Origin: Actinomycetota bacterium
Lineage (GTDB): Bacteria > Actinomycetota > Thermoleophilia > Solirubrobacterales > Solirubrobacteraceae
Length of the DNA stretch: 64,000 bases
Direction: 5' to 3'
Assembly (NCBI GenBank): GCA_018268595.1
Contig: JAFDWH010000019.1
Span: forward strand, 124,001 to 188,000
The position numbers were made by a program, and so were the translations under genes. Below are positions 1 through 64,000 of the stretch, piece after piece. Below the pieces are notes generated by a model, which saw only the letters and a program-made list of their open reading frames with translations, had not been told where the DNA came from and did not search any database. Within the stretch, counting starts at the first letter, position 1, and every line of letters begins with the position of its first letter.

Positions 1-15
1 GACATCGTCGACTGA
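1..15 (+). CDS. C-terminal tail of the gene upstream of rimM (partial)
   Basis: The first five codons read D-I-V-D-stop and end three bases before the GTG of rimM. In many bacteria a KH-domain RNA-binding protein or ribosomal protein S16 precedes rimM, so this is probably the end of such a gene, but four residues cannot identify it. Confidence 0.3.
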   Translation, partial: DIVD

Positions 16-18
16 GCC

Positions 19-516
19 GTGGCCGACGACCTGCTGCACGCGGGCCGGGTCGGCAGACCGCACGGGCTTGACGGCAGCTTCCACGTGACCCGTCCCCAGT
101 CGGTGCTGCTCGCCGCCGGCCGCCGGCTGCTCGTCGGCGACGGCGAGGACGAGATCGTCCGCCGCGCCGGCACCGACGCACACCCGATCCTGCGGCTCGC
201 GAGCTGCACGACGCGCACCCAGGCGGAGGCGCTGCGCGGCCGCGACCTGCTCGTGCCGGCCGACGAGGCGCCCGAGCTGGAGGAGGACGAGTGGTGGCCC
301 GAGGAGCTGGAGGGCTGCGCCGTCCACGACGGCGCGCGCGAGGTCGGCACGGTCCGGCGCCTGCTCGCGCTGCCGTCCTGCGAGGTGCTCGAGGTCGCGC
401 GGCCGGCGGGCGCCGGCGGCGAGCTGCTCGTCCCGCTGATCCACGACGCCGTCCGCTCGGTCGACGTCGAGGCGCGGCGGATCGAGATCGACCTCGCGTT
501 CCTGGGGGAGAGATGA
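19..516 (+). CDS. rimM: 16S rRNA processing protein RimM
   Basis: RimM is a ribosome maturation factor that binds S19 and helps process 16S rRNA in the 30S head. The 165-residue protein has the typical start (AGRVGRPHGLDGSFHV), an N-terminal beta-barrel, the WWPEEL segment entering the PRC-barrel half, and an ending with the LLVPLI and IEIDL blocks. Length fits the family. GTG is the start because the upstream frame closes just before it. It precedes trmD and rplS in the usual order and its stop overlaps a 19-codon mini-ORF that leads into trmD. Confidence 0.95.
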   Translation: MADDLLHAGRVGRPHGLDGSFHVTRPQSVLLAAGRRLLVGDGEDEIVRRAGTDAHPILRLASCTTRTQAEALRGRDLLVPADEAPELEEDEWWPEELEGCAVHDGAREVGTVRRLLALPSCEVLEVARPAGAGGELLVPLIHDAVRSVDVEARRIEIDLAFLGER

Positions 517-572
517 CCCCGCGCCCCCGCCGCTCCGCCATCGCCCGCCGCGCCGCCACCGCACGCGCCTGA
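513..572 (+). CDS. 19-residue basic mini-ORF bridging rimM and trmD
   Basis: An ATG at 513 overlaps the rimM stop in an ATGA arrangement. The frame runs 19 codons (MTPRPRRSAIARRAATARA) and ends in a TGA at 570-572 whose last base is the first base of the trmD ATG. A purine-rich GGGGGAG lies two bases before the ATG. The peptide is arginine-rich and matches nothing I recognise. It may exist only to carry ribosomes from rimM to trmD across what would otherwise be a 55-base gap; chance is also possible. Confidence 0.35.
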   Translation: MTPRPRRSAIARRAATARA

Positions 573-1288
573 TGCAGATCGACGTCTTCACGCTCTTCCC
601 CGAGGCGTTCGACTGGTTCCGCAACCAGCGCCACGTGACCAACGTGCTCGCGCACGGCCACGCGCTCGACTGCGTCGACTACCGCGACACGACGCCGCTG
701 ACCGGCGGGCAGGTCGACGACATGCCGTTCGGCGGCGGCGCCGGGATGGTGCTGCGCGTCGACGTCGTCGAGGCTGCGCTGCGCGCCCGCTACGACATCG
801 ACCCGGTCGAGCTGCGCGCGCGTCGGCGCGTGATCGCGCTCGCGCCGAGCGGCCGCCTGCTGGACGACGCGCTCGTCGACGAGCTGGCGGCCGAGCCGGC
901 GCTGACGCTGCTGTGCGGGCGCTATGAGGGCTTCGACGAGCGCATCGTCGAGCACTTCGCGACCGAGTCGGTCTCGATCGGCCGCTACGTGCTGGCCGGG
1001 GGGGAGCTGGCGGCGATGGTCGTCGCGGACGCGGTGCTGCGCAAGCTGCCGGGCGCGCTCGGCCACGAGCACTCGGCGCTGGAGGAGTCCTACAGCGCCG
1101 CGCTCGAGGGCGCGCCCGAGTATCCGCACTACACGCGCCCGGCCGAGTGGCGTGGCTGGGGCGTGCCGGAGGTCCTGCTGTCCGGCCACCACGCGCGCGT
1201 CGAGGAGTGGCGCCGCGAGCAGAGCCGGCTGCGCGCCCGGGCCGAGCGCGACGCGCACGACGCCGCCCGTGCCGGGCGACGCCCATGA
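572..1288 (+). CDS. trmD: tRNA (guanine-37-N1)-methyltransferase TrmD
   Basis: TrmD methylates G37 next to the anticodon using S-adenosylmethionine and so prevents +1 frameshifting. This 238-residue protein has the SPOUT trefoil-knot signatures: the N-terminal DVFTLFPE, the MPFGGGAGMV loop, LCGRYEGFDER, and the knot segment SIGRYVLAGGELAAM. The C-terminal domain holds the YTRP and WRGWGVPEVLLSG motifs. The start overlaps the stop of the preceding mini-ORF by one base, implying coupled translation. The last codons lie inside a perfect hairpin. Confidence 0.96.
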   Translation: MQIDVFTLFPEAFDWFRNQRHVTNVLAHGHALDCVDYRDTTPLTGGQVDDMPFGGGAGMVLRVDVVEAALRARYDIDPVELRARRRVIALAPSGRLLDDALVDELAAEPALTLLCGRYEGFDERIVEHFATESVSIGRYVLAGGELAAMVVADAVLRKLPGALGHEHSALEESYSAALEGAPEYPHYTRPAEWRGWGVPEVLLSGHHARVEEWRREQSRLRARAERDAHDAARAGRRP

Positions 1289-1301
1289 CGCCGCCCGGCA
1301 C
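1269..1301 (+). terminator. Perfect 10-bp hairpin spanning the trmD stop codon
   Basis: GTGCCGGGCG at 1269-1278 is the exact reverse complement of CGCCCGGCAC at 1292-1301, with a 13-base loop holding the trmD TGA (1286-1288). There is no T-run, so it may be a weak terminator, a processing site or an mRNA stabiliser separating trmD from the more abundantly needed rplS. Confidence 0.45.
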
Positions 1302-1383
1302 GCCCGGCGCGCTCCGCATCCCGATCCGGCCTCGTCCGGCGCGGACCCGCCCGGTCACGACGCCCCCCGCTGAGCGTCTCCGC

Positions 1384-1416
1384 TACCATTGCGCAGCCGG
1401 CGGCCACGAGGCCGCC
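1384..1416 (+). promoter_or_regulatory. rplS promoter box and 5' leader hairpin
   Basis: A TACCAT box at 1384-1389 resembles an actinobacterial -10 element. It is followed by a perfect 7-bp stem, GGCGGCC at 1399-1405 and GGCCGCC at 1410-1416, with an ACGA tetraloop. The stem ends 11 bases before the rplS ATG, where the ribosome would bind. No clear -35 is visible. Ribosomal protein leaders are often autoregulatory; whether this one binds L19 is inference. Confidence 0.4.
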
Positions 1417-1427
1417 ACTTCTACGCT

Positions 1428-2021
1428 ATGAGCACGGTCATCGAAAGTCTCGAGCGCGCGCAACTGCGCCGCCTTCCCTCCTTCGACGCGGGTGATCGCG
1501 TCCGCGTCCACTTCCAGGTGATCGAGGGCACGCGTCGCCGCACGCAGGTCTTCGAGGGCGTCGTCATCAAGCGCCAGGGCCACGGCGTGCGCGAGACCTT
1601 CACGGTCCGCAAGCAGTCGTTCGGCGTCGGCGTCGAGCGCACGTTCCCGCTGCACTCGCCGAAGATCGAGAAGATCGAGGTGGCGGCCCGCGGCGAGGTG
1701 CGGCGCGCGAAGCTCTACTACCTGCGCGGCCGCGTCGGCAAGCGCGCCCGCGTGCGCGAGCGCCGCTCGATCGGGCCCGAGGAGGTCGTCGAGCGCGAGC
1801 TGCTGCACGCGGCGGTGCCCGACGAGCCCGAGGCCGCCGAGCCGGAGATCGCCGACGCCGAGGCGCTCGCCGCCGACGCGGCGACGGAGGCCCCCGAGGT
1901 CGAGACGCCCGCTGTGCCCGAGGCCGAGGTCGCCGACGCTCCCGCAGCCGACTCCGCCGAGACTGACGCGCCCGCCGAGGCCGAGGCCCCGGCCGAGGCA
2001 TCCGACTCCGCCGACGAGTGA
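1428..2021 (+). CDS. rplS: Large ribosomal subunit protein L19 with acidic C-terminal extension
   Basis: L19 sits at the 30S-50S interface. Residues 1-115 match the family, with [51 protein letters not shown] and the [15 protein letters not shown] tail. The family is normally about 115 residues; this protein has 197, the extra 80 being a low-complexity run of Ala, Glu, Asp and Pro with almost no basic residues. The ATG at 1428 was chosen because it gives the conserved N-terminus and lies after the leader hairpin. The stop overlaps the GTG of lepB by four bases. Confidence 0.95.
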
Positions 2022-2638
2022 AGCGCAAGTCGGGCGCCGGCTCGCTGCTGGAGCTCGTGCTCGTCGTCGCCGTCGCGCTCGGCATCGCACTCGTCGTCCA
2101 GGCGTTCGTCGTCAAGCCGTACCGCATTCCCAGCGGCTCGATGGAGCCCACGCTCGCGGTCGGCGAGCGCGTGATCGTCAACCGCATCGGCAACCGCTTC
2201 GGCGCGCCCGGCGTCGGCGACATCGTCGTCTTCCACCCGCCGCGCGGTGCCGACACGAACGAGTGCGGCAACGCCGGTCAGGGACCGTTCTACGAAGGGC
2301 CGGGCAGCCGCCGGCCCTGCGACAGGCCGACCGCCACGCGCTCGGACCAGAACTTCATCAAGCGCGTCGTCGGCCTCCCCGGCGACCGCATCGCCGTCCG
2401 CGACGGCCACGTCGTGCGCAACGGCGTCGAACAGCGCGAACCGTACATCCGCGCGTGCGGCGGCGGGCCCGACTGCAACCTCGGCGCGGTGACCGTGCCG
2501 CCGGGCCACTACTTCATGATGGGCGACAACCGCGGCGCCTCCGACGACAGTCGCTACTGGGGACCCGTCCCACGCAGCTGGATCATCGGGGACGCGTTCT
2601 TCAGCTACTGGCCGCCCAAGCAGTTCGGCCTGCTCTGA
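2018..2638 (+). CDS. lepB: Signal peptidase I
   Basis: Type I signal peptidase removes signal peptides from exported proteins at the outer face of the membrane. The 206-residue protein has one N-terminal membrane helix (about residues 9-32), the catalytic Ser41 in PSGSMEPTL, the general-base Lys115 in [11 protein letters not shown] and the MGDNR box. Between them is a loop with Cys83 and Cys101 and a further CGGGPDC, as in other actinobacterial enzymes, perhaps for a disulfide outside the cell. The GTG start overlaps rplS by four bases. The last codons and stop form the left arm of a long inverted repeat. Confidence 0.95.
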
Positions 2639-2749
2639 GCACCGCCTCGGCGTGCCTGGCGGCGTCATCAGTCGCTCGCCTGCGTGTGCAGGCCACGCTC
2701 CCTGCTTCCTTGCCAGGCACGCCGATCCGGCGCTCACAGCAGGCCGAAC
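2623..2749. repeat. 127-bp nested inverted repeat covering the lepB stop
   Basis: The left arm 2623-2644 (end of lepB, its TGA and six further bases) is matched by its reverse complement at 2728-2749 with 20 of 22 positions identical. Inside, GCGTGCCTGGC (2650-2660) pairs perfectly with GCCAGGCACGC (2712-2722), and CCTGC/GCAGG (2679-2683/2688-2692) forms the tip. The whole could fold as one long hairpin in RNA or a cruciform in DNA. It fills most of the gap between lepB and rnhB. Confidence 0.7.
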
Positions 2750-2795
2750 CCGGGTGCGCGCCACGCCATCTTCCCCGCGCGGTAGAACTCGCTCG

Positions 2796-3476
2796 ATGAG
2801 CGCGACCGCCAGCCCTCCGCGCAGACGTAGAGCGAGACCGCGCCCGCCGGCCCGCAAGCTGTTCGCGTTCGACCGCGCGCTCGGCGCGCGCTTCGTCGCA
2901 GGCGCCGACGAGGCCGGCCGCGGCTGCCTCGCCGGTCCGCTCGTCGCGGCCGCCGTGCTGTTCGACTACGAGCGGCTGCGGCCGGCGGACGTGCGGGTGC
3001 TCGCGGCGCTCAACGACTCCAAGCAGCAGACTGAGGCGCGCCGCGAGGAGCTGTACCCGCTGATTCTGCGGCTCGCCGCCGACGTGGCCGTCGTCTCGCG
3101 CTGCGCGCCGGGCATCGACCGCCGCGGCCTGCACAAGACGAACCTCGCGGCGCTGCGTGACGCGCTGCGGCGTGTCGCGCGCGACGGCTGCGTCTGCCTG
3201 ACGGACGGCTTCCGCGTCGGCGCCGTCGGCCACGAGCAGCGCGCCGTCGTCGGCGGCGACGCGACGAGCGCCGCGATCGCGGCCGCGTCGGTGATCGCGA
3301 AGGTCACGCGCGACCGCTACATGCGCCGCGCGGACGCGCTGCACCCCGGCTGGGAGTTCGCCGGCCATGTCGGCTACGCGACGCCGGAGCACCGGGCCGC
3401 GATCGAGCGCCTCGGCGTCTCGCCGCTGCATCGGCGCTCGTTCCAGAGCATCGCCTACCAGCAGCTCACGCTCTGA
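2796..3476 (+). CDS. rnhB: Ribonuclease HII
   Basis: RNase HII cuts RNA in RNA-DNA hybrids and removes single misincorporated ribonucleotides. The 226-residue protein opens with about 25 basic residues and then GADEAGRGCLAGPLVAAAV, the motif carrying the first catalytic Asp and Glu. LNDSKQ, the TDGFRV Asp, a KVTRD block and GHVGYATPEH follow in the normal order. ATG 2796 was preferred over in-frame starts further upstream, which would run into the inverted-repeat region. Confidence 0.93.
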   Translation: MSATASPPRRRRARPRPPARKLFAFDRALGARFVAGADEAGRGCLAGPLVAAAVLFDYERLRPADVRVLAALNDSKQQTEARREELYPLILRLAADVAVVSRCAPGIDRRGLHKTNLAALRDALRRVARDGCVCLTDGFRVGAVGHEQRAVVGGDATSAAIAAASVIAKVTRDRYMRRADALHPGWEFAGHVGYATPEHRAAIERLGVSPLHRRSFQSIAYQQLTL

Positions 3477-3500
3477 CGGCGCGGCCCGCAGGCGCGTCGG

Positions 3501-3869
3501 TCAGAACGCGCCCTCGAGGTGCTCCAGCGCCACGAGCCGCCCACGCGCGTCGATCGTCACGCCGATCGCGTCGAAGCGCAGCTCGGGCGTGCGCGGGCGG
3601 TCATCCCGCGCCTGGAGCCACGCGGCGGCCATGCGCCGCAGGCGACGGCACTGCGCCTCGCGCAGCCCCTCGAACGGGCTCGCCGCCCCGAGCCGGCGCG
3701 TCTTGACCTCGCAGAAGACGATGCGCTGCGCGTCAGCCGCGATCAGGTCGATCTCGCCCCAGCGCGTGCGGTGGTTGCGCGCGAGGACGGTGAGCCCGCG
3801 CCGCTCGAGATGCTCGGCGGCGAGTTGCTCCCCGACGCGGCCGAGGCGGTGACGCAGGTCGTTCGACAT
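3501..3869 (-). CDS. yraN: YraN-family endonuclease-like protein (UPF0102)
   Basis: This 122-residue protein is a member of the YraN family, which has the PD-(D/E)XK restriction-endonuclease fold and usually sits beside rnhB, comM and dprA. GEIDLIA followed by IVFCEVKTRR gives the D-ExK active-site pattern. The start ATG at 3869 fits the family N-terminus (RLGRVGEQLAAEHLERRG). It is convergent with rnhB and divergent from comM. The cellular role of the family is not firmly known; a link to DNA repair or uptake is inferred from context. Confidence 0.9.
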   Translation of the reverse strand: MSNDLRHRLGRVGEQLAAEHLERRGLTVLARNHRTRWGEIDLIAADAQRIVFCEVKTRRLGAASPFEGLREAQCRRLRRMAAAWLQARDDRPRTPELRFDAIGVTIDARGRLVALEHLEGAF

Positions 3870-4012
3870 GCCGGCGGAAGCTACGGCCGCCGTTGCGGTG
3901 CTCGTCCCGCGCTTTGCGTCGATTTGCAGCGGTTTTGGTGCAGGCGCGACCGCTCGAGATTCGTTGCGAAGCACGTGTCTGGCGCAACAGATCGGCTCGT
4001 AGCGTGGCCGGC

Positions 4013-5545
4013 ATGCTCGCCCGCGTCGTCACCTTCGCGATCGACGGCGTCGATCCGCGCCCCGTCTGGGTCGAGGTCGACATCCGCCCGGGACTGCCGG
4101 CCTTTCGCATCGTCGGCCTCGCCGACGCCGCCGTGCGCGAGGCGCGCGAGCGCGTCCGTGCGGCGATCCTGAACTCCCGCTTCGAGTTCCCCGCCCGGCG
4201 CATCACGGCCAACCTCGCGCCCGCGCACCTGCGTAAGGTCGGTCCCGGCTTCGACGCCGCGCTCGCCGTCGGGTTGCTCGCGGCGAGCGGCCAGTGCACG
4301 GGCGACGCGCTCGACCGCTGGGCCGTCTTCGGCGAGCTGTCGCTGTCGGGGATGCTGCGTCCCTGCCGCGGTGTGCTGGCGGTCGCGGAGGGCGCACGCC
4401 GCGCCGGCGTCCGCGGTCTGATCGTCCCGTCCGAGCGCGCCGCCGAGGCGGCGCTCGTCGAGGGGGTCGAGGTCGCGGCGGTGGCAGACCTGCGCGGTGT
4501 CGCGGCCGTGCTGGACGGCGGCGACGTGCCGCCGCCGCCGCCCGCCCCGGCACCGTCGGCGGCGCGCGTGCCCGGTGCCGAGGAGCCGGACCTGGCCGAC
4601 GTGCGCGGTCACGAGCTGCCGTTGCGCGCCCTCGAGATCGCGGCCGCGGGCGCCCACAACCTGCTGCTCGAGGGGCCGCCGGGCAGCGGCAAGACGATGC
4701 TGGCACGCCGTCTCCCGGGACTGCTGCCCCCGCTGACGCGCGCAGAGGCGATCGAGGTCACGCGGATCGAGAGCGTCGCGGGGATCGGACGCGGCGACGG
4801 CCTCGCCGTCCGGCGCCCCTTCCGTGCCCCGCACCACACGATCTCGCCGGCGGGGCTCGTCGGCGGCGGGCGGCCGCCGGCGCCCGGCGAGGCGACGCTC
4901 GCGCATCACGGCGTGCTGTTCCTCGACGAGCTGTCGGAGTTCTCGCGCCCGGCGCTGGAGGCGCTGCGCCAGCCGATCGAGGACGGCGAGATCGCGATCG
5001 TACGCGGCCAGCAGGCATTGCGCTTCCCGACGCGCTTCGCGCTGGTGGCCGCGACGAACCCGTGTCCCTGCGGGTTCGCCGGCAGCGAGCGTCCGTGCCG
5101 GTGCGGCGAGCACGAGCTGGCGCGCCATCGCCGCCGTCTCAGCGGTCCGCTGTTGGACCGGATCGACCTGCTCGTGACGGTTGCGCGGCCGAGCGCGGCG
5201 GCACTCGGCCGCGCGCCTGTGACCGACTCCGCGACGGTGCGGCAGCGCGTGCTGGCGGCGCGCGAGCGCCAGCAGGCGCGGCTCGCCGCGACCTCCGCGC
5301 ACACGAACGCCCAGCTCGACGCGCGCCTGCTGCGCGCCCACGTGCGTCCCTCCGGCGCCACGCGCCGTGCGCTCGCGCAGGCGTACGACCGCGGCGACCT
5401 GAGCGCGCGCGGGCACGACCGCGTGCTGCGCGTCGCGCGCACGATCGCCGACCTCGCCGACCGCGACGCCGTACAGCTTGACGACGTCCTGCACGCGCTC
5501 GCACTGCGCACGCGCGAGGCGCCCGGCGCGGAGCTGGCCGCATGA
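4013..5545 (+). CDS. comM: ComM/YifB-family AAA+ ATPase (Mg chelatase-like)
   Basis: In transformable bacteria ComM is a ring helicase that promotes branch migration during uptake and recombination. The 510-residue protein has an N-terminal Lon-substrate-binding-like domain (from FAIDGVDPRPVWVEVDI), a Walker A GPPGSGKTMLARRLPG, a Walker B VLFLDELSEF, the cysteine-rich NPCPCGF...CRCGEHE insertion and a C-terminal helical domain. A TAGCGT box at 4000-4005 lies seven bases before the ATG. The stop overlaps dprA by four bases, supporting a shared DNA-processing role. Confidence 0.94.
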   Translation: MLARVVTFAIDGVDPRPVWVEVDIRPGLPAFRIVGLADAAVREARERVRAAILNSRFEFPARRITANLAPAHLRKVGPGFDAALAVGLLAASGQCTGDALDRWAVFGELSLSGMLRPCRGVLAVAEGARRAGVRGLIVPSERAAEAALVEGVEVAAVADLRGVAAVLDGGDVPPPPPAPAPSAARVPGAEEPDLADVRGHELPLRALEIAAAGAHNLLLEGPPGSGKTMLARRLPGLLPPLTRAEAIEVTRIESVAGIGRGDGLAVRRPFRAPHHTISPAGLVGGGRPPAPGEATLAHHGVLFLDELSEFSRPALEALRQPIEDGEIAIVRGQQALRFPTRFALVAATNPCPCGFAGSERPCRCGEHELARHRRRLSGPLLDRIDLLVTVARPSAAALGRAPVTDSATVRQRVLAARERQQARLAATSAHTNAQLDARLLRAHVRPSGATRRALAQAYDRGDLSARGHDRVLRVARTIADLADRDAVQLDDVLHALALRTREAPGAELAA

Positions 5546-6663
5546 GCGCGCGCACCGCGGGTGCCGCGGCCCCGTGCGCGGCCTGCCTGCGGCGCTCGTG
5601 GCTGATCGCGCGGCTCGCCGGGCACATCGAGGTGGCGTGGAGCGCGCGGCGCGGCCGCGCCGGGCTGCTGGCGCTGGAGGACCACGAGCTGATCGCGTCG
5701 CTCGCCGGCGACGCGCGCGCGGCGATCGTCGCCGAGTACGAGCGCTTCGACGCGGCTGCCGCGCGCGGCACCTGCGCACGCGCCGGGGTGCACGCGCTGT
5801 GCCGCTGCGACGCGCGCTACCCGGCGCCGCTGCACGACCTGCGCGACGCGCCCGCGGTGCTTTACGTCCGCGGCCGGCTCGCGCGCCTCGAGCACGCGCT
5901 CGCAAGCGACCGCGTGGCGATCGTCGGCGCGCGCCGCGCGAGCCCGTACGGCCTGGAGCAGGCTCGCGGCCTCGGGCGGGGGATCGCTGCGGCGGGCCTG
6001 ACCGTGGTGAGCGGCATGGCGCTCGGCATCGACGCGGCGGCCCACGTCGGCGCGCTCGACGCCGACGGGCTCACGCTCGCCGTGCTCGCCTGCGGCCCCG
6101 AGCAGGCATATCCGGCGAGCAAGCGGCGGCTGCACGCGCACATCGCCGCGACCGGCGCGGTCGTCGCGGAGCTGCCGCCCGGCACACCCCCGCGCCGCTG
6201 GTGCTTCCCCGCGCGCAACCGCATCATCGCGGCGCTGGCGCAGGCGACGGTCGTCGTCGAGGCGGGGGAGCGGTCGGGCTCGCTGATCACCGCCGGCCAG
6301 GCGGCCGACCTCGGCCGCGAGGTCGCGGCCGTGCCCGGCCTCGTGACGTCGCCGATGGCTGCGGGGACGAACGCGCTGATCGCCGACGGGGCGCAGCTCG
6401 TGTGCGGTGCCCAGGACGTGCTCGAGCTGCTGTTCGGGGCGGCCGCCCTGTCCCTGCTGCCGGCCGCCGCGGACGCGCGCACCGACGGGCTGGAAGCCGA
6501 CCTGCGCGCATTGCTGGAGCGCGTCGGCGCGGGCTGCGACACGGTCGTCGCGCTCGCCGCCGACGGCGCCGGGCTCGACGCCGTGCTCGCCGGGCTCGCG
6601 CAGCTGGAGCTGCGCGGCCTCGTCAGGCGCGGGCCCGGCGGACGCTACGCCGTCACCGCGTAA
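5542..6663 (+). CDS. dprA: DNA-processing protein DprA
   Basis: DprA binds incoming single-stranded DNA and loads RecA in natural transformation; it is also found in bacteria not known to be competent. The 373-residue protein has an N-terminal SAM-like helical region, a Rossmann-like core with [38 protein letters not shown] and ERSGSLITA, and a C-terminal winged-helix of about 60 residues. The ATG overlaps the comM stop in an ATGA arrangement, so the pair is translationally coupled. Confidence 0.95.
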
Positions 6664-6670
6664 CGCGGCG

Positions 6671-6710
6671 CCGCCCGGACGCCAGCACCGCCGCACCTCG
6701 CACCGGGCGG
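6671..6710 (+). terminator. Hairpin after dprA
   Basis: CCGCCCGG (6671-6678) pairs perfectly with CCGGGCGG (6703-6710), just after the dprA stop and before the thiD promoter box. No T-run follows, so termination is only suggested. Confidence 0.35.
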
Positions 6711-6744
6711 GCGGCGCAGGCGGACACGCTCTAACCTGCGCGCC

Positions 6745-7608
6745 GTGACGACGCCCGAACCGCGCTTGCCGGCCGTGCTGTCGATCGCCGGCTCGGACTC
6801 CGGTGGCGGCGCGGGGATCCAGGCCGACCTGAAGGCGTTCGCCGCGTGCGGCGTGCACGGCATGACGGCGATCACGGCGATCACGGCGCAGAGCACCGTC
6901 GGCGTCGACGCGATCGGCGCGATCGAGCCGGAGCTGATCGTCGCGCAGGTGCGGGCCGTGCAGCGCGACATCGGCGTCGACGCGGTCAAGATCGGCATGC
7001 TCGGCACGGTCGAGACGATCGCTGCGGTCGAGCGCGCGCTCGACGAGTTGGTGCCGGGCACGCCGATCGTGCTCGACCCGGTGATGGTCGCCGAGTCCGG
7101 CGCGGAGTTGCTCGTGCGGGAGGCACGCTCGGCGCTCGTCGAGCGGCTGCTGCCGCGCGCGACCGTCGCGACGCCGAACCTGCCGGAGGCGCGCGCGATC
7201 GTCGCCGGCTCCGAGCGCGCGCGCGCGGTCGCCGGCGACGCCGACCCCGCGCAGCTCGACGCGCCCGCGCTGGCGCGCGCGATCCACGCGCTCGGGCCGC
7301 GCGCCGTCGTCGTCACCGGCGGCCACCGCGAGCGCGCGGCCGACGTCTTCTACGACGGCGAGATGCTCGCCGAGCTCCCCGGCGAGCGCTTCCCGGACGG
7401 CGCCGCGCACGGATCCGGCTGCACCCACTCGTCCGTGCTCGCCGCCCATCTCGCGCACGGCTTCGCGCCGCTCGACGCCGCGCGCGCGGCGAAGGCGATG
7501 GCCGCGTCGGCGGTCCGCGACGGGCTGCGCGAGATCGGCCACGGCCCCGGTCCGGTCGACGTCCTCGGCGTTCGAGCGCGCCGCCCGGACCCCGCGGACG
7601 GCACATAA
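6745..7608 (+). CDS. thiD: Hydroxymethylpyrimidine/phosphomethylpyrimidine kinase ThiD
   Basis: ThiD phosphorylates the pyrimidine moiety of thiamine twice, giving the diphosphate used by ThiE. The 287-residue ribokinase-fold protein shows [20 protein letters not shown], the VDAVKIGML and [11 protein letters not shown] blocks, TPNLPEA, and the anion-hole motif HGSGCTHSS carrying the catalytic Cys. The GTG start lies seven bases after a TAACCT box (6732-6737), consistent with a leaderless transcript. No other thiamine gene is in the window. Confidence 0.93.
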
Positions 7609-7628
7609 GTCTCTGCCATAATCGGCAC

Positions 7629-7874
7629 ATGAAGTTCCTGCGCATGAAGCCGGGACATGGCGAGGTGCTGATCGCCGAGGGGGACGTCGAGGTGCGTGAG
7701 GACGAGGAGCGGCTGGTCGAGGCGTTCCGCGCTCAGCTCGACGCCGGCATGTGGGCCGCCGTCCCGCTCGACGGCCAGGGCCGCCGCACCGCGCAGCTCG
7801 CGCGCAGCTTCGCCGACGTCCCGCGCGACGCCGAGCGGGTGATCTTCTTCCCGCGGGCCGCGGGCGGGCGCTGA
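7629..7874 (+). CDS. Small conserved-looking protein of unknown function (81 aa)
   Basis: The 81-residue protein starts MKFLRMKPGHGEVLIAEGD and ends RVIFFPRAAGGR. It is acidic in the middle, has no membrane segment or cysteine, and has no family I recognise. A CATAAT box at 7617-7622 sits six bases before the ATG, which supports the start and a leaderless transcript. It stands alone between thiD and a membrane-anchored protein. Confidence 0.7.
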   Translation: MKFLRMKPGHGEVLIAEGDVEVREDEERLVEAFRAQLDAGMWAAVPLDGQGRRTAQLARSFADVPRDAERVIFFPRAAGGR

Positions 7875-7903
7875 CGATGCGAGCAGCCGGGTAGGGACCG
7901 GTC

Positions 7904-8521
7904 GTGCTGCTCGCGCTCGCCGCCACCGCGCTCGTCGTCGCCGCGCTGCTCGGCGAGGTGCTCGCACCGCAGCTCGGCGAGACGCTCGCGCGCCACCGCG
8001 CGCGTCGTCAGCTCGTGCCGGCGCCCGACTACGACCCCGGCCGCGAGCGGCGCGCCGAGGCGCGCGCCCGCCAGCTGCTGAAGTCGTGCGTGAACGAGGA
8101 GGAGTGGGCTATGTACCGCGACCTCGGCTTCGTGCGCGTGTGGGGGATGCAGGCCGAGCGCCCCGGTGAGCACGCGGCGACCGCCGGCACGCCGTACGCG
8201 TACCTGGTCTACCCGCACAAGCCGGTCCTCGCCTACCTGCCGCAGACCGGCCGCCTGCTGAACGAGTACTGCGTCGCGTTTCCCGACGAGACGCGGCCCT
8301 ACGGCAGCGCGCGCCTGCCGGACTCCGACGACGTGCTGGCGAAGTGGATGGCGCTGACGGGCGACGAGCGGAGGCTGATCGAGACGGCCAACCTGCACCT
8401 GCCGGGGCGTCAGCTCGACCCGCGTCAGGTCAAGCGGGATCTGTGGCGGCTGCGCCAGTGGGAGCGGGAGCGTGCCGCTCGCCCGGCGGCTCGCTCAGAA
8501 ACGCCTCCAGCAGCGCGTTGA
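7904..8521 (+). CDS. Membrane-anchored protein of unknown function
   Basis: A 205-residue protein with a single N-terminal hydrophobic helix (LLALAATALVVAALLGEVLA) followed by a soluble domain of about 170 residues. The soluble part contains NEEEWAMYRDLGFVRVWG and YAYLVYPHKPVLAYLP and ends in a basic, alanine-rich tail. I do not recognise the family. The GTG start is preceded by an AGGGA element. The last 92 bases overlap the 3' end of the convergent hydrolase gene, so one of the two ends may be shorter in reality. Confidence 0.7.
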   Translation: MLLALAATALVVAALLGEVLAPQLGETLARHRARRQLVPAPDYDPGRERRAEARARQLLKSCVNEEEWAMYRDLGFVRVWGMQAERPGEHAATAGTPYAYLVYPHKPVLAYLPQTGRLLNEYCVAFPDETRPYGSARLPDSDDVLAKWMALTGDERRLIETANLHLPGRQLDPRQVKRDLWRLRQWERERAARPAARSETPPAAR

Positions 8522-9381
8522 AGCGCGCCGGGCGCTCCAGCATCGCGACGTGGCCCGTGTCGGGCCAGACCTCGACGCGGGCGTCGGGGATCAGCTCGCC
8601 GAAGCGCTGCGCGTCGCGCACGGGGATGACGCGGTCGTCCTCGCCCCACAGCACGTAGGTCGGGCACGCGATCCGGGGAAGGCGCTCGCTGATGCGGTGG
8701 GCGAGGATCGCCTCCATCGCCGGCACGAAGCCGGGCTTGCCCGAGCCGTCCATCAGCTCGTGCGCGAGCGGCACCGACAGCCGCTCCGGGTGTCGCACGA
8801 CGAACTGCAATGCGAGCCGTCGCAGGCCCGGGCGGCGCGCGAGCCACGCGTGGCGCGCCGCCGCGCGCGTCGCGACGGCGGCGACGACGCGGGCGCCCGT
8901 CATCACGCCGTCGCGGTGCAGGTACTCGGCCGTGATGCCGGCCGCGGAGACGAGCATCAGCCGCTCGACGCGTTGCGGCGAGACGATCGCCCAGCTCGGC
9001 TGCGACGTAGCCGCCCATCGAGTTGCCGACGACCGCCGCCGCGTCGATCGCGAGCGCGTCGCAGACGCCCTCGAGGAAGCGCGCGTAGGCCGGGATCGAG
9101 ATCTCCTCGCGCGGCATCGGGGAGGCGCCGAAGCCCGGCAGGTCGACTGCGATCACGCGGTGTGAGCGCGCGAAGTGCGGCATGTTCTCGAGCCAGTTCT
9201 GCCAGCGGCCCGACAGCCCGTGCACGAACAGCAGCGGCGGCCCGTCGCCGAGCTCGACGACGTTGGCGGGAACGCCGTCGACCGTCACCCAGCGCTGGTG
9301 CGACGGCCAGTCGACGTCCAGCCAGGCGGCTCGCTCCGTCGCGCCGTCGCCGTCGCGCAGGGGGGACGCGTCTTCTGGCAC
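8430..9381 (-). pseudogene. Alpha/beta hydrolase split by a single-base frameshift
   Basis: Two frames together encode one hydrolase of about 315 residues. The first (from a GTG near 9381) covers PPLLFVHGLSGRWQNW and the nucleophile elbow GNSMGG. The second (to 8430) continues with SPQRVERLMLVSAAG and carries the acid Asp in WGEDDRVIP and the His in DTGHVAMLERP. The switch falls at the CCC run 8990-8992; removing one C would join them. It is either a broken gene or a sequencing error; no slippery site is visible. The N-terminal start is uncertain. Substrate unknown. Confidence 0.75.
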
Positions 9382-9405
9382 GCCGCCGTCTACCCTGTGG
9401 CGCAG

Positions 9406-9975
9406 ATGCGCATCGCGATCGACATCGACTCGACATTGCACCACTACTGGGACCTGTTCGCGCTGCTTGCTCGGCGCCGTTTCGGGGTCGCGCTGGCGTA
9501 CGACGAGCAGGTCACGTGGGACATCGTGCAACTGCGCCGGGAACAGGTCGCCGCGCTCGTCGCCGAGAGCCACCGGCCCGAGCACGTGCTCGGCGCGGCC
9601 CCCTACGAGGGCGCGGTCGAGACGGTCGCCGGCTGGCACGCCGACGGTCACTTCATCCACGTCACGAGCCACCGCTCGACCGCCGCGCACGAGTCGACGG
9701 CCGCATGGCTGCAGCGGATCGGCCTGCCGTATGACGACCTCCACTGCTCGTGGGACAAGGTCACGCGCTGCAGCGAGCTCGACATCGACGTGCTGATCGA
9801 CGACAGCCCGCAGAACATCCTGCGCGCGCAGGAGGCCGGCATCGTCCCGGCGACGATCGCGCACCCGTGGAACCGCGAGCTGTGCCACGAGGAGGGCGTC
9901 ATCTGCGCGACCGACTGGCGCGACCTCGGCGACCAGCTCGCGCCGCTGCTCGCGGCTCGACTGCGCGCACGCTAA
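9406..9975 (+). CDS. HAD-superfamily 5'(3')-deoxyribonucleotidase-like phosphatase
   Basis: The 189-residue protein begins MRIAIDIDSTLHHYWDL, the HAD motif I with the nucleophile Asp and DxDST signature. It has HVTSHRS as motif II, a Lys in SWDKVTR as motif III and IDDSPQNIL as motif IV. This arrangement matches the NT5C-type 5' nucleotidase family, which dephosphorylates nucleoside monophosphates; the real substrate is not shown by sequence. A TACCCT box at 9391-9396 lies nine bases before the ATG. Confidence 0.8.
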   Translation: MRIAIDIDSTLHHYWDLFALLARRRFGVALAYDEQVTWDIVQLRREQVAALVAESHRPEHVLGAAPYEGAVETVAGWHADGHFIHVTSHRSTAAHESTAAWLQRIGLPYDDLHCSWDKVTRCSELDIDVLIDDSPQNILRAQEAGIVPATIAHPWNRELCHEEGVICATDWRDLGDQLAPLLAARLRAR

Positions 9976-10059
9976 CCCGCCCGTCCGCACGCGCTGCCAT
10001 TTCTCGTGCAGCGTTTCACTGAACGCCTGCACCCTGCGTAGAATCGCGCGGGAGGCGCG

Positions 10060-11100
10060 GTGCGCAGTCGTCGAGTCGTCATCGGGTTGGCAGTCGCGGC
10101 GATCGCGCTCGTCTTCGCCGCGGTCGGCGCGTGGGCGTACGACCACGGCAGACGCGACACGATCGCCAAGGGCGTTCGCATCGGCGGCGTCGACGTTGGC
10201 GGGATGAGCACCGCGCAGGCGCGCGCGACGCTGCGCAGCGAGCTGCTGTCCCGGCTGCGCCGGCCGGTCGTCGTTACCTACGACGGCAGACGCGTCGTGC
10301 TGTCGGCCCGGCGCGCCGGCGTCGCCGTGAACGTCGACGCGGCGCTCGACGCCGCACTTGCGCGCAGCCGCGACGGCTGGTTCGGCGCGCGCGTCGCGCG
10401 CGAGCTGAGCGGCGGGAGCGTGCGCGCCGACGTGCAACCGCGCGTCGTCTACTCGCGGCTGGCGGTCGCGCACTTCGTCGCGCAGGTCGGCGACGGCTTC
10501 GACCGCCCGGCGCGCGACGCCAGCATCGACTTCACGCCGACCAAGCTCGCGCCGGTCACGGGGCAGGACGGCGTGACCGTCGAGCGGCGTCCCCTGCGCC
10601 GCGCGATCGTGCACGCGCTCACGACGCCCGCCGCGCCGCACACCGTCGTCGTCCACGCCCGCACCGTGAAGCCGAAGGTCACGACCGCGCAGCTCGCCGC
10701 CAAGTACCCGACGGTGATCACCGTCGACCGCGCGAGCTTCCGGCTGCGCCTGTGGAAGGACCTGAAGCTCGTCAAGACGTACACGATCGCCGTCGGGCGG
10801 GCAGGGCTGGAGACACCGGCGGGCGTCTACACGATCAACGACAAGCAGGTGAACCCCTCGTGGCACGTGCCCAACAGCGCGTGGGCCGGGGACCTCGCCG
10901 GCAAGACGATCCCGCCCGGTCCGGACGACCCGATCAAGGCGCGCTGGATGGGGATCTACGCCGGCGCCGGCATCCACGGCACCGACGAGATCGACTCGCT
11001 CGGCAGCGCCGCGTCGCACGGCTGCATCCGCATGGCGATCCCCGACGTGATCGACCTCTACGACCGCGTGCCGCTCGGCACGACGGTCTACATCGCCTGA
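10060..11100 (+). CDS. L,D-transpeptidase (YkuD) with peptidoglycan-binding-like domain
   Basis: L,D-transpeptidases make 3-3 cross-links in peptidoglycan or attach proteins to it outside the membrane. The 346-residue protein has an N-terminal membrane anchor (about residues 6-26), a VanW/YoaR-type peptidoglycan-binding domain (from GVRIGGVDVGGMSTAQA to about 200) and a YkuD domain from TVITVDRASFRLRLW. The catalytic motif is GIHGTDE...SHGCIRM, with the nucleophilic Cys. GGAGG lies four bases before the GTG start and a TAGAAT box is at 10039-10044. The 3' end overlaps the convergent small gene by 13 bases. Confidence 0.9.
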   Translation: MRSRRVVIGLAVAAIALVFAAVGAWAYDHGRRDTIAKGVRIGGVDVGGMSTAQARATLRSELLSRLRRPVVVTYDGRRVVLSARRAGVAVNVDAALDAALARSRDGWFGARVARELSGGSVRADVQPRVVYSRLAVAHFVAQVGDGFDRPARDASIDFTPTKLAPVTGQDGVTVERRPLRRAIVHALTTPAAPHTVVVHARTVKPKVTTAQLAAKYPTVITVDRASFRLRLWKDLKLVKTYTIAVGRAGLETPAGVYTINDKQVNPSWHVPNSAWAGDLAGKTIPPGPDDPIKARWMGIYAGAGIHGTDEIDSLGSAASHGCIRMAIPDVIDLYDRVPLGTTVYIA

Positions 11101-11396
11101 CCGCCCGCCGGGCGCGCCAGGGGGCCGCGGCGCAGCTCGTCGAGCCCCACTTCCTCCCAGCCGCCTTGCAGCAAAGAGGCATGGTGGTCGCCGTGGCGAA
11201 TAGCGAGAGCGCCGATGAAGATTCCCCGCTCCCGCTTGCGCAGCACCGCGTACCACATGGTGGTCGCGTCGTCGCTGCCCTGGATCCGCAGCCATGGGCG
11301 CGCGGGCGGCCCGACGTCGGTCGACAGGCCCGCCTCGATCAACTGCCGGCGCGTGGCGACCTGACCCGTGTCGGTCTCGATGAAGAACACGGCCAT
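11088..11396 (-). CDS. Small protein of unknown function (102 aa)
   Basis: The 102-residue protein starts MAVFFIETDTGQVATRRQLIEAG and contains WLRIQGSDDATTMWYAVLRKRERG, which looks like a soluble alpha/beta protein. I do not recognise the family. The ATG at 11396 was chosen because it opens the hydrophobic first strand. It faces the transpeptidase gene end to end with a 13-base overlap, and its start region overlaps the likely start of the recombinase gene on the other strand. Confidence 0.6.
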   Translation of the reverse strand: MAVFFIETDTGQVATRRQLIEAGLSTDVGPPARPWLRIQGSDDATTMWYAVLRKRERGIFIGALAIRHGDHHASLLQGGWEEVGLDELRRGPLARPAGGQAM

Positions 11397-12318
11397 CGCG
11401 CCTGAGCCTAGCGGCGAGCGGCCGGCCGACGACGGCTGGCGCCACGCGCTCACGCTGCTCGAGCAGGACCTGCGACGGCGCGGCGCGGCCGAGAAGACGC
11501 GCCACGCCTACGCCGTCGACGCGCACCAGTTCGCGCACTGGGCGAACGCTCACCGACTGGTCCCGACGGGCGTCACCCCGCGGCTGCTGCGGCGCTACGC
11601 CGCCGGCCTGACGGAGGCGGGGCAGGCGCCGAGCACCGTCGCGCGCAAGCTCGCCTCGCTGCGGGCCCTCTTCCGCACGCTCGTCGAGCACGGGCTGCTG
11701 GAGCAGAACCCGGCCGACCTGCTGTCGGCGCCGCGCCGCGGAGAGCGGCTCCCGCGCGTGCTCAAGGCCGCCGAGGTGGCCGCGCTGCTCGACCGCATCC
11801 CCGCCGACACGGCGCTCGCGCTGCGCGACCGCGCGCTGTTCGAGCTGGCGTACGCGTCGGGCCTGCGCGCCGAGGAGCTGGTGAGCCTCGACCTCGACGC
11901 GATCGACTTCGACGGCGAGCGGGTGCGGATCGAGGGCAAGGGCGGCAAGACGCGCCTCGTGCCGACCGGCGAGCCCGCCCTGCGGGCGATCGACCGCTAC
12001 CTGAGGCGCGGCCGGCCGGCGCTGCTGACGGCCGACGCGACGCCCGCGCTGTTCGTCTCGAAGTCAGGCCGGCGCCTCTCGACGTCAGACATCCGACGCC
12101 GTCTGCGCGTGTGGGCGCGGCAGGCGGCGGGGGTCGCCGGAGCCTCTCCACACGCGCTGCGCCACTCGTTCGCGACGCATCTGCTCGACGGCGGCGCGGA
12201 CCTGCGCTCGATCCAGGAGCTGCTCGGACACGCCTCCATCTCTACGACCCAGGTCTACACTCGGGTAGAGTCCGCGCGGTTGAGATCTGCGTATGCACGG
12301 AGTCATCCGCGGGCCTAG
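11380..12318 (+). CDS. Tyrosine recombinase of the XerC/XerD family
   Basis: The 312-residue protein has the SAM-like N-terminal core-binding domain (ALTLLEQDLRRRGAAEKTRHAY) and the catalytic domain with Arg in YASGLRAEELVSL, Lys in GKGGKTRLVP, HALRHSFATHLL and the Tyr in STTQVYTRVE. Xer proteins resolve chromosome dimers at dif; the gene sits next to a sigma factor in many actinobacteria. ATG 11380 is used because no later usual start exists; GTG 11368 is possible. The 3' end overlaps the sigma gene by 26 bases. XerC versus XerD cannot be settled here. Confidence 0.9.
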   Translation: MKNTAIAPEPSGERPADDGWRHALTLLEQDLRRRGAAEKTRHAYAVDAHQFAHWANAHRLVPTGVTPRLLRRYAAGLTEAGQAPSTVARKLASLRALFRTLVEHGLLEQNPADLLSAPRRGERLPRVLKAAEVAALLDRIPADTALALRDRALFELAYASGLRAEELVSLDLDAIDFDGERVRIEGKGGKTRLVPTGEPALRAIDRYLRRGRPALLTADATPALFVSKSGRRLSTSDIRRRLRVWARQAAGVAGASPHALRHSFATHLLDGGADLRSIQELLGHASISTTQVYTRVESARLRSAYARSHPRA

Positions 12319-13123
12319 GCGGCGGGAGGCTGCGCTGGAAACGAACGTCAAAGCGATCGAGCTCAAGGACCTCTGGCGCCGCTACAAGGCGAGCGGCGAC
12401 GGACGTGCCCGTGAGCGGCTGGTCGTCGCCTATTCCCCCCTGGTGAAGTACGTCGCGGGCCGCATGGCCTCGGGTCTCCCTGCGCACGTCGAGGAAGCGG
12501 ACCTGATCTCGTACGGCCTGATCGGGCTGATCTCGGCGATCGAGCGCTTCGACCTCGGCCGCGAGATCAAGTTCGAGACGTACGCGATCCCGCGCATCCG
12601 CGGCGCGATCATCGACGAGCTGCGCTCGCTCGACTGGGTCCCGCGCAGCGTGCGCGCGCGTGCACGCGAGATCGAGCGCGCCAACGCGAAGCTCGAACAC
12701 AAGCTGCAGCGCGCGCCGACCGACGAGGAGATGGCGAACGAGCTCGACATGTCGATGGACGAGTTCCAGGACGCGCTCGTGCAGATCTCCAACTCGACGA
12801 TCGCCGCGCTCGACGAGCTGTGGACCGTCTCGGACTCGTCCGGCGACCAGATCTCGCTGCTCGACACGCTGCACGACCCGGACGCGCCGGACCCCGAGAA
12901 GATCGTCGACGCGAGCGAGCTGAAGGACCGCGTCGCCGACGCGATCGCGCGCCTGCCCGAACGCGAAAAGCTCGTGATCGCGCTCTACTACTACGAGAAC
13001 CTGACGTTGCGCGAGATCGGCGAAGTGCTCGGCGTGACCGAGTCGCGCATCTCGCAGCTGCACACCAAGGCCGTCCTGCGGTTGCGCTCGCGCCTGACCG
13101 AGAACGGCGAAGCGGACCTCTAG
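12293..13123 (+). CDS. whiG: FliA/WhiG-family RNA polymerase sigma factor
   Basis: The 276-residue protein is a group-3 sigma factor. Region 2 is seen in YSPLVKYVAGRMASGLP, GLIGLISAIERFD and IKFETYAIPRIRGAIIDELRSLDWVPRSVR. Region 3 follows, and region 4 is LPEREKLVIALYYYENLTLREIGEVLGVTESRISQLHTKAV. The match is close to Streptomyces WhiG, which controls sporulation, and to FliA, which controls motility; which one applies here is unknown. ATG 12293 lies inside the end of the recombinase gene, so the two are probably co-transcribed. Confidence 0.92.
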   Translation: MHGVIRGPRRREAALETNVKAIELKDLWRRYKASGDGRARERLVVAYSPLVKYVAGRMASGLPAHVEEADLISYGLIGLISAIERFDLGREIKFETYAIPRIRGAIIDELRSLDWVPRSVRARAREIERANAKLEHKLQRAPTDEEMANELDMSMDEFQDALVQISNSTIAALDELWTVSDSSGDQISLLDTLHDPDAPDPEKIVDASELKDRVADAIARLPEREKLVIALYYYENLTLREIGEVLGVTESRISQLHTKAVLRLRSRLTENGEADL

Positions 13124-13192
13124 CGACATTCGGTAGCCGCGGCCGCCCGGCCGGGGTATGGTCGGATCTCCAGCTCACGAGAGGAGACCGGC

Positions 13193-15262
13193 ATGCACAC
13201 GTCCGCCGACCGGATTCGCAACGTCGCCCTCGTCGGACACCGCGGCAGCGGCAAGACCTCGCTGCACGAGGCGCTGCTGTACACGGCCGGTGCGGTCAGC
13301 CGCCTCGGGCGCGTGACGGAGGGCACGACGGTCTCCGACGCGGACGCGGACGAGAAGGCGCGCCAGATGTCGATCTCGGCGGCGCTGACGTCGTTCGAGT
13401 GGCAGGAGCGCAAGGTCAACCTGCTCGACACGCCGGGCGAGCCGAGCTTCGTCGCCGACGCGCTCGGCGCGCTGCGCGTGTGCGAGTCGGCGATCTTCGT
13501 CGTAAACGCGGTGATGGGCGTCGAGGTCTCGACGACCCGCCTGTGGCAGCGCGCGGCCGAGCTGGACCTCGCGCGGCTGCTGTTCGTGAACATGCTCGAC
13601 CGCGAGCGGGCCGACTTCTTCCGCACGCTCGACGGCCTGAAGGCGGCCTTCGGGCCGCACGTCGTCGCGACCGAGATCCCGATCGGCTCCGAGCACGAGG
13701 TCTCCGGCGTGATCGACCTCGTCGACATGAAGGCCTACGCCTACGACGGCGACGGGCGCGACAACTGCCGCGAGATCCCGATCCCGGAGGAGCTGGAGGC
13801 GCAGGCGCAGGAGCACCGCGAGAAGCTGATGGACGAGGTCGCGGAGAACTCCGACGCGCTGATGGAGCGCTACCTCGAGGGCGAGGAGATCTCGCACGAC
13901 GAGATCGTCGGCGCGCTCAAGGAGGGCACCAACCACGGCGCGCTGTTCCCCGTCACGTGCGGCGTCGCGACCCGCAACCTCGCGACGAATCGGCTGCTCG
14001 ACGCGATCGTCGAGGACCTCCCGTCGCCGGTCAAGCACGGCGGGCTGGAGGTCGCCGGCATGACGCTGGAGCCGACCGAGGAGGCCGACCTCTACGCCTA
14101 CGTCTTCAAGACGCGCGCCGACCCGTTCGCTGGGCGCATCAACCTCTTCCGCGTCTACCAGGGCATGATGCGGCACGACAGCCACGTGCTGAACACGCGC
14201 GCCCACGCGAAGGAGCGGATCGGCCAGCTGCTCGCGTTCAACGGCAGGGACACGCAGCACGTCGACGAGTTCGGCCCCGGCGACATCGGTGCGGTCGCGA
14301 AGCTGAAGGAGACGCGCGCGGGCGACTGGCTCGCGGCGCGCGACGAGCCGATCGAGATGCCGGCGGTCGCGCTGCCGGCGCCGGTGATGGCGTTCGCGAT
14401 CGAGCCGAAGACGAAGGGCGACGAGGACAAGGTCTTCACCGCCCTGCGGCGCCTGCAGGAGGAGGACCCGACGATCGACCTGCACCGCGACGACCAGACG
14501 GGCGAGCAGATCGTCGCCGGCCTCTCGCAGATCCACGTGGAAGTCGTGATAGCGCGGCTGCGCGAGCGCTTCGGGGCCGAGGTCGAGCTGCATCCGCCGC
14601 GGGTGCCGTACCTGGAGACGATCCGCGCGAGCGCGAGAGCGCACGGCCGGCACAAGAAGCAGAGCGGCGGCCGCGGGCAGTTCGGCGACTGCCACATCGA
14701 GATCGAGCCGCTCGCGTCCGGCGAGGGCTTCGAGTTCGTCGACGCGATCAAGGGCGGCGTGATCCCCGGCGGCTTCATCCCGGCGGTCGAGAGAGGCGTG
14801 CGCGAGGCGATGCAGCGCGGGGCGGTCGCCGGGTACCCGGTCAAGGACGTGCGCGTGCGGCTCTACGACGGCTCCTACCACTCGGTCGACTCGTCCGAGA
14901 TGGCGTTCAAGACGGCGGGGGCGCTCGCGATGCGCCAGGCGCTGGAGGCGGCGAGCCCGGTGCTGCTCGAGCCGATCATGCAGGTCACGGTCTCGGTGCC
15001 GGACGACGCCGTCGGCGACGTGATCGGCGACCTCAACAGCCGCCGCGGGCGGCCACTGGGGATGGAACCGGCCGGCGGCATGACCGAGGTGCGCGCCGAG
15101 GTGCCGATGGCGGAGCTGCTCAGCTACGCCCCGGACCTGCGCGCGATCACCGGCGGACAGGGCGAATTCACGATGGAGCTGGCGCGCTACGAGGAGGTCC
15201 CGGGCCACCTCGTCGAGAAGGTCGTGGCGCAGACGAAGGCGTCCGCGGAGGCGGCCGCCTGA
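13193..15262 (+). CDS. Elongation factor G-like GTPase (EF-G family 2)
   Basis: The 689-residue protein has the EF-G domain plan: G domain, domain II, and domains III-V ending in an EFG_C fold (MEPAGGMTEVRAEVPMAELL). G1 is GHRGSGKTS and G4 is NMLDRE instead of NKMD. G3 reads DTPGEPSF, where canonical EF-G has DTPGHVDF, so the catalytic His is Glu83. Such FusA2-type paralogs are common in actinobacteria and of uncertain function; this is unlikely to be the main translocase. A strong GAGAGGAG ribosome binding site precedes the ATG. Confidence 0.88.
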   Translation: MHTSADRIRNVALVGHRGSGKTSLHEALLYTAGAVSRLGRVTEGTTVSDADADEKARQMSISAALTSFEWQERKVNLLDTPGEPSFVADALGALRVCESAIFVVNAVMGVEVSTTRLWQRAAELDLARLLFVNMLDRERADFFRTLDGLKAAFGPHVVATEIPIGSEHEVSGVIDLVDMKAYAYDGDGRDNCREIPIPEELEAQAQEHREKLMDEVAENSDALMERYLEGEEISHDEIVGALKEGTNHGALFPVTCGVATRNLATNRLLDAIVEDLPSPVKHGGLEVAGMTLEPTEEADLYAYVFKTRADPFAGRINLFRVYQGMMRHDSHVLNTRAHAKERIGQLLAFNGRDTQHVDEFGPGDIGAVAKLKETRAGDWLAARDEPIEMPAVALPAPVMAFAIEPKTKGDEDKVFTALRRLQEEDPTIDLHRDDQTGEQIVAGLSQIHVEVVIARLRERFGAEVELHPPRVPYLETIRASARAHGRHKKQSGGRGQFGDCHIEIEPLASGEGFEFVDAIKGGVIPGGFIPAVERGVREAMQRGAVAGYPVKDVRVRLYDGSYHSVDSSEMAFKTAGALAMRQALEAASPVLLEPIMQVTVSVPDDAVGDVIGDLNSRRGRPLGMEPAGGMTEVRAEVPMAELLSYAPDLRAITGGQGEFTMELARYEEVPGHLVEKVVAQTKASAEAAA

Positions 15263-15338
15263 GCCGGGTCCGGGCGCGCACGAGCGCCGTTGCGCCAGCG
15301 GCCGGCGCCGCAGGGCCGCTGCTAGGCTCGTCGGCCGC

Positions 15339-16046
15339 ATGACGACGAAGGACATCCGCACCGCCCACGTGCAGGTCACGTGCGACGTCTGCGGCCGCAC
15401 GCTGCTGCGCGGCGAGCACGCCGAGACCTACCTCGCCGGAGGCAGCCGCCGCCAGGTGTGCGAGCTGTGCACGGCGCGTGCGGTGCACGAAGGCTGGGTG
15501 CGCGAGGGCGCCGCGCTCGAACGGGGGACGCGCAGCCTCGGCGGGGAGCGGCGGCGCTCGCTGCTCGAGCGACTGCGGCGCGGCGGCGGGTCGCGGCACC
15601 GCGGCACGGAGTCCGCGCCGGCCGCCGGCCCCGCGACGAACGGCGCCGGCGCCGGCGGCCACCACCCGACCGGCGCGCACGACGCGCTCCCGCTGGCGGA
15701 TGCCGCGCCGCGCCAGGTCCACGCCGTCCCCACGAGCGTCGAGCAGCGCACGCTCAGCGCGATCGAGCGCTTCAACCGCAGCGAGCATCCGCGCACCGTC
15801 GCGGGCGTCGCACGGTCGCTCGGGGCGCCGGTCGTCGTCGTGCGGCCGAGCGAGGAGCAGGGCGCGCTGATGACGGTCGTCGCCTCGTGGGAGCTGTGCT
15901 GGTACCGCTACGAGGTCGACCTGTCCGACGCCGGCGCGGCGGTGCGGCTCGTCGCGCAGGGCTACGAGCTGAGCGAGATCCCCGTCGAGGATCGCGTCGA
16001 GGCCAACGCCGCGGCCGACGAGTACGGAACGCTCGCGCCGGCCTGA
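15339..16046 (+). CDS. Zinc-ribbon-like protein of unknown function
   Basis: A 235-residue protein with CDVCGRTLLRGEHAETYL and CELCTA near the N-terminus, giving two CxxC pairs that probably bind zinc. A proline- and glycine-rich linker follows and then a C-terminal domain of about 110 residues containing RTLSAIERFNRSEHPRTVAGVARSLG and WELCWYRYEVDL. I do not recognise the full family. A TAGGCT box at 15323-15328 lies ten bases before the ATG. Confidence 0.7.
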   Translation: MTTKDIRTAHVQVTCDVCGRTLLRGEHAETYLAGGSRRQVCELCTARAVHEGWVREGAALERGTRSLGGERRRSLLERLRRGGGSRHRGTESAPAAGPATNGAGAGGHHPTGAHDALPLADAAPRQVHAVPTSVEQRTLSAIERFNRSEHPRTVAGVARSLGAPVVVVRPSEEQGALMTVVASWELCWYRYEVDLSDAGAAVRLVAQGYELSEIPVEDRVEANAAADEYGTLAPA

Positions 16047-16079
16047 TCGCTAGCATGGCCGGCCGATGAGGGCTGGGCG

Positions 16080-16283
16080 TTGATCTACTGCGTGGTGCCT
16101 GCTGCGCTGGCGGACGAGCTGTACGACAAGCTCGTCGCCTACTACGCCGACGACTCCAACGTGACCGTCATCGTCGACCGCCGCAAGGGCGAGCGACGGG
16201 CGCGCGGCGACGTCGGCGGCGGCGGCCAGCGCCAGCTGCGCGACCGGCGACAGCGCCCGCTCGCAGACCGCGCCGTTCGATGA
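16080..16283 (+). CDS. Small protein with DRRKGERR motif (67 aa)
   Basis: The 67-residue frame begins at a TTG and starts MIYCVVPAALADELYDKL, followed by VTVIVDRRKGERRARG and a basic, low-complexity tail. IVDRR-x-GERR sequences are frequent in small bacterial proteins of unknown function. A GAGGG element precedes the TTG. The stop overlaps the ATG of the RNase HI gene by four bases, which favours a real, coupled gene. Confidence 0.55.
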   Translation: MIYCVVPAALADELYDKLVAYYADDSNVTVIVDRRKGERRARGDVGGGGQRQLRDRRQRPLADRAVR

Positions 16284-16681
16284 AGGTCGTCGTCCACGTG
16301 GACGGCGGGGCGCGGGGGAACCCGGGGCCCGCCGCGATCGGCGTCGTCGTCTCCGACGTCGCGGGCGGCGTGCTGGAGCAGCTCGGCGAGCCGATCGGCG
16401 AGACGACCAACAACGTCGCCGAGTACCGCGCGCTGCTGCGGGGGCTCGAGCGGGCGCGCGCGCTCGGCGCCGACGAGGTCGAGGTCGTGGGCGACTCCGA
16501 GCTCGTCGCCAAGCAGGTCAACGGGCAGTACAAGGTCAAGCACGCGGGCCTCAGACCGCTGCACGCGGCGGCGCTGCAGGCGCTCGCCGGCTTCGAGCGC
16601 TGGCGTGTGCGGACGGTCCCGCGCGCGCAGAACGCGGCCGCCGACGCGCTCGTCAACGCCGCGCTCGACGCGGCCGCCTGA
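16280..16681 (+). CDS. Short ribonuclease HI-family protein
   Basis: The 133-residue protein is a compact RNase H fold, cutting RNA strands in RNA-DNA hybrids. The catalytic Asp is in VDGGARGNPGPA, Glu in NNVAEYRALL, the next Asp in VVGDSELVAKQ and the last in NAAADALVN. It lacks the basic-loop insertion of E. coli RNase HI, as in the actinobacterial short type. It is separate from rnhB at 2796. Its ATG overlaps the upstream small ORF. Confidence 0.88.
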   Translation: MKVVVHVDGGARGNPGPAAIGVVVSDVAGGVLEQLGEPIGETTNNVAEYRALLRGLERARALGADEVEVVGDSELVAKQVNGQYKVKHAGLRPLHAAALQALAGFERWRVRTVPRAQNAAADALVNAALDAAA

Positions 16682-16813
16682 GCGACGGGCCGGCGGCGCG
16701 CGCCCGCGCCCGGTTCGCGCGATGACGCGCGTCCGCCACGCTCCGCCGCCGCTGGTTGGGCCTGCCCTGCTGCGGGGATACCCCGTGGTGCGCTCGAAGA
16801 AAGGGGTGGCCCG

Positions 16814-17380
16814 ATGGCAGAGCAGCGCACGGTGGCGCAGGCAAGCCACCAGACGATTCGTCTCAGCAAAGGCAAGCATGCCTCGCCCAGCGAGGGAGCC
16901 TGCGTCATGGAGCTCGCCTCGATGCTCGCGGGGGAGCCGTTCACCGACCGTCCGGCGACGGTCTGCCCGGTGATCGCCGGCTTCATGCGCGCGTACAACG
17001 ACCGCGTCGACGACGACCGGCGCCAGGACCTGTACCGCTACGCGGCCGAGGTCGTCGGCACCCGCACCACGCCCGAGGTCGAGCACGCGCGCGAGCGCCG
17101 CTGCCTGGAGTGGGCGGACGGGATGCGCCGCCAACGTCCCCGCCCGCTGCGCTGGATGGCGCGTGGGGGACCGGGCTCCGTCGACCGCCGCCTCGGGCTC
17201 GACGCCGCCGGCACGTACGCGGCCCGCTCGATCCGCCGACACGGCGACCGCACGCACGCGGCCGCGCTCGCGCTCGTCGACGAGCTGATCGCGATGGGGC
17301 GCAACTCCTACGATCCGGCAACGACCGCCGCGACGACGTCCGCGCCCAGCGCGGACACGCCCCAGCTCGCTACGCGATAG
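16814..17380 (+). CDS. Actinobacterial protein of unknown function
   Basis: The 188-residue protein starts MAEQRTVAQASHQTIRLSKG and carries SEGACVMELASMLAGE and RPATVCPVIAGFMRAYND, which I have seen in other actinobacterial proteins without an assigned role. There is no signal peptide or membrane helix. AAAGGGG upstream is a good ribosome binding site. A GGGG-ATA-CCCC stem lies in the 130-base gap before it. The 3' end overlaps the convergent CRP-like gene by 11 bases. Confidence 0.75.
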   Translation: MAEQRTVAQASHQTIRLSKGKHASPSEGACVMELASMLAGEPFTDRPATVCPVIAGFMRAYNDRVDDDRRQDLYRYAAEVVGTRTTPEVEHARERRCLEWADGMRRQRPRPLRWMARGGPGSVDRRLGLDAAGTYAARSIRRHGDRTHAAALALVDELIAMGRNSYDPATTAATTSAPSADTPQLATR

Positions 17381-18146
17381 GGGCGCGCACGTCGCCTGCG
17401 CCGACGAGGTCGTCCCCGCCGAGGGCGACCTCGTCGGGGCGGTCATCCGCCAGCGACAGCAGCCACTGCCCGCGCTCGTCGCGGCGCAGCAGGTCCCGCT
17501 CCGCCAAGGCGCCGAGCGCCGACGTCACCGACGGGCGCTGCGCGCCGACGAGCAGGGCGAGCTGACGGTGCGTCAGCCCGAGCGGGATCAGGACGCCGTC
17601 CGCCGTGACCTTCCCGAAGCGGTCGGCGAGGTGCCAGAAGAACGCGAGCAGGCGCGTGTCGACGCGCTTGAGGCTGTGGATGCTGACCATCACGCCGAGG
17701 TCGTGCGCGCGTTCCGTGGCGCGCGCCACGAGCGCGGTGATGAGCGTCGGCCAGTGCGCGGCGACGCGCAGGAAGCGGCGATCGAGCACGGCCAGGCGCG
17801 TCGGTTCGACCACGCGCCAGCCGATCTCGTGCCGCATCGGCGCGTCGCTGCCGCGCGCGTCGTTGGGGCGCAGCAGCGCTCCGGGCCCGATCAGCTCGCC
17901 GCAACGCGCGTCCGCGACCGTCACGTCGCGGATCAGCAGCCCCTCGAGCACGAGCAGGCCGAGCTCGGCGGAGGCGACCTCGTCGCGGGGGGACCAGTCG
18001 CCCGTCGGCAGCTCGATCACCGCGGCGACCGCGTGCTGGCGGGCACGGCTGCGCTCCGGGTCCGGCAGCGCGGTGCGGAGCCCGGCGTCGTGGTCGAGGA
18101 CGTAGACGAAGTGCTCGCCGGGGCGGCTGGGGTCGGTTACGGACAC
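17370..18146 (-). CDS. CRP/FNR-family transcription regulator
   Basis: A 258-residue protein with an N-terminal cyclic-nucleotide-binding-like beta barrel (to about residue 140), a long dimer helix (HWPTLITALVARATERAHDL) and a C-terminal winged helix with LTHRQLALLVGAQRPSVTSALGAL, the Crp-type recognition helix. The residues that bind cAMP in true CRP are not evident, so the ligand is unknown. Upstream on the same strand lie the IIKP micro-ORF and a strong hairpin, then a methyltransferase. A GTG start is used. Confidence 0.85.
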   Translation of the reverse strand: MSVTDPSRPGEHFVYVLDHDAGLRTALPDPERSRARQHAVAAVIELPTGDWSPRDEVASAELGLLVLEGLLIRDVTVADARCGELIGPGALLRPNDARGSDAPMRHEIGWRVVEPTRLAVLDRRFLRVAAHWPTLITALVARATERAHDLGVMVSIHSLKRVDTRLLAFFWHLADRFGKVTADGVLIPLGLTHRQLALLVGAQRPSVTSALGALAERDLLRRDERGQWLLSLADDRPDEVALGGDDLVGAGDVRAPIA

Positions 18147-18213
18147 GCTGCCGTCCCACGTACCCGTTCCGGGCCGATCGCTCGCACGGGATTTCCCGCT
18201 CGCGCCTTCGCGC

Positions 18214-18249
18214 GGGCGTCGCCGGCACTGCGGGAGGCCGGCGACGCCC
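18214..18249 (-). terminator. Perfect 13-bp hairpin downstream of the micro-ORF
   Basis: GGGCGTCGCCGGC (18214-18226) and GCCGGCGACGCCC (18237-18249) are exact reverse complements with a ten-base loop; pairing continues a few bases outward past one bulge. On the minus strand it begins 15 bases after the micro-ORF stop. No T-run follows, as often in very GC-rich genomes. It would separate the micro-ORF from the CRP-like gene. Confidence 0.6.
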
Positions 18250-18264
18250 CGCGACGGGCGGGCG

Positions 18265-18309
18265 CTACGGCTTGATGATCGGCTTGATGATCGGCTTGAT
18301 GATGCCCAT
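18265..18309 (-). CDS. Micro-ORF encoding MGIIKPIIKPIIKP
   Basis: Fourteen codons read M-G followed by three identical I-I-K-P units and a TAG. Upstream is AGGGGGTGA, one mismatch from the consensus AGGAGGTGA, eight bases before the ATG, which is unusually strong for this window. The ORF lies 40 bases after the end of the methyltransferase gene on the same strand and 15 bases before a perfect 13-bp hairpin. The peptide is cationic and hydrophobic. I know of no named family; the tandem units could reflect a simple DNA repeat, but the frame, ribosome binding site and terminator all agree. Confidence 0.6.
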   Translation of the reverse strand: MGIIKPIIKPIIKP

Positions 18310-18349
18310 GGCGGTTCTCACCCCCTCTCCGGCTCGTCGTGATGGCACG

Positions 18350-19123
18350 TCAGCCGGCTCGTCCCGCGACGTAGACGAGCTTCGTGTGGACCTCCTCGTC
18401 GGCGTCCTCGTGGAGGACGCCGCCGGTGGACTGGCCCAGCACGGCTCGGCAGGCGAGTCCGGCTGACGTCAAGGCGCGGCGGATCGTGGGCTCCGGGTGG
18501 TGGCGCTGGACGTGGCGGCTGATGAGGCCGTCGCGGCCGCCCAGCTCGATCGCGGCCATGCACAGCGCCCCGGCCTCGACCGGGACCGCGGTCTCGCCGC
18601 GCCACACGGCGTCGGCGAGCGGCCGCTCGAAGACCGCGCCCTCGGCGAAGCCCGCGCGGTAGGTCGCGAGCGTGTTCGTGTCGAACAGGTAGGCCCCGTC
18701 CGCGGTGAGTTGCCGAGCGACCCCCGCGAACGCGGCGACGAGGTCGTCCTCGCTCAGCAGGTAGTTGACGGCGTCGTCGAGGCACGTGACGAGTCCGAAC
18801 GCGCCAAGTTCGGGCAGCTCGCGCATGTCCGCCACGAGCACGCGGTCCGGGTCGATGCCCGCGCACCGGCGCGCGCGCTCGGCCATCGCGGGGGAGATGT
18901 CGCACGCCCAGACGTCGTAGCCGCGCTCCAGCAGCGGCGCGAAGCTCTTGCCGGTCCCGCACGCCACGTCGAGCGCGCGGGTCCCGTTTGCCCCGTGGCT
19001 ACGGGCAATTCGCTCGAGCTGCGCGATCCACGCGGCGTGGTCGTAGCCGTCCGTGAAGTCGTCGTAGACGGGCGCGAGTCGCTCGTACGCGAGCAGCGCC
19101 GGTGTCGCTGTCATGGTCGCCAT
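18350..19123 (-). CDS. Class I SAM-dependent methyltransferase
   Basis: The 257-residue protein starts MATMTATPALLAYERLAPVY, has the SAM-binding GxGxG equivalent in LDVACGTGKSFAPLLERGYDVWACDIS, the acidic motif II and MRELPELGAFGLVTCLDDAVNYL, and a C-terminal beta domain of about 90 residues. This is the small ubiquinone/glycine-type methyltransferase fold; the substrate is unknown. It is divergent from the ECF sigma gene with 80 bases between starts, and is followed on its strand by the IIKP micro-ORF. Confidence 0.85.
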   Translation of the reverse strand: MATMTATPALLAYERLAPVYDDFTDGYDHAAWIAQLERIARSHGANGTRALDVACGTGKSFAPLLERGYDVWACDISPAMAERARRCAGIDPDRVLVADMRELPELGAFGLVTCLDDAVNYLLSEDDLVAAFAGVARQLTADGAYLFDTNTLATYRAGFAEGAVFERPLADAVWRGETAVPVEAGALCMAAIELGGRDGLISRHVQRHHPEPTIRRALTSAGLACRAVLGQSTGGVLHEDADEEVHTKLVYVAGRAG

Positions 19124-19147
19124 GACCAGCAAGACCCGCCGAACGCT

Positions 19148-19174
19148 CACGAACGTTTCACATACTTCGTGAAC
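19148..19174. promoter_or_regulatory. AT-rich divergent promoter region with overlapping inverted repeats
   Basis: Between the divergent methyltransferase and sigma genes, CACGAA (19148-19153) pairs with TTCGTG (19166-19171) and GTTTCAC (19155-19161) faces GTGAAC (19169-19174). The stretch is clearly less GC-rich than its surroundings, as expected for an operator or promoter. Which protein binds is unknown. Confidence 0.35.
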
Positions 19175-19203
19175 TTCTACGCAACCTCCGCGATGCTGCG
19201 CTT

Positions 19204-19734
19204 GTGGCTGCTGCAAGCGAGGGGGACCGCTCGCATCTGCCGAGCGGTGACTGGAACTGGAAGCTGATGCGGGGCGTCGCCGTGCGGGAGGCGCGGCGGT
19301 ACGTCGGCACTGCCCACGACATCGACGAAGTCGTGCAGGAGGCGCTCGTGCGCGCATGGCGCCGGCGGGCGACCTGCCAGGGCGACGACCGTATGCCGTG
19401 GATGCGCCAGATCGCGCGCAACGAGGCGCTGCGACTGCTCGAGCGCCGCAGACGGCGCTCCGAGTTCGAGCTGCTCGACGACGAAAGGCTGCTCGCAGGC
19501 GTCGCCGACGAGGACGCGCAGCAGGAGCAGGAGGGCATGCTGCTCCGGATGGAGGTTGAACAAGTCGTCGGCTGCTTGAGCGTTGCCGACCGACAGCTGC
19601 TTGCACTACGCTATGAGCGCGATCTGACCCAGCCGGAGGTGGCTCGCATGCTCGGTATCCCGGAAGGAACCGTCAAGATCCGACTTCATCGGCTTCGCGG
19701 ACGGTTGCGCAAGGCATTGGACGCCCCTGTATGA
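19204..19734 (+). CDS. ECF-family RNA polymerase sigma factor
   Basis: The 176-residue protein has sigma region 2 (DIDEVVQEALVRAWRR) and region 4 (LSVADRQLLALRYERDLTQPEVARMLGIPEGTVKIRLHRLRGRLRK) and lacks regions 1 and 3, the layout of extracytoplasmic-function sigma factors. Its stop overlaps the ATG of an ArsR-like regulator by four bases, where many ECF factors have an anti-sigma gene. The downstream protein has no membrane helix, so it is not a classical anti-sigma factor. GTG 19204 is used; the true start is not certain. Confidence 0.85.
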   Translation: MAAASEGDRSHLPSGDWNWKLMRGVAVREARRYVGTAHDIDEVVQEALVRAWRRRATCQGDDRMPWMRQIARNEALRLLERRRRRSEFELLDDERLLAGVADEDAQQEQEGMLLRMEVEQVVGCLSVADRQLLALRYERDLTQPEVARMLGIPEGTVKIRLHRLRGRLRKALDAPV

Positions 19735-20414
19735 AGCCTTACAGCGACATCAACGATCCGCGGCTCATCAAGGCTCTGGCGCACCCGCTGCGCGTGCGGA
19801 TCCTCTCAATTCTCGAGACGCGGGACATGGCGAGCCCGAACGAGATGGCCGACGAGCTCGGCGTCTCGCTCGGCGTCATGAGCTACCACGTACGCCGCCT
19901 CCACGCGCTCGGATTCCTCGAGCTCGTCAAGCGCACGCCGCGCCGCGGAGCGATAGAGCACCACTACCGTGCGAAGGCGCGTCCGCGCGTCACCGACGAG
20001 GGCTGGGCGGAGACGCCGTCGATCGTCAAGCGCGCGATGGTCGGCGCCTCGCTCCAGCAGATCACCGGCTACATCAACACGGCCGCCGAGCAGGGCGGGT
20101 TCGACCGCGGCGACGCGCATCTCAGCCGAACCGTGCTGATGCTCGACGACGAGGGCTGGAGACAGCTCGCCGGCGAGATGGCGCAGTGGATGGCGCGCGT
20201 CGAGCAGCTGGAGGAGGAGAGCCTCGAGCGCATCGCCGCCTCCGGCGCCGACAGCGACACGGTGGCCAAGCGCAGCGCCGCGATCCTGATGCTGTTCGAG
20301 GCGGAGGGCGTGCCGGAGCACGACCCGGCGCGCGACGCGAACGGCGCGGACGAGCGTCTCGGCCGCCGCTCGTCGCGGCGCCCGCGGCCGCTGCGAGCCG
20401 TCAGTCGCGACTGA
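19731..20414 (+). CDS. ArsR-like winged-helix transcription regulator
   Basis: A 227-residue protein starting MKPYSDINDPRLIKALAHPLRVRILSIL, the classic ArsR-type winged-helix opening, with recognition helix SLGVMSYHVRRLHALGFLELV. A C-terminal helical region of about 110 residues (ITGYINTAAEQ to MLFEAEGVPEHD) and a basic tail follow. No metal-binding cysteines are visible. It is translationally coupled to the ECF sigma gene, so the two probably act on a shared response. Confidence 0.85.
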   Translation: MKPYSDINDPRLIKALAHPLRVRILSILETRDMASPNEMADELGVSLGVMSYHVRRLHALGFLELVKRTPRRGAIEHHYRAKARPRVTDEGWAETPSIVKRAMVGASLQQITGYINTAAEQGGFDRGDAHLSRTVLMLDDEGWRQLAGEMAQWMARVEQLEEESLERIAASGADSDTVAKRSAAILMLFEAEGVPEHDPARDANGADERLGRRSSRRPRPLRAVSRD

Positions 20415-20444
20415 GGCGAGGCGCCGAGCCCGTGGCCCGAGGAG

Positions 20445-20450
20445 CTATAC
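20445..20450 (+). promoter_or_regulatory. -10 box of tRNA-Gly
   Basis: TATACT lies 12 bases before the tRNA. The surrounding GCTATACTCGC is identical to the sequence upstream of infC at 45877. No good -35 is seen. Confidence 0.55.
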
Positions 20451-20462
20451 TCGCGGCCCGCT

Positions 20463-20536
20463 GCGGATGTAGCTCAGTTGGCTAGAGCGTCTGCTTGCCA
20501 TGCAGAAGGTCGAGGGTTCGAGTCCCTTCATCCGCT
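20463..20536 (+). tRNA. tRNA-Gly (anticodon GCC)
   Basis: A full cloverleaf is visible: acceptor GCGGATG/CATCCGC, D arm GCTC/GAGC, anticodon stem TCTGC/GCAGA with loop TTGCCAT (anticodon GCC), T arm GAGGG/CCCTT with the TTCGAGT loop, and discriminator T. CCA is not encoded. Its 3' 46 bases lie in the left attachment repeat of the island, so the element restored an intact tRNA on integration. Confidence 0.95.
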
Positions 20537-20538
20537 TC
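20491..20538 (+). repeat. Left attachment repeat (attL), 48 bp
   Basis: This copy runs from the anticodon stem of tRNA-Gly to two bases past the tRNA end and is identical to 30954-31001. Crossover probably occurs near the anticodon loop, as is usual for tRNA-targeting integrases, but the sequence does not fix the point. Confidence 0.9.
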
Positions 20539-20542
20539 TGAC

Positions 20543-20568
20543 GAACGGCCCGCCACAGCGGGTCGTTC
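20543..20568 (+). terminator. Terminator of tRNA-Gly, supplied by the island
   Basis: GAACGGCCCGC (20543-20553) pairs with GCGGGTCGTTC (20558-20568) through one G-T pair, with a CACA loop and a T-containing tail. It lies just inside the island, so the uninterrupted chromosome would not have had it here. Confidence 0.6.
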
Positions 20569-20609
20569 TGCGTTTCGGGCGGCGCTGTGGGGGAGGCCAG
20601 CCGGATCGC

Positions 20610-20630
20610 GGGTACCAGCCGCGGGTACCA
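20610..20630 (+). repeat. Paired GGGTACCA repeats, left end of island
   Basis: GGGTACCA occurs at 20610-20617 and 20623-20630, 13 bases apart start to start. The same pair, 12 bases apart, lies at the right end. Paired direct repeats at both ends of an integrase element are typical of arm-type integrase binding sites. Confidence 0.5.
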
Positions 20631-20636
20631 AATCCG

Positions 20637-20696
20637 CCAACTGAGCTACATCCGCGCGCGGTGCGGGATGCAGCTAAGCCAGCGGAGCTACACCCG
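20637..20696 (-). repeat. Inverted copies of the tRNA-Gly 5' end
   Basis: Bases 20637-20655 are the exact reverse complement of the first 19 bases of tRNA-Gly (20463-20481). A second copy at about 20679-20696 matches at 15 of 18 positions. They lie inside the island, 100-160 bases after the tRNA, where a read-through transcript could pair with the tRNA 5' end. Confidence 0.6.
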
Positions 20697-20726
20697 GATC
20701 GCCGGCACGGCGCCGCTGAGGATGTC

Positions 20727-21611
20727 TCAGCCGATGATCCGGGCGAGATCCTGTCTCCGGCCTGAATCGCCACCAGGCTCGCGAAGCCGCGGCGGGGCGT
20801 CCACCAGTCGCCGTGCGGCGGCGCGAGCCGAGCGGACATGTCGGAGACGGCGGGGGAGGAACGGGACGGTGCGCCGACAAGCGTAGGCCGTCACGGCGAA
20901 GGCGCGCGCTCGCGCGGGGCTCCACTGGAGGCCGAGGCTGTCACGCAGGCGGTCGGGCAGCAGGCCGAGCGTGGGGAGGCGCACGAGGGCTAGCAGCGGC
21001 GTGGCAGGATCGGGGAGGTCGAGCGGGTTGAGGGCGATGTCCGCGACGTGGCGGGCTGCGACGGTGGGCTCCAGCGTGCGGTCCACCGTCCCCTCGAAGT
21101 AGGCGGTGAAGTCGGCGTAGGTTGGCGGGCAGCCATCCAGGGGCACGCCGCAGGCGTACGCGAAGCGCTTCTGCTCGGCGTAGTAGCGCTCGATCTCGCT
21201 CGCCGTCAGGCGGTGGACGTACCGCTCATGGGTCGCGATCGACGTGCGGACGAGCGTCGCCCACACCCAGAGGACGAGAGCGGGATCGGTGGCGTCGTAG
21301 GGCGAGCCGGCAGCCTGGCCGTGGCTGACGACGCCCTGAATGCGGGCGTGCGCTCGTCGCATGCGGGCGGCGCCGCGTTCGGCCGTCGCGGTGTCGCCGA
21401 AGATGATCTGGCCCATCGTGTCGAGCGTGTGCGTCAGCCGTCCCCAGCGGTCGGTCGTGAACCGCGAGTAGTGCTCGACGCCTGCGCCGACTAGCGGGTG
21501 TGCGACTTGCAGGATGAGCGCGCAGCCGCCGCCGAGCATGAGGGCTGCCTCGCTGTTGATCGCCCAAGTGGCCGAGCCGGGGCCGAACCACCCGGCATCG
21601 CCTCCGCACAT
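20727..21611 (-). CDS. MpaB-family oxygenase (DUF2236)
   Basis: The 294-residue protein matches the MpaB/latex-clearing-protein catalytic family, in which a haem-binding helical domain carries out oxidative reactions. LQVAHPLVGAGVEHYS is followed by VSHGQAAGSPYDATDPALVLWVWATLV and a row of helices ending in basic residues. The family's conserved His and DP-x4-W pattern are present. There is no signal peptide. AAGGGGA precedes the ATG. It is divergent from the PadR gene across 212 bases holding an inverted repeat. The substrate is unknown. Confidence 0.8.
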   Translation of the reverse strand: MCGGDAGWFGPGSATWAINSEAALMLGGGCALILQVAHPLVGAGVEHYSRFTTDRWGRLTHTLDTMGQIIFGDTATAERGAARMRRAHARIQGVVSHGQAAGSPYDATDPALVLWVWATLVRTSIATHERYVHRLTASEIERYYAEQKRFAYACGVPLDGCPPTYADFTAYFEGTVDRTLEPTVAARHVADIALNPLDLPDPATPLLALVRLPTLGLLPDRLRDSLGLQWSPARARAFAVTAYACRRTVPFLPRRLRHVRSARAAARRLVDAPPRLREPGGDSGRRQDLARIIG

Positions 21612-21674
21612 CGCGGTTCCCCTTGGGTTGGAACGGGTCTTCGCAACAGTAGCCGCCGACTCGGGCGCGACCGG

Positions 21675-21691
21675 TACTCCAGTCTTGAGTA
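21675..21691. promoter_or_regulatory. Candidate PadR operator
   Basis: TACTC (21675-21679) and GAGTA (21687-21691) form a perfect inverted repeat with a seven-base spacer in a locally AT-richer stretch between the divergent MpaB and PadR genes. PadR regulators usually bind such repeats at their own promoters. Confidence 0.4.
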
Positions 21692-21823
21692 TTTGCGCAT
21701 GAACGCGGGCGTGTGCATTAGGGTGGGCGGACCGTGCCCGAAGAAACGGGCGACCGTGCGGATGTGGAGCGCGTCGACCGGGCCGCTCCTCGGGAGGCTG
21801 TCGGCTGTGGGAGGAGGGCGACC

Positions 21824-22411
21824 TTGCCTGTGAAGCACGCCGTGCTCGGCCTGCTGATGGAGCGGGCTGGATACGGCTACGACGTGGCCAACCGGCTTTC
21901 TGAGCGCCTGGGGCCTGGGGTGCCAGTCTCCGAGGGCACTGTGCATTCCTCGATCAAGAGCCTCAGAAACGAGGGGTACATCGAGTTGGTGAGACGCACG
22001 TTCCGGGGCGATCAGGTCGCGGTCTGGTACTCCGCGACAAGATCGGGCGCCGGCAGATACCACGGATGGCTCGATGAGCCCTTGGTTCTGGAGCCGGTGC
22101 GTGACGAGCTGTACCTGAAGTTCGCGATGGTAGACGTGGGCCGGCTGCCTAGATTCAGAGCGGAGTTCAAGCGGCTTGAGCTGGAGTGCCTCGCCGAGAT
22201 CGCGGTGCATACCCGCGGATACCCGCTGGCCGACGACCTGGCGGACCCGGTGTCCTGGGGCGTCGCGAGACGGCTGCTGCTGGACTCGCGGGCGCTCGAT
22301 CACCTCAACGGCAATCTGGCGTTCATTCGGCGCACGCTCGGCGTCCTGCGCTGGGCTGAGGAGCAGGGCGGAACCGTTCCACGGGATAGGCTCCTCGAGG
22401 CGGTGTCGTAG
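21824..22411 (+). CDS. PadR-family transcription regulator
   Basis: The 195-residue protein begins with the PadR winged helix: HAVLGLLMERAGYGYDVANRL, SEGTVHSSIKSLRNEGYIELV and the wing QVAVWYSATRSG. A C-terminal coiled domain with the long helix ELECLAEIAV follows. AGGAGG lies six bases before a TTG at 21824, which was chosen over upstream starts and over GTG 21830. It is followed at 19 bases by two ABC ATPases and a permease, which it probably represses until a substrate is sensed. Confidence 0.88.
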   Translation: MPVKHAVLGLLMERAGYGYDVANRLSERLGPGVPVSEGTVHSSIKSLRNEGYIELVRRTFRGDQVAVWYSATRSGAGRYHGWLDEPLVLEPVRDELYLKFAMVDVGRLPRFRAEFKRLELECLAEIAVHTRGYPLADDLADPVSWGVARRLLLDSRALDHLNGNLAFIRRTLGVLRWAEEQGGTVPRDRLLEAVS

Positions 22412-22430
22412 TCGGACTGGACGGGGTGAG

Positions 22431-23198
22431 ATGTCGGCTCTGCTCTCGCTGATCGGCGTCACGAAGCGCTACGCGCGTGGCGTGCGCGAGGTCACGGTGT
22501 TGGACGACGTCTCGCTCGAGCTGGAGGCTGGCGACTTCGCCTGTGTCCTTGCTGGCCGCGGCGAGGGCAAGACGACCTTGCTGGAGATCGCCGCCGGCTA
22601 TCGCTGGCCCGAGGAGGGCCGCGTCATGTTCGCCGGCCGGGACATCAGCACCGTGAACGATCGAGTTCGCAGCCGCCTGCACCGGTCGGAGATCCGGTGC
22701 GTCCTCAACCGCTCGGTTCCGGTGGTGCGTGGCGAGACGGTCCTGGACCACGTCGCGCTCCCGCTCACCGCCGACGGTGCGGGCGTCAGAGCGGCGCGGC
22801 ACACGGCAGCGGCGATGATCGAGCGCGTCGGCGCCCGCGAGTACATCGACGCGCGCGTGACGGATCTCGCCGACTGGGAGCGGGCGCGAGTGGCGCTCGC
22901 GCAAGCGTGCGTGCCCGGACCCCGGCTGCTCATCGCCGACGAGCTGACCGACACGCTCGACCTGATCGAGCGCAGCTCGGTTCTCGCGCTGCTCCAGAGC
23001 TTCGCCCGCGAGGGCGTCGCCGTCCTCATCACCGCGGCTGACGCGCACGGCGCGGTGGGCTGCAGCCGTCTGCTCACGCTCAGCGGAGCTGAGCTTGTGG
23101 AGGCGCCCGTCACGAGAACCGAGGGCGAGAAGCCCTCTAACGATCCGGGCGAGGTCGTGCCGTTCACGCGCGAGCGGCGAGGCGGCGGGGGCGAGTAG
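22431..23198 (+). CDS. Degenerate ABC-transporter ATPase
   Basis: The 255-residue protein aligns along its length with the canonical ATPase encoded next to it, but the catalytic motifs are eroded. Walker A is AGRGEGKT (first Gly is Ala41), the Q-loop Gln is Asn93, the LSGGE signature is replaced by DLADWE, and the H-loop His is Ala202. Walker B LLIADE is intact. Such a subunit may still bind ATP and dimerise but is unlikely to hydrolyse it. ATG 22431 follows GGGGTGAG. The stop overlaps the next GTG by one base. Confidence 0.85.
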   Translation: MSALLSLIGVTKRYARGVREVTVLDDVSLELEAGDFACVLAGRGEGKTTLLEIAAGYRWPEEGRVMFAGRDISTVNDRVRSRLHRSEIRCVLNRSVPVVRGETVLDHVALPLTADGAGVRAARHTAAAMIERVGAREYIDARVTDLADWERARVALAQACVPGPRLLIADELTDTLDLIERSSVLALLQSFAREGVAVLITAADAHGAVGCSRLLTLSGAELVEAPVTRTEGEKPSNDPGEVVPFTRERRGGGGE

Positions 23199-23917
23199 TG
23201 CTTGAGCTGCGAGAGGTCGTCAAGCACTACCAGACCGGCAACGAGGTCGTGCCCGCCGTCGACGGCGTGTCGTTGACGGTCGAGCCGGGCGAGATGACGG
23301 CCCTGTTCGGGCCGAGCGGCTCGGGGAAGACCACGCTGCTGCTGCTCGCGGCGGGCATGACCCCGCCCGACTCGGGCGCGGTCCTGTTCAAGGGAAGATC
23401 GGTCGGCGAGCTGAGCGCCCGCGACGGGACGCGGTTCCGACGCTCGGAGCTGGGGTTCGTGTTGCAGCAGTTCCATCTGGTGCCGTGCATGCCGGCGATC
23501 GACAATGCGGCGTTGAAGCTCGTCGCCGAGGGCATGAGCCGGAGAGCTGCGCGCAAGCGGGCGGCGCCGTGGCTGGAGCGGGTCGGGCTCGCCGAGCGGC
23601 GCGAGCATCCGCCGGAGAAGCTCTCGACGGGGGAGCGTCAGCGGGTCGCGATTGCGCGCGCGCTGGCGAACAATCCAGGGTTGATCCTCGCGGACGAGCC
23701 GACCGGCAACCTCGACACGAGCCGCGCGCAGGAGATCCTCGCGATGCTCGCCGACATCAGCCACGGCGAGGGCGTGGCCGTCGTCGTGGTGACGCACGAC
23801 CATGAGGCCGCCGGCTTCGCCGATCGCGTCCACACGCTGCGCGACGGCAAGCTGCTCGACGGAACGCCGCGAGCGGCCAGCACGCGGCCGGTCAGTGCGA
23901 TCAGCGACGTCGGTTGA
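23198..23917 (+). CDS. ABC-transporter ATPase, LolD/MacB/FtsE type
   Basis: The 239-residue protein has all nucleotide-binding motifs: Walker A GPSGSGKT (38-45), Q-loop Gln90 in VLQQFHLVP, signature LSTGE (142-146), Walker B LILADE (162-167) and H-loop His200. This subgroup drives mechanotransmission-type FtsX permeases. The GTG start overlaps the upstream gene by one base and the stop overlaps the permease TTG by four, so the three genes form one unit. It would provide the only complete set of catalytic residues in a mixed dimer. Confidence 0.92.
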   Translation: MLELREVVKHYQTGNEVVPAVDGVSLTVEPGEMTALFGPSGSGKTTLLLLAAGMTPPDSGAVLFKGRSVGELSARDGTRFRRSELGFVLQQFHLVPCMPAIDNAALKLVAEGMSRRAARKRAAPWLERVGLAERREHPPEKLSTGERQRVAIARALANNPGLILADEPTGNLDTSRAQEILAMLADISHGEGVAVVVVTHDHEAAGFADRVHTLRDGKLLDGTPRAASTRPVSAISDVG

Positions 23918-26469
23918 GCGTGGGTTCGATGAAGCCGACGATCCCGCCCTGGCTGTACTGGTCGTGGCTGCGCAAGTGGCGGATACAGGAGGCGTTGGCC
24001 GGCGTCGGGATCGCGACCGGCGTGGCGCTGCTGTTCGCCGTGCAGGTCGCGAACACGAGCGTCATCGGTTCGGTGGAGAAGCTCGTGCACGGCATCGCCG
24101 GCAGCTCGAAGTACACCCTGGTCGCTCGCGACCAGCAGGGCTTCGGCGAGGGCCTCGTGAGAGACGTGCAGGCGCAGCCGGACGTGCGAGCTGCCGCGCC
24201 GCTCCTGATGGCGCGCGCGTCGATCGCGACGCCGCGCGCGCACACGACGGTTGAGCTGGTCGGCGTGACGCTCGACTTCGCAACGCTGAGCGGGAGACTC
24301 GTGCGCAGCTTCAACGGGCTCTACGGCGTCCGCTTGGTGAACTCGCTCCTGCTGCCCGAAACGCTTGCCTCGCAGCTCGGCGTCGGCGCCGGCGACGAGA
24401 TGAGGGTGAGCGTCTTCGGCAGGGAGGTGCCGGTGCGGGTCGCGGCCGTCGTCGGAAAAAAACAGGTTGGCCCCCTTGCCGACAGCCCGGTCGTCGTCGG
24501 CCCGATGTCCTTCGTGCAGGCGCTCACCGGCATGAAGGGGAAGGTGACGCACATCCTCGTGGCGCCGCGCGCCGGACGCGACGACGCGGCGCGGCGCGAG
24601 CTGGCGACGGTGGCGGCCGATCGCCTGGACGTGGTGCCGAGCGACAACGACGCGCGCCTGGTCAAGCAGGCGGCTGGGCCGGTCGAGCAGTCGACCGGCA
24701 TGTTCGCGCTGATCTCGATGGTGGTCGGGGTCCTGTTCGCGACGAACGCAATGCTGCTCACCGTGCCCGAGCGTCGGCGCTTCGTCTCGGAGCTGCGGAT
24801 GCAGGGGTTCAGCCGCGGGCAGATGGTGGTGATCCTGCTGTTCGCGGCGCTCACCCTTGGCACGGTCGCCTCCCTCGTAGGGCTCGCGTTGGGCGATCAG
24901 CTCTCGCGTCGCGTCTTCCACGCGGTGCCCGGCTACCTGTCGTTCGCGTTCCCGGTCGGCCATGTGCGGATCGTCAGCTTCCGAGACGTGGCGATTGCCT
25001 TCGCGGGTGGGATCGTCGCGACGCTTGCCGCGACCGTCCGGCCGCTGGCCGACGTGCTTCCGCGAACGCCGAGCGACGCCGCCTACCGCACGAGCGAGGA
25101 GCCGGGCGAGGGCGTGCCGGCGCGCTGGCGCCCCTGGATGCTTGCTGCCGCCGCTGTCCTGATCGCCTATGCCGGCGCGGTGCTGATCGTGCAGCCGAGC
25201 TGGACGAACACGGGCATCATCGCGCTTGGCCTGGCGATGGTCTTGGTGCTTCCGAGCGTGCTGACCGGCACGCTGGAGCTTGCCGACCGCCTGTCGCTGC
25301 GGGCGAAGGGCGGCCTGCTCGCGATTGCCGTCTCGGAGCTGCGCGCCGGGACGACGCGCGCCATCGCGCTCGCGGCGACGGGCGCGCTCGCGGTCTTCGG
25401 CAGCGTCTCGATCGAGGGCGCCCACCGCGATCTTCTGCGTGGCCTTGACGCCAACCAGTCGGCGTACGTCGGGACCGCCGACGTGTGGGTCAGCGCTGGC
25501 GGCGACGAGAACAGCCTGACGACCACGCCCTTCGCCGTGCCGGCGTCGCTGCGCGTGTTGGCGAGAAGCGGCGTCGTTGCCGCCGCGCGCGACTACCGGG
25601 GCGGCTTCCTGGATCTCGACGGACGCCGCGTGTGGCTGGTCGCGCGCGATCCATCGGAGCGCGAGCCGATCCCGGCCGGGCAGCTCGTGAAGGGCAACCT
25701 TGCCGACGCGGATGCGGCGCTGCGCGCCGGAGGCGCGGCCGTCGCGTCGGTCGGGCTCGCCAAGCACCTCGGGGTGGAAGTCGGCGACGAGCTGCGCCTG
25801 CCGACGCCCTCGGGCACCATGCCGGTGCGGCTCGTCGCGACGACGACGAACCTCGGATGGTCGCCGGGAACGATCCTGCTCGACGGGAACGACTACCGCC
25901 GTTGGTGGCGCACGCCGGATGTCTCGGCGGTGGAGATCGACCTCAACGCCGGCACGTCGCCGGCAGCAGGGCGCGAGCTGGTGCGCTCGGCGCTTGGGCC
26001 GAACTCGGTGCTGACCGTCGAGACGGCGGCGCAGCGGCTCGACCGTCTCAAGCGGCTCTCGCGCGAGGGCCTCGATCGCCTGAGCCAGATTTCGAGACTG
26101 ATGCTGTTCGCCGCCGCGATCTCGATGGCCGCGGCGATGAGCGCGGCCGTGTGGCAGCAGCGGCGACGGCTCGCGGTCCTGCGGATGCAGGGCTTCGAGA
26201 CGGGGCAGGTGTGGCGCGTGCTGCTGATGCAGAGCGCGGTCGTGCTGGCGGTCGGCGCGCTCCTGGGCGCCGTGTTCGGGCTCGCTGGTCAGGTACTCGC
26301 GACGCGCTGGACGGGCCTCACCACCGGCTTTCCGACCATCTTCTCGCCCGCGCTGCTGCTTGCGGGTCTCACCCTCGCGGGTGTCGCGGTGATCGCGCTC
26401 GTGATCGCGTCGCTGCCGGGCTACGCCGCCTCGCGCGTCTCGCCCACGGCTAGCTTCCAGAACCAGTAG
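23914..26469 (+). CDS. FtsX-like ABC permease (MacB/LolC type)
   Basis: An 851-residue membrane protein with two FtsX-type halves. The first has an N-terminal helix (ALAGVGIATGVALLFAVQV), an extracytoplasmic domain to about 260 and helices near 265-370. A two-helix linker (about 400-450) leads to the second half, with an external domain (about 490-700) and C-terminal helices. RLAVLRMQGFETGQVW matches the coupling segment. Such proteins export or extract peptides and lipids. TTG 23914 overlaps the ATPase gene; ATG 23929 is also possible. The end overlaps the convergent regulator by 20 bases. Confidence 0.88.
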   Translation: MSVGSMKPTIPPWLYWSWLRKWRIQEALAGVGIATGVALLFAVQVANTSVIGSVEKLVHGIAGSSKYTLVARDQQGFGEGLVRDVQAQPDVRAAAPLLMARASIATPRAHTTVELVGVTLDFATLSGRLVRSFNGLYGVRLVNSLLLPETLASQLGVGAGDEMRVSVFGREVPVRVAAVVGKKQVGPLADSPVVVGPMSFVQALTGMKGKVTHILVAPRAGRDDAARRELATVAADRLDVVPSDNDARLVKQAAGPVEQSTGMFALISMVVGVLFATNAMLLTVPERRRFVSELRMQGFSRGQMVVILLFAALTLGTVASLVGLALGDQLSRRVFHAVPGYLSFAFPVGHVRIVSFRDVAIAFAGGIVATLAATVRPLADVLPRTPSDAAYRTSEEPGEGVPARWRPWMLAAAAVLIAYAGAVLIVQPSWTNTGIIALGLAMVLVLPSVLTGTLELADRLSLRAKGGLLAIAVSELRAGTTRAIALAATGALAVFGSVSIEGAHRDLLRGLDANQSAYVGTADVWVSAGGDENSLTTTPFAVPASLRVLARSGVVAAARDYRGGFLDLDGRRVWLVARDPSEREPIPAGQLVKGNLADADAALRAGGAAVASVGLAKHLGVEVGDELRLPTPSGTMPVRLVATTTNLGWSPGTILLDGNDYRRWWRTPDVSAVEIDLNAGTSPAAGRELVRSALGPNSVLTVETAAQRLDRLKRLSREGLDRLSQISRLMLFAAAISMAAAMSAAVWQQRRRLAVLRMQGFETGQVWRVLLMQSAVVLAVGALLGAVFGLAGQVLATRWTGLTTGFPTIFSPALLLAGLTLAGVAVIALVIASLPGYAASRVSPTASFQNQ

Positions 26470-27106
26470 ACGGGCGGCAGGCGTCCGGCGCGTTTGGCGG
26501 CTCGTGGAGATCGGGCTTCGCGCCGATCCGCCGGAGTCTCGGCGCAGGGATCTCGCCTGCGTAGCTCTGTGCGAGCTGGGTGGCGTATGCGATTCGGCGA
26601 GGAGGCGTCGCACCGAGCGCGTGGGCGAGCTGCGTCACCGTGAGAAGCGTCGGTGCCCCAACCTGGCCGCGCTCGAGCGTGCCGATCCGCGTGCGGTGAA
26701 CGCGCGCGCGTGCGGCAAGCTTCCGCGTCGACCAGTTGAGGCGGTAGCGCTCCTCGCGGAGCGCCGCGCCGAACGCGCGTGGTCCCGCGAGGCGGACGTG
26801 CGGGTACTCGCCTGGAGGCTGATGCTCACGCGGCCACGGCAGCGGATCGCCGAGAGGCAGCGCGAAGCTCGCGACGAACAGGGACACGCTGACCTCGCAT
26901 CCGTAGGCGAGCAGCGCGACCGTCAGCAAGGTGGGGACGGGCGCTCTCGCACGCTCTAGTGCGCAGACGTAGGAGACGGGCCGCTCGATGCGCAGGGCGA
27001 GCAGGTCCGCGGAGAGATTGCGGTCAGCACGAACGCGGCGCAGCATCGCCGCGAGGGCGTGCACTCCGCCGATCGACTGCGCAAGCTCCTCCTGCGCGTC
27101 GCTCAC
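26450..27106 (-). CDS. Protein with two XRE-type helix-turn-helix domains
   Basis: The 218-residue protein contains two similar HTH units. The first is LAAMLRRVRADRNLSADLLALRIERPVSYVCALERA, the second FGAALREERYRLNWSTRKLAARARVHRTRIGTLERG, each followed by PTLLTV-x-x-LA. A proline-rich linker separates them. Two DNA-binding units in one chain suggest a monomer that mimics a dimer. GTG 27106 overlaps the stop of the upstream 116-residue gene by four bases. It probably regulates island genes. Confidence 0.75.
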   Translation of the reverse strand: MSDAQEELAQSIGGVHALAAMLRRVRADRNLSADLLALRIERPVSYVCALERARAPVPTLLTVALLAYGCEVSVSLFVASFALPLGDPLPWPREHQPPGEYPHVRLAGPRAFGAALREERYRLNWSTRKLAARARVHRTRIGTLERGQVGAPTLLTVTQLAHALGATPPRRIAYATQLAQSYAGEIPAPRLRRIGAKPDLHEPPNAPDACRPSTGSGS

Positions 27107-27453
27107 GTGCCGTGGTCGCCCTCGACGACCCGTAGGTACGCCGCCGCGGGCGGGCGCGGCTGGGTGAACGCGCGCTGATGTTCGACGTCGGCGATGGCTG
27201 CGGCGTTCGACGCGAGCTTGGGCGAGATCCGCCCGAGAATCGCGTCGACCGCCGCTGTCGCTCGGTCGCACTCGATCGCGAGGAGCGCCAGGTCGCCGTC
27301 CGTCACGGATGCGAACTCGCCCCGTCGTCGCGACAGGCGCGCGAGCGCGAGTCGGCCTTGCAGGACTCCGACGAAGGCGTCCAGCGTCCGCAGGCTCGCT
27401 TCGGCATCACGTATCGCTGCGCGGGAGGGACGAGGGCGACGGCGTGGAGACAT
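27103..27453 (-). CDS. Helical basic protein of unknown function (116 aa)
   Basis: The 116-residue protein starts MSPRRRPRPSRAAIRDAEASL and is rich in Arg and Ala, with predicted long helices (LRTLDAFVGVLQGRLALARL and LALLAIECDRATAAVDAIL). I do not recognise it. It is the first gene of a two-gene unit with the double-HTH protein and may be its partner. No clear ribosome binding site precedes the ATG. Confidence 0.55.
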   Translation of the reverse strand: MSPRRRPRPSRAAIRDAEASLRTLDAFVGVLQGRLALARLSRRRGEFASVTDGDLALLAIECDRATAAVDAILGRISPKLASNAAAIADVEHQRAFTQPRPPAAAYLRVVEGDHGT

Positions 27454-27584
27454 GACGTTTCGCGTTCGGTCAAAGGGACCGCGACCGGCGGAGGTCGCGC
27501 GCCTTCGAAGTTGAAGGGAGCGGCCCGACAGGGGACGGCTCGGAGCCGATCCCGCCGGAACGTAGATCGCGACCGCGGCGGTGG

Positions 27585-27651
27585 CTATGCCCCAGGGCCA
27601 CTACTTGGCTAAGCGCTGGTCGATCAGCCAACTACCAGGCGCAGGGCATAG
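27585..27651. repeat. Two-level inverted repeat, 67 bp
   Basis: CTATGCCC (27585-27592) pairs with GGGCATAG (27644-27651), and inside it TTGGCT (27605-27610) pairs with AGCCAA (27626-27631). It lies in the 369-base divergent gap between the basic protein and the next plus-strand gene, which otherwise holds no gene I can support. Confidence 0.5.
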
Positions 27652-27741
27652 GCACGCGGGCCGTTGCGCCCTACGTTGTCTCGGCGGCGGGGGATCCGTT
27701 CCCCCACGCAGACCCCGCCGCCTGATCCCCCGGGGGGTTTT

Positions 27742-27776
27742 GGCGGGGAGGGGCGCCGCGAGCGGCCCTCCCCGCC
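27742..27776. repeat. Perfect 11-bp hairpin
   Basis: GGCGGGGAGGG (27742-27752) is the exact complement of CCCTCCCCGCC (27766-27776). It sits just after a CCCCC-GGGGGG-TTTT stretch, which itself looks terminator-like. Confidence 0.5.
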
Positions 27777-27822
27777 GCCCCTCCTGCGGCGCCGGGACGA
27801 CGGCATGGAACGAACAGGTCGG

Positions 27823-28428
27823 ATGACGCCTGGAAGCATGAGCAGCGGACCTGACGATGCGCGGGCAGCATGGAAGCTGGCGCAGCTCGCACGCCTCGCC
27901 GAGGCGGTCGGCGAGCTGAGCCACGGCGTGCGCGAGCAGCTCGAGGGGTTCGCGCCGGATGAGCTGCACGGGGAGGGCGGCGCGAAGCTCGAAGCCGATC
28001 GCTGGGACGCGGTGCTGGACGATGTGTGCGCGCTGCGCGACACCGCCGAACAGGTCGGCATGATCGGCGGCAGCTTCACACCTCGCGGGCGAGGGCTCGA
28101 CGCTGACGTGGAGGAGATTGCCGACGCGGCGGCGTGCGCGCTGCGGGAAGGCGGCTCGGAGCTGTTGATGGTCGAGCTGGCCGTCCGGCTGCTCGATCGC
28201 GAGCGCGGCTTTCCAGCGCTTGCCGACGCCATCGAAATCGACCCGCTCGGCTGTGTCGCCGGTTGGGGCGAGACGACGATCGCGGAGCTGCTCGACACCT
28301 TCCACGGCGACGACGCCGGGCGCACGGCCTACGTGTGCACGATGGCTGGTATCGGCCCTGACGCGCGATGGTCGAGCCTCGGATTCGATGCGCTGCGGCG
28401 CATCTGCAAAGCGCTGCGCGCTGCGTAG
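27823..28428 (+). CDS. Island protein of unknown function
   Basis: A 201-residue acidic, mostly helical protein: MTPGSMSSGPDDARAAWKLA at the start, LARLAEAVGELSHGVREQLEGF, EIADAAACALREGGSELLMV, and TIAELLDTFHGDDAGRTAYV near the end. No family, membrane helix or signal peptide is recognised. Three in-frame ATGs (27805, 27823, 27838) compete; 27823 has a weak AGG element. It precedes the structured block. Confidence 0.55.
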   Translation: MTPGSMSSGPDDARAAWKLAQLARLAEAVGELSHGVREQLEGFAPDELHGEGGAKLEADRWDAVLDDVCALRDTAEQVGMIGGSFTPRGRGLDADVEEIADAAACALREGGSELLMVELAVRLLDRERGFPALADAIEIDPLGCVAGWGETTIAELLDTFHGDDAGRTAYVCTMAGIGPDARWSSLGFDALRRICKALRAA

Positions 28429-28475
28429 CTCAGCCCTGAAAGCGTTTGACAGGGCCGGCCGTGCCGCGCGGCTGT

Positions 28476-28798
28476 CTCGCCGAGGTGCCCGGGCGCCTCG
28501 GCGAGGCACCCAGGGTGCCTCCGGGCGGGCGAGACGAGGACGGTTTCAGGAGGCACTATGGGTGCCTCGAAGCGGGACAAGCGGAGACAAACGGCGAGGC
28601 GCCCAGGTGCCTCGTGCTGCGTCCCGCTCCTGGGCTCCTGAAACCGTTGGTTTGCTGGGCTTCTGTGGTCGAGGAAGGGGGGTGTCCGCCCGCTACGCGC
28701 CCGGACACCCCCCTTCCTCGACCTGCCATGACATGAGGTGGCCTGCCAGGGCAGCAGAAGTCCAGCGGTGAGTGGGAGCCCAGGAGCGGGACGCAGCA
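28476..28798. repeat. Dense block of nested and overlapping inverted repeats
   Basis: Nine or more inverted repeats lie within 323 bases. Perfect pairs are 28615-28638 with 28775-28798 (24 bp), 28667-28688 with 28702-28723 (22 bp), 28540-28552 with 28635-28647 (13 bp), 28503-28511 with 28513-28521 (9 bp) and 28571-28578 with 28621-28628 (8 bp). Near-perfect pairs are 28476-28490 with 28491-28505 (14 of 15) and 28654-28665 with 28755-28766 (11 of 12). Some compete for the same arm. No convincing reading frame crosses it. It could be a structured RNA, a transfer or replication origin, or nested small elements. Confidence 0.8.
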
Positions 28799-28968
28799 GG
28801 TGGCAGAGACGGCCAGGAAGCCGGCGGACGGATGGGGCGGTCTGCGAGCGATCGGGTGCCTGGTGGTCGCGGCGAGATTCGCGAGGGGAGGGTGCGGCTG
28901 GCGCGGTACGGCAAGACGTGGGGTTCTTTACGGAACTTTTCGTTCCGGCGCCCCCGGAACGGTCTCGT

Positions 28969-29139
28969 ATGGGTGTGAAGGGATTTCGCCGCAGCTCTGC
29001 CGGAGCGCCGCCCAGCTTGCCGAGGATGCGAGGTCGGGGAGGACGCAGCAGCCGAGCCAACCAACGCGAGATCCTCGCCTTCGGACACGAGCTGCGCACA
29101 ACCGCTGCATGGCTCCAAGACCGTGCACGACGCAGGTAG
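28969..29139 (+). CDS. Possible small basic ORF upstream of the excisionase (56 aa)
   Basis: The frame starts MGVKGFRRSSAG and ends REILAFGHELRTTAAWLQDRARRR, the last part looking helical. It stops 12 bases before the excisionase start. There is no good ribosome binding site. A GGAAC-TTTTC-GTTCC repeat at 28932-28946 lies upstream. It may be chance. Confidence 0.25.
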   Translation: MGVKGFRRSSAGAPPSLPRMRGRGGRSSRANQREILAFGHELRTTAAWLQDRARRR

Positions 29140-29151
29140 GAGGACGCATGG

Positions 29152-29373
29152 ATGCGAACCCCCCCGAACCTCAACTCGACTGGTCCATCGCCGGCGCGGC
29201 GGCGGCTCACCCGTGAGGACGTGATGACCGCCGCTGAGGTGGCGGTCGTTCTCGCGCTGCCGAAGGGAACGGTCTACGAGCTGGCACGCCGCGGCGAGCT
29301 GCCGTGCGCGCGCCTCGGTCGCACGGTCCGGTTCCTCCGCGACGACATCGAAGCGCGCTTGCGCGGCGAGTAG
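29152..29373 (+). CDS. Excisionase-like HTH protein
   Basis: The 73-residue protein ends in the excisionase/MerR-like fold: MTAAEVAVVLALPKGTVYEL, ARRGELPCARLGRTVRFLRD, DIEARLRG. Proteins of this type bend DNA at attachment sites and set the direction of integrase reactions. AGGAGG lies eight bases before ATG 29152. It converges on the integrase gene with a five-base gap. Confidence 0.8.
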   Translation: MRTPPNLNSTGPSPARRRLTREDVMTAAEVAVVLALPKGTVYELARRGELPCARLGRTVRFLRDDIEARLRGE

Positions 29374-29378
29374 AGCGC

Positions 29379-30731
29379 CTACGCCGCCGCCTTGTCGGTG
29401 GAGGCGTCAGCGCCCGCTCTGAACGCGGCGTTCACGGCCGCTACGGCCGCTGTGTCGATCTTGCTGTGCAGGTAGCGGTTGGTCGTGCTGAGCTTCGCGT
29501 GCCCGAGCACGTCACGCACCGCGACGAGCGGGAGCGACCGCGCGAGGACGGAGCCCGCGGCGTGCCGCAGGTCGTGCAGGCGAAGGGGTCGAAGGTCGGC
29601 GGCTGCCGCGCCGCGCTTGTAGCGACGACGGATCGCGGAGGGGTCCAGGCGCCGGCCGAGCCGGTTGCAGAACACGTAGTCGTCGGGGTCGGTGAAGTCG
29701 CCGCGCTGTGCGATGCGCGCCAGTGCCTCGGCCGCTGCCTGCGGCACAGGGACCGGCCGCCCGCGTCCGCCCTTCGGCTCCTTCTCGACCCCGGCGCTCA
29801 CCGCTCGGTCCACGTCGATGATCGCGCCGGAGAGGTCGGGCAGGAAGCGCACCGAGCGCCAGCGAAGCGCGAGGATCTCGCCCAGGCGCATACCGCTGTA
29901 GAACTTCACGCGGAACAGGTCGGCGTCCTGCTGATCCTCGACCGTGCGCGCGGCCTGCTCCTCGGTCGTCAGCGTCACCGGGCGGCCTCTGTAGGTCGGC
30001 GCCTTCCCGCGCTGCGCTCCGCGCTCGCACGCGTGCGCGAGCGCCTCGACCTCCTCGACCTCGTAATGATCGAGCGGCGGCGGGGGCGGCTCGTGCCGCA
30101 CGTCGGTACCGCTGACGGGGTTCGCTGCGAGTGCGTACGTGTCCGGCTTCATCGCGTAGGCGAAGATGGCGTGCAGCACCGAGCGGTGCTTGTTGACGTT
30201 GCGCGGCGACAGCCCCTCGGCGTCCAGCTCGCGCAGGAACGCGGACACCTGGCGCGTCGTCACGTCGTCGTATGGACGATCGCCGAACTTCCGCATGATG
30301 CGGCCCTCGGCTCTCCCTCTGCCGCGCTTGTACGGCGTGTCCGGCTCGGCGAGCAGCGATTCGTTGTCGCGCAGGGTGGAGGGTGCGCCACCCTTCACGT
30401 CGCGCTTCCACGCAAGCCACTCGCGCGCGACCTGACGTACCGTCGCTCTGCCGGCACGTTCAACGCGCACGGCCGCGTCCGCGCGCTCGCGCTCGACCTC
30501 GGCGACCTTCTCGGCGGCGGCGGCGTGCGCGGCGCGCTCGTCAAGCCACTCGGCGGGCGGACGGCCGCGGCGTCTGCGCCAGCCGCCGTCACCGTTCGGT
30601 TCGACCCACGCCGGGCCAAGCCGACGCTTGATCTGCTGACGCTCCGCGTCGCGCCACTTCGCCTCGAAGAACGGCGTGCCGTCCTTCCCAACACGGATCA
30701 CGACGGCTGGCGTAGGCTTCCCTGCTGACAC
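29379..30731 (-). CDS. int: Tyrosine integrase of the island
   Basis: The 450-residue protein has an N-terminal arm-binding region, a core-binding domain (TVRQVAREWLAWKRD to NKHRSVLHAIFAYAM) and a catalytic domain with Arg in YSGMRLGEILALRW, a Lys in KEPKGGRGR, HDLRHAAGSVL, GHAKLSTTNRY and the nucleophile Tyr there. GGAGG lies six bases before GTG 30731, which was preferred to a longer frame opening near 30944. The gene ends beside the excisionase and its promoter region holds four GGGTACCA repeats next to attR. Confidence 0.92.
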   Translation of the reverse strand: MSAGKPTPAVVIRVGKDGTPFFEAKWRDAERQQIKRRLGPAWVEPNGDGGWRRRRGRPPAEWLDERAAHAAAAEKVAEVERERADAAVRVERAGRATVRQVAREWLAWKRDVKGGAPSTLRDNESLLAEPDTPYKRGRGRAEGRIMRKFGDRPYDDVTTRQVSAFLRELDAEGLSPRNVNKHRSVLHAIFAYAMKPDTYALAANPVSGTDVRHEPPPPPLDHYEVEEVEALAHACERGAQRGKAPTYRGRPVTLTTEEQAARTVEDQQDADLFRVKFYSGMRLGEILALRWRSVRFLPDLSGAIIDVDRAVSAGVEKEPKGGRGRPVPVPQAAAEALARIAQRGDFTDPDDYVFCNRLGRRLDPSAIRRRYKRGAAAADLRPLRLHDLRHAAGSVLARSLPLVAVRDVLGHAKLSTTNRYLHSKIDTAAVAAVNAAFRAGADASTDKAAA

Positions 30732-30813
30732 GTCCGACCTCCAATCGGCGCTGTCCACGCCCCCGGCGGCTGCAACCGCGCGGGGGCTCCTTCTTGAGCG
30801 CTGTCGCGCCAGA

Positions 30814-30873
30814 GGGTACCACCGGATCAGGCGCCGGGTACCAAGCTGGACGGGGGTACCAGCGCGGGTACCA
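30814..30873 (+). repeat. Four GGGTACCA repeats, right end of island
   Basis: Copies start at 30814, 30836, 30854 and 30866. The last two have the same spacing pattern as the pair at the left end (20610-20630). They lie between the integrase start and attR and could serve as integrase arm sites and as an operator of int. Confidence 0.5.
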
Positions 30874-30953
30874 AACGAATCGTTTCGCCCGCTGTAACGG
30901 GCGATCGTGACCCCGCAACTCTGCCGCATCGCAACTCGTTTCACGCTACGATG

Positions 30954-31001
30954 CTGCTTGCCATGCAGAAGGTCGAGGGTTCGAGTCCCTTCATCCGCTT
31001 C
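30954..31001 (+). repeat. Right attachment repeat (attR), 48 bp
   Basis: The stretch is identical to 20491-20538 and holds the tRNA-Gly 3' half without its 5' half, so it is not a functional tRNA. It ends two bases before the ATG of the next methyltransferase. Confidence 0.9.
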
Positions 31002-31003
31002 GA

Positions 31004-31891
31004 ATGACCGCCGCCGACTCCAGATGGGGCGCAGGTGCGAACGCCGAGGCGATCACGGCGTGGGACGGCCCGTTGTTCGACCGCTTCCTCCGCTTTCGTC
31101 ACATCGTCACGACCGGGCTCGGTGTCCACGGCGAGCGGGCGCTCGAGCTGTTCCCGCCGCAGCCGGGCGAGCGTGTGCTCGACGTCGGCTGCGGGTTCGG
31201 CGACACGACGCAGCGGATCGCCGGACTGGTCGGACCGGAGGGGGAGGCGGTCGGGGTCGACGCGGCGGCGAACTTCATCGACGCGGCACGCCGTGAGGCC
31301 GAGGAGGCCGGCGTCGGCAACGTGCGCTTCGCAGTCGCCGACGTCGAGACGACGCGCTTCGAGGAGCACTTCGACCGCGCTTTCTCGCGCATGGGCACGA
31401 TGTTCTTCGCGAACCCGGTGTGGGCGCTGCGCAACGTGCGCGAGGCGCTCGTCCCCGGCGGCCGGCTTGCGATGGTCGTGTGGCGCCGGCGGACCGACAA
31501 CGACTGGCTGTACCGCGCGCAAACGATTGTCGAGGGGATCGTCGAGCGGCCCGAGGAGTACGACGAGCCGACGTGCGGACCGGGGCCGTTCTCGATGGCC
31601 GACGCGGACACGACGAGCGACGTGCTGCTGCACGCGGGCTTCGCCGATGTGTCGCTGCAGCGCTGCGACATCCCGATCCTCGTCGGCAACGACGTCGACG
31701 AGGCGATCGAGCTGGTGATGACGCTCGGGCCGGCCGGCGAGATCCTGCGGCTCGCGGGCGACCGTGCGACGCACTTGCACGGCGAGGTCGACGCGGCGCT
31801 GCGCGCGGGCCTGTCGGAGTTCCTGCAGCCGGACGGCACGGTCGTCGCGCCGGCATCCACCTGGGTCGTGTCGGCGACCGCGCCGGCCTGA
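31004..31891 (+). CDS. SAM-dependent methyltransferase next to attR
   Basis: The 295-residue protein has WDGPLFDRFLRFRHIVTTGL, the SAM-binding LDVGCGFGDTTQRIAG, AVGVDAAANFIDAARREAE, VADVET and FSRMGTMFFANP, as in UbiE/COQ5-like methyltransferases. The substrate is unknown. The ATG lies two bases after attR. Before the island arrived the gene would have started about five bases after the mature tRNA-Gly end, probably sharing its transcript. The island now separates them. Confidence 0.85.
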   Translation: MTAADSRWGAGANAEAITAWDGPLFDRFLRFRHIVTTGLGVHGERALELFPPQPGERVLDVGCGFGDTTQRIAGLVGPEGEAVGVDAAANFIDAARREAEEAGVGNVRFAVADVETTRFEEHFDRAFSRMGTMFFANPVWALRNVREALVPGGRLAMVVWRRRTDNDWLYRAQTIVEGIVERPEEYDEPTCGPGPFSMADADTTSDVLLHAGFADVSLQRCDIPILVGNDVDEAIELVMTLGPAGEILRLAGDRATHLHGEVDAALRAGLSEFLQPDGTVVAPASTWVVSATAPA

Positions 31892-31954
31892 CGACGAGGC
31901 CGGCGGGCCGCGCGCTCCGGGCCGGCTTCCGCTCGTTGGTACCGTCGGACGGCT

Positions 31955-32854
31955 GTGCCCGTGCGTCCGCTCCGTCCGCTGCCGCTCGCCGCGCTGGTCG
32001 CGGCGTGCACGTTCGCGCTCGTCGCCGGCTACATGGTGTTCGTGCGCACTCATCCGGGGCAGAAGCTCGACGAGGCCGCGCTCGACGGCCGGCTCGCCTC
32101 GTTCCACGCGCGTCACGCGGCGAGCGTGCTGCTGACGACGATCAGCGTCGGCTCGCTCACGCTGGCGGTCGTGCTGCTGGTGGGGCAGGCGCTGCTGCGG
32201 CGCCGCGTCGCGCAGGCGGCGATCACGGTCGCGGTCGTGCTGGGAGCGCTCGTCGTGACTGAGCTGCTGAAGCACTACGTGTTCGCCCGGCCGGAGCTGG
32301 TGTCGTCGTCGATCGACCACAACAGCTTCCCGAGCGGGCATACGACGACGGCGTTCGCCGTCGGGATCGCCGCCGTGCTCGCGGCGCCGCCGCGGTGGCG
32401 GCGGGCGGCTGCGGCGGGGGCGCTGCTGTACGGCGCGGCGATCGGCGTCGCCACGGTCGCGGCGGGCTGGCACCGGCCGAGCGACGTGGCGGGCGCGATG
32501 CTGGTGGTGACCGGCTGGGCTGCGCTGGTCGCGCTCGTGGCCGTGCTGGTGGACCGGGACGCGTTCGCCGGCGGGAGGGCCGAGGAGGGGGGGACCGCGC
32601 CGTCGAGCTGGGCGCGCAACACGGACCTCGAGCGCTACGTGCTGCTGGCGGTGGCGGCGCTGGGCGTGGGGTGGGTCCTGACGGTCGCGATCGTCGGCGG
32701 CGGGCGCGTCGGCGCGATCGAGCTGACGACGTTCAACGCCGCGTTCGTGGCCGCGTGCGCGTGCATCGCGGCGTTGGCGGCGCTGTTGCTGGCGGCGTTC
32801 CTGACGGCGCTGCGCGAGTCGCTGCCCGCGCGCGAGGCCGGCGCTCGGCGGTGA
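31955..32854 (+). CDS. PAP2-family membrane phosphatase
   Basis: The 299-residue protein has about six membrane helices and the PAP2 acid phosphatase motifs: a K-x6-RP-like KHYVFARPEL, SFPSGHTTTAF and GWHRPSDVAGA. Such enzymes remove phosphate from phosphatidate or undecaprenyl diphosphate at the outer membrane face. A second helical region of about 100 residues with three further hydrophobic stretches follows. TACCGT at 31940-31945 lies nine bases before the GTG start. Confidence 0.85.
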   Translation: MPVRPLRPLPLAALVAACTFALVAGYMVFVRTHPGQKLDEAALDGRLASFHARHAASVLLTTISVGSLTLAVVLLVGQALLRRRVAQAAITVAVVLGALVVTELLKHYVFARPELVSSSIDHNSFPSGHTTTAFAVGIAAVLAAPPRWRRAAAAGALLYGAAIGVATVAAGWHRPSDVAGAMLVVTGWAALVALVAVLVDRDAFAGGRAEEGGTAPSSWARNTDLERYVLLAVAALGVGWVLTVAIVGGGRVGAIELTTFNAAFVAACACIAALAALLLAAFLTALRESLPAREAGARR

Positions 32855-32856
32855 GG

Positions 32857-32927
32857 AGGCGACGACCGGAATCGAACCGGTGTACACGGCTTTGCAGGCC
32901 GCTGCGTAGCCACTCCGCCACGTCGCC
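32857..32927 (-). tRNA. tRNA-Cys (anticodon GCA)
   Basis: On the minus strand the acceptor GGCGACG/CGTCGCC, D arm, anticodon loop CTGCAAA (GCA), T arm ACCGG/CCGGT with TTCGATT and discriminator T are all present. CCA is not encoded in full. A 29-base near-copy of its 3' part lies at 33280. Confidence 0.93.
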
Positions 32928-33021
32928 TGAGACGGCATAGCCTAGTCGACTGCCGCCACCCGCCGCCCGCCACCGTCGCGCCGTCCTCGCCGTGCGCGCG
33001 TTGGTAGGCTTGCCTCTCCCA

Positions 33022-33094
33022 GGGCGATTAGCTCAGCTGGGAGAGCGCCGCCTCGACAAGGCGGAGGTCACTGGTTCGAGCCCAGTATCGCCCA
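33022..33094 (+). tRNA. tRNA-Val (anticodon GAC)
   Basis: Acceptor GGGCGAT/ATCGCCC, D arm GCTC/GAGC, anticodon stem CCGCC/GGCGG with loop TCGACAA (GAC), T arm CTGG/CCAG and discriminator A are visible. A TAGGCT box is at 33005-33010 and a terminator follows. Confidence 0.95.
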
Positions 33095-33105
33095 CTCGTC
33101 TCGAC

Positions 33106-33128
33106 GCCCCGGTCCGCCGGGGCTTTTT
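33106..33128 (+). terminator. Intrinsic terminator of tRNA-Val
   Basis: GCCCCGG (33106-33112) and CCGGGGC (33117-33123) form a perfect stem with a TCCG loop, followed by five T residues. This is the clearest classical terminator in the window. Confidence 0.85.
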
Positions 33129-33279
33129 GCGTTGTAGGGGCGCGGAATCGCCGGTGGGGCGGGCAATCGCGCGATTCCCGGTTGTTCCCCGCGCTCCGGC
33201 GCGGCGGCGAGCCGGGGAGCGTGCGGGAGCGGGCGGCGTGCTTCGGTTGTGTCCGATTTGTGTCTCACGCCTGCACGAG

Positions 33280-33308
33280 CGGAACCGAACCGGTGTACAC
33301 GGCTCTGC
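33280..33308 (-). repeat. Partial copy of tRNA-Cys
   Basis: These 29 bases match tRNA-Cys 32867-32895 at 27 positions and cover the T arm and part of the anticodon arm. The rest of the tRNA is missing. It looks like a leftover attachment site of a lost or decayed element. The 323 bases from 33129 to 33451 otherwise hold only a 12-bp palindrome at 33165-33176. Confidence 0.6.
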
Positions 33309-33451
33309 GCCATGTGGCGCATTGGTGGAGATCACAGGCATGTGCGGTGGCGCTTGCGCGCTCCGGTCGGGATGCTGCACGCCAGCCGCCGTGCGGTCGT
33401 CGTCGCCGACGACGATCCCGGCGTGGTCATCACGACCTTCCCCCGACTGAC

Positions 33452-33742
33452 ATGCGCGCCGAGTACGACAGCAAGGCGAACGCCATTTCGATCGCGCTCG
33501 TGCCGGAGGTCGAGCACGCGGAGCGTGCGGACCAGGTCCACGAGCGCGCGGTCGTCGCGTTGCACGACGGCTATCCGGTCGATCTGCAAGTGCTCTACCC
33601 GGACCTCGGCGTCGAGGAGCCGATCGCGGCCGTGGTCGGCCGCTATGACCTCGACAGGGGCGCGCTCGACGCTTCGGTGCGCTCGGCGCTGGCCGTGCCG
33701 GATCGCGTCGTCGTGCTCGACGTGCTGCCGCCTGCGGCCTGA
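33452..33742 (+). CDS. DUF2283-type small protein
   Basis: The 96-residue protein starts MRAEYDSKANAISIALVPEV and continues with VHDR-like VHERAVVALHDGYPVDLQVLYPD, the pattern of the DUF2283 family, whose function is unknown. The gene is short, monocistronic and followed by a leaderless-looking pair of small genes. Confidence 0.7.
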   Translation: MRAEYDSKANAISIALVPEVEHAERADQVHERAVVALHDGYPVDLQVLYPDLGVEEPIAAVVGRYDLDRGALDASVRSALAVPDRVVVLDVLPPAA

Positions 33743-33790
33743 GTGCCGGTTCACGTGAGAGCGATCGGCCGCCGGCTGTACGCTGCTGCC

Positions 33791-34000
33791 GTGGATCCGG
33801 CAAGACGACCAGTCCCGGCGGATCGCGCGTCGGACGCTGACGGCGTCCGTGATCCGCTGGCGAATCCGGCGGCGGTGCTCGCCGCGCGGCAGCGCCCGAT
33901 GGCCGAGCGGCTGGCGCTTGCGGTGAGCTGGAACAAACTCGCATCTCAGCTCCGTTCCGGCCTTGCTGAGGCGACGAGACACCCGACGACCCGCCAGTGA
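33791..34000 (+). CDS. Small helical protein coupled to a nucleotidyltransferase remnant
   Basis: The 69-residue protein ends AERLALAVSWNKLASQLRSG. TACGCT at 33779-33784 lies six bases before GTG 33791, which sets the start. The stop overlaps the next GTG by four bases. The arrangement of a small protein coupled to a nucleotidyltransferase resembles some toxin-antitoxin pairs, which is inference. I do not recognise the protein itself. Confidence 0.5.
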   Translation: MDPARRPVPADRASDADGVRDPLANPAAVLAARQRPMAERLALAVSWNKLASQLRSGLAEATRHPTTRQ

Positions 34001-34362
34001 CCGAGCCGGCCGACTTCGACGCGCTGGAGCTGTTCCGTGCGCTCGGTCGTCACCAGGTCGAGTACGTCACGGTGGGCGGCGTAGCGGTCCAGGCCTACGG
34101 CGGCCAGCGAATGACGCAGGATCTCGACGTTGTCATCGCGGCGTCGAGGGAGAACATGGGGCGGCCCCTGAGCACCGTGCGCCAGGGTGACGCATGGCCG
34201 TGCGTCACCCTGACGCGCGGCGTGCGCCACGGTGGCGCAGGAAGTAGAAGCAGGATGAGAAGAACAGAAGAACCCTTCGGGCGCGTCCGCTGCGCGAACG
34301 CGTGCAGTTGGGATCTGGCGAGGTGTCCGGGCGCTGCCGCGCGGGCGGCATACGACCGCTGA
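33997..34362 (+). pseudogene. Truncated nucleotidyltransferase (DUF6036-like)
   Basis: The first 55 or so residues read like the start of a nucleotidyltransferase: FRALGRHQVEYVTVGGVAV, QAYGGQRMTQDLDVVIAAS, with the GG and DLD pattern of the metal-binding core. After REN-M the sequence becomes low-complexity and falls into strong hairpins, and the rest of the domain is missing. The gene therefore appears cut short at about 34160. Confidence 0.65.
34173..34234. repeat. Strong hairpin at the break of the nucleotidyltransferase
   Basis: CAGGGTGACGCA (34183-34194) and TGCGTCACCCTG (34201-34212) form a perfect 12-bp stem with a six-base loop, enclosed by CACCGTGCGC (34173-34182) and its complement at 34224-34234 with one bulge. 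Confidence 0.75.
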
Positions 34363-34401
34363 CCTCGCTCCGGTGCACCCCGCGAGGGGTGCACCGGACA
34401 C
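34323..34401. repeat. Second hairpin with a competing arm
   Basis: A perfect 13-bp stem is formed by 34369-34381 and 34386-34398 around a GCGA tetraloop. GTGTCCGG (34323-34330) is complementary to CCGGACAC (34394-34401), so two pairings compete. Confidence 0.7.
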
Positions 34402-34415
34402 GCTCGGGTTGGCTA

Positions 34416-34583
34416 TCAGCGCCGGATGCGACTCTCGGGGCGGGGAAGGCTCGCGCTGTTCGGGTTGGTCGGATCGCGCGGCGTAGGAGGCGGAGGCGTG
34501 GGATTCAGACCACGGCTCTCCGGCATCGTGGGGTCGCGTGGTGACGGATGCGGGGCCGGAGGCTTGGGCTCGTTGTCGGGCAT
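34416..34583 (-). CDS. Proline-rich small protein (55 aa)
   Basis: The 55-residue protein starts MPDNEPKPPAPHPSPRDPT and repeats the PRDPT-x-P unit before a basic end, so it is probably disordered. AGGGGAGGTGA overlaps the stop of the upstream membrane protein gene and lies two bases before the ATG at its 3' end, so translation must be coupled. It may be a secreted or binding partner of the membrane protein; nothing in the sequence proves a role. Confidence 0.65.
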   Translation of the reverse strand: MPDNEPKPPAPHPSPRDPTMPESRGLNPTPPPPTPRDPTNPNSASLPRPESRIRR

Positions 34584-34585
34584 GT

Positions 34586-35053
34586 TCACCTCCCCTCTGC
34601 CAATTGAAGGGTCCAGAAGATGACCTCGGCACCGAGGGCGCAGGCGGCGACCTGGAAGACAACGAGCATCGCGTTGATGCGTTCCTTGTTCGCGTGCCAG
34701 TTGGCTTCGAGTCGCTGCGCGAGGAACTTCAGCATCTCTGCCTCGTCCCCACAGGGGTTCTCGCCCGTCCAGTCCTCGATGAGGATTCGCGCGCCCAGGG
34801 CGAACCGCCACTCATGCCGTGGCCAGAGGATTGCGATGCATCCCACGAGAACGACGCCGAACGCGATAAGCGCAAGGCCAGCGAGACCTTCGAATGCTGA
34901 TGTCTTAAGTGCCTCGGCGCCCAGGAACGAGGCAACCACGGAAGCTGCTGCGAGCAGGACGCCTGTGCGAGTGCGCAGCTCGTCAAGACTGCGCGCCTGC
35001 ATGTCGATCGCTCGCACCGACTCGCCGTAGGCCAGTTCCTCGGGCGTCGGCAC
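34586..35053 (-). CDS. Three-helix membrane protein, SLATT-like
   Basis: The 155-residue protein has an N-terminal amphipathic helix (RAIDMQARSLDELRTRTG), a pair of membrane helices (VLLAAASVVASFLGAEAL and LAGLALIAFGVVLVGCIAIL), a cytosolic segment of about 60 residues and a third helix near the C-terminus. The layout recalls SLATT-type pore-forming effectors, but no diagnostic motif is visible, so this is only a comparison. It starts at GTG, seven bases after the lamin-tail gene, and is coupled to the proline-rich gene. Confidence 0.7.
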   Translation of the reverse strand: MPTPEELAYGESVRAIDMQARSLDELRTRTGVLLAAASVVASFLGAEALKTSAFEGLAGLALIAFGVVLVGCIAILWPRHEWRFALGARILIEDWTGENPCGDEAEMLKFLAQRLEANWHANKERINAMLVVFQVAACALGAEVIFWTLQLAEGR

Positions 35054-35060
35054 GGGTTCC

Positions 35061-35453
35061 TCAGTGCCCGTTCGGGTGGCGCTTCGGATCGCCCACCGTC
35101 ATCGTGTCGATGAACGTTCCGTCGGCTCGCCGGAGGTATGCGACATCGCCGGTGTTGTTCCAGACTTGAGCGGAACGACCCGCGAACAGCAGCAAGTGGC
35201 CGTCGTCCGTCCAGCCGCTCGTCCCGTGCCCCGTGAAGACGTACGCGGACTTCCCCGCCGGCAACATGAGCACGGTGTTGCTCGTCGTCGCAGGGAACTC
35301 GTAGATGTGCACGTTCTGTTGCGTGGCCGTGTAGTCGGTCAGCTTCAAGCCGGTCAAGCCCACGGCGCTCATGCCGTCGTTCGCGACTTGGACCCACTCG
35401 CCCCGCGCGTCGTTCCCGCGGAGTCCTACGTGGCAGATATGGAGCCCGGGCAT
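35061..35453 (-). CDS. Lamin-tail-domain protein
   Basis: The 130-residue protein is almost wholly a lamin tail (LTD) beta-sandwich: GLHICHVGLRGNDARGEWVQVANDG, VGLTGLKLTDYT, HIYEFP, LPAGKSAYVFTG and WNNTGDVAYLRRADGTFIDT. LTDs bind partners and are found in bacterial surface and nuclease-linked proteins. There is no signal peptide. ATG 35453 was chosen because it opens the first strand. It is the first gene of a three-gene minus-strand unit. Confidence 0.8.
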   Translation of the reverse strand: MPGLHICHVGLRGNDARGEWVQVANDGMSAVGLTGLKLTDYTATQQNVHIYEFPATTSNTVLMLPAGKSAYVFTGHGTSGWTDDGHLLLFAGRSAQVWNNTGDVAYLRRADGTFIDTMTVGDPKRHPNGH

Positions 35454-35569
35454 CGGGCACTCCTTGCATCGATTGAACCCAAGACCGGAGCCTCGCGACG
35501 GCCGCCGGGCACCACACCCGGCCACGAGCCAAAACGGTCACGGTCATTCAAGACCAGGCGACGGACGGA

Positions 35570-35608
35570 ACCCGCCGAGCAGGGATGGTTAGGCCCTGCT
35601 CGGCGGGT
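35570..35608. terminator. Perfect 15-bp hairpin
   Basis: Bases 35570-35584 and 35594-35608 are exact reverse complements with a nine-base loop. It lies in the 473-base gap between the lamin-tail gene and the secreted protein; it may be a bidirectional terminator or an operator. No T-run follows. Confidence 0.6.
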
Positions 35609-35707
35609 CGGGGGTTCAACCGTCGGGCGGTATTCCTAGCCGCTCCTCAGGACGTACCCACGGGCTTGCGGGGATGGGGATTGGCTTTCGGTGCGTCTCA
35701 TGTGTGT

Positions 35708-35736
35708 CCCGTGGTTTGCGCGACGCCAAGCTCTCT
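35708..35736 (+). repeat. 29-bp imperfect repeat, copy 1
   Basis: This copy matches 37141-37169 at 25 of 29 positions in the same orientation. The two flank the secreted-protein gene. Nothing else is recognised in this upstream stretch. Confidence 0.5.
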
Positions 35737-35926
35737 CCATAGTGGAACCGCTCCCCTATGGAGAGGTCGTTTCGTGTGGGATTGCGGTACAGCGCAGTCA
35801 TCTGCGGACCGTGCCATCCTGGCGGCGCCCGTGACCGCGTAGCCCGGCTCCAGATCGCGTTGCTGCACGCAGTGGTCGTCGAGAACGTGCGCAACCTTCG
35901 CGTATCGCAGTCGTCTCAGATGCGCG

Positions 35927-37057
35927 ATGACTCTCCGTCCCACGTACATGGGCATTGGTGTGGTTGCGCTTCTGGCCGCGAGTTTGATCTGCTCCGGTGG
36001 CGCGAGCGCGAGCGAACAGGAGTGGCGTGTCGGTACCAAGGGCACCGTCGAGTCGGCGCGCTTCTCCAATAACAGATTGGTGTGGGCCGAGCGCGTCGGA
36101 AGCAATGGCTTCCGGATCTTCACGGCTCGTCTCGGAGGACGGCCACACCTCGCGGCATGGCTTCCGGATCATCGTGTTCGTCTCGGTAACGAGGGCGACG
36201 ATTTTGGCTACCTCTCGCTCGCTGCATGGCCGGGAGGCATCGCCTACGCGTACAGTCACGAGCACTGCTTCCAGGGCTGTTTCGGAAACGCCGACACCGC
36301 CGCCAACCCTTATTCCGCGACTATGCGGATCGTCGTCGCACCGTTCGGGAGACCATCGCGCGTGCTGTGGGCCAGGTCGTGCCGACCGGGTCTCCACACA
36401 CGGCCCCAAGTTGCGATCGCCGGCCAAACGCTTCTGACCAGCCACGGTTCATGCACCTACACGCCAAGCACGGTCGAGGAGAGCGACCTCTTCGGTTCGG
36501 CTCGCCGACAGCTTCCAGGTCGTGCGTGGACCAACACGGTCTACCTGCCGCTGCAGGCATCTGGTCGCTTCGCAGCCATCGCACAGCCGCCAGCAGGTTT
36601 CGACACGCATTCCAGCACCGCGGTGATTGATCTCCGCGCTCGTAGGATCGTGCTCAGCATCCCGCTCGACGACGACCCCGTCGCGCTTGCGAGCGATGGG
36701 GCTCTGATCTTCGCTACGCGACCGTACGGCGGGGCGCCCTGGAACATCGCGTGGTCCTCACCTGCTGAACCCTCTCCCCACCCAGTCACGGACAACGTGT
36801 CAGCGATCTGGCCCATCCTGCTCGCCGCGCATGGACGCATCGCAGTCGTCCGAACCCGGCCCATCGGCCAGCCCACCGCCGTTGATGTCTTCGCTCGCTC
36901 GGGTCGTCGACTCGGTGGCCTGGCGCGGGCTGTGCATGGCAAGTTCGGGGACGACGTCTTCGGCTTCGACGGTCGGCGCATCGCCTGGGTCGTGCGGGGG
37001 GCCAGACTCGCCGGCCCGGAGACGATCGTGGTGCGCTGCGTGCTCGCCTGCCAGTAG
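35927..37057 (+). CDS. Secreted protein of unknown function
   Basis: The 376-residue protein has a signal peptide (MGIGVVALLAASLICSGGASAS) and then repeated short segments such as NNRLVWAERVG, DGALIFATRPYG and GRRIAWVVRGARL, suggesting a beta-propeller of TolB-like type. Four cysteines could form disulfides. Codon use is visibly less GC-rich than in the core genes. Two ATGs (35927, 35948) are possible. The gene lies between copies of a 29-bp repeat and looks acquired. Confidence 0.65.
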   Translation: MTLRPTYMGIGVVALLAASLICSGGASASEQEWRVGTKGTVESARFSNNRLVWAERVGSNGFRIFTARLGGRPHLAAWLPDHRVRLGNEGDDFGYLSLAAWPGGIAYAYSHEHCFQGCFGNADTAANPYSATMRIVVAPFGRPSRVLWARSCRPGLHTRPQVAIAGQTLLTSHGSCTYTPSTVEESDLFGSARRQLPGRAWTNTVYLPLQASGRFAAIAQPPAGFDTHSSTAVIDLRARRIVLSIPLDDDPVALASDGALIFATRPYGGAPWNIAWSSPAEPSPHPVTDNVSAIWPILLAAHGRIAVVRTRPIGQPTAVDVFARSGRRLGGLARAVHGKFGDDVFGFDGRRIAWVVRGARLAGPETIVVRCVLACQ

Positions 37058-37140
37058 CCAAGCGGTGCTCCAGGGATCTCACGATCCGCTCGCACGCACG
37101 ACTCACATCGCGAGCGGCGCTGCAATCACTGCGATTGCGC

Positions 37141-37169
37141 CGTGGTTTGTACGCCGCCAAGTTCTCTCC
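37141..37169 (+). repeat. 29-bp imperfect repeat, copy 2
   Basis: This is the partner of 35708-35736. The 339 bases from 37058 to 37396 hold this repeat and no gene I can support. Confidence 0.5.
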
Positions 37170-37396
37170 GCTTGGAAGTGTCTCGACGTCGAGGCCGCAG
37201 CGCTCGGTGACCGCCGGGAGCGGTTGCTCGGTTCCCCGGCGGGCGTCGAGGACGTCTATCGCGGCTGGGCCTCCGTTGCGAATCGCGACAATTGCGCCGG
37301 AACCGCGTCGTCGCCGTAGTCGGCGTGGTCGACCTCGACCCGCGTGATCTCGGGCGTGTCGCTGGCTCTTGTAGTCGGCGCGAATGGATCGGGCCG

Positions 37397-37813
37397 CTAC
37401 GCGTGCATCGACGGCACGTACGAGATGCCGACGATCGCGCCCTCGGGTGAGAGCAGGCGCACGACCGTCTGTCCCCACGGCTCCTCGCGCACCGGGTGCA
37501 GCAGCTCGTGGCCGGCGGCGGTGAGCTCGTCGGCCGCGGCGTGCACGCTGGCCACGTCGGCGACGTCGAACTCGATGCTGACCTGCGGGATCGCGAGGTC
37601 CGCCGGCCACCGCTCGTCGCCGAAGCACGCGGCGGCGGCCTGGGAGAGCGGCCAGATGCCGAAGTGCTTCGTCCCGGGCACCTGCTCGCTGTGGAGGTAG
37701 CCGTCGCTGGTCTCGCCGGCGAGCGGGAGCCCGAGCGTGTCGACGTAGAGCCGACGCGACCGCGGCGGGTCAGGCGCGATCACCGCGACGCCCGCGACGA
37801 ACTCGATCTCCAT
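37397..37813 (-). CDS. VOC/glyoxalase-family protein
   Basis: The 138-residue protein has the two beta-alpha-beta-beta-beta units of the vicinal oxygen chelate fold: VAVIAPDPPRSRRLYVDTLGLPL, then SIEFDVADVASVHAAADELTAAGHELLHPVREEPWGQTVVRLLSPEGAIVGI. Metal ligand positions are consistent with the family, but the substrate is unknown. ATG 37813 gives the first strand MEIEFVAGVAV. Confidence 0.85.
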   Translation of the reverse strand: MEIEFVAGVAVIAPDPPRSRRLYVDTLGLPLAGETSDGYLHSEQVPGTKHFGIWPLSQAAAACFGDERWPADLAIPQVSIEFDVADVASVHAAADELTAAGHELLHPVREEPWGQTVVRLLSPEGAIVGISYVPSMHA

Positions 37814-37850
37814 GCCCCTTGCTCTACCCGGTCGAAGCCGGACCTTCACG

Positions 37851-38069
37851 TCACCACTTCAGCTCGATCTCCAGCTCGCGCTCGTCGCTCTCCACCTCGA
37901 GCTCGACCTTGAGCTGGACCTCGTCGGGCACGTGCAGCGTGAAGCGCATGCCGCCGCGCTCGAACTCGACGTCGTTATGGCGGGCCAGCATGTCGGCCAG
38001 CGCGTGCAGGCGCGCCGCCGCCTCCTCGCGGCCGACCGTCTCCTTTGTCTCCACCTCGAAGATCTCCAT
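37851..38069 (-). CDS. Amphi-Trp domain protein (72 aa)
   Basis: The 72-residue protein starts MEIFEVETKETVGREEAAARL and ends VESDERELEIELKW, the pattern of the amphi-Trp domain, a small family with an amphipathic strand and terminal Trp whose role is unknown. AAGGAG precedes the ATG. The first base of the ATG is the last base of the lipid kinase stop, so the two genes are coupled. Confidence 0.8.
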   Translation of the reverse strand: MEIFEVETKETVGREEAAARLHALADMLARHNDVEFERGGMRFTLHVPDEVQLKVELEVESDERELEIELKW

Positions 38070-39406
38070 CACGTCTCCTTCGTCGCTGGTGTGCGGGGGA
38101 TGGGGGAAGTCCTCGCCGCGCGGTCGGCGGCGAGCGGGTCGCGTCCGGCCGCGATGCGGACGAGCGTGCGCAGCGTCGCGCCGGCGCCGCTTGGCAGTCC
38201 GGCCGATGGCGACGCACCGGGGTGCGCGCGTGCGATCCGCACGCGCAGCGCGGCGGGGCGGATGCGGAAGCGCAGCGGCGGCGCGAGCATCGTCGCCTCG
38301 CCGTCGATCCCCGCCGGCACCGGATGGTGGGCCGTCACCTCGAACGACGGCGCGGTCCACTCGCGCCACGGCCGCTGCGGAAGGCGTCCTCGCCCGCCGC
38401 GTCCGGTCGGCGCGCCGGCGACCGTGACGCCGAGCAGCCCGTCGTCGATCCGCGGACGCGTGCCTGAGCCGACCGCGCGCCCCAGCCGGTAGCGGTTGTT
38501 CGACACCAGCACCGCCGCGCCGGAGCGGTGGCGGTGACCGTCGGGGCCGACCCAGCGCAGGTCGAGCCCGCGCCCCTGGGGGCCGAGCACCTCCGGCATC
38601 GTCGCGAGCAGCGTGCGCAGCTTCGCCTCGCGGTAGCCGGGCCGTTGCACCGCCTCCGCGTAGAGCCCGAGCGAGACGTTGTTGACGAACACCCGCCCGT
38701 TGACCTCGGCCAGGTCCACGCGCCGCTCGCCGCCGTCGACGAACGCGTCGAGCGCGCCGACGACGTCGTCGCGGTCGACGCCGAGGTCGAGCGCGAAGTG
38801 GTTGCGCGTGCCGGCCGGCACGCACGCGTAGGGCAGCTCGTGCTCGGCCGCGATCGCCGCGACGATCGCCTGCGAGCCGTCGCCGCCGGCCATCGCGAGC
38901 CCGTCGGCGCCGGCGGCGACGGCGTCGCGCACGAGCCGCTCGAGGTCCGTTCCGGGCGCCAGCTCGATCGGCTCGTAGCCGCGCTCCCGCGCCTCGCGCG
39001 CGAGTCCGAAGCGCTCCGCCTTGCCCCCGCCGGACCGCGGGTTGAAGAACAGCGCCGGCCGTCGCGGGGGCGGCATCGAGAGCAGCGGGACGTGCACGGC
39101 GAACGCGGTCCGGGTGCACGCGAACGCCAGCGCGAGCAGCGCCACCAGCAGCAGCTCCGCGAGTGTCCCGCCTCCCAGCACCAGCGCGAGCGCGCCGCCG
39201 AGCCCGAGCGCGCCGGCCGTCAGCTCGGCGGCGCGCGCGAGGCCGGTGCGCAGCAGCCCCGCCCACAGCGCGGCGGCTCCGGCGGCCGCGAGCGCGAGCA
39301 CCGCGAGCCCGCGCGGGAACGCCTGCACCGCCGCGACGAGCGCGAGCACGAGCGCGCCCGCGCCGAGCAGCAACGCGCCGAGCGCGGCGAGGCGCCGGCG
39401 CGTCAT
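38069..39406 (-). CDS. Diacylglycerol kinase-family lipid kinase with membrane domain
   Basis: The 445-residue protein begins with about four membrane helices (to residue 105) and continues with a DAGK catalytic domain: FFNPRSGGGKAERFG, AMAGGDGSQAIVAA, VPAGTRNHFALDLG, and the C-terminal beta-sandwich with DGEATMLAPP. These enzymes phosphorylate diacylglycerol or related lipids. The divergent neighbour at 14 bases is a PAP2 phosphatase, which performs the reverse type of reaction. ATG 39406 was chosen to keep the first helix. Confidence 0.88.
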   Translation of the reverse strand: MTRRRLAALGALLLGAGALVLALVAAVQAFPRGLAVLALAAAGAAALWAGLLRTGLARAAELTAGALGLGGALALVLGGGTLAELLLVALLALAFACTRTAFAVHVPLLSMPPPRRPALFFNPRSGGGKAERFGLAREARERGYEPIELAPGTDLERLVRDAVAAGADGLAMAGGDGSQAIVAAIAAEHELPYACVPAGTRNHFALDLGVDRDDVVGALDAFVDGGERRVDLAEVNGRVFVNNVSLGLYAEAVQRPGYREAKLRTLLATMPEVLGPQGRGLDLRWVGPDGHRHRSGAAVLVSNNRYRLGRAVGSGTRPRIDDGLLGVTVAGAPTGRGGRGRLPQRPWREWTAPSFEVTAHHPVPAGIDGEATMLAPPLRFRIRPAALRVRIARAHPGASPSAGLPSGAGATLRTLVRIAAGRDPLAADRAARTSPIPRTPATKET

Positions 39407-39420
39407 GGCACCATCGTCCC

Positions 39421-39990
39421 GTGGAGCGAGCAGCCTCTGCACTCGCCGGCTGGCGGCGCGACGCGGCGCGCGTCGACACCGCGCTCTACGCCGCGATCGC
39501 GCAGACGCCGACGCCGGCGCTCGACCGCGCGATGGCGCGGCTCGCGCGCGCCGCTGACCACTCGCGCCTGTCGCTGGCGGCCGCTGCGGCGCTGGCCGCG
39601 ACAGGCGGCCGCGCCGGCCGGCGCGCCGCCGTGCACGGTCTCGCGGCGGTCGGCGTCACGTCCGCCGCGATCAACCTGCTCGCGAAGCCGCTCGGGCGCC
39701 GCCGGCGGCCCGACCGCGTCGCCGAGCAGGTGCCGCTCGCGCGCCACGTGCCGATGCCGTCGACCGCGGCGTTCCCCTCCGGTCACGCCGCGTCGGCGTT
39801 CGCGTTCGCGACCGCCGTCGGGCACGCGCTGCCGCCCGCCGGCGTCCCGCTGCGCGGGCTGGCCGCGCTCGTCGCCTACTCGCGCGTGCACGTCGGCGTG
39901 CACTATCCGGGCGACGTCGTCGTCGGGGCGCTGGCCGGGACGGCGTTCGCGCAGCTCACCACCGCTGCGCTCGAGCGTCGCGTGCGGTGA
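39421..39990 (+). CDS. PAP2-family phosphatase
   Basis: The 189-residue protein has the phosphatase motifs KPLGRRRRPD, FPSGHAASAFAFATAVG and YSRVHVGVHYPGDVVVGA, each on or near a membrane helix. It probably dephosphorylates phosphatidate or a polyprenyl diphosphate. The start GTG lies 14 bases from the divergent lipid kinase start, so both share one promoter region and may balance a lipid pool. Confidence 0.88.
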   Translation: MERAASALAGWRRDAARVDTALYAAIAQTPTPALDRAMARLARAADHSRLSLAAAAALAATGGRAGRRAAVHGLAAVGVTSAAINLLAKPLGRRRRPDRVAEQVPLARHVPMPSTAAFPSGHAASAFAFATAVGHALPPAGVPLRGLAALVAYSRVHVGVHYPGDVVVGALAGTAFAQLTTAALERRVR

Positions 39991-40108
39991 CGGGCGCATG
40001 CTGCGAGGCTCCCGCATCGCGGCGGCGCGGCCAAGGGCGCGGGCATCACTCGGAGGGTGGGGCGGCCATGCGTTGGCCGATCCCCGCGCGCGGGGTAGGT
40101 TTGAGCGC

Positions 40109-40357
40109 ATGCCGACCGACGAGCAGATCCAGGAGCAGATCGAGGCGCTCGAGCAGGAGCGCCTGACGTTGCGCGAGCGGGAGGGGGAGCACGACCCGAC
40201 GCAGGCGGCGGACGTCGCCCGCGTGGAGGAGATCCGCGTCGAGCTCGACCGCCTGTGGGACCTGCAGCGCCAGCGCAACGCGCTGCGCGAGGCGGGGCGC
40301 GACCCCGAGGAGGCGTCTGAGCGCTCCGCGGAGGTCGTCGAGAAGTACTGGCAGTAG
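40109..40357 (+). CDS. DUF2630-family coiled-coil protein
   Basis: The 82-residue protein is a helical hairpin: QIQEQIEALEQERLTLRERE, then VARVEEIRVELDRLWDLQRQRNALREAGRDPEEASERS and the VVEKYWQ end typical of DUF2630. The function is unknown. TAGGTT at 40096-40101 lies seven bases before the ATG. Confidence 0.85.
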   Translation: MPTDEQIQEQIEALEQERLTLREREGEHDPTQAADVARVEEIRVELDRLWDLQRQRNALREAGRDPEEASERSAEVVEKYWQ

Positions 40358-40409
40358 CGCGCCGGCGGGCCTCGCGAGTCGGCGCGTGCGGCGATGACGC
40401 GCTCGCTAA

Positions 40410-40427
40410 CCTTACGTTGACGTAAGG
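40410..40427. promoter_or_regulatory. MerR-type operator
   Basis: CCTTACG-TTGA-CGTAAGG is a perfect 7+4+7 inverted repeat, the same architecture as SoxR and other MerR-family operators. It lies ahead of the MFS pump whose last base pairs overlap a merR gene, so autoregulation by that protein is likely. Confidence 0.65.
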
Positions 40428-40544
40428 ATCAGGATCATCGGCGCCACAGCGAACCCCACCACCGCCGCACGACGTCGCCTGCCGGGCGTCGCCGCCGACC
40501 ACCACCACTACAAGTGGTGGGCGCTGTCGTGCACGAGCCTCGGG

Positions 40545-41915
40545 ATGCTGCTGGCGACGACCAACTCCGGCACGCTGATCATCGCCCTGCCGGATCTCGA
40601 GCGGGAGCTCGGCACGAGCCTGCTCGCGCTCGTGTGGGTGATCCTCGCGTACATGATCGCCTCGACGGTCCTGGTCCTCACGTGCGGGCGGCTGTCCGAC
40701 CTGTTCGGCCGCAAGCGCGCCTACGTCGCCGGCTTCGTCGTGTTCGCGCTCGCCTCGCTCGGCGCCGGCTTCGCGGCCGACGGCACGCAGCTGATCCTGT
40801 GGCGGATCGTCCAGGGCGTCGGCGCGGCGCTGCTGTTCGCGAACGCCTCCGCGCTCGTGACCGACGCGTTCCCGCGCGAGCAGCTCGGCGTCGCGATGGG
40901 CACGAACGTGATGGTCGCGGCGATCGGCCTCGTGATCGGGCCGGTGCTGGGCGGCGCGCTGGTCGCGGTCGGCTGGCAGTGGGTCTTCTGGTTCAACGTC
41001 CCGTTCGCGCTCGCCGGCAGCCTGTGGGGGTGGCTGATCCTGCACGAGCTGGCGAGACAGGACAGCGTGCGCGGCTTCGATCCGCTCGGCACGCTCACGT
41101 TCGTCGCGGGCCTGACGGGCCTCGTGCTGGGGATCTCGCGCGGCGGCTTGTCCGGCTGGGGCGACCCGGTCGTGGTCGTCAGCCTCGCCGCCGCCGTCGT
41201 CCTGCTGCCGTCCTTCGTGCTGATCGAGCACCGCTCGCGCGCGCCGATGCTCGACCTGACGATCTTCGAGAACCGCCTGTTCGCGGCCGCGACCGGCGCC
41301 GCCTTCATCAACGGCCTGTCCCGCTTCGCGCTGATGTTCGTGTTCGTCTTCTACTTCCAGGGCGCGCAGGGCGACGACCCGATCACCGCCGGCCTGAAGC
41401 TCGCGCCGCTCGCGCTCGGGATGCTCGTCAGCTCGCCGCTGGCGGGCGCGTGGGCGGACCGCCGCGACTCGCGCGCGCTCGCCGCGCTCGGGATGCTCGT
41501 GACCGCCGCCGGGCTCGCGGGCATGACGCTGCTGGAGGCCGACTCGTCCTACTGGCTCTCGAGCCTGTGGCTGTTCGTCGTCGGCGTCGGCTCCGGCATG
41601 TTCAACTCGCCCAACACGGCAGCGATGATGGGCACGGTCCCGCCGCATCGGCGCGGGATCGCCGCCGGTGCGCGGATGATGCTGCAGAACACCGGTGCGA
41701 TCCTGTCGATCGCCTTCGTGCTCGCCGTCATCACCGCCGCCGTGCCGAGAGACGTGTTGTTCAAGATCTTCTCCGGGCTCGCCGCCGGCCTCACCAACGA
41801 GCAGCTCGCACCGTTCATCTCCAACATGCACACGGCGCTGTGGGTGCTCGCGGCCGTCTCGCTGCTCGGCGCGTTCGTGTCGCTGCTGCGCCCGCGCCGG
41901 GAGGTGAGCGCGTGA
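40545..41915 (+). CDS. MFS efflux transporter, DHA2 (14-helix) type
   Basis: The protein (456 residues from ATG 40545) has motif A GRLSDLFGRKRAY, motif C-like GPVLGGALVAVGWQWVFWFNVP and about 13-14 helices, as in EmrB/QacA drug exporters. In-frame sequence upstream of the ATG, HHYKWWALSCTSLG, looks like the genuine start of helix 1, yet back to the stop at 40407 it contains no ATG, GTG or TTG, only CTG and ATC codons. The true N-terminus is therefore uncertain. The stop overlaps the MerR gene by four bases. Confidence 0.85.
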   Translation: MLLATTNSGTLIIALPDLERELGTSLLALVWVILAYMIASTVLVLTCGRLSDLFGRKRAYVAGFVVFALASLGAGFAADGTQLILWRIVQGVGAALLFANASALVTDAFPREQLGVAMGTNVMVAAIGLVIGPVLGGALVAVGWQWVFWFNVPFALAGSLWGWLILHELARQDSVRGFDPLGTLTFVAGLTGLVLGISRGGLSGWGDPVVVVSLAAAVVLLPSFVLIEHRSRAPMLDLTIFENRLFAAATGAAFINGLSRFALMFVFVFYFQGAQGDDPITAGLKLAPLALGMLVSSPLAGAWADRRDSRALAALGMLVTAAGLAGMTLLEADSSYWLSSLWLFVVGVGSGMFNSPNTAAMMGTVPPHRRGIAAGARMMLQNTGAILSIAFVLAVITAAVPRDVLFKIFSGLAAGLTNEQLAPFISNMHTALWVLAAVSLLGAFVSLLRPRREVSA

Positions 41916-42364
41916 GCGCGCAGCAGGCGACGCTGCTGCGGATCGGCGACGTCGCGCGGCTCGTCGGGACGACGCCGCGGACGATCCGCTACTACGAGGA
42001 GAAGGGACTGCTGCCGCCGGCCGAAGGGCGCGCCGCCGGCCAGCACCGCCTCTACGACGAGCAGGACGTCGAGCGGCTGCGCGAGCTGCTGCGGATGCGC
42101 AACCTGCTCGGCGTGCCGCTGGAGGAGCTGCGCGAGCTGGTCGCGGTCGACGACGAGCGCGCGCTGCTGCGCAGCGAGCTGCACCGCACCGACGAGCGGA
42201 ACGAGCGTGAGCGGATCCTGCATCGCCTCGACGCGCTCGCCGAGCGCCAGCTCGCGGCCGTCGAGCGGCGCGCCGCGGAGCTGGACGAGCTGCGCGAGGA
42301 GATCGCCGCGCGTCGCGCGCGCATCGCCGAGCTGCTCGCCGAGTCCGAGCGCAGCAGCGGCTGA
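41912..42364 (+). CDS. MerR-family transcription regulator
   Basis: The 150-residue protein has the MerR winged helix (LLRIGDVARLVGTTPRTIRYYEEKGLLPPAE, HRLYDEQDVERLREL) and a long dimerisation coiled coil to the C-terminus. There is no separate ligand domain or metal-binding cysteine, so the inducer is unknown. It is the second gene of an operon with the pump and likely binds the palindrome at 40410-40427. Confidence 0.9.
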   Translation: MSAQQATLLRIGDVARLVGTTPRTIRYYEEKGLLPPAEGRAAGQHRLYDEQDVERLRELLRMRNLLGVPLEELRELVAVDDERALLRSELHRTDERNERERILHRLDALAERQLAAVERRAAELDELREEIAARRARIAELLAESERSSG

Positions 42365-42412
42365 GCGCCCGGCCGTGCTACACGTGCGGCGCGAGCGGGA
42401 AAGCACCCCTTC

Positions 42413-43717
42413 GTGCCCCCTACGCTGGCCGATCGGATCGCGCCCGAGCTGACGCGGATCGCCGGCGGCGCGTTCGCGCGCCTGCCGCTCGCGCTGGAGC
42501 TGTGGGACGGCAGCGAGCTGCCGGCGAGCGCCGTGCCCGCAGCGCCGGCGCCGCCGCGGCTGCGCGTGCGCGACCCGCGCGCGCTGGCCACGATCGCCCG
42601 CCATCCGGACCAGCTCGGCCTCGGCCGCGCATGGGTCGCGGGCGCGCTCGAGCTGGACGGCGACGCCGAGGCGGCGCTGCGCGCCGGCGAGTCGCTGCGC
42701 GACACGCGCGTGTCGTGGTCCGACCGGCTGCGGGCACTGCGGCTGGCGCGTCGCGTCGGCGTGCCGTTGCTGCGACCGCTGCCGCGGCCGGCGGCGGAGG
42801 CGCGCCTGCGCGGCCGGCGCCACAGCCTGCGGCGCGACCGCGTCGCGGCCCGCCACCACTACGACGTGCCGACGAGCTTCTACCGGCTCGTGCTCGGCCC
42901 CTCGCTCGTCTACTCGTGCGCGTGCTTCGCGGCGCCCGACGAGTCGCTCGAGTCCGCGCAGGAGCGCAAGCTCGAGCGCGTCTGCCGCAAGCTCGGGCTG
43001 GAGCAGGACCAGCGGCTGCTCGACGTCGGCTGTGGCTGGGGCTCGCTGCTGCTGCACGCCGCGCAGCGTCACGGCGTGCGCGGGCTCGGGATCACGCTCT
43101 CGCGCGCGCAGGCGCAGGAGGCGCGCCGGCGGATCGCGGCGGCGGGGCTGGCCGACCGCGTCGAGGTCCGTGTCGCGGACTACCGCGAGCTGGACGGCGA
43201 GCGCTTCGACGCGGTCGCCTCGATCGGGATGGTCGAGCACGTCGGCGTCGACCTGCTGACGACGTACGCCCGGCAGCTCGCGACGCTCGTGCGCCCCGGC
43301 GGGCGGATCCTCAACCACGGGATCGTGCGGCTCACGCCGGCGCCCCGCTCGGATCGCACGTTCATCGCGCGCTACGTCTTCCCGGACGGCGAGCTGCACC
43401 CCCTCAGCGCGGTGCTGACGGCGTTCGAGCTGGCTCGCCTGGAGGTGCGTGACGTCGAGACGCTGCGCGAGCACTACCCGCTGACGCTGCGCGCCTGGAG
43501 TCGCAACCTCGCACGCGAGCGCGAGGCGGCGGTCGCCCAGGCGGGCGCGCAGCGTGAGCGCGTCTGGCGGCTCTACATGGCCGGCGCCGCGCTCGCGTTC
43601 GAGCGCGGCGAGATCGGCGTCTTCCAGACCCTGGCGGTGCGGCCGGGCGCGCCGCACCGCCTGCCCCTGCTGCGCGACGCGCAGCCGGCGGCCGCGCGTG
43701 CGGTCGTCGCCGCGTAG
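42413..43717 (+). CDS. Cyclopropane-fatty-acyl-phospholipid synthase family methyltransferase
   Basis: The 434-residue protein has an N-terminal lipid-binding domain and a C-terminal SAM methyltransferase with HHYDVPTSFYRLVLGPSLVYSCACF, LLDVGCGWGSLLLHAAQRHGVRGLGITLS, MVEHVG and YVFPDGELHPLS. It transfers a methylene from SAM to unsaturated acyl chains in membrane phospholipids, or makes related methyl branches. The GTG start was taken as the first in-frame start after the MerR gene. Confidence 0.9.
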   Translation: MPPTLADRIAPELTRIAGGAFARLPLALELWDGSELPASAVPAAPAPPRLRVRDPRALATIARHPDQLGLGRAWVAGALELDGDAEAALRAGESLRDTRVSWSDRLRALRLARRVGVPLLRPLPRPAAEARLRGRRHSLRRDRVAARHHYDVPTSFYRLVLGPSLVYSCACFAAPDESLESAQERKLERVCRKLGLEQDQRLLDVGCGWGSLLLHAAQRHGVRGLGITLSRAQAQEARRRIAAAGLADRVEVRVADYRELDGERFDAVASIGMVEHVGVDLLTTYARQLATLVRPGGRILNHGIVRLTPAPRSDRTFIARYVFPDGELHPLSAVLTAFELARLEVRDVETLREHYPLTLRAWSRNLAREREAAVAQAGAQRERVWRLYMAGAALAFERGEIGVFQTLAVRPGAPHRLPLLRDAQPAAARAVVAA

Positions 43718-43755
43718 CCGGGCGCGAGCGCCGGCCCGGCGCGGCCTGATGGCCA

Positions 43756-43916
43756 ATTCCAGGATCTCGCGGCGCGAGGGTCACGCTGGCCGGCGCCGGG
43801 CGTCACACGGCGTCTCGCCGATGCCATCGGCATCGCCTTCGACACCGCATGTCGTCCGGCATCCGCCCATCGCACCCCTCGCATCCACGATCTCGCTGGA
43901 ATCGACCATCTAGGAT
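43756..43916 (+). promoter_or_regulatory. thrS upstream region: stem-enclosed segment and -10 box
   Basis: ATTCCAG (43756-43762) pairs with CTGGAAT (43896-43902) around a 133-base segment that holds a perfect CGATGCC-ATC-GGCATCG hairpin (43819-43835). A TAGGAT box follows at 43911-43916, nine bases before the thrS ATG. If that box is the promoter the structured part lies upstream of the transcript; if transcription starts earlier it is a leader. Confidence 0.35.
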
Positions 43917-43925
43917 CCCCCTCCG

Positions 43926-45845
43926 ATGCGGATCCTGCTGCCCGACGACACTGAGCTGGCGCTCGAGGACGGCGCCACCGGCGCCGACGCCGCCGCTGCG
44001 ATCGGCGCCGGCCTCGCGCGCGCCGCGCTCGCGGTGAAGGCCGACGGGCGCCTGCAGGACCTCTCGGCGCCGCTGCACGACGGCGCGCGGCTGGAGATCG
44101 TCACGCCCTCCAGCGACGACGCGCTCGAGCTGCTGCGCCACGACACCGCGCACGTGCTGGCGGCGGCCGTGATGGACCTCTATCCGGGCGTGAAGATCTC
44201 GATCGGCCCTCCGATCGAGCACGGCTTCTACTACGACTTCGAGTTCCCCGACGGCGTCACGATCTCCGACGCCGACTTCGAGCGCATCGAGGCGAAGATG
44301 CGCGAGCACGTGAAGGCCGACGAGCGCTTCGCGCGCGAGGACGTCAGCGTCGGCGAGGCGCTCGAGCGCTTCGTGCGCGAGGACCAGCCCTACAAGGTCG
44401 AGCTGATCGAGGACCTCGTGAGAAACGAAGGCGTCGAGACCGTCTCGCTCTACACGAACGGCCCCTTCACGGACCTCTGCCGCGGCCCGCACGGTCCCGG
44501 CACGAAGCGCATCAAGGCGTTCAAGCTGCAGTCGGTCGCGGGCGCCTACTGGCGCGGCGACGCGAGCCGCACGATGCTCACGCGCATCTACGGCACCGCC
44601 TTCTTCTCCAGAGAGGAGCTGGCCGAGCACCTGGAGCGGTTGGAGGAGGCGAAAGCGCGCGACCACCGCAAGCTCGGCGTCGAGCTGGGCCTGTTCCGCT
44701 TCTCGCCGGTCGCGCCGGGCGCGGCCTTCTGGCTGCCGCACGGCACGCGCGTCTTCAACGCGCTCGTCGCGCTCTCACGCGAGATGGGCGAGCTTCACGG
44801 TTATTCAGAGGTCAAGACGCCGCAGATCTTCGACAGCGTGCTGTGGGAGACCTCCGGCCACTGGGGCAAGTACCGCGAGAACATGTTCGTCACGCAGGCC
44901 GAGGAGCGGCAGATGGCGATCAAGCCGATGAACTGCCCCGGCCACGCGCACCTCTATGCGAGCGAGCGCCACTCCTACAAGGAGCTGCCGATCCGCTACA
45001 GCGAGCCCGGCCTGCTGCACCGCAACGAGCCGTCCGGCACGCTGCACGGGCTGCTGCGCGTGCGCCACTTCGCGCAGGACGACGCCCACATCTTCTGCAC
45101 CGAGGAGCAGGTGCAGGACGAGGTGGTCGGCTGCCTCGACTTCGCCTTCTCGACGCTCGGCCTGTTCGGCTTCGACGTCCAGCTCGAGCTGTCGACGCGC
45201 CCGGAGAACCGCATCGGCAGCGACGAGATGTGGGACCGCGCGGAGGGCAAGCTGCGCCAGGCGCTGGAGGACCGTGGGCTCGCCTACGAGTTGAACGAGG
45301 GCGACGGCGCCTTCTACGGCCCGAAGATCGACTACCACGTGAAGGACTCGCTCGGCCGCTCGTGGCAGCTCGGCACCGTCCAGCTCGACTACTCGATGCC
45401 GGAGCGCTTCGGCCTCACGTACACCGGCGCGGACGACCGAGAGCACCGGCCGGTGATGATCCACCGTGCCGCGTTCGGCTCCTACGAGCGCTTCATCGGG
45501 ATCCTGATCGAGCACCTCGCGGGGCGCTTCCCGCTGTGGCTCGCGCCCGTGCAGGCGATCGTGCTGCCGATCGCCGACCGCCACAACGCCTACGCGTCCG
45601 AGGTCGTCGAGGCGCTGCGCGCGGCGGGCCTGCGGGTGGAGGTGGACGAGCGCGGCGAGTCGGTCGGTCGCAAGATCCGCGACGCCGAGCTGCGCAAGAT
45701 CCCGCTGATGCTCGTCGTCGGCGACGCGGAGGCGGACGGCGGCACCGTCTCGGTGCGCGAGCACGGGGCGGAGGAGGCGAGAGGCGTGCCGGTGGCGGAG
45801 CTCGCTGCCCGCATCGCCGAGCAGGCGGCCGCGCGCGCCGCGTGA
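43926..45845 (+). CDS. thrS: Threonyl-tRNA synthetase
   Basis: The 639-residue enzyme attaches threonine to tRNA-Thr. It has an N-terminal TGS domain (MRILLPDDTELALEDG), the editing domain with RHDTAHVLAAAV and CRGPHG, a class II core with motif 2 (RYSEPGLLHRNEPSGTLHGLLRVR) and motif 3 (HRAAFGSYERFIGILIEH), and a C-terminal anticodon-binding domain. The SIGPPIEHGFYYDF segment is typical. It precedes infC as in many bacteria. Confidence 0.97.
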   Translation: MRILLPDDTELALEDGATGADAAAAIGAGLARAALAVKADGRLQDLSAPLHDGARLEIVTPSSDDALELLRHDTAHVLAAAVMDLYPGVKISIGPPIEHGFYYDFEFPDGVTISDADFERIEAKMREHVKADERFAREDVSVGEALERFVREDQPYKVELIEDLVRNEGVETVSLYTNGPFTDLCRGPHGPGTKRIKAFKLQSVAGAYWRGDASRTMLTRIYGTAFFSREELAEHLERLEEAKARDHRKLGVELGLFRFSPVAPGAAFWLPHGTRVFNALVALSREMGELHGYSEVKTPQIFDSVLWETSGHWGKYRENMFVTQAEERQMAIKPMNCPGHAHLYASERHSYKELPIRYSEPGLLHRNEPSGTLHGLLRVRHFAQDDAHIFCTEEQVQDEVVGCLDFAFSTLGLFGFDVQLELSTRPENRIGSDEMWDRAEGKLRQALEDRGLAYELNEGDGAFYGPKIDYHVKDSLGRSWQLGTVQLDYSMPERFGLTYTGADDREHRPVMIHRAAFGSYERFIGILIEHLAGRFPLWLAPVQAIVLPIADRHNAYASEVVEALRAAGLRVEVDERGESVGRKIRDAELRKIPLMLVVGDAEADGGTVSVREHGAEEARGVPVAELAARIAEQAAARAA

Positions 45846-45877
45846 GACGCACCCGTCGCCACTTCGCGATCCGCCGC

Positions 45878-45883
45878 TATACT
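45878..45883 (+). promoter_or_regulatory. -10 box upstream of infC
   Basis: TATACT in GCTATACTCGC, identical over 11 bases to the tRNA-Gly promoter. It implies a leader of about 70 bases before infC. Confidence 0.45.
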
Positions 45884-45957
45884 CGCCCGACGTTGATGAT
45901 TTGTCCGTCCACCGAACCGCGCCTCCCCGCTTGACGCGCACGCACGCCGCCAGCTAA

Positions 45958-46869
45958 GTGCCGGTTCCGCGACGATTCGACCGGCGCCCGCCCGAGCGGG
46001 ACACGACGCGCATCAACGAACGCATCCGCGTTCCGGAGGTGCGGCTCATCGACGACGAGGGTCAGCAGGTGGGGATCCTCAAGACGCCCGATGCGCTGCG
46101 CTATGCGCAGGAGCGCGACCTCGACCTCGTCGAGGTGGCCGCCGACGCGCGCCCGCCCGTCTGCCGCGTGCTCGACTACTCGAAGTACAAGTACGAGCAG
46201 GCGCAGAAGCAGAAGGCCGCGCGCAAGCACCAGCAGCAGATCACGATCCGCGAGATCAAGTTCCGCCCGAAGATCGCGCAGAACGACTACGACACGAAGA
46301 AGGGGCACGTCACCCGCTTCCTCAAGCACAAGGACAAGGTCAAGGTCACGATCATGTTCCGCGGGCGCGAGGTGACGCATCCGGAGCGCGGGCAGATGCT
46401 GCTGGAGAGACTTGCGGAGGAGCTGGCCGAGCTGGCCGTCGTCGAGCAGCGTCCGATCCAGGACGGCCGCAACATGACGATGATGCTCGGGCCCTCCAAG
46501 GCGATCCTCGCCGAGGGCGCGGACGCGAGAGCGGCCGCGGACGGCGGGGATGCTCCCGCGGCCGAGGCGAGCGCCGCTCCGGCCGACGAGGCGAGAGCTG
46601 TCGCGCCGGCCGAGGAGAGCGCCGCTCCCGCTGAGGAGGCAGCTGCTCCCGCCGACGAGATGCCCGCCGCACCCGCCGACGAGGTGCCCGCCGCGCCCGT
46701 CGGCGAGGAGAGCGCTGCTCCCGCTGAGGAGGCAGCCGCTCCCGCCGACGAGGCGCCTGCCGCGCCCGCCGACGAGGCGAGCGCCGACAGCGCCGCGGCC
46801 GGCGACGCCGCCGCCGACGGCAAGCCGCCCGCCAGAAGACCCGCCGCCAAGCGCGCCGCCGCGCGCTAG
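45958..46869 (+). CDS. infC: Translation initiation factor IF-3 with long C-terminal tail
   Basis: IF-3 binds the 30S subunit and checks start-codon pairing. Residues 20-185 match the family: [64 protein letters not shown] and [13 protein letters not shown] tail of about 115 residues follows, made of Ala, Pro, Glu and Asp with recurring PADE and PAEE units, ending in [11 protein letters not shown]. Most IF-3 proteins stop near residue 180. GTG 45958 directly follows an in-frame TAA, so a longer form is excluded. Confidence 0.95.
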
Positions 46870-46887
46870 CGTCCCGCCGCGCCGCGG

Positions 46888-47961
46888 ATGCTCGCGTCGC
46901 TGCTGGCCGTCGCCGCGTTCGCCGGGCTCGGCGGCGGCGCGCCCGGCCCGAGCGCCGGCGCGGCAGACCTGCCGCTCACGCAGGCGATCGGCCAGCGGAT
47001 CGTCGTCTCGCTCCCCGGCACGACCGTGCCCGACGCGCTCGCGCGGCAGGTGCGCCGCGGCGAGGTCGCCGGCGTGATCCTGTTCGGCCGCAACGTCGCC
47101 TCGCGCACGCAGCTGCGCACGCTCACCGCCCGCCTGCAGGCCGAGCGCCGGCGCGGGCCTGCCGCGCTGCGCGACCTGCCGCTGCTCGTGCTGATCGACC
47201 AGGAGGGCGGGCTCGTGAAGCGCCTGCCGGGCGCGCCCTCGCGCTCGGCGGCGGGCATGGGCGCGACCGGCAGCGTCGCCACCGTGCGCGCGGAGGGCGT
47301 CGCGACCGCGCGCAACCTGCGCGGCGTCGGCGTCAACGTCGACCTCGCGCCGGTGCTCGACCTCGGCCTGCGCGGCTCGTTCCAGCGCGCGACCAGCCGC
47401 GCGTTCGGCGCCACGCCGGCGGCCGTCGCCCGCTACGGCGGCGCGTTCGCGGACGGTCTGGCGGCCGGCGGAGTGCTGGCGGCGGCGAAGCACTTCCCCG
47501 GGCTCGGTCGCGCCACGACGAACGAGGACCTGCGGCTGAACCGCATCGAGGTCGACCGCGACCTGCTGCGCGCCGCCGACGAGGCGCCGTTCGCGGCAGC
47601 CGCGCGGCAGGGCGTGCCGCTGACGATGGTCTCGACCGGCGTCTACCCGGCGCTCTCGTCGCGCCCCGCGATGTTCGCGCCGCAGGTCGCGACGCACGAG
47701 CTGCGCGACGTCGTCGGCTTCGGCGGCGTCTCGATCACCGACGACCTCGAGGTGCCGGCGCTCGCCGGGCTGTCGCCCGAGCGCAAGGCGCTCGCGGCCG
47801 TCCGTGCCGGCGACGACCTGCTGCTGTTCTGCCAGACGGCGGACGCCGCGCGGCGCGGCGCGGCGGCGCTGCGGCGCGCGGTCGCGCAGGGAACGGTCGC
47901 CCGCGCGGCGATCGACGCGGGCGCCGACCGCGTGCTCGCGCTGCGAGAGCGTCTGCGCTGA
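46888..47961 (+). CDS. Glycoside hydrolase family 3 protein (beta-N-acetylhexosaminidase-like)
   Basis: The 357-residue protein has an N-terminal hydrophobic segment, possibly a signal peptide, and a GH3 barrel: [33 protein letters not shown], the KHFPGLG motif, and [10 protein letters not shown] with the nucleophile Asp. NagZ-type enzymes of this family release N-acetylglucosamine from peptidoglycan fragments. Its place between infC and rpmI is unusual, as these normally adjoin. Confidence 0.85.
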
Positions 47962-47985
47962 GTCTCTGCTTTACTACGCGACTCA

Positions 47986-48186
47986 ATGCCGAAGATGAAG
48001 ACGCATTCCGGCGCCAAGAAGCGCTTCAAGGTGTCCGCCAAGGGCAAGGTCCGCGGCCGGCACGCCAACTCGAGCCACATCCTCGAGAAGAAGTCCCCGA
48101 AGCGGAAGCGCCGGCTCGGCAACCCCGCCGCGATCAGCGACCACGACGCTCCGCGCGTCAAGAAGCTGCTGGGGGTGGGCAAGTGA
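47986..48186 (+). CDS. rpmI: Large ribosomal subunit protein L35
   Basis: The 66-residue basic protein starts [27 protein letters not shown] and has the [10 protein letters not shown] block of L35. The stop overlaps the GTG of rplT by four bases. A TTTACT box is at 47970-47975, suggesting its own promoter after the GH3 gene. Confidence 0.97.
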
Positions 48187-48548
48187 CGCGCGTCAAGCGG
48201 TCCGTCCACGCCAAGAAGAAGCGGCGCGAGGTCCTCGAGCTGACGAGAGGCTTCCGCGGCGAGGCGAACCACAACTACAGACGCGCGAAGGAGGCCTTGC
48301 TCAAGGCCGACCAGTACCGCTACCGCGACCGGCGCAACCGCAAGCGCGACTTCCGTCGCCTGTGGATCACGCGCATCAACGCGGCCGCGCGTCAGCACGA
48401 CCTCTCCTACTCGCAGTTCATGCACGGCCTGCAGCTGGCCGGGGTCGAGGTCGACCGCAAGATCCTCGCGGACATCGCCGTCCGCGACGCAGAGGCGTTC
48501 CGCCGATTCGCCGAGCGCGCCCGCGAGGCGTTGGCTGCGGCTGCCTAG
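48183..48548 (+). CDS. rplT: Large ribosomal subunit protein L20
   Basis: The 121-residue protein starts [24 protein letters not shown] and contains [21 protein letters not shown], the RNA-binding core of L20, which helps assemble the 50S subunit and in some bacteria represses the infC-rpmI-rplT unit. A hairpin terminator follows. Confidence 0.97.
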
Positions 48549-48573
48549 CCGAACCGCCGACCGACTCGAACCG

Positions 48574-48610
48574 GGCGCCGCTTCCGCAAGGACGGCGCCC
48601 TTCTTCGTTA
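48574..48610 (+). terminator. Terminator after rplT
   Basis: GGGCGCCG (48574-48581) and CGGCGCCC (48594-48601) form a perfect stem with a 12-base loop, followed by TTCTTCGTT. The next gene starts two bases further on, so it may work as a partial terminator before the methyltransferase and pheST. Confidence 0.7.
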
Positions 48611-48611
48611 A

Positions 48612-49337
48612 ATGACCATCACATCGCCCCACAACGACAAGCTGAAGGAGATCCGCAAGCTCGCGCGGCGGCGGGAGCGCGTGCTCAGCGGCCGCTTCGT
48701 CGCGGAGGGCGAGGACCTGCTGGCGGCCGCCGACGCGGCCGGCTGGCAGGCACTCGAGCGCTACGTCGCGGCGGGCAGCGGGTTGACCGGCGTCGAGGTC
48801 GAGGGGGAACTGCTGGCGGGCGTCTCGCAGCTCGGCTCCGGGACGCGCGCGCTCGGCGTCTACGAGCAGCGCTGGGCCGACGCGCCGACCGGGCCGCTGT
48901 GCGTCGCGCTGCACGGGATCGCCGACCCCGGCAACGTCGGCACGATCCTGCGTTCGGCGCTCGCGTTCGGCGCCGACTCGGTCGCGCTGGGGCGGGACTG
49001 CGCCGACCCCTACGGGTTCAAGGCGGTGCGGGCCTCGATGGGCGCGCTGTTCGCGGTGCCGCTCGCGCGCTACGACGCGCTCGACGCGCTGCCCGGCACC
49101 GTCGTCGCGCTCGACGCGCACGCGCAGGAGGCGATCGGCGCGCTGGTGGGGCCGCTCACGCTGCTGGTCGGCGCCGAGCGGACGGGGCTGCCGGCCGACG
49201 TGCTGGCGGCGGCCGACCGCGTCGTGCGGATCCCGATCGCCTCCGAGTCGCTCAACGCCGCGATGGCCGCGACCGTCGCGCTCTACGAGGTCACGCGCGG
49301 CACCGTCGCCACGGACCATAGGATGCCGACGCCATGA
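48612..49337 (+). CDS. SpoU/TrmH-family RNA 2'-O-methyltransferase
   Basis: The 241-residue protein has an N-terminal L30e-like substrate-binding domain (NDKLKEIRKLARRRERVLSGRFVAEG) and a SPOUT domain with HGIADPGNVGTILRSALAFG, LLVGAERTGLP and IPIASESLNAAMAATVALYE. It methylates the ribose of rRNA or tRNA; the target nucleotide is unknown. It commonly lies between rplT and pheS. Its stop overlaps the pheS start. Confidence 0.9.
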   Translation: MTITSPHNDKLKEIRKLARRRERVLSGRFVAEGEDLLAAADAAGWQALERYVAAGSGLTGVEVEGELLAGVSQLGSGTRALGVYEQRWADAPTGPLCVALHGIADPGNVGTILRSALAFGADSVALGRDCADPYGFKAVRASMGALFAVPLARYDALDALPGTVVALDAHAQEAIGALVGPLTLLVGAERTGLPADVLAAADRVVRIPIASESLNAAMAATVALYEVTRGTVATDHRMPTP

Positions 49338-50380
49338 TCGAGCGGATCGACGCACTGCGCGGCGAGGGGGAGGCGGCGATCGCCGCCGCCGCCACGACGG
49401 ACGCGCTCGAGCAGGCGCGCATCCACTACCTGGGCCGCAGAGCCGAGCTGCCGAACCTGCTGCGCGGCGTCGCACAGCTGCCGCCCGAGCAGCGCGGCGC
49501 GGTCGGCAAGGCCGCGAACGTCGCGCGCAAGGCGCTCGAGCAGCTGATCGAGGCGCGCGGCGCCGAGCTGGCCGGCGCCGAGCTGGAGCGGCAGCTCGCG
49601 GAGGACCGCATCGACGTGACGCTGCCGGGCGCGCCGCTGCCGCCGGCCGGCGGGCTGCACCTGCTCAACGCGACCCGGCGCGAGATCGAGGACGTCTTCG
49701 TCGGGCTCGGCTACACCGTCGCCGAGGGTCCCGAGGTCGAGCGCGTCTACTACAACTTCGACGCGCTCAACCACGACCCGGCGCACCCGGCGCGGCTGCG
49801 CACCGACACGTTCTACGTGGCCGACGACGTCGTGCTGCGCACGCACACCTCGCCGATGCAGGTGCGCGCGATGGAGCAGCACCCGCCGCCGATCTTCCTG
49901 ATCGTCCCCGGGCGCGTCTACCGGCGCGACTCCGACGCGACGCACACGCCGCAGTTCCACCAGATCGAGGGGCTCGCGGTCGACGAGGACATCACGCTCA
50001 GCGACCTCAAGGGCACGCTGCTCGCGTTCGCGCGGGCGATCTTCGGCGACGAGCGCCAGGTGCGGCTGCGCCCGCACTTCTTTCCCTTCACGGAGCCGAG
50101 CGTCGAGGTCGACGTCTCCTGCTTCAACTGCAAGGACGGGCTCACGCGCGAGGGCGCGCGCTGCCCGCTGTGCAAGGGCACCGGCTGGATCGAGATCCTC
50201 GGCGCCGGGATGGTCGACCCGAACGTGTTCGGCTATGTGAGAGAGCACGGCTACGACCCGGAGAGGATCCAGGGCTTCGCGTTCGGGATGGGCGTCGAGC
50301 GGATCGCCTTCCTCAAGCACGGCGTCTCCGACCTGCGGCTGTTCTACGACAACGACCTGCGCTTCCTGGAGCAGTTCTGA
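49334..50380 (+). CDS. pheS: Phenylalanyl-tRNA synthetase alpha subunit
   Basis: The 348-residue catalytic subunit has an N-terminal coiled coil that grips the tRNA, and a class II core with RTHTSPMQVRAM, PGRVYRRDSDATHTPQFHQIEGLAVD and GFAFGMGVERIAFLKHG. A CFNC...CPLC pair in the core suggests a bound zinc, as in some actinobacterial forms. ATG overlaps the methyltransferase stop, and the stop TGA overlaps the pheT ATG. Confidence 0.97.
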   Translation: MIERIDALRGEGEAAIAAAATTDALEQARIHYLGRRAELPNLLRGVAQLPPEQRGAVGKAANVARKALEQLIEARGAELAGAELERQLAEDRIDVTLPGAPLPPAGGLHLLNATRREIEDVFVGLGYTVAEGPEVERVYYNFDALNHDPAHPARLRTDTFYVADDVVLRTHTSPMQVRAMEQHPPPIFLIVPGRVYRRDSDATHTPQFHQIEGLAVDEDITLSDLKGTLLAFARAIFGDERQVRLRPHFFPFTEPSVEVDVSCFNCKDGLTREGARCPLCKGTGWIEILGAGMVDPNVFGYVREHGYDPERIQGFAFGMGVERIAFLKHGVSDLRLFYDNDLRFLEQF

Positions 50381-52815
50381 TGCGCGTCCCGCTCTCGTGG
50401 CTGCACGAGTACGTCAAGCCGGACCTCGACGCGGCCGCGCTGGCCGAGCGGCTGGCGCTGACCGGCACCGAGGTGGAGCGCGTCGTGCACCACGGTGTGC
50501 TGAGCGTCGAGGGGTTCGTGATCGGGCGCGTGCTGAGCGCGGAGAGACACCCGGACGCCGACCGCCTCAACGTCTGCCGGGTGGACCTCGGCGGCGCCGA
50601 GCCGGCGCAGATCGTCTGCGGCGCGCCGAACGTCGCCGCCGGACAGACGGTCGCGGTCGCGCAACCCGGCGCGGTGATGCCGGACGGCACGCGACTGCGC
50701 AAGGCGAAGCTGCGCGGCGTCGAGTCGGCCGGGATGATCCTCAGCGAGCCGGAGCTGGAGATCGGCGTCGAGAGAGCCGGGATCATGGTGCTCGGCCTCG
50801 ACGGCGGCAAGCCGGCTCCCGGCACCCCGCTCGCCGACGTGCTGCCGCTCGCGACGGACGTGCTTGAGCTGGAGGTCACGCCGAACCGGCCCGACTGCCT
50901 CGGCGTCTACGGCGTCGCGCGCGAGGCGCACGCCGCGACCGGCGCGCCGCTCGCGCCCGCGCCGTGGAGCGAGGACGTCGGCACCGGCGGGCCGGTCGAG
51001 GGCGCCGCGGTGGCGGTCGAGACCGACCGCTGCAAGCGCTTCATGGCGCGCGTGTTCGAGGGCGTGACGGTCGGGCCGTCGCCGCCGTGGCTGAAGGCAC
51101 GCCTGATGGCGGCCGGGATGCGGCCGATCTCGAACGTCGTCGACGTCACGAACTACGCGATGCTGCTGACCGGCCAGCCGCTGCACGCGTTCGACCTCGA
51201 CCGCGTCGCCGGCGGCCGGCTGGTCGTGCGCGACGGACAGGCCGGCGACGAGCTGGAGACGCTCGACGGCGAGCGGCGCCGGCTCGACCCCGAGATGGTC
51301 GTGATCTGCGACGCGGACGGGCCGACGTCGCTGGCCGGCGTGATGGGCGGCGCGCGCTCGGAGGTGCACGCGGGCACGACGCGGGTGCTGCTCGAGTCGG
51401 CGGTCTGGGACGGGCCGAACATCCAGCGCACCTCGACGCGGCTCGGGCTGCGCAGCGAGGCGTCCGGCCGCTACGAGAAGGGGCTCGCGCCCGAGCAGGC
51501 GCAGGACGCGCTCGCGCTCGCGACACGACTGCTCGTCGAGCTGTGCGGCGCGCGTGTCGCGCCGGGGACGATCGACGTCGACCCGCCTGGCGGTCGCGAC
51601 CGCACGAACAGGACGATCCGGCTGCGCGACGCGCGCGTGAGCGGGCTGCTCGGCGCGCCGGTCGCGCGCGAGCGCTCGGCCGAGATCCTGAGCGCGCTCG
51701 GCTTCCTCGTCGACCAGGCCGACGACGGGCTCGACGTGACCGTCCCGGCGTTCCGGCGCAACGACGTCACGCGCGAGGCCGACCTGATCGAGGAGGTCGC
51801 GCGGATCGACGGCGTCGACAAGCTGCCCGCCACGCTGCCCGCCTCCGGGCTCGCGGTCGGCCGGCTGACGCCCGCGCAGCGGCTGCGGCGCCGCGCCGCC
51901 GACACGCTCGCCGGCGCCGGCCTGCACGAGGCGATCGGCTGGTCGTGGAGCGCGCCGGAGCTGGCCGACAGACTGCGCCTGGCGCACGACGACCCGCGGC
52001 GCGCCGCGGTCGTCGTCGAGAACCCGATGTCGGCCGACCACGCGCAGATGCGCACGACGCTGCTCGGCTCGCTGCTCGACGTCGCGCGGCGCAACGTGAC
52101 GCACGGGACGGGCGACGTCGCGATCTTCGAGGCGGGCGCCGTCTACCGGCCGGTGGCCGGACGCGAGCTGCCCGACGAGCCGTACACGGTCGGCGTGCTG
52201 CTGACGGGCGCCGTGCGGGCGCCGTCGTGGCGCGAGCCGGCGCCGCCGGCGGCGGATTTCTTCGCCGCCAAGGGCGTGCTGGCCGCGCTGCTCGGTGCGC
52301 TGCGCGTCGCGTGGGCGCTGGAGCCGGCGGGCGAGCCGTTCATGCATCCCGGCCGCGCGGCCGCGATCGTGCTGGGCGGCGCCGACGGCGAGCGGATCGG
52401 CTGGATCGGCGAGCTGCACCCGTCGGTCGCGGCCGCGTGGGAGCTGAGCGGCGCGGTTGCCGCGTTCGAGCTGGACCTCGACCGCGCGATCGAGCAGGTC
52501 CCCGGCCCGGTCCGCTACACGGACTACACGAGCTTTCCGGAGGTGCGCCAGGACCTCGCCGTCGTCGTGCCGCAAGCGGTGGCGGCGGCCGAGGTCGTCG
52601 CGGCTGTGCGCGCCGCCGGCGGCCCGCTGCTCGCGCGCGTGGAGGTGTTCGACGTCTACCGCGGCGCGCAGGTCGGCGCGGACGAGGTCTCGCTCGCGCT
52701 GCGGCTCGCGTTCCGCTCGCCCGAGCGGACGCTGACCGACGAGGAGGTCGCCGAGCGGCGCGCCGCGATCGAGGCCGCGCTCGCGGAGCAGGTCGGAGGG
52801 CGGATCCGTGCCTAA
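50380..52815 (+). CDS. pheT: Phenylalanyl-tRNA synthetase beta subunit
   Basis: The 811-residue subunit begins MRVPLSWLHEYVKPDLDA, then an OB-fold tRNA-binding domain (about 40-150, GRVLSAERHPDADRLNVCRVD), the B3/B4 editing domain, B5 (about 400-470), a catalytic-like core, and the C-terminal FDX-ACB domain (YTDYTSFPEVRQDLAVVV). It forms the alpha2-beta2 enzyme with PheS. The start overlaps pheS by one base; the end overlaps argC by eight. Confidence 0.97.
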   Translation: MRVPLSWLHEYVKPDLDAAALAERLALTGTEVERVVHHGVLSVEGFVIGRVLSAERHPDADRLNVCRVDLGGAEPAQIVCGAPNVAAGQTVAVAQPGAVMPDGTRLRKAKLRGVESAGMILSEPELEIGVERAGIMVLGLDGGKPAPGTPLADVLPLATDVLELEVTPNRPDCLGVYGVAREAHAATGAPLAPAPWSEDVGTGGPVEGAAVAVETDRCKRFMARVFEGVTVGPSPPWLKARLMAAGMRPISNVVDVTNYAMLLTGQPLHAFDLDRVAGGRLVVRDGQAGDELETLDGERRRLDPEMVVICDADGPTSLAGVMGGARSEVHAGTTRVLLESAVWDGPNIQRTSTRLGLRSEASGRYEKGLAPEQAQDALALATRLLVELCGARVAPGTIDVDPPGGRDRTNRTIRLRDARVSGLLGAPVARERSAEILSALGFLVDQADDGLDVTVPAFRRNDVTREADLIEEVARIDGVDKLPATLPASGLAVGRLTPAQRLRRRAADTLAGAGLHEAIGWSWSAPELADRLRLAHDDPRRAAVVVENPMSADHAQMRTTLLGSLLDVARRNVTHGTGDVAIFEAGAVYRPVAGRELPDEPYTVGVLLTGAVRAPSWREPAPPAADFFAAKGVLAALLGALRVAWALEPAGEPFMHPGRAAAIVLGGADGERIGWIGELHPSVAAAWELSGAVAAFELDLDRAIEQVPGPVRYTDYTSFPEVRQDLAVVVPQAVAAAEVVAAVRAAGGPLLARVEVFDVYRGAQVGADEVSLALRLAFRSPERTLTDEEVAERRAAIEAALAEQVGGRIRA

Positions 52816-53869
52816 CGGCGAGCACCGCGAATCAGGGTCGGTGGGGCCGACCACAGATCGCGCTCCTCGGGTGGCGGTGCTTGGAGCGTCGGGCTACGCC
52901 GGCGCGCTCGCCGCCGCGCTGCTGCAGCGGCATCCGCGCTTCGAGCTGACCGCGATCACGTCGCGCTCGGACGCCGGCACGCGGCTCGACGCGCTCTACC
53001 CGCGGCACCGCGTCCCGCTGGTCATGGAGGAGCTGGAGCTGGACCGGCATGCCGAGGGCCTCGACGCCGCCGTCGTCGCCTATCCGCACCACGCGGCGGC
53101 GCCGGTCGTCGCCGCGCTGCGCGAGCGGGGGGTGCGAGTGGTCGACCTGAGCGCCGACTTCCGCCTGCGCGACCGCGACGTCTACGAGCGCTGGTACGGC
53201 CCGCACGAGGCGCCCGAGCTGCTCGGCACGGCCGCGTACGGGATCCCCGAGCTGGGCTATCGCGACGCGATCCGCGACGCCGATGTCGTCGCCAACCCCG
53301 GCTGCTTCCCGACCGCCGCGCTGCTCGGCCTGCAGCCGCTCGCGCGCGCCGGGCTGCTGGACGACGTCGTGATCGACGCGAAGACGGGCGTCTCGGGCGC
53401 CGGCCGCGCCGCGACCGACGCGACGCACTACGTGTCGGTGAGCGAGAACGTCGCCGCCTACAAGGTCGGCGGGCATCGGCATGCGCCGGAGATCGACCAG
53501 GAGCTGGCGGCGCTCGGCGCGCAGCTCCGTCCGGTCGCGTTCCTGCCGCACCTCGTGCCGGTCGATCAGGGCGAGCTGATCACGGCCTACGTCAGGACGA
53601 CGCGCGACGCCGCGCAGGACGAGCTGCGCGCGCTCTACGCGGACGCGTACGCCGACGAGCCGTTCGTCGAGCTGGCGGACGTGCCGGCCGGCATGCGCGA
53701 CGTGACGGCGACGAACATCTGCCGCGTCTCGGTCCACGGCGACCGCCACGACGGCCGCGTCGTCGTGTGCGCCGTGATCGACAACCTGTGGAAGGGGACC
53801 TCGTCGCAGGCGGTCCAGAACCTCAACCTGATGTTCGGCCTTCCCGAGGACGAGGGGATCGCGCCGTGA
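52808..53869 (+). CDS. argC: N-acetyl-gamma-glutamyl-phosphate reductase
   Basis: ArgC carries out the third step of arginine synthesis, reducing acetylglutamyl phosphate with NADPH. The 353-residue protein has an N-terminal extension of about 20 residues, the NADPH motif VLGASGYAGALAAALL, VDLSADFRLRD, the catalytic Cys in ANPGCFPTAALL, and HRHAPEIDQEL. The GTG start overlaps pheT by eight bases; an ATG is not available. It heads argCJBDG. Confidence 0.95.
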   Translation: MPNGEHRESGSVGPTTDRAPRVAVLGASGYAGALAAALLQRHPRFELTAITSRSDAGTRLDALYPRHRVPLVMEELELDRHAEGLDAAVVAYPHHAAAPVVAALRERGVRVVDLSADFRLRDRDVYERWYGPHEAPELLGTAAYGIPELGYRDAIRDADVVANPGCFPTAALLGLQPLARAGLLDDVVIDAKTGVSGAGRAATDATHYVSVSENVAAYKVGGHRHAPEIDQELAALGAQLRPVAFLPHLVPVDQGELITAYVRTTRDAAQDELRALYADAYADEPFVELADVPAGMRDVTATNICRVSVHGDRHDGRVVVCAVIDNLWKGTSSQAVQNLNLMFGLPEDEGIAP

Positions 53870-55110
53870 CGGCCGGCTTCTTCAGCTCGCGCTGGGTGCA
53901 GCGGCCCGATCACGTCACGGAGCTGGACGGCGGCCTCCCGCAGGGCTTCCGCGCGGCCGGCGTCGCGGCCGGCCTGAAGGCCGGCGGCGCGCTCGACGTC
54001 GGCCTGCTCGTCTCCGACGGCGACGCCACCACGAGCGCCGCCCGCTTCACCCGCTCCGGCGTCGTCGCGGCGCCGGTGCAGCTGTGCCGCGAGCGCTGCG
54101 ACCTCGCGCACCTGCGGGCCGTGGCCGTCAACGCCGGCAACGCGAACGCCGCGACGGGGGTGCCCGGCTTCGAGAGCGCCGGCGCGACGCAGATCGCCGC
54201 CTCGCGGCTGACCGGGATCGACCCGGCCGGCGTCGCGGTCGGCTCGACCGGCGTGATCGGCGTGCAGCTCCCGGTCGACCGCGTCCTCAGCGGGCTGGAG
54301 GCGGCGCGCGAGCTGCTGCGGCCCGACGGCGACGCCGACTTCGCCGCCGCGATCCAGACGACCGATGCGTTCGAGAAGCGGGCCGCGCTGCGCGTCGCGC
54401 TGCCGAGCGGCGAGGTTCGGCTTAGCGCCCAGTGCAAGGGGGCGGGAATGATCTCGCCGAACTTCGCGACGATGCTGTGCTTCGTCCAGACCGACGCCGC
54501 GCTCGACCCGGCGACGGCCGACCTGCTGCTGGGCGTGACCGTCAAGCGCTCGTTCGACCGCATCTCGGTCGACGGGCAGCTCTCCACGAACGACACCGCG
54601 ATCCTGATGTGCAGCGGTGCGAGCGGCGTCACGGTCGCGCCCGAGTCGCCGGACGAGCTGGCGCTCGGCGAGGCGCTCGACGCGCTGCTGCGCCAGCTCG
54701 CGCTGCTGATCGTCAAGGACGGCGAGGGCTCCAAGCGCGTCGGCCGCGTCGTCGTGCGCGGCGGTGACGGGGAGACGGTCGAGCGCGCGGCGCGGGCGGT
54801 CGCCAACTCGCCGCTCGTGAAGGCCGCGCTGCACGGCGGCGACCCCAACTGGGGCCGGATCGCGCAGGCGGTCGGCGGCGTGCTGCTCGACGTGCCGGTC
54901 GACCTCGACATCGCGATCGAGGGCGTGCCGGTGTGCGAGGCCGGCGGCGTGCGCGCCTACGACGAGCAAGCGCTCGCGAACGCCGTCGCGGGCACCGAGG
55001 TCGAGTACGCGATCGGCCTCAACGACGGCGAGGCGCGCGCGGAGACCGAGGTCTTCTTCTCCGACCTCTCGCACGATTACGTGTCCATCAACGCCGACTA
55101 CAGAACGTGA
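53866..55110 (+). CDS. argJ: Glutamate N-acetyltransferase/amino-acid acetyltransferase ArgJ
   Basis: ArgJ recycles the acetyl group from acetylornithine to glutamate and in some species also uses acetyl-CoA. The 414-residue precursor cleaves itself at the Thr in KGAGMISPNFATMLCF. NAGNANAATG, the STGVIGVQLP block and the C-terminal HGGDPNWGRIAQAVG match the family. The GTG overlaps argC by four bases and the stop overlaps argB. Confidence 0.96.
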   Translation: MTAGFFSSRWVQRPDHVTELDGGLPQGFRAAGVAAGLKAGGALDVGLLVSDGDATTSAARFTRSGVVAAPVQLCRERCDLAHLRAVAVNAGNANAATGVPGFESAGATQIAASRLTGIDPAGVAVGSTGVIGVQLPVDRVLSGLEAARELLRPDGDADFAAAIQTTDAFEKRAALRVALPSGEVRLSAQCKGAGMISPNFATMLCFVQTDAALDPATADLLLGVTVKRSFDRISVDGQLSTNDTAILMCSGASGVTVAPESPDELALGEALDALLRQLALLIVKDGEGSKRVGRVVVRGGDGETVERAARAVANSPLVKAALHGGDPNWGRIAQAVGGVLLDVPVDLDIAIEGVPVCEAGGVRAYDEQALANAVAGTEVEYAIGLNDGEARAETEVFFSDLSHDYVSINADYRT

Positions 55111-55973
55111 CGACGATGCCTGCGATCCCCGACGTCGGCACGCTGCTCGAGGCGCTGCCCTACATCCGCGAGTTCCACGGCAAGACCGTCGTCATCAAGT
55201 ACGGCGGCGCGGCGATGACCGACCCCGAGCTGCGCGAGGAGTTCGCGCGCGACGTCGTGCTGCTCAAGTACGTCGGCATCAACCCGATCGTCGTGCACGG
55301 CGGCGGGCCGGACATCACCGCCTACATGGAGCGGCTCGACATGCCGGTCGAGTTCGTCGGCGGCCTGCGCGTGTCCGACGAGCAGACGGTCGAGGTCGCG
55401 AAGATGGTCCTCGTCGGCAAGGTCAACAAGGACATCGTGCTGCGGCTCAACCGTCACGGGCAGCCGGCGATCGGCCTCTGCGGCGACGACGGGCTGCTGT
55501 TCCGCGCCGCGCGCCAGGCCGCGCCCGGCGGCGAGGACATCGGCTTCGTCGGCAGGATCGAGAAGGTCCAGACGGACGTGATCCACCATGTCGCGCAGGA
55601 CTACATCCCGGTGGTGGCGTCGGTCGGCGCCGACCGCGAGGGCCGCTCGTACAACATCAACGCCGACGAGGCGGCCGGCAAGCTGGCGCGCGAGCTGGGC
55701 GCCTACAAGGTGATGTTCCTGACCGACGTGCGCGGCTGGCTGCGCGACCCGTCCGACCCGGACAGCGTGATCTCCGAGGTGGGGGCGGACGAGGTCGAGG
55801 CCGCGCTGGAGGGAATCGACGGCGGCATGCGGCCGAAGCTCGCCGCCTGCGTCGACGCGATCCACGGCGGCGTCTCGCACGCGCACATCGTGGACGGGCG
55901 CATCCCGCACTCGCTGCTGCTGGAGCTGTTCACCGACGCGGGCATCGGCACGAAGGTCAGGCCGGCGGCGTGA
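55107..55973 (+). CDS. argB: Acetylglutamate kinase
   Basis: ArgB phosphorylates N-acetylglutamate. The 288-residue protein has VVIKYGGAAMTDPEL, NPIVVHGGGPDI, VGLCGDDGLL-like GLCGDDGLLFRA and YNINADEAAGKLA, with the C-terminal DGRIPHSLLLELFTDAGIGT. An N-terminal helix before the kinase core is typical of arginine-inhibited hexameric forms, so feedback control is likely. GTG 55107 overlaps argJ by four bases. Confidence 0.96.
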   Translation: MTTMPAIPDVGTLLEALPYIREFHGKTVVIKYGGAAMTDPELREEFARDVVLLKYVGINPIVVHGGGPDITAYMERLDMPVEFVGGLRVSDEQTVEVAKMVLVGKVNKDIVLRLNRHGQPAIGLCGDDGLLFRAARQAAPGGEDIGFVGRIEKVQTDVIHHVAQDYIPVVASVGADREGRSYNINADEAAGKLARELGAYKVMFLTDVRGWLRDPSDPDSVISEVGADEVEAALEGIDGGMRPKLAACVDAIHGGVSHAHIVDGRIPHSLLLELFTDAGIGTKVRPAA

Positions 55974-57133
55974 GCGTCGCCGAGCTGCAGGCGCTCGAGG
56001 CGGCGCACGTCGTCCCGTCGTACGCGCGCTTCCCGGTCGAGCTGGTGCGCGGCGCCGGCACGCGCCTGTGGGACGACGAGGGCAACGAGTACCTCGACCT
56101 CCTTTCCGGCATTTCAGTGTTGAACGTCGGCCACTGCCACCCGGCGGTCGTCGCGGCGGTGCGCGAGCAGGTCGCGACGCTCACGCACGTGACGAACCTC
56201 TTCTACACGGCGCCGGCGATGCGGCTGGCGCAGCGGCTCGCGACCAGCTCGCTCGGCGGCAAGGTGTTCTTCTGCAACTCCGGCGCGGAGGCGAACGAGG
56301 CGGCGCTCAAGCTCGTGCGCAAGGCAAAGCCGGGGGGAGAGGTCGTTGTCGTGCACGGCGCCTTCCACGGACGCACGTACGGCGCGCTCAGCGCGACGCC
56401 GCAGGAGTCCAAGCAGGCGCCGTTCGCCCCGCTCGTGCCGGGCTTCGTCGTGGCTGCGCCCGAGCCGGCGGCGCTGGAGGCGGCGGTCCACGAGGGGACC
56501 GCGGCCGTGCTGCTGGAGCCGATCCAGGGCGAGACGGGCGTGCATCCGCTGTCCGAGGAGCTCCTGCGCGCCGCCCGCGCCGCCTGCGATCGCGTCGGCG
56601 CGGCGCTCGTGTTCGACGAGATCCAGACCGGGATGGGGCGGACCGGCACGCTGTGGGCCTACGAGCAGACGGGCGTCGTGCCCGACGCGCTGACGACCGC
56701 GAAGGCGCTCGGCGGCGGCCTGCCGATCGGCGCGCTGGTCACGGGCGAGCGGCTCGCCGACGTGTTCGCACCCGGCGACCACGGCTCGACGTTCGCGGGC
56801 GGGCCGCTCGTCGCCGCCGCCGCGAACGCCGCCTTCGACGTGCTGGAGGAACCGGCCCTGCTCGCGTCCGTGCGTGCGCTGGGCGAGCGGCTGCGCGCCG
56901 GCCTCGCCGCCCTGCCGGGCGCCGCGAACGTGCGCGGGCGCGGGCTGATGGTCGCGTTCGACACGGACGACGCGCCCGGCCTCGTGCGGTGCGCGCTGAC
57001 CGAGGAGCGGATCGTCTTGAACGCGACCGGGCCGGGCACCGTTCGGCTGTTGCCGCCGCTGATCGTCACCGCCGAGGAGATCGACGACGCGCTCGCGCGC
57101 ATCGGCCGGCTGCTGAGCGCGGTCGTCGCGTAA
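55970..57133 (+). CDS. argD: Acetylornithine aminotransferase
   Basis: ArgD is a PLP enzyme that converts acetylglutamate semialdehyde to acetylornithine. The 387-residue protein has SGISVLNVGHCHPAVVAAV, NSGAEANEAALKLVRK, the PLP-contacting Asp in VFDEIQTGMGRTG and the PLP Lys in TTAKALGGGLPIGA. The GTG overlaps argB by four bases. argG follows after 14 bases. Confidence 0.95.
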   Translation: MSVAELQALEAAHVVPSYARFPVELVRGAGTRLWDDEGNEYLDLLSGISVLNVGHCHPAVVAAVREQVATLTHVTNLFYTAPAMRLAQRLATSSLGGKVFFCNSGAEANEAALKLVRKAKPGGEVVVVHGAFHGRTYGALSATPQESKQAPFAPLVPGFVVAAPEPAALEAAVHEGTAAVLLEPIQGETGVHPLSEELLRAARAACDRVGAALVFDEIQTGMGRTGTLWAYEQTGVVPDALTTAKALGGGLPIGALVTGERLADVFAPGDHGSTFAGGPLVAAAANAAFDVLEEPALLASVRALGERLRAGLAALPGAANVRGRGLMVAFDTDDAPGLVRCALTEERIVLNATGPGTVRLLPPLIVTAEEIDDALARIGRLLSAVVA

Positions 57134-57147
57134 CCTTCCCGCCGCCC

Positions 57148-58434
57148 ATGACCGAGATCGAGCGCACAGAGGTCCACCGCATCCCTGCCGCGCCCGCGCG
57201 CACGGCGTCCTACGAGGCCGATCCGAACGAGGTCGGCCGCGTCCTGCTGCTCTACTCGGGCGGCCTCGACACGTCCGTGATGCTCAAGTGGATCCAGGAC
57301 GAGTACGGGGCGGAGGTCGTCTGCCTCACCGTCAACCTCGGCCAGCCGGGGGAGGACTACGACGTCGTCAAGGGCAAGGCGCTCCAGCTCGGTGCGATCG
57401 ACTGCCACGTCGTCGACGCGCGCGAGCAGTTCGCGCAGGAGTTCCTCGTGCCGGCGATCAAGGCCAACGCCGTCTACGGCAACGGCTACCCGCTGTTCAC
57501 CGCGCTCGGCCGCCCGCTGATCGCACAGCTCGCGGTCGACTACGCGCGCCAGTCCGGCTGCGACACGATCGCGCACGGCTGCACCGGCAAGGGCAACGAC
57601 CAGGTCCGCATCGAGACGACGATCGCGACGCTCGCGCCCGAGCTGAAGGTGATCGCGCCGGTGCGCTCGTGGCAGATGGGCCGCGAGGAGGAGATCGCCT
57701 ACGCGCGCGAGCACGGGATCCCCGTCAAGGGCGGCACCGAGGTCGCGCCGTACTCGATCGACGACAACCTGTGGGGCCGCTCGTCCGAGGGGCGCTGGAT
57801 CGAGGACCTCTCGCACGCGCCCGAGGACGACGTCTTCCAGCTCGTCACGCGGCCCGAGGAGGCGCCGGACGAGGCCGAGGTCGTGACGGTCAGCTTCGAG
57901 GCGGGCGTGCCGGTCGCGCTGAACGGGGAGCGCTTGGGGCTCGTCGAGCTGCTCGAGCGCGTCGCCGAGATCGGCTGCCGGCACGGCGTCGGGATCATCG
58001 ACCACATCGAGGACCGCATCGTCGGCCTGAAGGTGCGCGACATCTACGAGGTGCCGGCGGCGGCGATCGTCCTCGCGGCGCACCTGGAGCTGGAGAAGCT
58101 CGTCGGCACGATCCATCAGAACCAGTTCAAGCCGGCGCTGGACCAGAAGTGGGGCTACCTCGTGTACGCCGGCCTGTGGTGGGAGCCGCTGCGCACCGAC
58201 CTCGACGCCTACATGGACGCGGTCAACGCGCAGGTGACGGGGACGATCGGCTTGAAGCTGTTCAAGGGGTCGGTGCGGGTCGTCACGCGCGAGTCGCCGA
58301 ACGCCGTCTACGACGCCACGCTGGCGTCGTTCGCCGAGTCCGGCGGGCTGTTCTCGCAGACCGCCTCGCCGGGCTTCATCGAGCTGTGGTCGCTGCAGTC
58401 GCGGCTGGCGCACCAGCTCCGCAATCGCGTGTGA
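57148..58434 (+). CDS. argG: Argininosuccinate synthase
   Basis: ArgG joins citrulline and aspartate with ATP. The 428-residue protein has the PP-loop LLYSGGLDTSVMLKWI, YGNGYPLFTALGRPLIA, HGCTGKGNDQVRIE, and GRSSEGRWIEDLSHAPEDD. An N-terminal extension of about 30 residues precedes the PP-loop. argF, argR and argH, which often complete the cluster, are not in this window. Confidence 0.97.
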   Translation: MTEIERTEVHRIPAAPARTASYEADPNEVGRVLLLYSGGLDTSVMLKWIQDEYGAEVVCLTVNLGQPGEDYDVVKGKALQLGAIDCHVVDAREQFAQEFLVPAIKANAVYGNGYPLFTALGRPLIAQLAVDYARQSGCDTIAHGCTGKGNDQVRIETTIATLAPELKVIAPVRSWQMGREEEIAYAREHGIPVKGGTEVAPYSIDDNLWGRSSEGRWIEDLSHAPEDDVFQLVTRPEEAPDEAEVVTVSFEAGVPVALNGERLGLVELLERVAEIGCRHGVGIIDHIEDRIVGLKVRDIYEVPAAAIVLAAHLELEKLVGTIHQNQFKPALDQKWGYLVYAGLWWEPLRTDLDAYMDAVNAQVTGTIGLKLFKGSVRVVTRESPNAVYDATLASFAESGGLFSQTASPGFIELWSLQSRLAHQLRNRV

Positions 58435-58460
58435 GCGATCCGCCGTCCCCGGGTAGGCGG

Positions 58461-58637
58461 ATGGCGATGTCCGGAACCGCATACAAGACACTCGGCTTCC
58501 TCGTCTGGCGCGGCGGCATGTGGTACCTGCGCCGCCGCTCCGGCCTCGTGAAGCGGCTCGGCGCCGGCGCGCTCGCGGCGAGCGCGGTGGCTGCCGCAGG
58601 CGCTGCCGTGGCGGCACGGCGACGCAGCCAGGCGTAG
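58461..58637 (+). CDS. Small single-helix membrane protein (58 aa)
   Basis: The 58-residue protein starts MAMSGTAYKTLGFLVWRGGM, continues with YLRRRSGLVKRL and an alanine-rich helix (GALAASAVAAAGAAVAA), and ends RRRSQA. The basic ends and hydrophobic helix suggest membrane insertion. I do not recognise the family. Confidence 0.55.
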   Translation: MAMSGTAYKTLGFLVWRGGMWYLRRRSGLVKRLGAGALAASAVAAAGAAVAARRRSQA

Positions 58638-58737
58638 CGCTCCGGCGCTCGGGATCGCAGCCTCGCGGCGTCCGCCGCGCGGCGTACCCTGCGTAGCGGA
58701 CGCCCCGGTGGGATGCCGGTGCCCGGCCACGACCCCG

Positions 58738-61002
58738 ATGCACGTCTCGATGCCGCCCGAAACCCCTCCGCCCGACGACGAGCGGAGACCCTCGCCCTCC
58801 GCGGAGGGCGGGAACGTCGTCGACCCGGAGGTGCTCGCGGAGCGGCGCGCGCAGCGCGCCGAGCAGGCCGAGCAGTCGGCGGCGCGCCGCGCGGCGGACG
58901 CGCAGGTGCTCGCGGCGCAGCTCGCGCGCGAGCGCGCACGGCTGGAGGCCGAGCGCGACGCCGCGCGCGCCGAGGCCGCCGCCGCGCGCGAGGGCGCCGA
59001 CGCCGCGATCGCCGAGGCGCGCCACCTGCAGGCCGAGCGCGATGCGCTGCGCACGGCGCTCGACGAGGCGCGCACGCGGCTCGTGGCGCAACGTCGGGGC
59101 GCCGGGGACCCGTCGCCCTCCGCACCTGCGCTCGTCCCGCCTCCCCTCGCAGAGCGTGCGTCGGCTGAGCCTGCGTCCGCGGAGCCCGTGCCTGCGGAGC
59201 CCTCGCAGCCCGCGCCCAGCTCGCCCGCCACTTCTGCGGCGGAGCCAGTCGAGCCGGCCGCGCCCGCGCCCGCATCTGCACCCACTGCGGCGACTGTGAG
59301 CGCGGGCCGCAACGGGCACGCCGCCCCGCCGCCCGCCTGGTCGGCGGCGTTGCGCAGTGAGCTGCGCGTCGCGCGCGCCGCCGCGGCGATCGTCGCGCCC
59401 GCCGGGCCGGCGCGACTCGCTCCGACCGAGCCCGTCCCGGGGCTCGCGCGCGAGCGCCGACTCGTCGCCCGCCGCGCGGCGGCAGCCGGTCCCGTCGCCG
59501 GCGCGAAGCCGCTTGCGGGCGCGGAGGCGCAGCGTCGCGGCGACCGCGCCGCGCCCGTCACCGCGCTGGCGCTGGAGCGCGAGCGCTCGAGCCGCCTGCA
59601 GGCGCAGCTCGACAGCAGCCTCGCCGTGCAGCGCGAGCTGCGCACGCAGCTCGCCGCGCTGGAGCATGCGGTCGGCCAGCGGATCGAGGCGGAGCGGCGG
59701 ATCGAGGCGGCGCTGCGCCGCGTGCGCGAGGAGCTGAGCGCCGTCAACGCGCTCGCCGGCGGCGGGGGTGCCGCGGGTGCGCCGGCCCTCACCGCGCAGC
59801 CTGCCGGGCCGCCCCGCGCGGCCGCCGGAAGCGCGGCGCCGGCCGCCACGCCGATGCCGCCCGCTCCCGCGGCGCCCGCGGCCGTTGAGCCGCCGCCCGT
59901 GTCCGGCCCACCGACCGAGACCGGCGGGTCGAGCGAATCGACGGCATCCGCCGGGTCCGAGCCTGCGTCCCTTGCGCCTGCCCAAGCGCCGACGGTCGGC
60001 GAGCCTCCGACTCCGCCTCAGACCCCGGCGCCGACGGCCGTTCCCACGCCGCCGCCACCGTCCGCCCCGACCGCTGGACCGCCGCCGTCGGCCGCTTTGA
60101 CGGCGCCGCCGCGCGCGTCCGCCGCCGAGACCGCGTCCCCGGTCGTAGCGCCGACCACGGAGACGCTGCCCCCGCACCGCGCCGCGCTCGACCCGCTGCG
60201 CCTCAGCGCCGCCCGCGAGCGGTTGCGCGCCGCCGCCGCGGTCGCCCCGGAGGTCGAGGCGCTGCCGGCCGGCCCGGCCGCTCCGTGGGTGACGGCCGCG
60301 CTCCAGCAGCTGCTCGCGACCGAGCCGCTGACGGCAGGGCGGATCGCGGTCGGCCTGCTGCCCGCCTACGGCCTCGTCGCGGAGCGGCCGTTGCGTCTGG
60401 ACCTGGAGCTGCCCGACCGCGGCTGCCTCGCGCTCGACCTCGCGCCGGGCAGACCCGGGACCGTCACCGCCCGCCCGGCGTCCCGCCCGCGCGGCGAGCG
60501 CGACCTCGTCGTCGCCGGCGACGCCGCCGGCGTGGCGCGCCTGCTGCACGGCCGCCGCACGCTGCTGCGCCGGCCCGCGCGCGTGCGCGGCGGCCGGCGG
60601 ACGCTGCGGGAGCTGCGCCGCCTCGTGCACGCGCCGCTCGGACTGCGCGAGCTGGGGGCGGCCGGCGTCGCGCTCGACCCGGCGCTGGCGCTGCAGCTCG
60701 TCGCGCTCGCGATCGACGCCGGCGCCACGCAGGGAGAGCGCTTCGCGCTCGCGCACGGACCGCTCGCCGGCGGCCCGGTCGACGCGTGGCTGCGGATCTC
60801 CGACGGCGCCGCGCCCACCGTCGTCACCCAGGCGCCGCCCGAGCCGACGCGCCTCACGCTGCGCTGCACCCGCGGCGCGCTGCTCGCGCTGATCGCCGGC
60901 GTCGAGCCCCCGCCGGGCGAGGCCGGCACGCTCGACGGCGACGAGCGCGCGCTCACGCTCCTGCGCGGCTGGATCGCGCGCACGGAGCAGCCGGCGACCT
61001 GA
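58738..61002 (+). CDS. Coiled-coil, proline-rich protein with SCP2-like C-terminal domain
   Basis: The 754-residue protein has an N-terminal coiled coil (about 25-120, AEQAEQSAARRAADAQVLAA), a long Ala/Pro linker, a second coiled coil (about 270-340, RERSSRLQAQLDSSLAV-like), another proline-rich linker to about 490, and a globular domain of about 200 residues. That domain resembles SCP2 sterol-carrier folds (VDAWLRISDGAAPTVVTQAPP, LRCTRGALLALIAGVEPP). A structural or lipid-binding role is only inferred. ATG 58738 was chosen; 58750 is also possible. Confidence 0.7.
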   Translation: MHVSMPPETPPPDDERRPSPSAEGGNVVDPEVLAERRAQRAEQAEQSAARRAADAQVLAAQLARERARLEAERDAARAEAAAAREGADAAIAEARHLQAERDALRTALDEARTRLVAQRRGAGDPSPSAPALVPPPLAERASAEPASAEPVPAEPSQPAPSSPATSAAEPVEPAAPAPASAPTAATVSAGRNGHAAPPPAWSAALRSELRVARAAAAIVAPAGPARLAPTEPVPGLARERRLVARRAAAAGPVAGAKPLAGAEAQRRGDRAAPVTALALERERSSRLQAQLDSSLAVQRELRTQLAALEHAVGQRIEAERRIEAALRRVREELSAVNALAGGGGAAGAPALTAQPAGPPRAAAGSAAPAATPMPPAPAAPAAVEPPPVSGPPTETGGSSESTASAGSEPASLAPAQAPTVGEPPTPPQTPAPTAVPTPPPPSAPTAGPPPSAALTAPPRASAAETASPVVAPTTETLPPHRAALDPLRLSAARERLRAAAAVAPEVEALPAGPAAPWVTAALQQLLATEPLTAGRIAVGLLPAYGLVAERPLRLDLELPDRGCLALDLAPGRPGTVTARPASRPRGERDLVVAGDAAGVARLLHGRRTLLRRPARVRGGRRTLRELRRLVHAPLGLRELGAAGVALDPALALQLVALAIDAGATQGERFALAHGPLAGGPVDAWLRISDGAAPTVVTQAPPEPTRLTLRCTRGALLALIAGVEPPPGEAGTLDGDERALTLLRGWIARTEQPAT

Positions 61003-61054
61003 GCGCGAGAGACCTTAGGCTGCGGCGCTCGTTCCGGCGTCTCGTGCGGAGGCG

Positions 61055-61106
61055 CCGGGCTCCTTCGTTAACGAGGAGAGCCCGGAGTATGTGCGGCTCC
61101 GGGCTC
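61055..61106 (+). promoter_or_regulatory. Two mutually exclusive hairpins upstream of dnaE
   Basis: CCGGGCTC (61055-61062) pairs with GAGCCCGG (61078-61085). The longer GAGCCCGGAG (61078-61087) pairs perfectly with CTCCGGGCTC (61097-61106). Both use the same central arm, so only one can form at a time. The remaining 165 bases to dnaE hold a TATCCT box at 61257-61262 but no gene. Confidence 0.55.
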
Positions 61107-61271
61107 CCGAGGTGAGGACCGAGGTCCACCCTGACGATGGCGGGATCGTAGCGCGGATCCGCGACCGCGAACAGTTGTCGTCGGAAACCTCGGAAAACGC
61201 GGGAACGAGCGGCGCGGGGAGGGGCGAATCGCCCGCAGGCCGTCCGGCCCGGCGCCTATCCTGGACGGCCC

Positions 61272-64000
<2,729 letters not shown>

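What the first reader, a model, noticed from the sequence alone, without database searches (positions are those of the whole stretch)
18265..18309. Micro-ORF for a three-unit IIKP peptide
The sequence shows a 14-codon ORF, MGIIKPIIKPIIKP, with a near-consensus ribosome binding site (AGGGGGTGA, eight bases before ATG), an immediate TAG and a perfect 13-bp hairpin 15 bases later. It follows a methyltransferase gene on the same strand and precedes a CRP-like regulator. Designed antimicrobial peptides of the G(IIKK)n type share the GII-K pattern; any functional link is inference. It could be a signalling or antimicrobial peptide, a small regulator, or a leader peptide.
Basis: partly seen in the sequence, partly recalled or inferred. 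Interest (0 to 1): 0.75.

Follow-up and report, generated by a model that had tools for sequence, protein, structure and literature searches.

The report
Conserved micro-gene for tetrapeptide-repeat peptide
A 15-codon stretch that no annotation program would call is a real, conserved gene for a tiny peptide made of repeated four-residue units, and it sits in one operon with a methyltransferase that probably modifies the peptide, so it looks like one of the smallest known starting points for a modified peptide natural product.

Summary
In five other Conexibacter genomes the same slot between the methyltransferase and the CRP-like gene holds a micro-ORF with a near-perfect Shine-Dalgarno site, an intact frame, any of the three stop codons and 2-4 units of a tetrapeptide: (IIRP)n, (IIKP)n or (FIRP)2. 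Further relatives carry M-(ICRP)4, and single-unit genes such as MTIRP*, VIIQP* and MIVGP*, again directly 3' of orthologous methyltransferases. Of 61 methyltransferase loci in the order, 27 have such an ORF within 60 nt, against 2 of 344 control genes, both of which lie beside the same methyltransferase. An ECF-type promoter (TGAAAC-N17-GGGTC) precedes the methyltransferase in 24 loci. A hairpin with compensatory changes follows the micro-ORF. Related operons instead carry a ~20-residue peptide, mostly followed by an MccB/PaaA-like adenylating enzyme, which is RiPP architecture. Best reading: a leaderless miniature precursor with one to four tandem tetrapeptide cores, modified by its methyltransferase. 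Translation and operon membership are well supported. Methylation, cleavage after proline, and the product's function are inferred. The G(IIKK)n comparison is not supported. A leader peptide for the CRP gene is unlikely: the downstream gene changes between genera.

The parts
18265..18309 (-). micro-ORF MGIIKPIIKPIIKP*: Met-Gly plus three tandem IIKP units, TAG stop
   Evidence: conserved in five other Conexibacter genomes at the same place
18268..18303 (-). three perfect 12-nt units (ATCATCAAGCCG) encoding the tetrapeptide units
18318..18326 (-). Shine-Dalgarno AGGGGGTGA, 8-nt spacer; GGAGGTGA in the five relatives
18350..19123 (-). class I SAM-dependent methyltransferase, first gene of the operon; probable modifier of the peptide
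   Evidence: Pfam Methyltransf_25; best NCBIfam NF041820 daptide_MTase, below its cut-off; AlphaFold model pLDDT 93 matching N-/C-methyltransferases including CypM and CgnL
19133..19160 (-). ECF-type promoter TGAAAC-N17-GGGTC just before the methyltransferase ATG (very short or no 5' leader)
   Evidence: only match in the window, 0.03 expected; in front of the methyltransferase in 24 loci of the order
18214..18249 (-). GC-rich hairpin right after the micro-ORF, probable end of the operon transcript
   Evidence: 13-bp perfect stem; conserved in six Conexibacter genomes, three pairs with compensatory changes; no T-run follows it
19204..19734 (+). ECF sigma factor, divergent; likely recognises the promoter above (inferred)
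   Evidence: TIGR02937 above cut-off; next to the methyltransferase in 30 loci
19731..20414 (+). ArsR-like winged-helix regulator, overlaps the sigma gene end; conserved member of the module
   Evidence: Pfam HTH_20; conserved neighbour cluster c1
17370..18146 (-). CRP-like regulator; neighbour in Conexibacter only, probably not part of the unit
   Evidence: other genera have other genes here

Best explanation
The micro-ORF is the last gene of an ECF-sigma-controlled operon (methyltransferase, micro-peptide, hairpin). It encodes a miniature, leaderless precursor: Met (plus 0-1 residue) followed by one to four tetrapeptide cores that each end in proline (IIKP, IIRP, ICRP, FIRP, TIRP, IIQP, IVGP). 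A very strong ribosome-binding site makes peptide in excess over the enzyme, which comes from a leaderless or short-leader start. The class I methyltransferase then methylates the peptide, most likely at an amino terminus as CypM, CgnL and the biarylitide enzyme do. In the multi-unit forms a general prolyl peptidase may release the units. Shown by sequence: the gene, its conservation, the operon layout, the promoter motif, the hairpin and the link to this methyltransferase family. Inferred: substrate-enzyme relation, site of methylation, cleavage after Pro, export, and what the product does.
For: Frame, start, SD and stop are conserved in six Conexibacter genomes, with only synonymous variation inside the IIRP units and whole-unit copy changes. 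A pattern search of 146 family genomes for SD + ATG + I-[KR]P-like start found 7 matches, 6 of them 3' of this methyltransferase, with no control match. Of 61 methyltransferase loci, 27 have an SD-preceded micro-ORF within 60 nt 3', against 2 of 344 other genes, both of those beside the same methyltransferase. The downstream gene varies while the methyltransferase stays. ATGA overlap (translational coupling) occurs in G044 and G058. The same promoter motif stands before short-peptide and 20-residue-peptide operons. In most of the latter the next gene is an adenylating enzyme whose best solved relatives include MccB and PaaA. The methyltransferase profile matches CypM (7wzg), CgnL (7pd7) and CorZ (9sot/9sov) among solved structures (identity of 9sot/9sov from PMC12951456). 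A more distant methyltransferase in another actinobacterial family again has AAAGGAGGTGA + MMLPDWKE* 3' of it.
Against: No peptide, methylated product or ribosome footprint has been seen. The methyltransferase fold is shared with sugar N-methyltransferases and C-methyltransferases, which score as well or better. Conexibacter lacks the adenylating partner: only MoeB/MoeZ-like matches without its N-terminal part were found. No exporter, peptidase or immunity gene was recognised beside the operon. Short members vary beyond a common motif (MSIIRWG, MFIGSG, MLVKLR). The formyl-Met would have to be removed before N-terminal methylation.
Confidence: 0.57

Rival explanations
1. The peptide is the final product, unmodified: a secreted signal or antimicrobial that merely shares an operon with a methyltransferase acting elsewhere.
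For: Some members are cationic and hydrophobic with repeats; no second modifying enzyme lies in Conexibacter operons.
Against: The link to this one methyltransferase family persists across genera, families and even changes of strand. Members VIIQP and MIVGP are neutral 5-mers. No secretion signal could fit.
Confidence: 0.15
2. The micro-ORF is a leader or arrest peptide: ribosomes pause at the Pro-stop end (RP*, KP*, QP*) and so control termination at the hairpin and expression of the downstream CRP-like gene.
For: Pro before stop is recurrent, and the micro-ORF is followed by a hairpin and, in Conexibacter, by a same-strand regulator.
Against: The downstream gene differs between genera and is convergent in G111 and G058, while the micro-ORF stays with the methyltransferase. 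Several members do not end in Pro. A separately conserved stretch precedes the CRP gene. Repeat number varies freely, which a leader would not need. Anti-terminator structures were not searched for.
Confidence: 0.13
3. Only the act of translation matters (for example ribosomes protecting the mRNA 3' end or setting termination), and the peptide sequence is incidental.
For: The micro-ORF lies at the 3' end of the transcript beside a strong hairpin, and its length varies.
Against: Residue-level conservation with synonymous codon change, the K/R swap AAG to CGN that keeps charge, and units kept across 2-4 copies.
Confidence: 0.07
4. Chance ORF in a DNA tandem repeat.
For: In the window the three units are identical DNA.
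Against:: conserved with codon variation in relatives, and far above background.
Confidence: 0.01

Closest known systems
Biarylitides / myxarylin (bytA-bytO-bytZ)
   Same: A precursor gene of only five codons beside its modifying enzyme; in myxobacteria an N-terminal SAM methyltransferase (BytZ; homolog CorZ, PDB 9SOT/9SOV) is part of the operon (PMC8708641, PMC12951456). Our methyltransferase profile matches CorZ at 5e-15.
   Different: No cytochrome P450 was recognised among the neighbours and there is no MxYxH precursor; here the precursor gene lies 3' of the methyltransferase and often holds tandem copies of a Pro-ended tetrapeptide.
Microcin C (mccA-mccB) and pantocin A (PaaA)
   Same: Miniature precursor gene with a strong Shine-Dalgarno site; related operons of the same order pair the methyltransferase with an MccB/PaaA-like adenylating enzyme.
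   Different: The Conexibacter operon has no such enzyme and its peptides end in Pro, not Asn.
RiPP N-terminal methyltransferases CypM (cypemycin) and CgnL (crocagin)
   Same: Same fold over the full length (VIA-align Z 25.8, rmsd 2.5, 228 aligned, and Z 24.8, rmsd 2.7, 235 aligned); they methylate peptide amino termini (PMC11285071).
   Different: About 20% identity; sugar N-methyltransferases (TylM1) and C-methyltransferases (PsmD) score slightly higher; substrate here not shown.
Daptide methyltransferase (NCBIfam NF041820)
   Same: Best NCBIfam match; all 17 aligned family members match it.
   Different: 56.5 bits against a cut-off of 175; daptide precursors and partner enzymes not looked for by model and none recognised.
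Designed G(IIKK)n antimicrobial peptides
   Same: Superficial GII-K pattern in this one strain.
   Different: Every fourth residue is Pro; relatives abandon Gly, Lys and even charge.

Membership tests
RiPP (general) | short gene-encoded peptide beside a modifying enzyme | tested here: met
RiPP (general) | co-encoded enzyme belongs to a RiPP-type modifying family | tested here: inconclusive
   profile and fold match CypM, CgnL, CorZ but also sugar N-methyltransferases
RiPP (general) | the peptide is actually modified after translation | not testable with these tools
   needs mass spectrometry
RiPP (general) | precursor has a leader and a core (usual, not universal) | tested here: not met
   only Met plus 0-1 residue precede the first unit; counts against a classical leader-type RiPP only
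Biarylitide | cytochrome P450 (BytO) next to the precursor gene | tested here: inconclusive
   no P450 noticed among neighbours read; not all neighbours were searched against profiles
Biarylitide | precursor MxYxH | tested here: not met
   peptides
Microcin C | MccB-like adenylating enzyme in the operon | tested here: not met
   absent beside the micro-ORF; genus-wide only MoeB/MoeZ-like matches
Microcin C | C-terminal Asn of the precursor | tested here: not met
   Pro in all Conexibacter members
Daptide | methyltransferase above the NF041820 cut-off (175 bits) | tested here: not met
   56.5 bits
Transcription-attenuation leader peptide | leader stays with the regulated downstream gene | tested here: not met
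   stays with the upstream methyltransferase; downstream genes differ or are convergent
Transcription-attenuation leader peptide | alternative terminator/anti-terminator structures | not tested
   only the hairpin itself was examined

The most novel reading that the evidence does not exclude
A new class of leaderless mini-RiPP in Solirubrobacterales: a methyltransferase and a 5-20-codon gene suffice. The gene carries one to four tandem Pro-ended tetrapeptide cores, each released by cleavage after Pro and N-methylated, under its own ECF sigma factor. It would be descended from, or parallel to, operons with 20-residue precursors and an MccB-like adenylating enzyme.
Probability: 0.38. Interest if true: 0.8.

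Novelty: new variant of a known kind. Interest (0 to 1): 0.68.

Why it matters
Genes of 5-19 codons are invisible to annotation. This family shows one that can be recognised by comparison alone: conserved frame, promoter, Shine-Dalgarno site, hairpin and enzyme partner. If the peptide is the methyltransferase's substrate, it would be among the smallest ribosomal precursors known, with a tandem-core design that can be tested in E. coli with two short constructs. It would open a group of understudied soil actinobacteria to peptide discovery. It also shows that the same regulated methyltransferase module is paired with two quite different precursor types.

Tried and rejected
Exact IIKP-repeat searches outside the genome found nothing, because relatives use R, C or F and other spacing; orthologous-locus reading was what worked. 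A scan of about 85,000 species for SD plus a two-unit motif gave only Conexibacter (four records) plus two chance hits in other phyla. A search for any SD + ATG + [KR]P-stop ORF in 146 family genomes gave mostly out-of-frame or in-gene matches; the in-frame clear ones were at the methyltransferase, with one isolated MTTTHP* in G007 not followed. Rfam gave only tRNAs. A dedicated adenylating enzyme elsewhere in Conexibacter was looked for and not found. Streptomycete-side methyltransferases mostly lack a micro-ORF (the label 'streptomycete-side' is my reading of an unnamed family). One DNA alignment used wrong coordinates for the second sequence and is not used. Gene calls around the loci come from a simple GC-frame script, not from a trained gene finder.

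Full report
What is there. On the minus strand, 18309-18265 encodes MGIIKPIIKPIIKP followed by TAG. An SD-like AGGGGGTGA lies eight bases before the ATG and a perfect 13-bp hairpin 15 bases after the stop. It lies 40 bases after the stop of a class I methyltransferase (18350-19123) and before a CRP-like gene (17370-18146).

Is it a gene? The genus is Conexibacter (records named; G040, a single 6.36-Mb contig, is probably C. woesei by my own knowledge). Orthologs of the CRP-like gene were found in all six other genomes of the genus and of the methyltransferase in five; in the sixth (G054) the contig ends inside the hairpin. In all five the gap between them holds a micro-ORF after GGAGGTGA: MQIIRPIIRPIIRPAIIRP (G067), MTIIRPIIRPIIRPAIIRP (G077), MQIIRPIIRPAIIRP (G022, C. 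arvalis), MSIIKPSIIKPSIIKP (G040), MFIRPFIRP (G086). Arg codons are CGT, CGC and CGG; Ile codons ATC, ATA and ATT; Pro codons CCG and CCC; all three stops occur. Copy changes are whole units and single-codon spacers, so the frame never breaks. Shuffles do not produce such an ORF (0 of 3000 in each of six genomes).

It belongs to the methyltransferase. Homologs of the methyltransferase in the family and order were read on their 3' side. Short SD-preceded ORFs follow many of them: M-(ICRP)4 (G058), MTIRP (G059), MIVGP (G044), VEIIAP (G111), VIIQP (G222, G223), MSIIRWG (G020), MFIGSG (G225), MLVKLR read from GTG (G202, G203). Counted by one rule, 27 of 61 methyltransferase loci have such an ORF within 60 nt, against 2 of 344 other genes. 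One of those two is the same G221 micro-ORF counted from a second reference gene. The other is MPWRP* abutting a convergent methyltransferase end. In G044 and G058 the methyltransferase stop overlaps the micro-ORF start. The Pro-ended members all read as Met plus 0-1 residue plus n tetrapeptides ending in Pro (n = 1 to 4; a single Ala or Ser can stand between units), which suggests that the tetrapeptide is the functional unit.

The operon. A promoter-like element TGAAAC-N17-GGGTC ends about ten bases before the methyltransferase ATG (19133-19160, minus strand). It is the only such match in the window (0.03 expected). In 485 kb around the methyltransferases of the order it occurs 25 times, every time directly before a methyltransferase (24 loci; one is the same G221 site seen from two reference points). 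A divergent ECF sigma factor and an ArsR-like regulator adjoin it and recur with it. The hairpin after the micro-ORF is conserved in six genomes with three compensated pairs. So the unit reads: ECF promoter, methyltransferase with little or no leader, micro-ORF with a very strong ribosome site, hairpin. That layout would give much peptide and little enzyme; this step is inference.

The sister type. Other members of the same methyltransferase tree are beside a ~20-residue peptide such as MLKITQIEEPTLPALGTTKGM or MNIQPLEQPVAPEAMTQKGN. In most of these the next gene is an adenylating enzyme with the TOMM leader-binding domain hit above cut-off in the three full-length proteins tested, and best solved relatives that include MccB and PaaA (one protein tested). 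In family f2 such peptides stand on either strand near the methyltransferase. Many share the ECF promoter motif with the short type. This is RiPP architecture and is the strongest reason to read the micro-ORF as a precursor. Conexibacter lacks the adenylating enzyme.

The enzyme. AlphaFold gives a confident class I fold (pLDDT 93). Closest solved structures are C-methyltransferases (PsmD, SeMT), sugar N,N-dimethyltransferases (TylM1), and the RiPP N-terminal methyltransferases CypM and CgnL. Its profile also matches CorZ, which methylates a five-residue-precursor RiPP (PMC12951456). Structure alone does not choose between peptide and sugar substrates.

What it works like, and what it is not. 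The nearest known case is the biarylitides, with a five-codon precursor and, in myxobacteria, an N-methyltransferase (PMC8708641), and next microcin C with its seven-residue precursor and strong SD (PMC6495379). Defining features of both were tested: the MccB partner, C-terminal Asn and MxYxH are not met. It is therefore filed as a new variant of the miniature-precursor kind, not as a member of either. The attenuation-leader model is disfavoured because the downstream gene changes between genera and is convergent in two, while the upstream partner is constant. The antimicrobial comparison with G(IIKK)n fails on the conserved Pro and on neutral members.

What remains unknown. No expression or mass data exist here. 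The methylation site, the cleavage, export and biological role are inference, and the class and phylum surveys suggest the system is mainly confined to Solirubrobacterales, with isolated hints elsewhere.

Noticed in passing
L062, L066, L072, L074, L075, L077, L079, L109, L132 and others, directly 3' of the methyltransferase: A family of ~20-residue peptides with a C-terminal K-G-x-like end, in most loci followed by an MccB/PaaA-like adenylating enzyme (often with a hairpin between): an apparently undescribed RiPP-type gene cluster of Solirubrobacterales.
   Followed up: partly
window 19133-19160 (-) and 24 methyltransferase loci: Highly specific ECF-type promoter TGAAACG-N17-GGGTCT; its genome-wide regulon was not examined.
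   Followed up: partly
L165 (G086) 1-1550: The methyltransferase frame lacks its stop and runs in frame through the SD into MFIRPFIRP*: either a natural enzyme-peptide fusion or a one-base slip in a metagenome assembly.
   Followed up: no
L158 (G033) and L155 (G048b), just beyond the methyltransferase 3' end, opposite strand: AGGAGG followed by a five-codon ORF MPWRP*, identical in both genomes, after a LysR-type gene and convergent with the methyltransferase.
   Followed up: no
L211 (G679) +46 after the methyltransferase; L212 (G1030) +117: Distant methyltransferases of another actinobacterial family are followed by SD-preceded MMLPDWKE* and MRKMTVNVKPVVTEEKYLVLHSA*, perhaps further precursor types.
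   Followed up: no
window about 18147-18190 and the same place in relatives: A conserved stretch (GGAAATCC...GAGCGA...GAACGGGTAC) lies between the hairpin and the CRP-like gene, probably that gene's own promoter or operator.
   Followed up: no
L157 (G090b), +8 (+ strand) and +2036 (- strand): Two related 20-residue peptide genes (MEIVVTDRPVIKEAGSWKGS and VNIVVADRPVAGESGFWKGN) near one methyltransferase.
   Followed up: no
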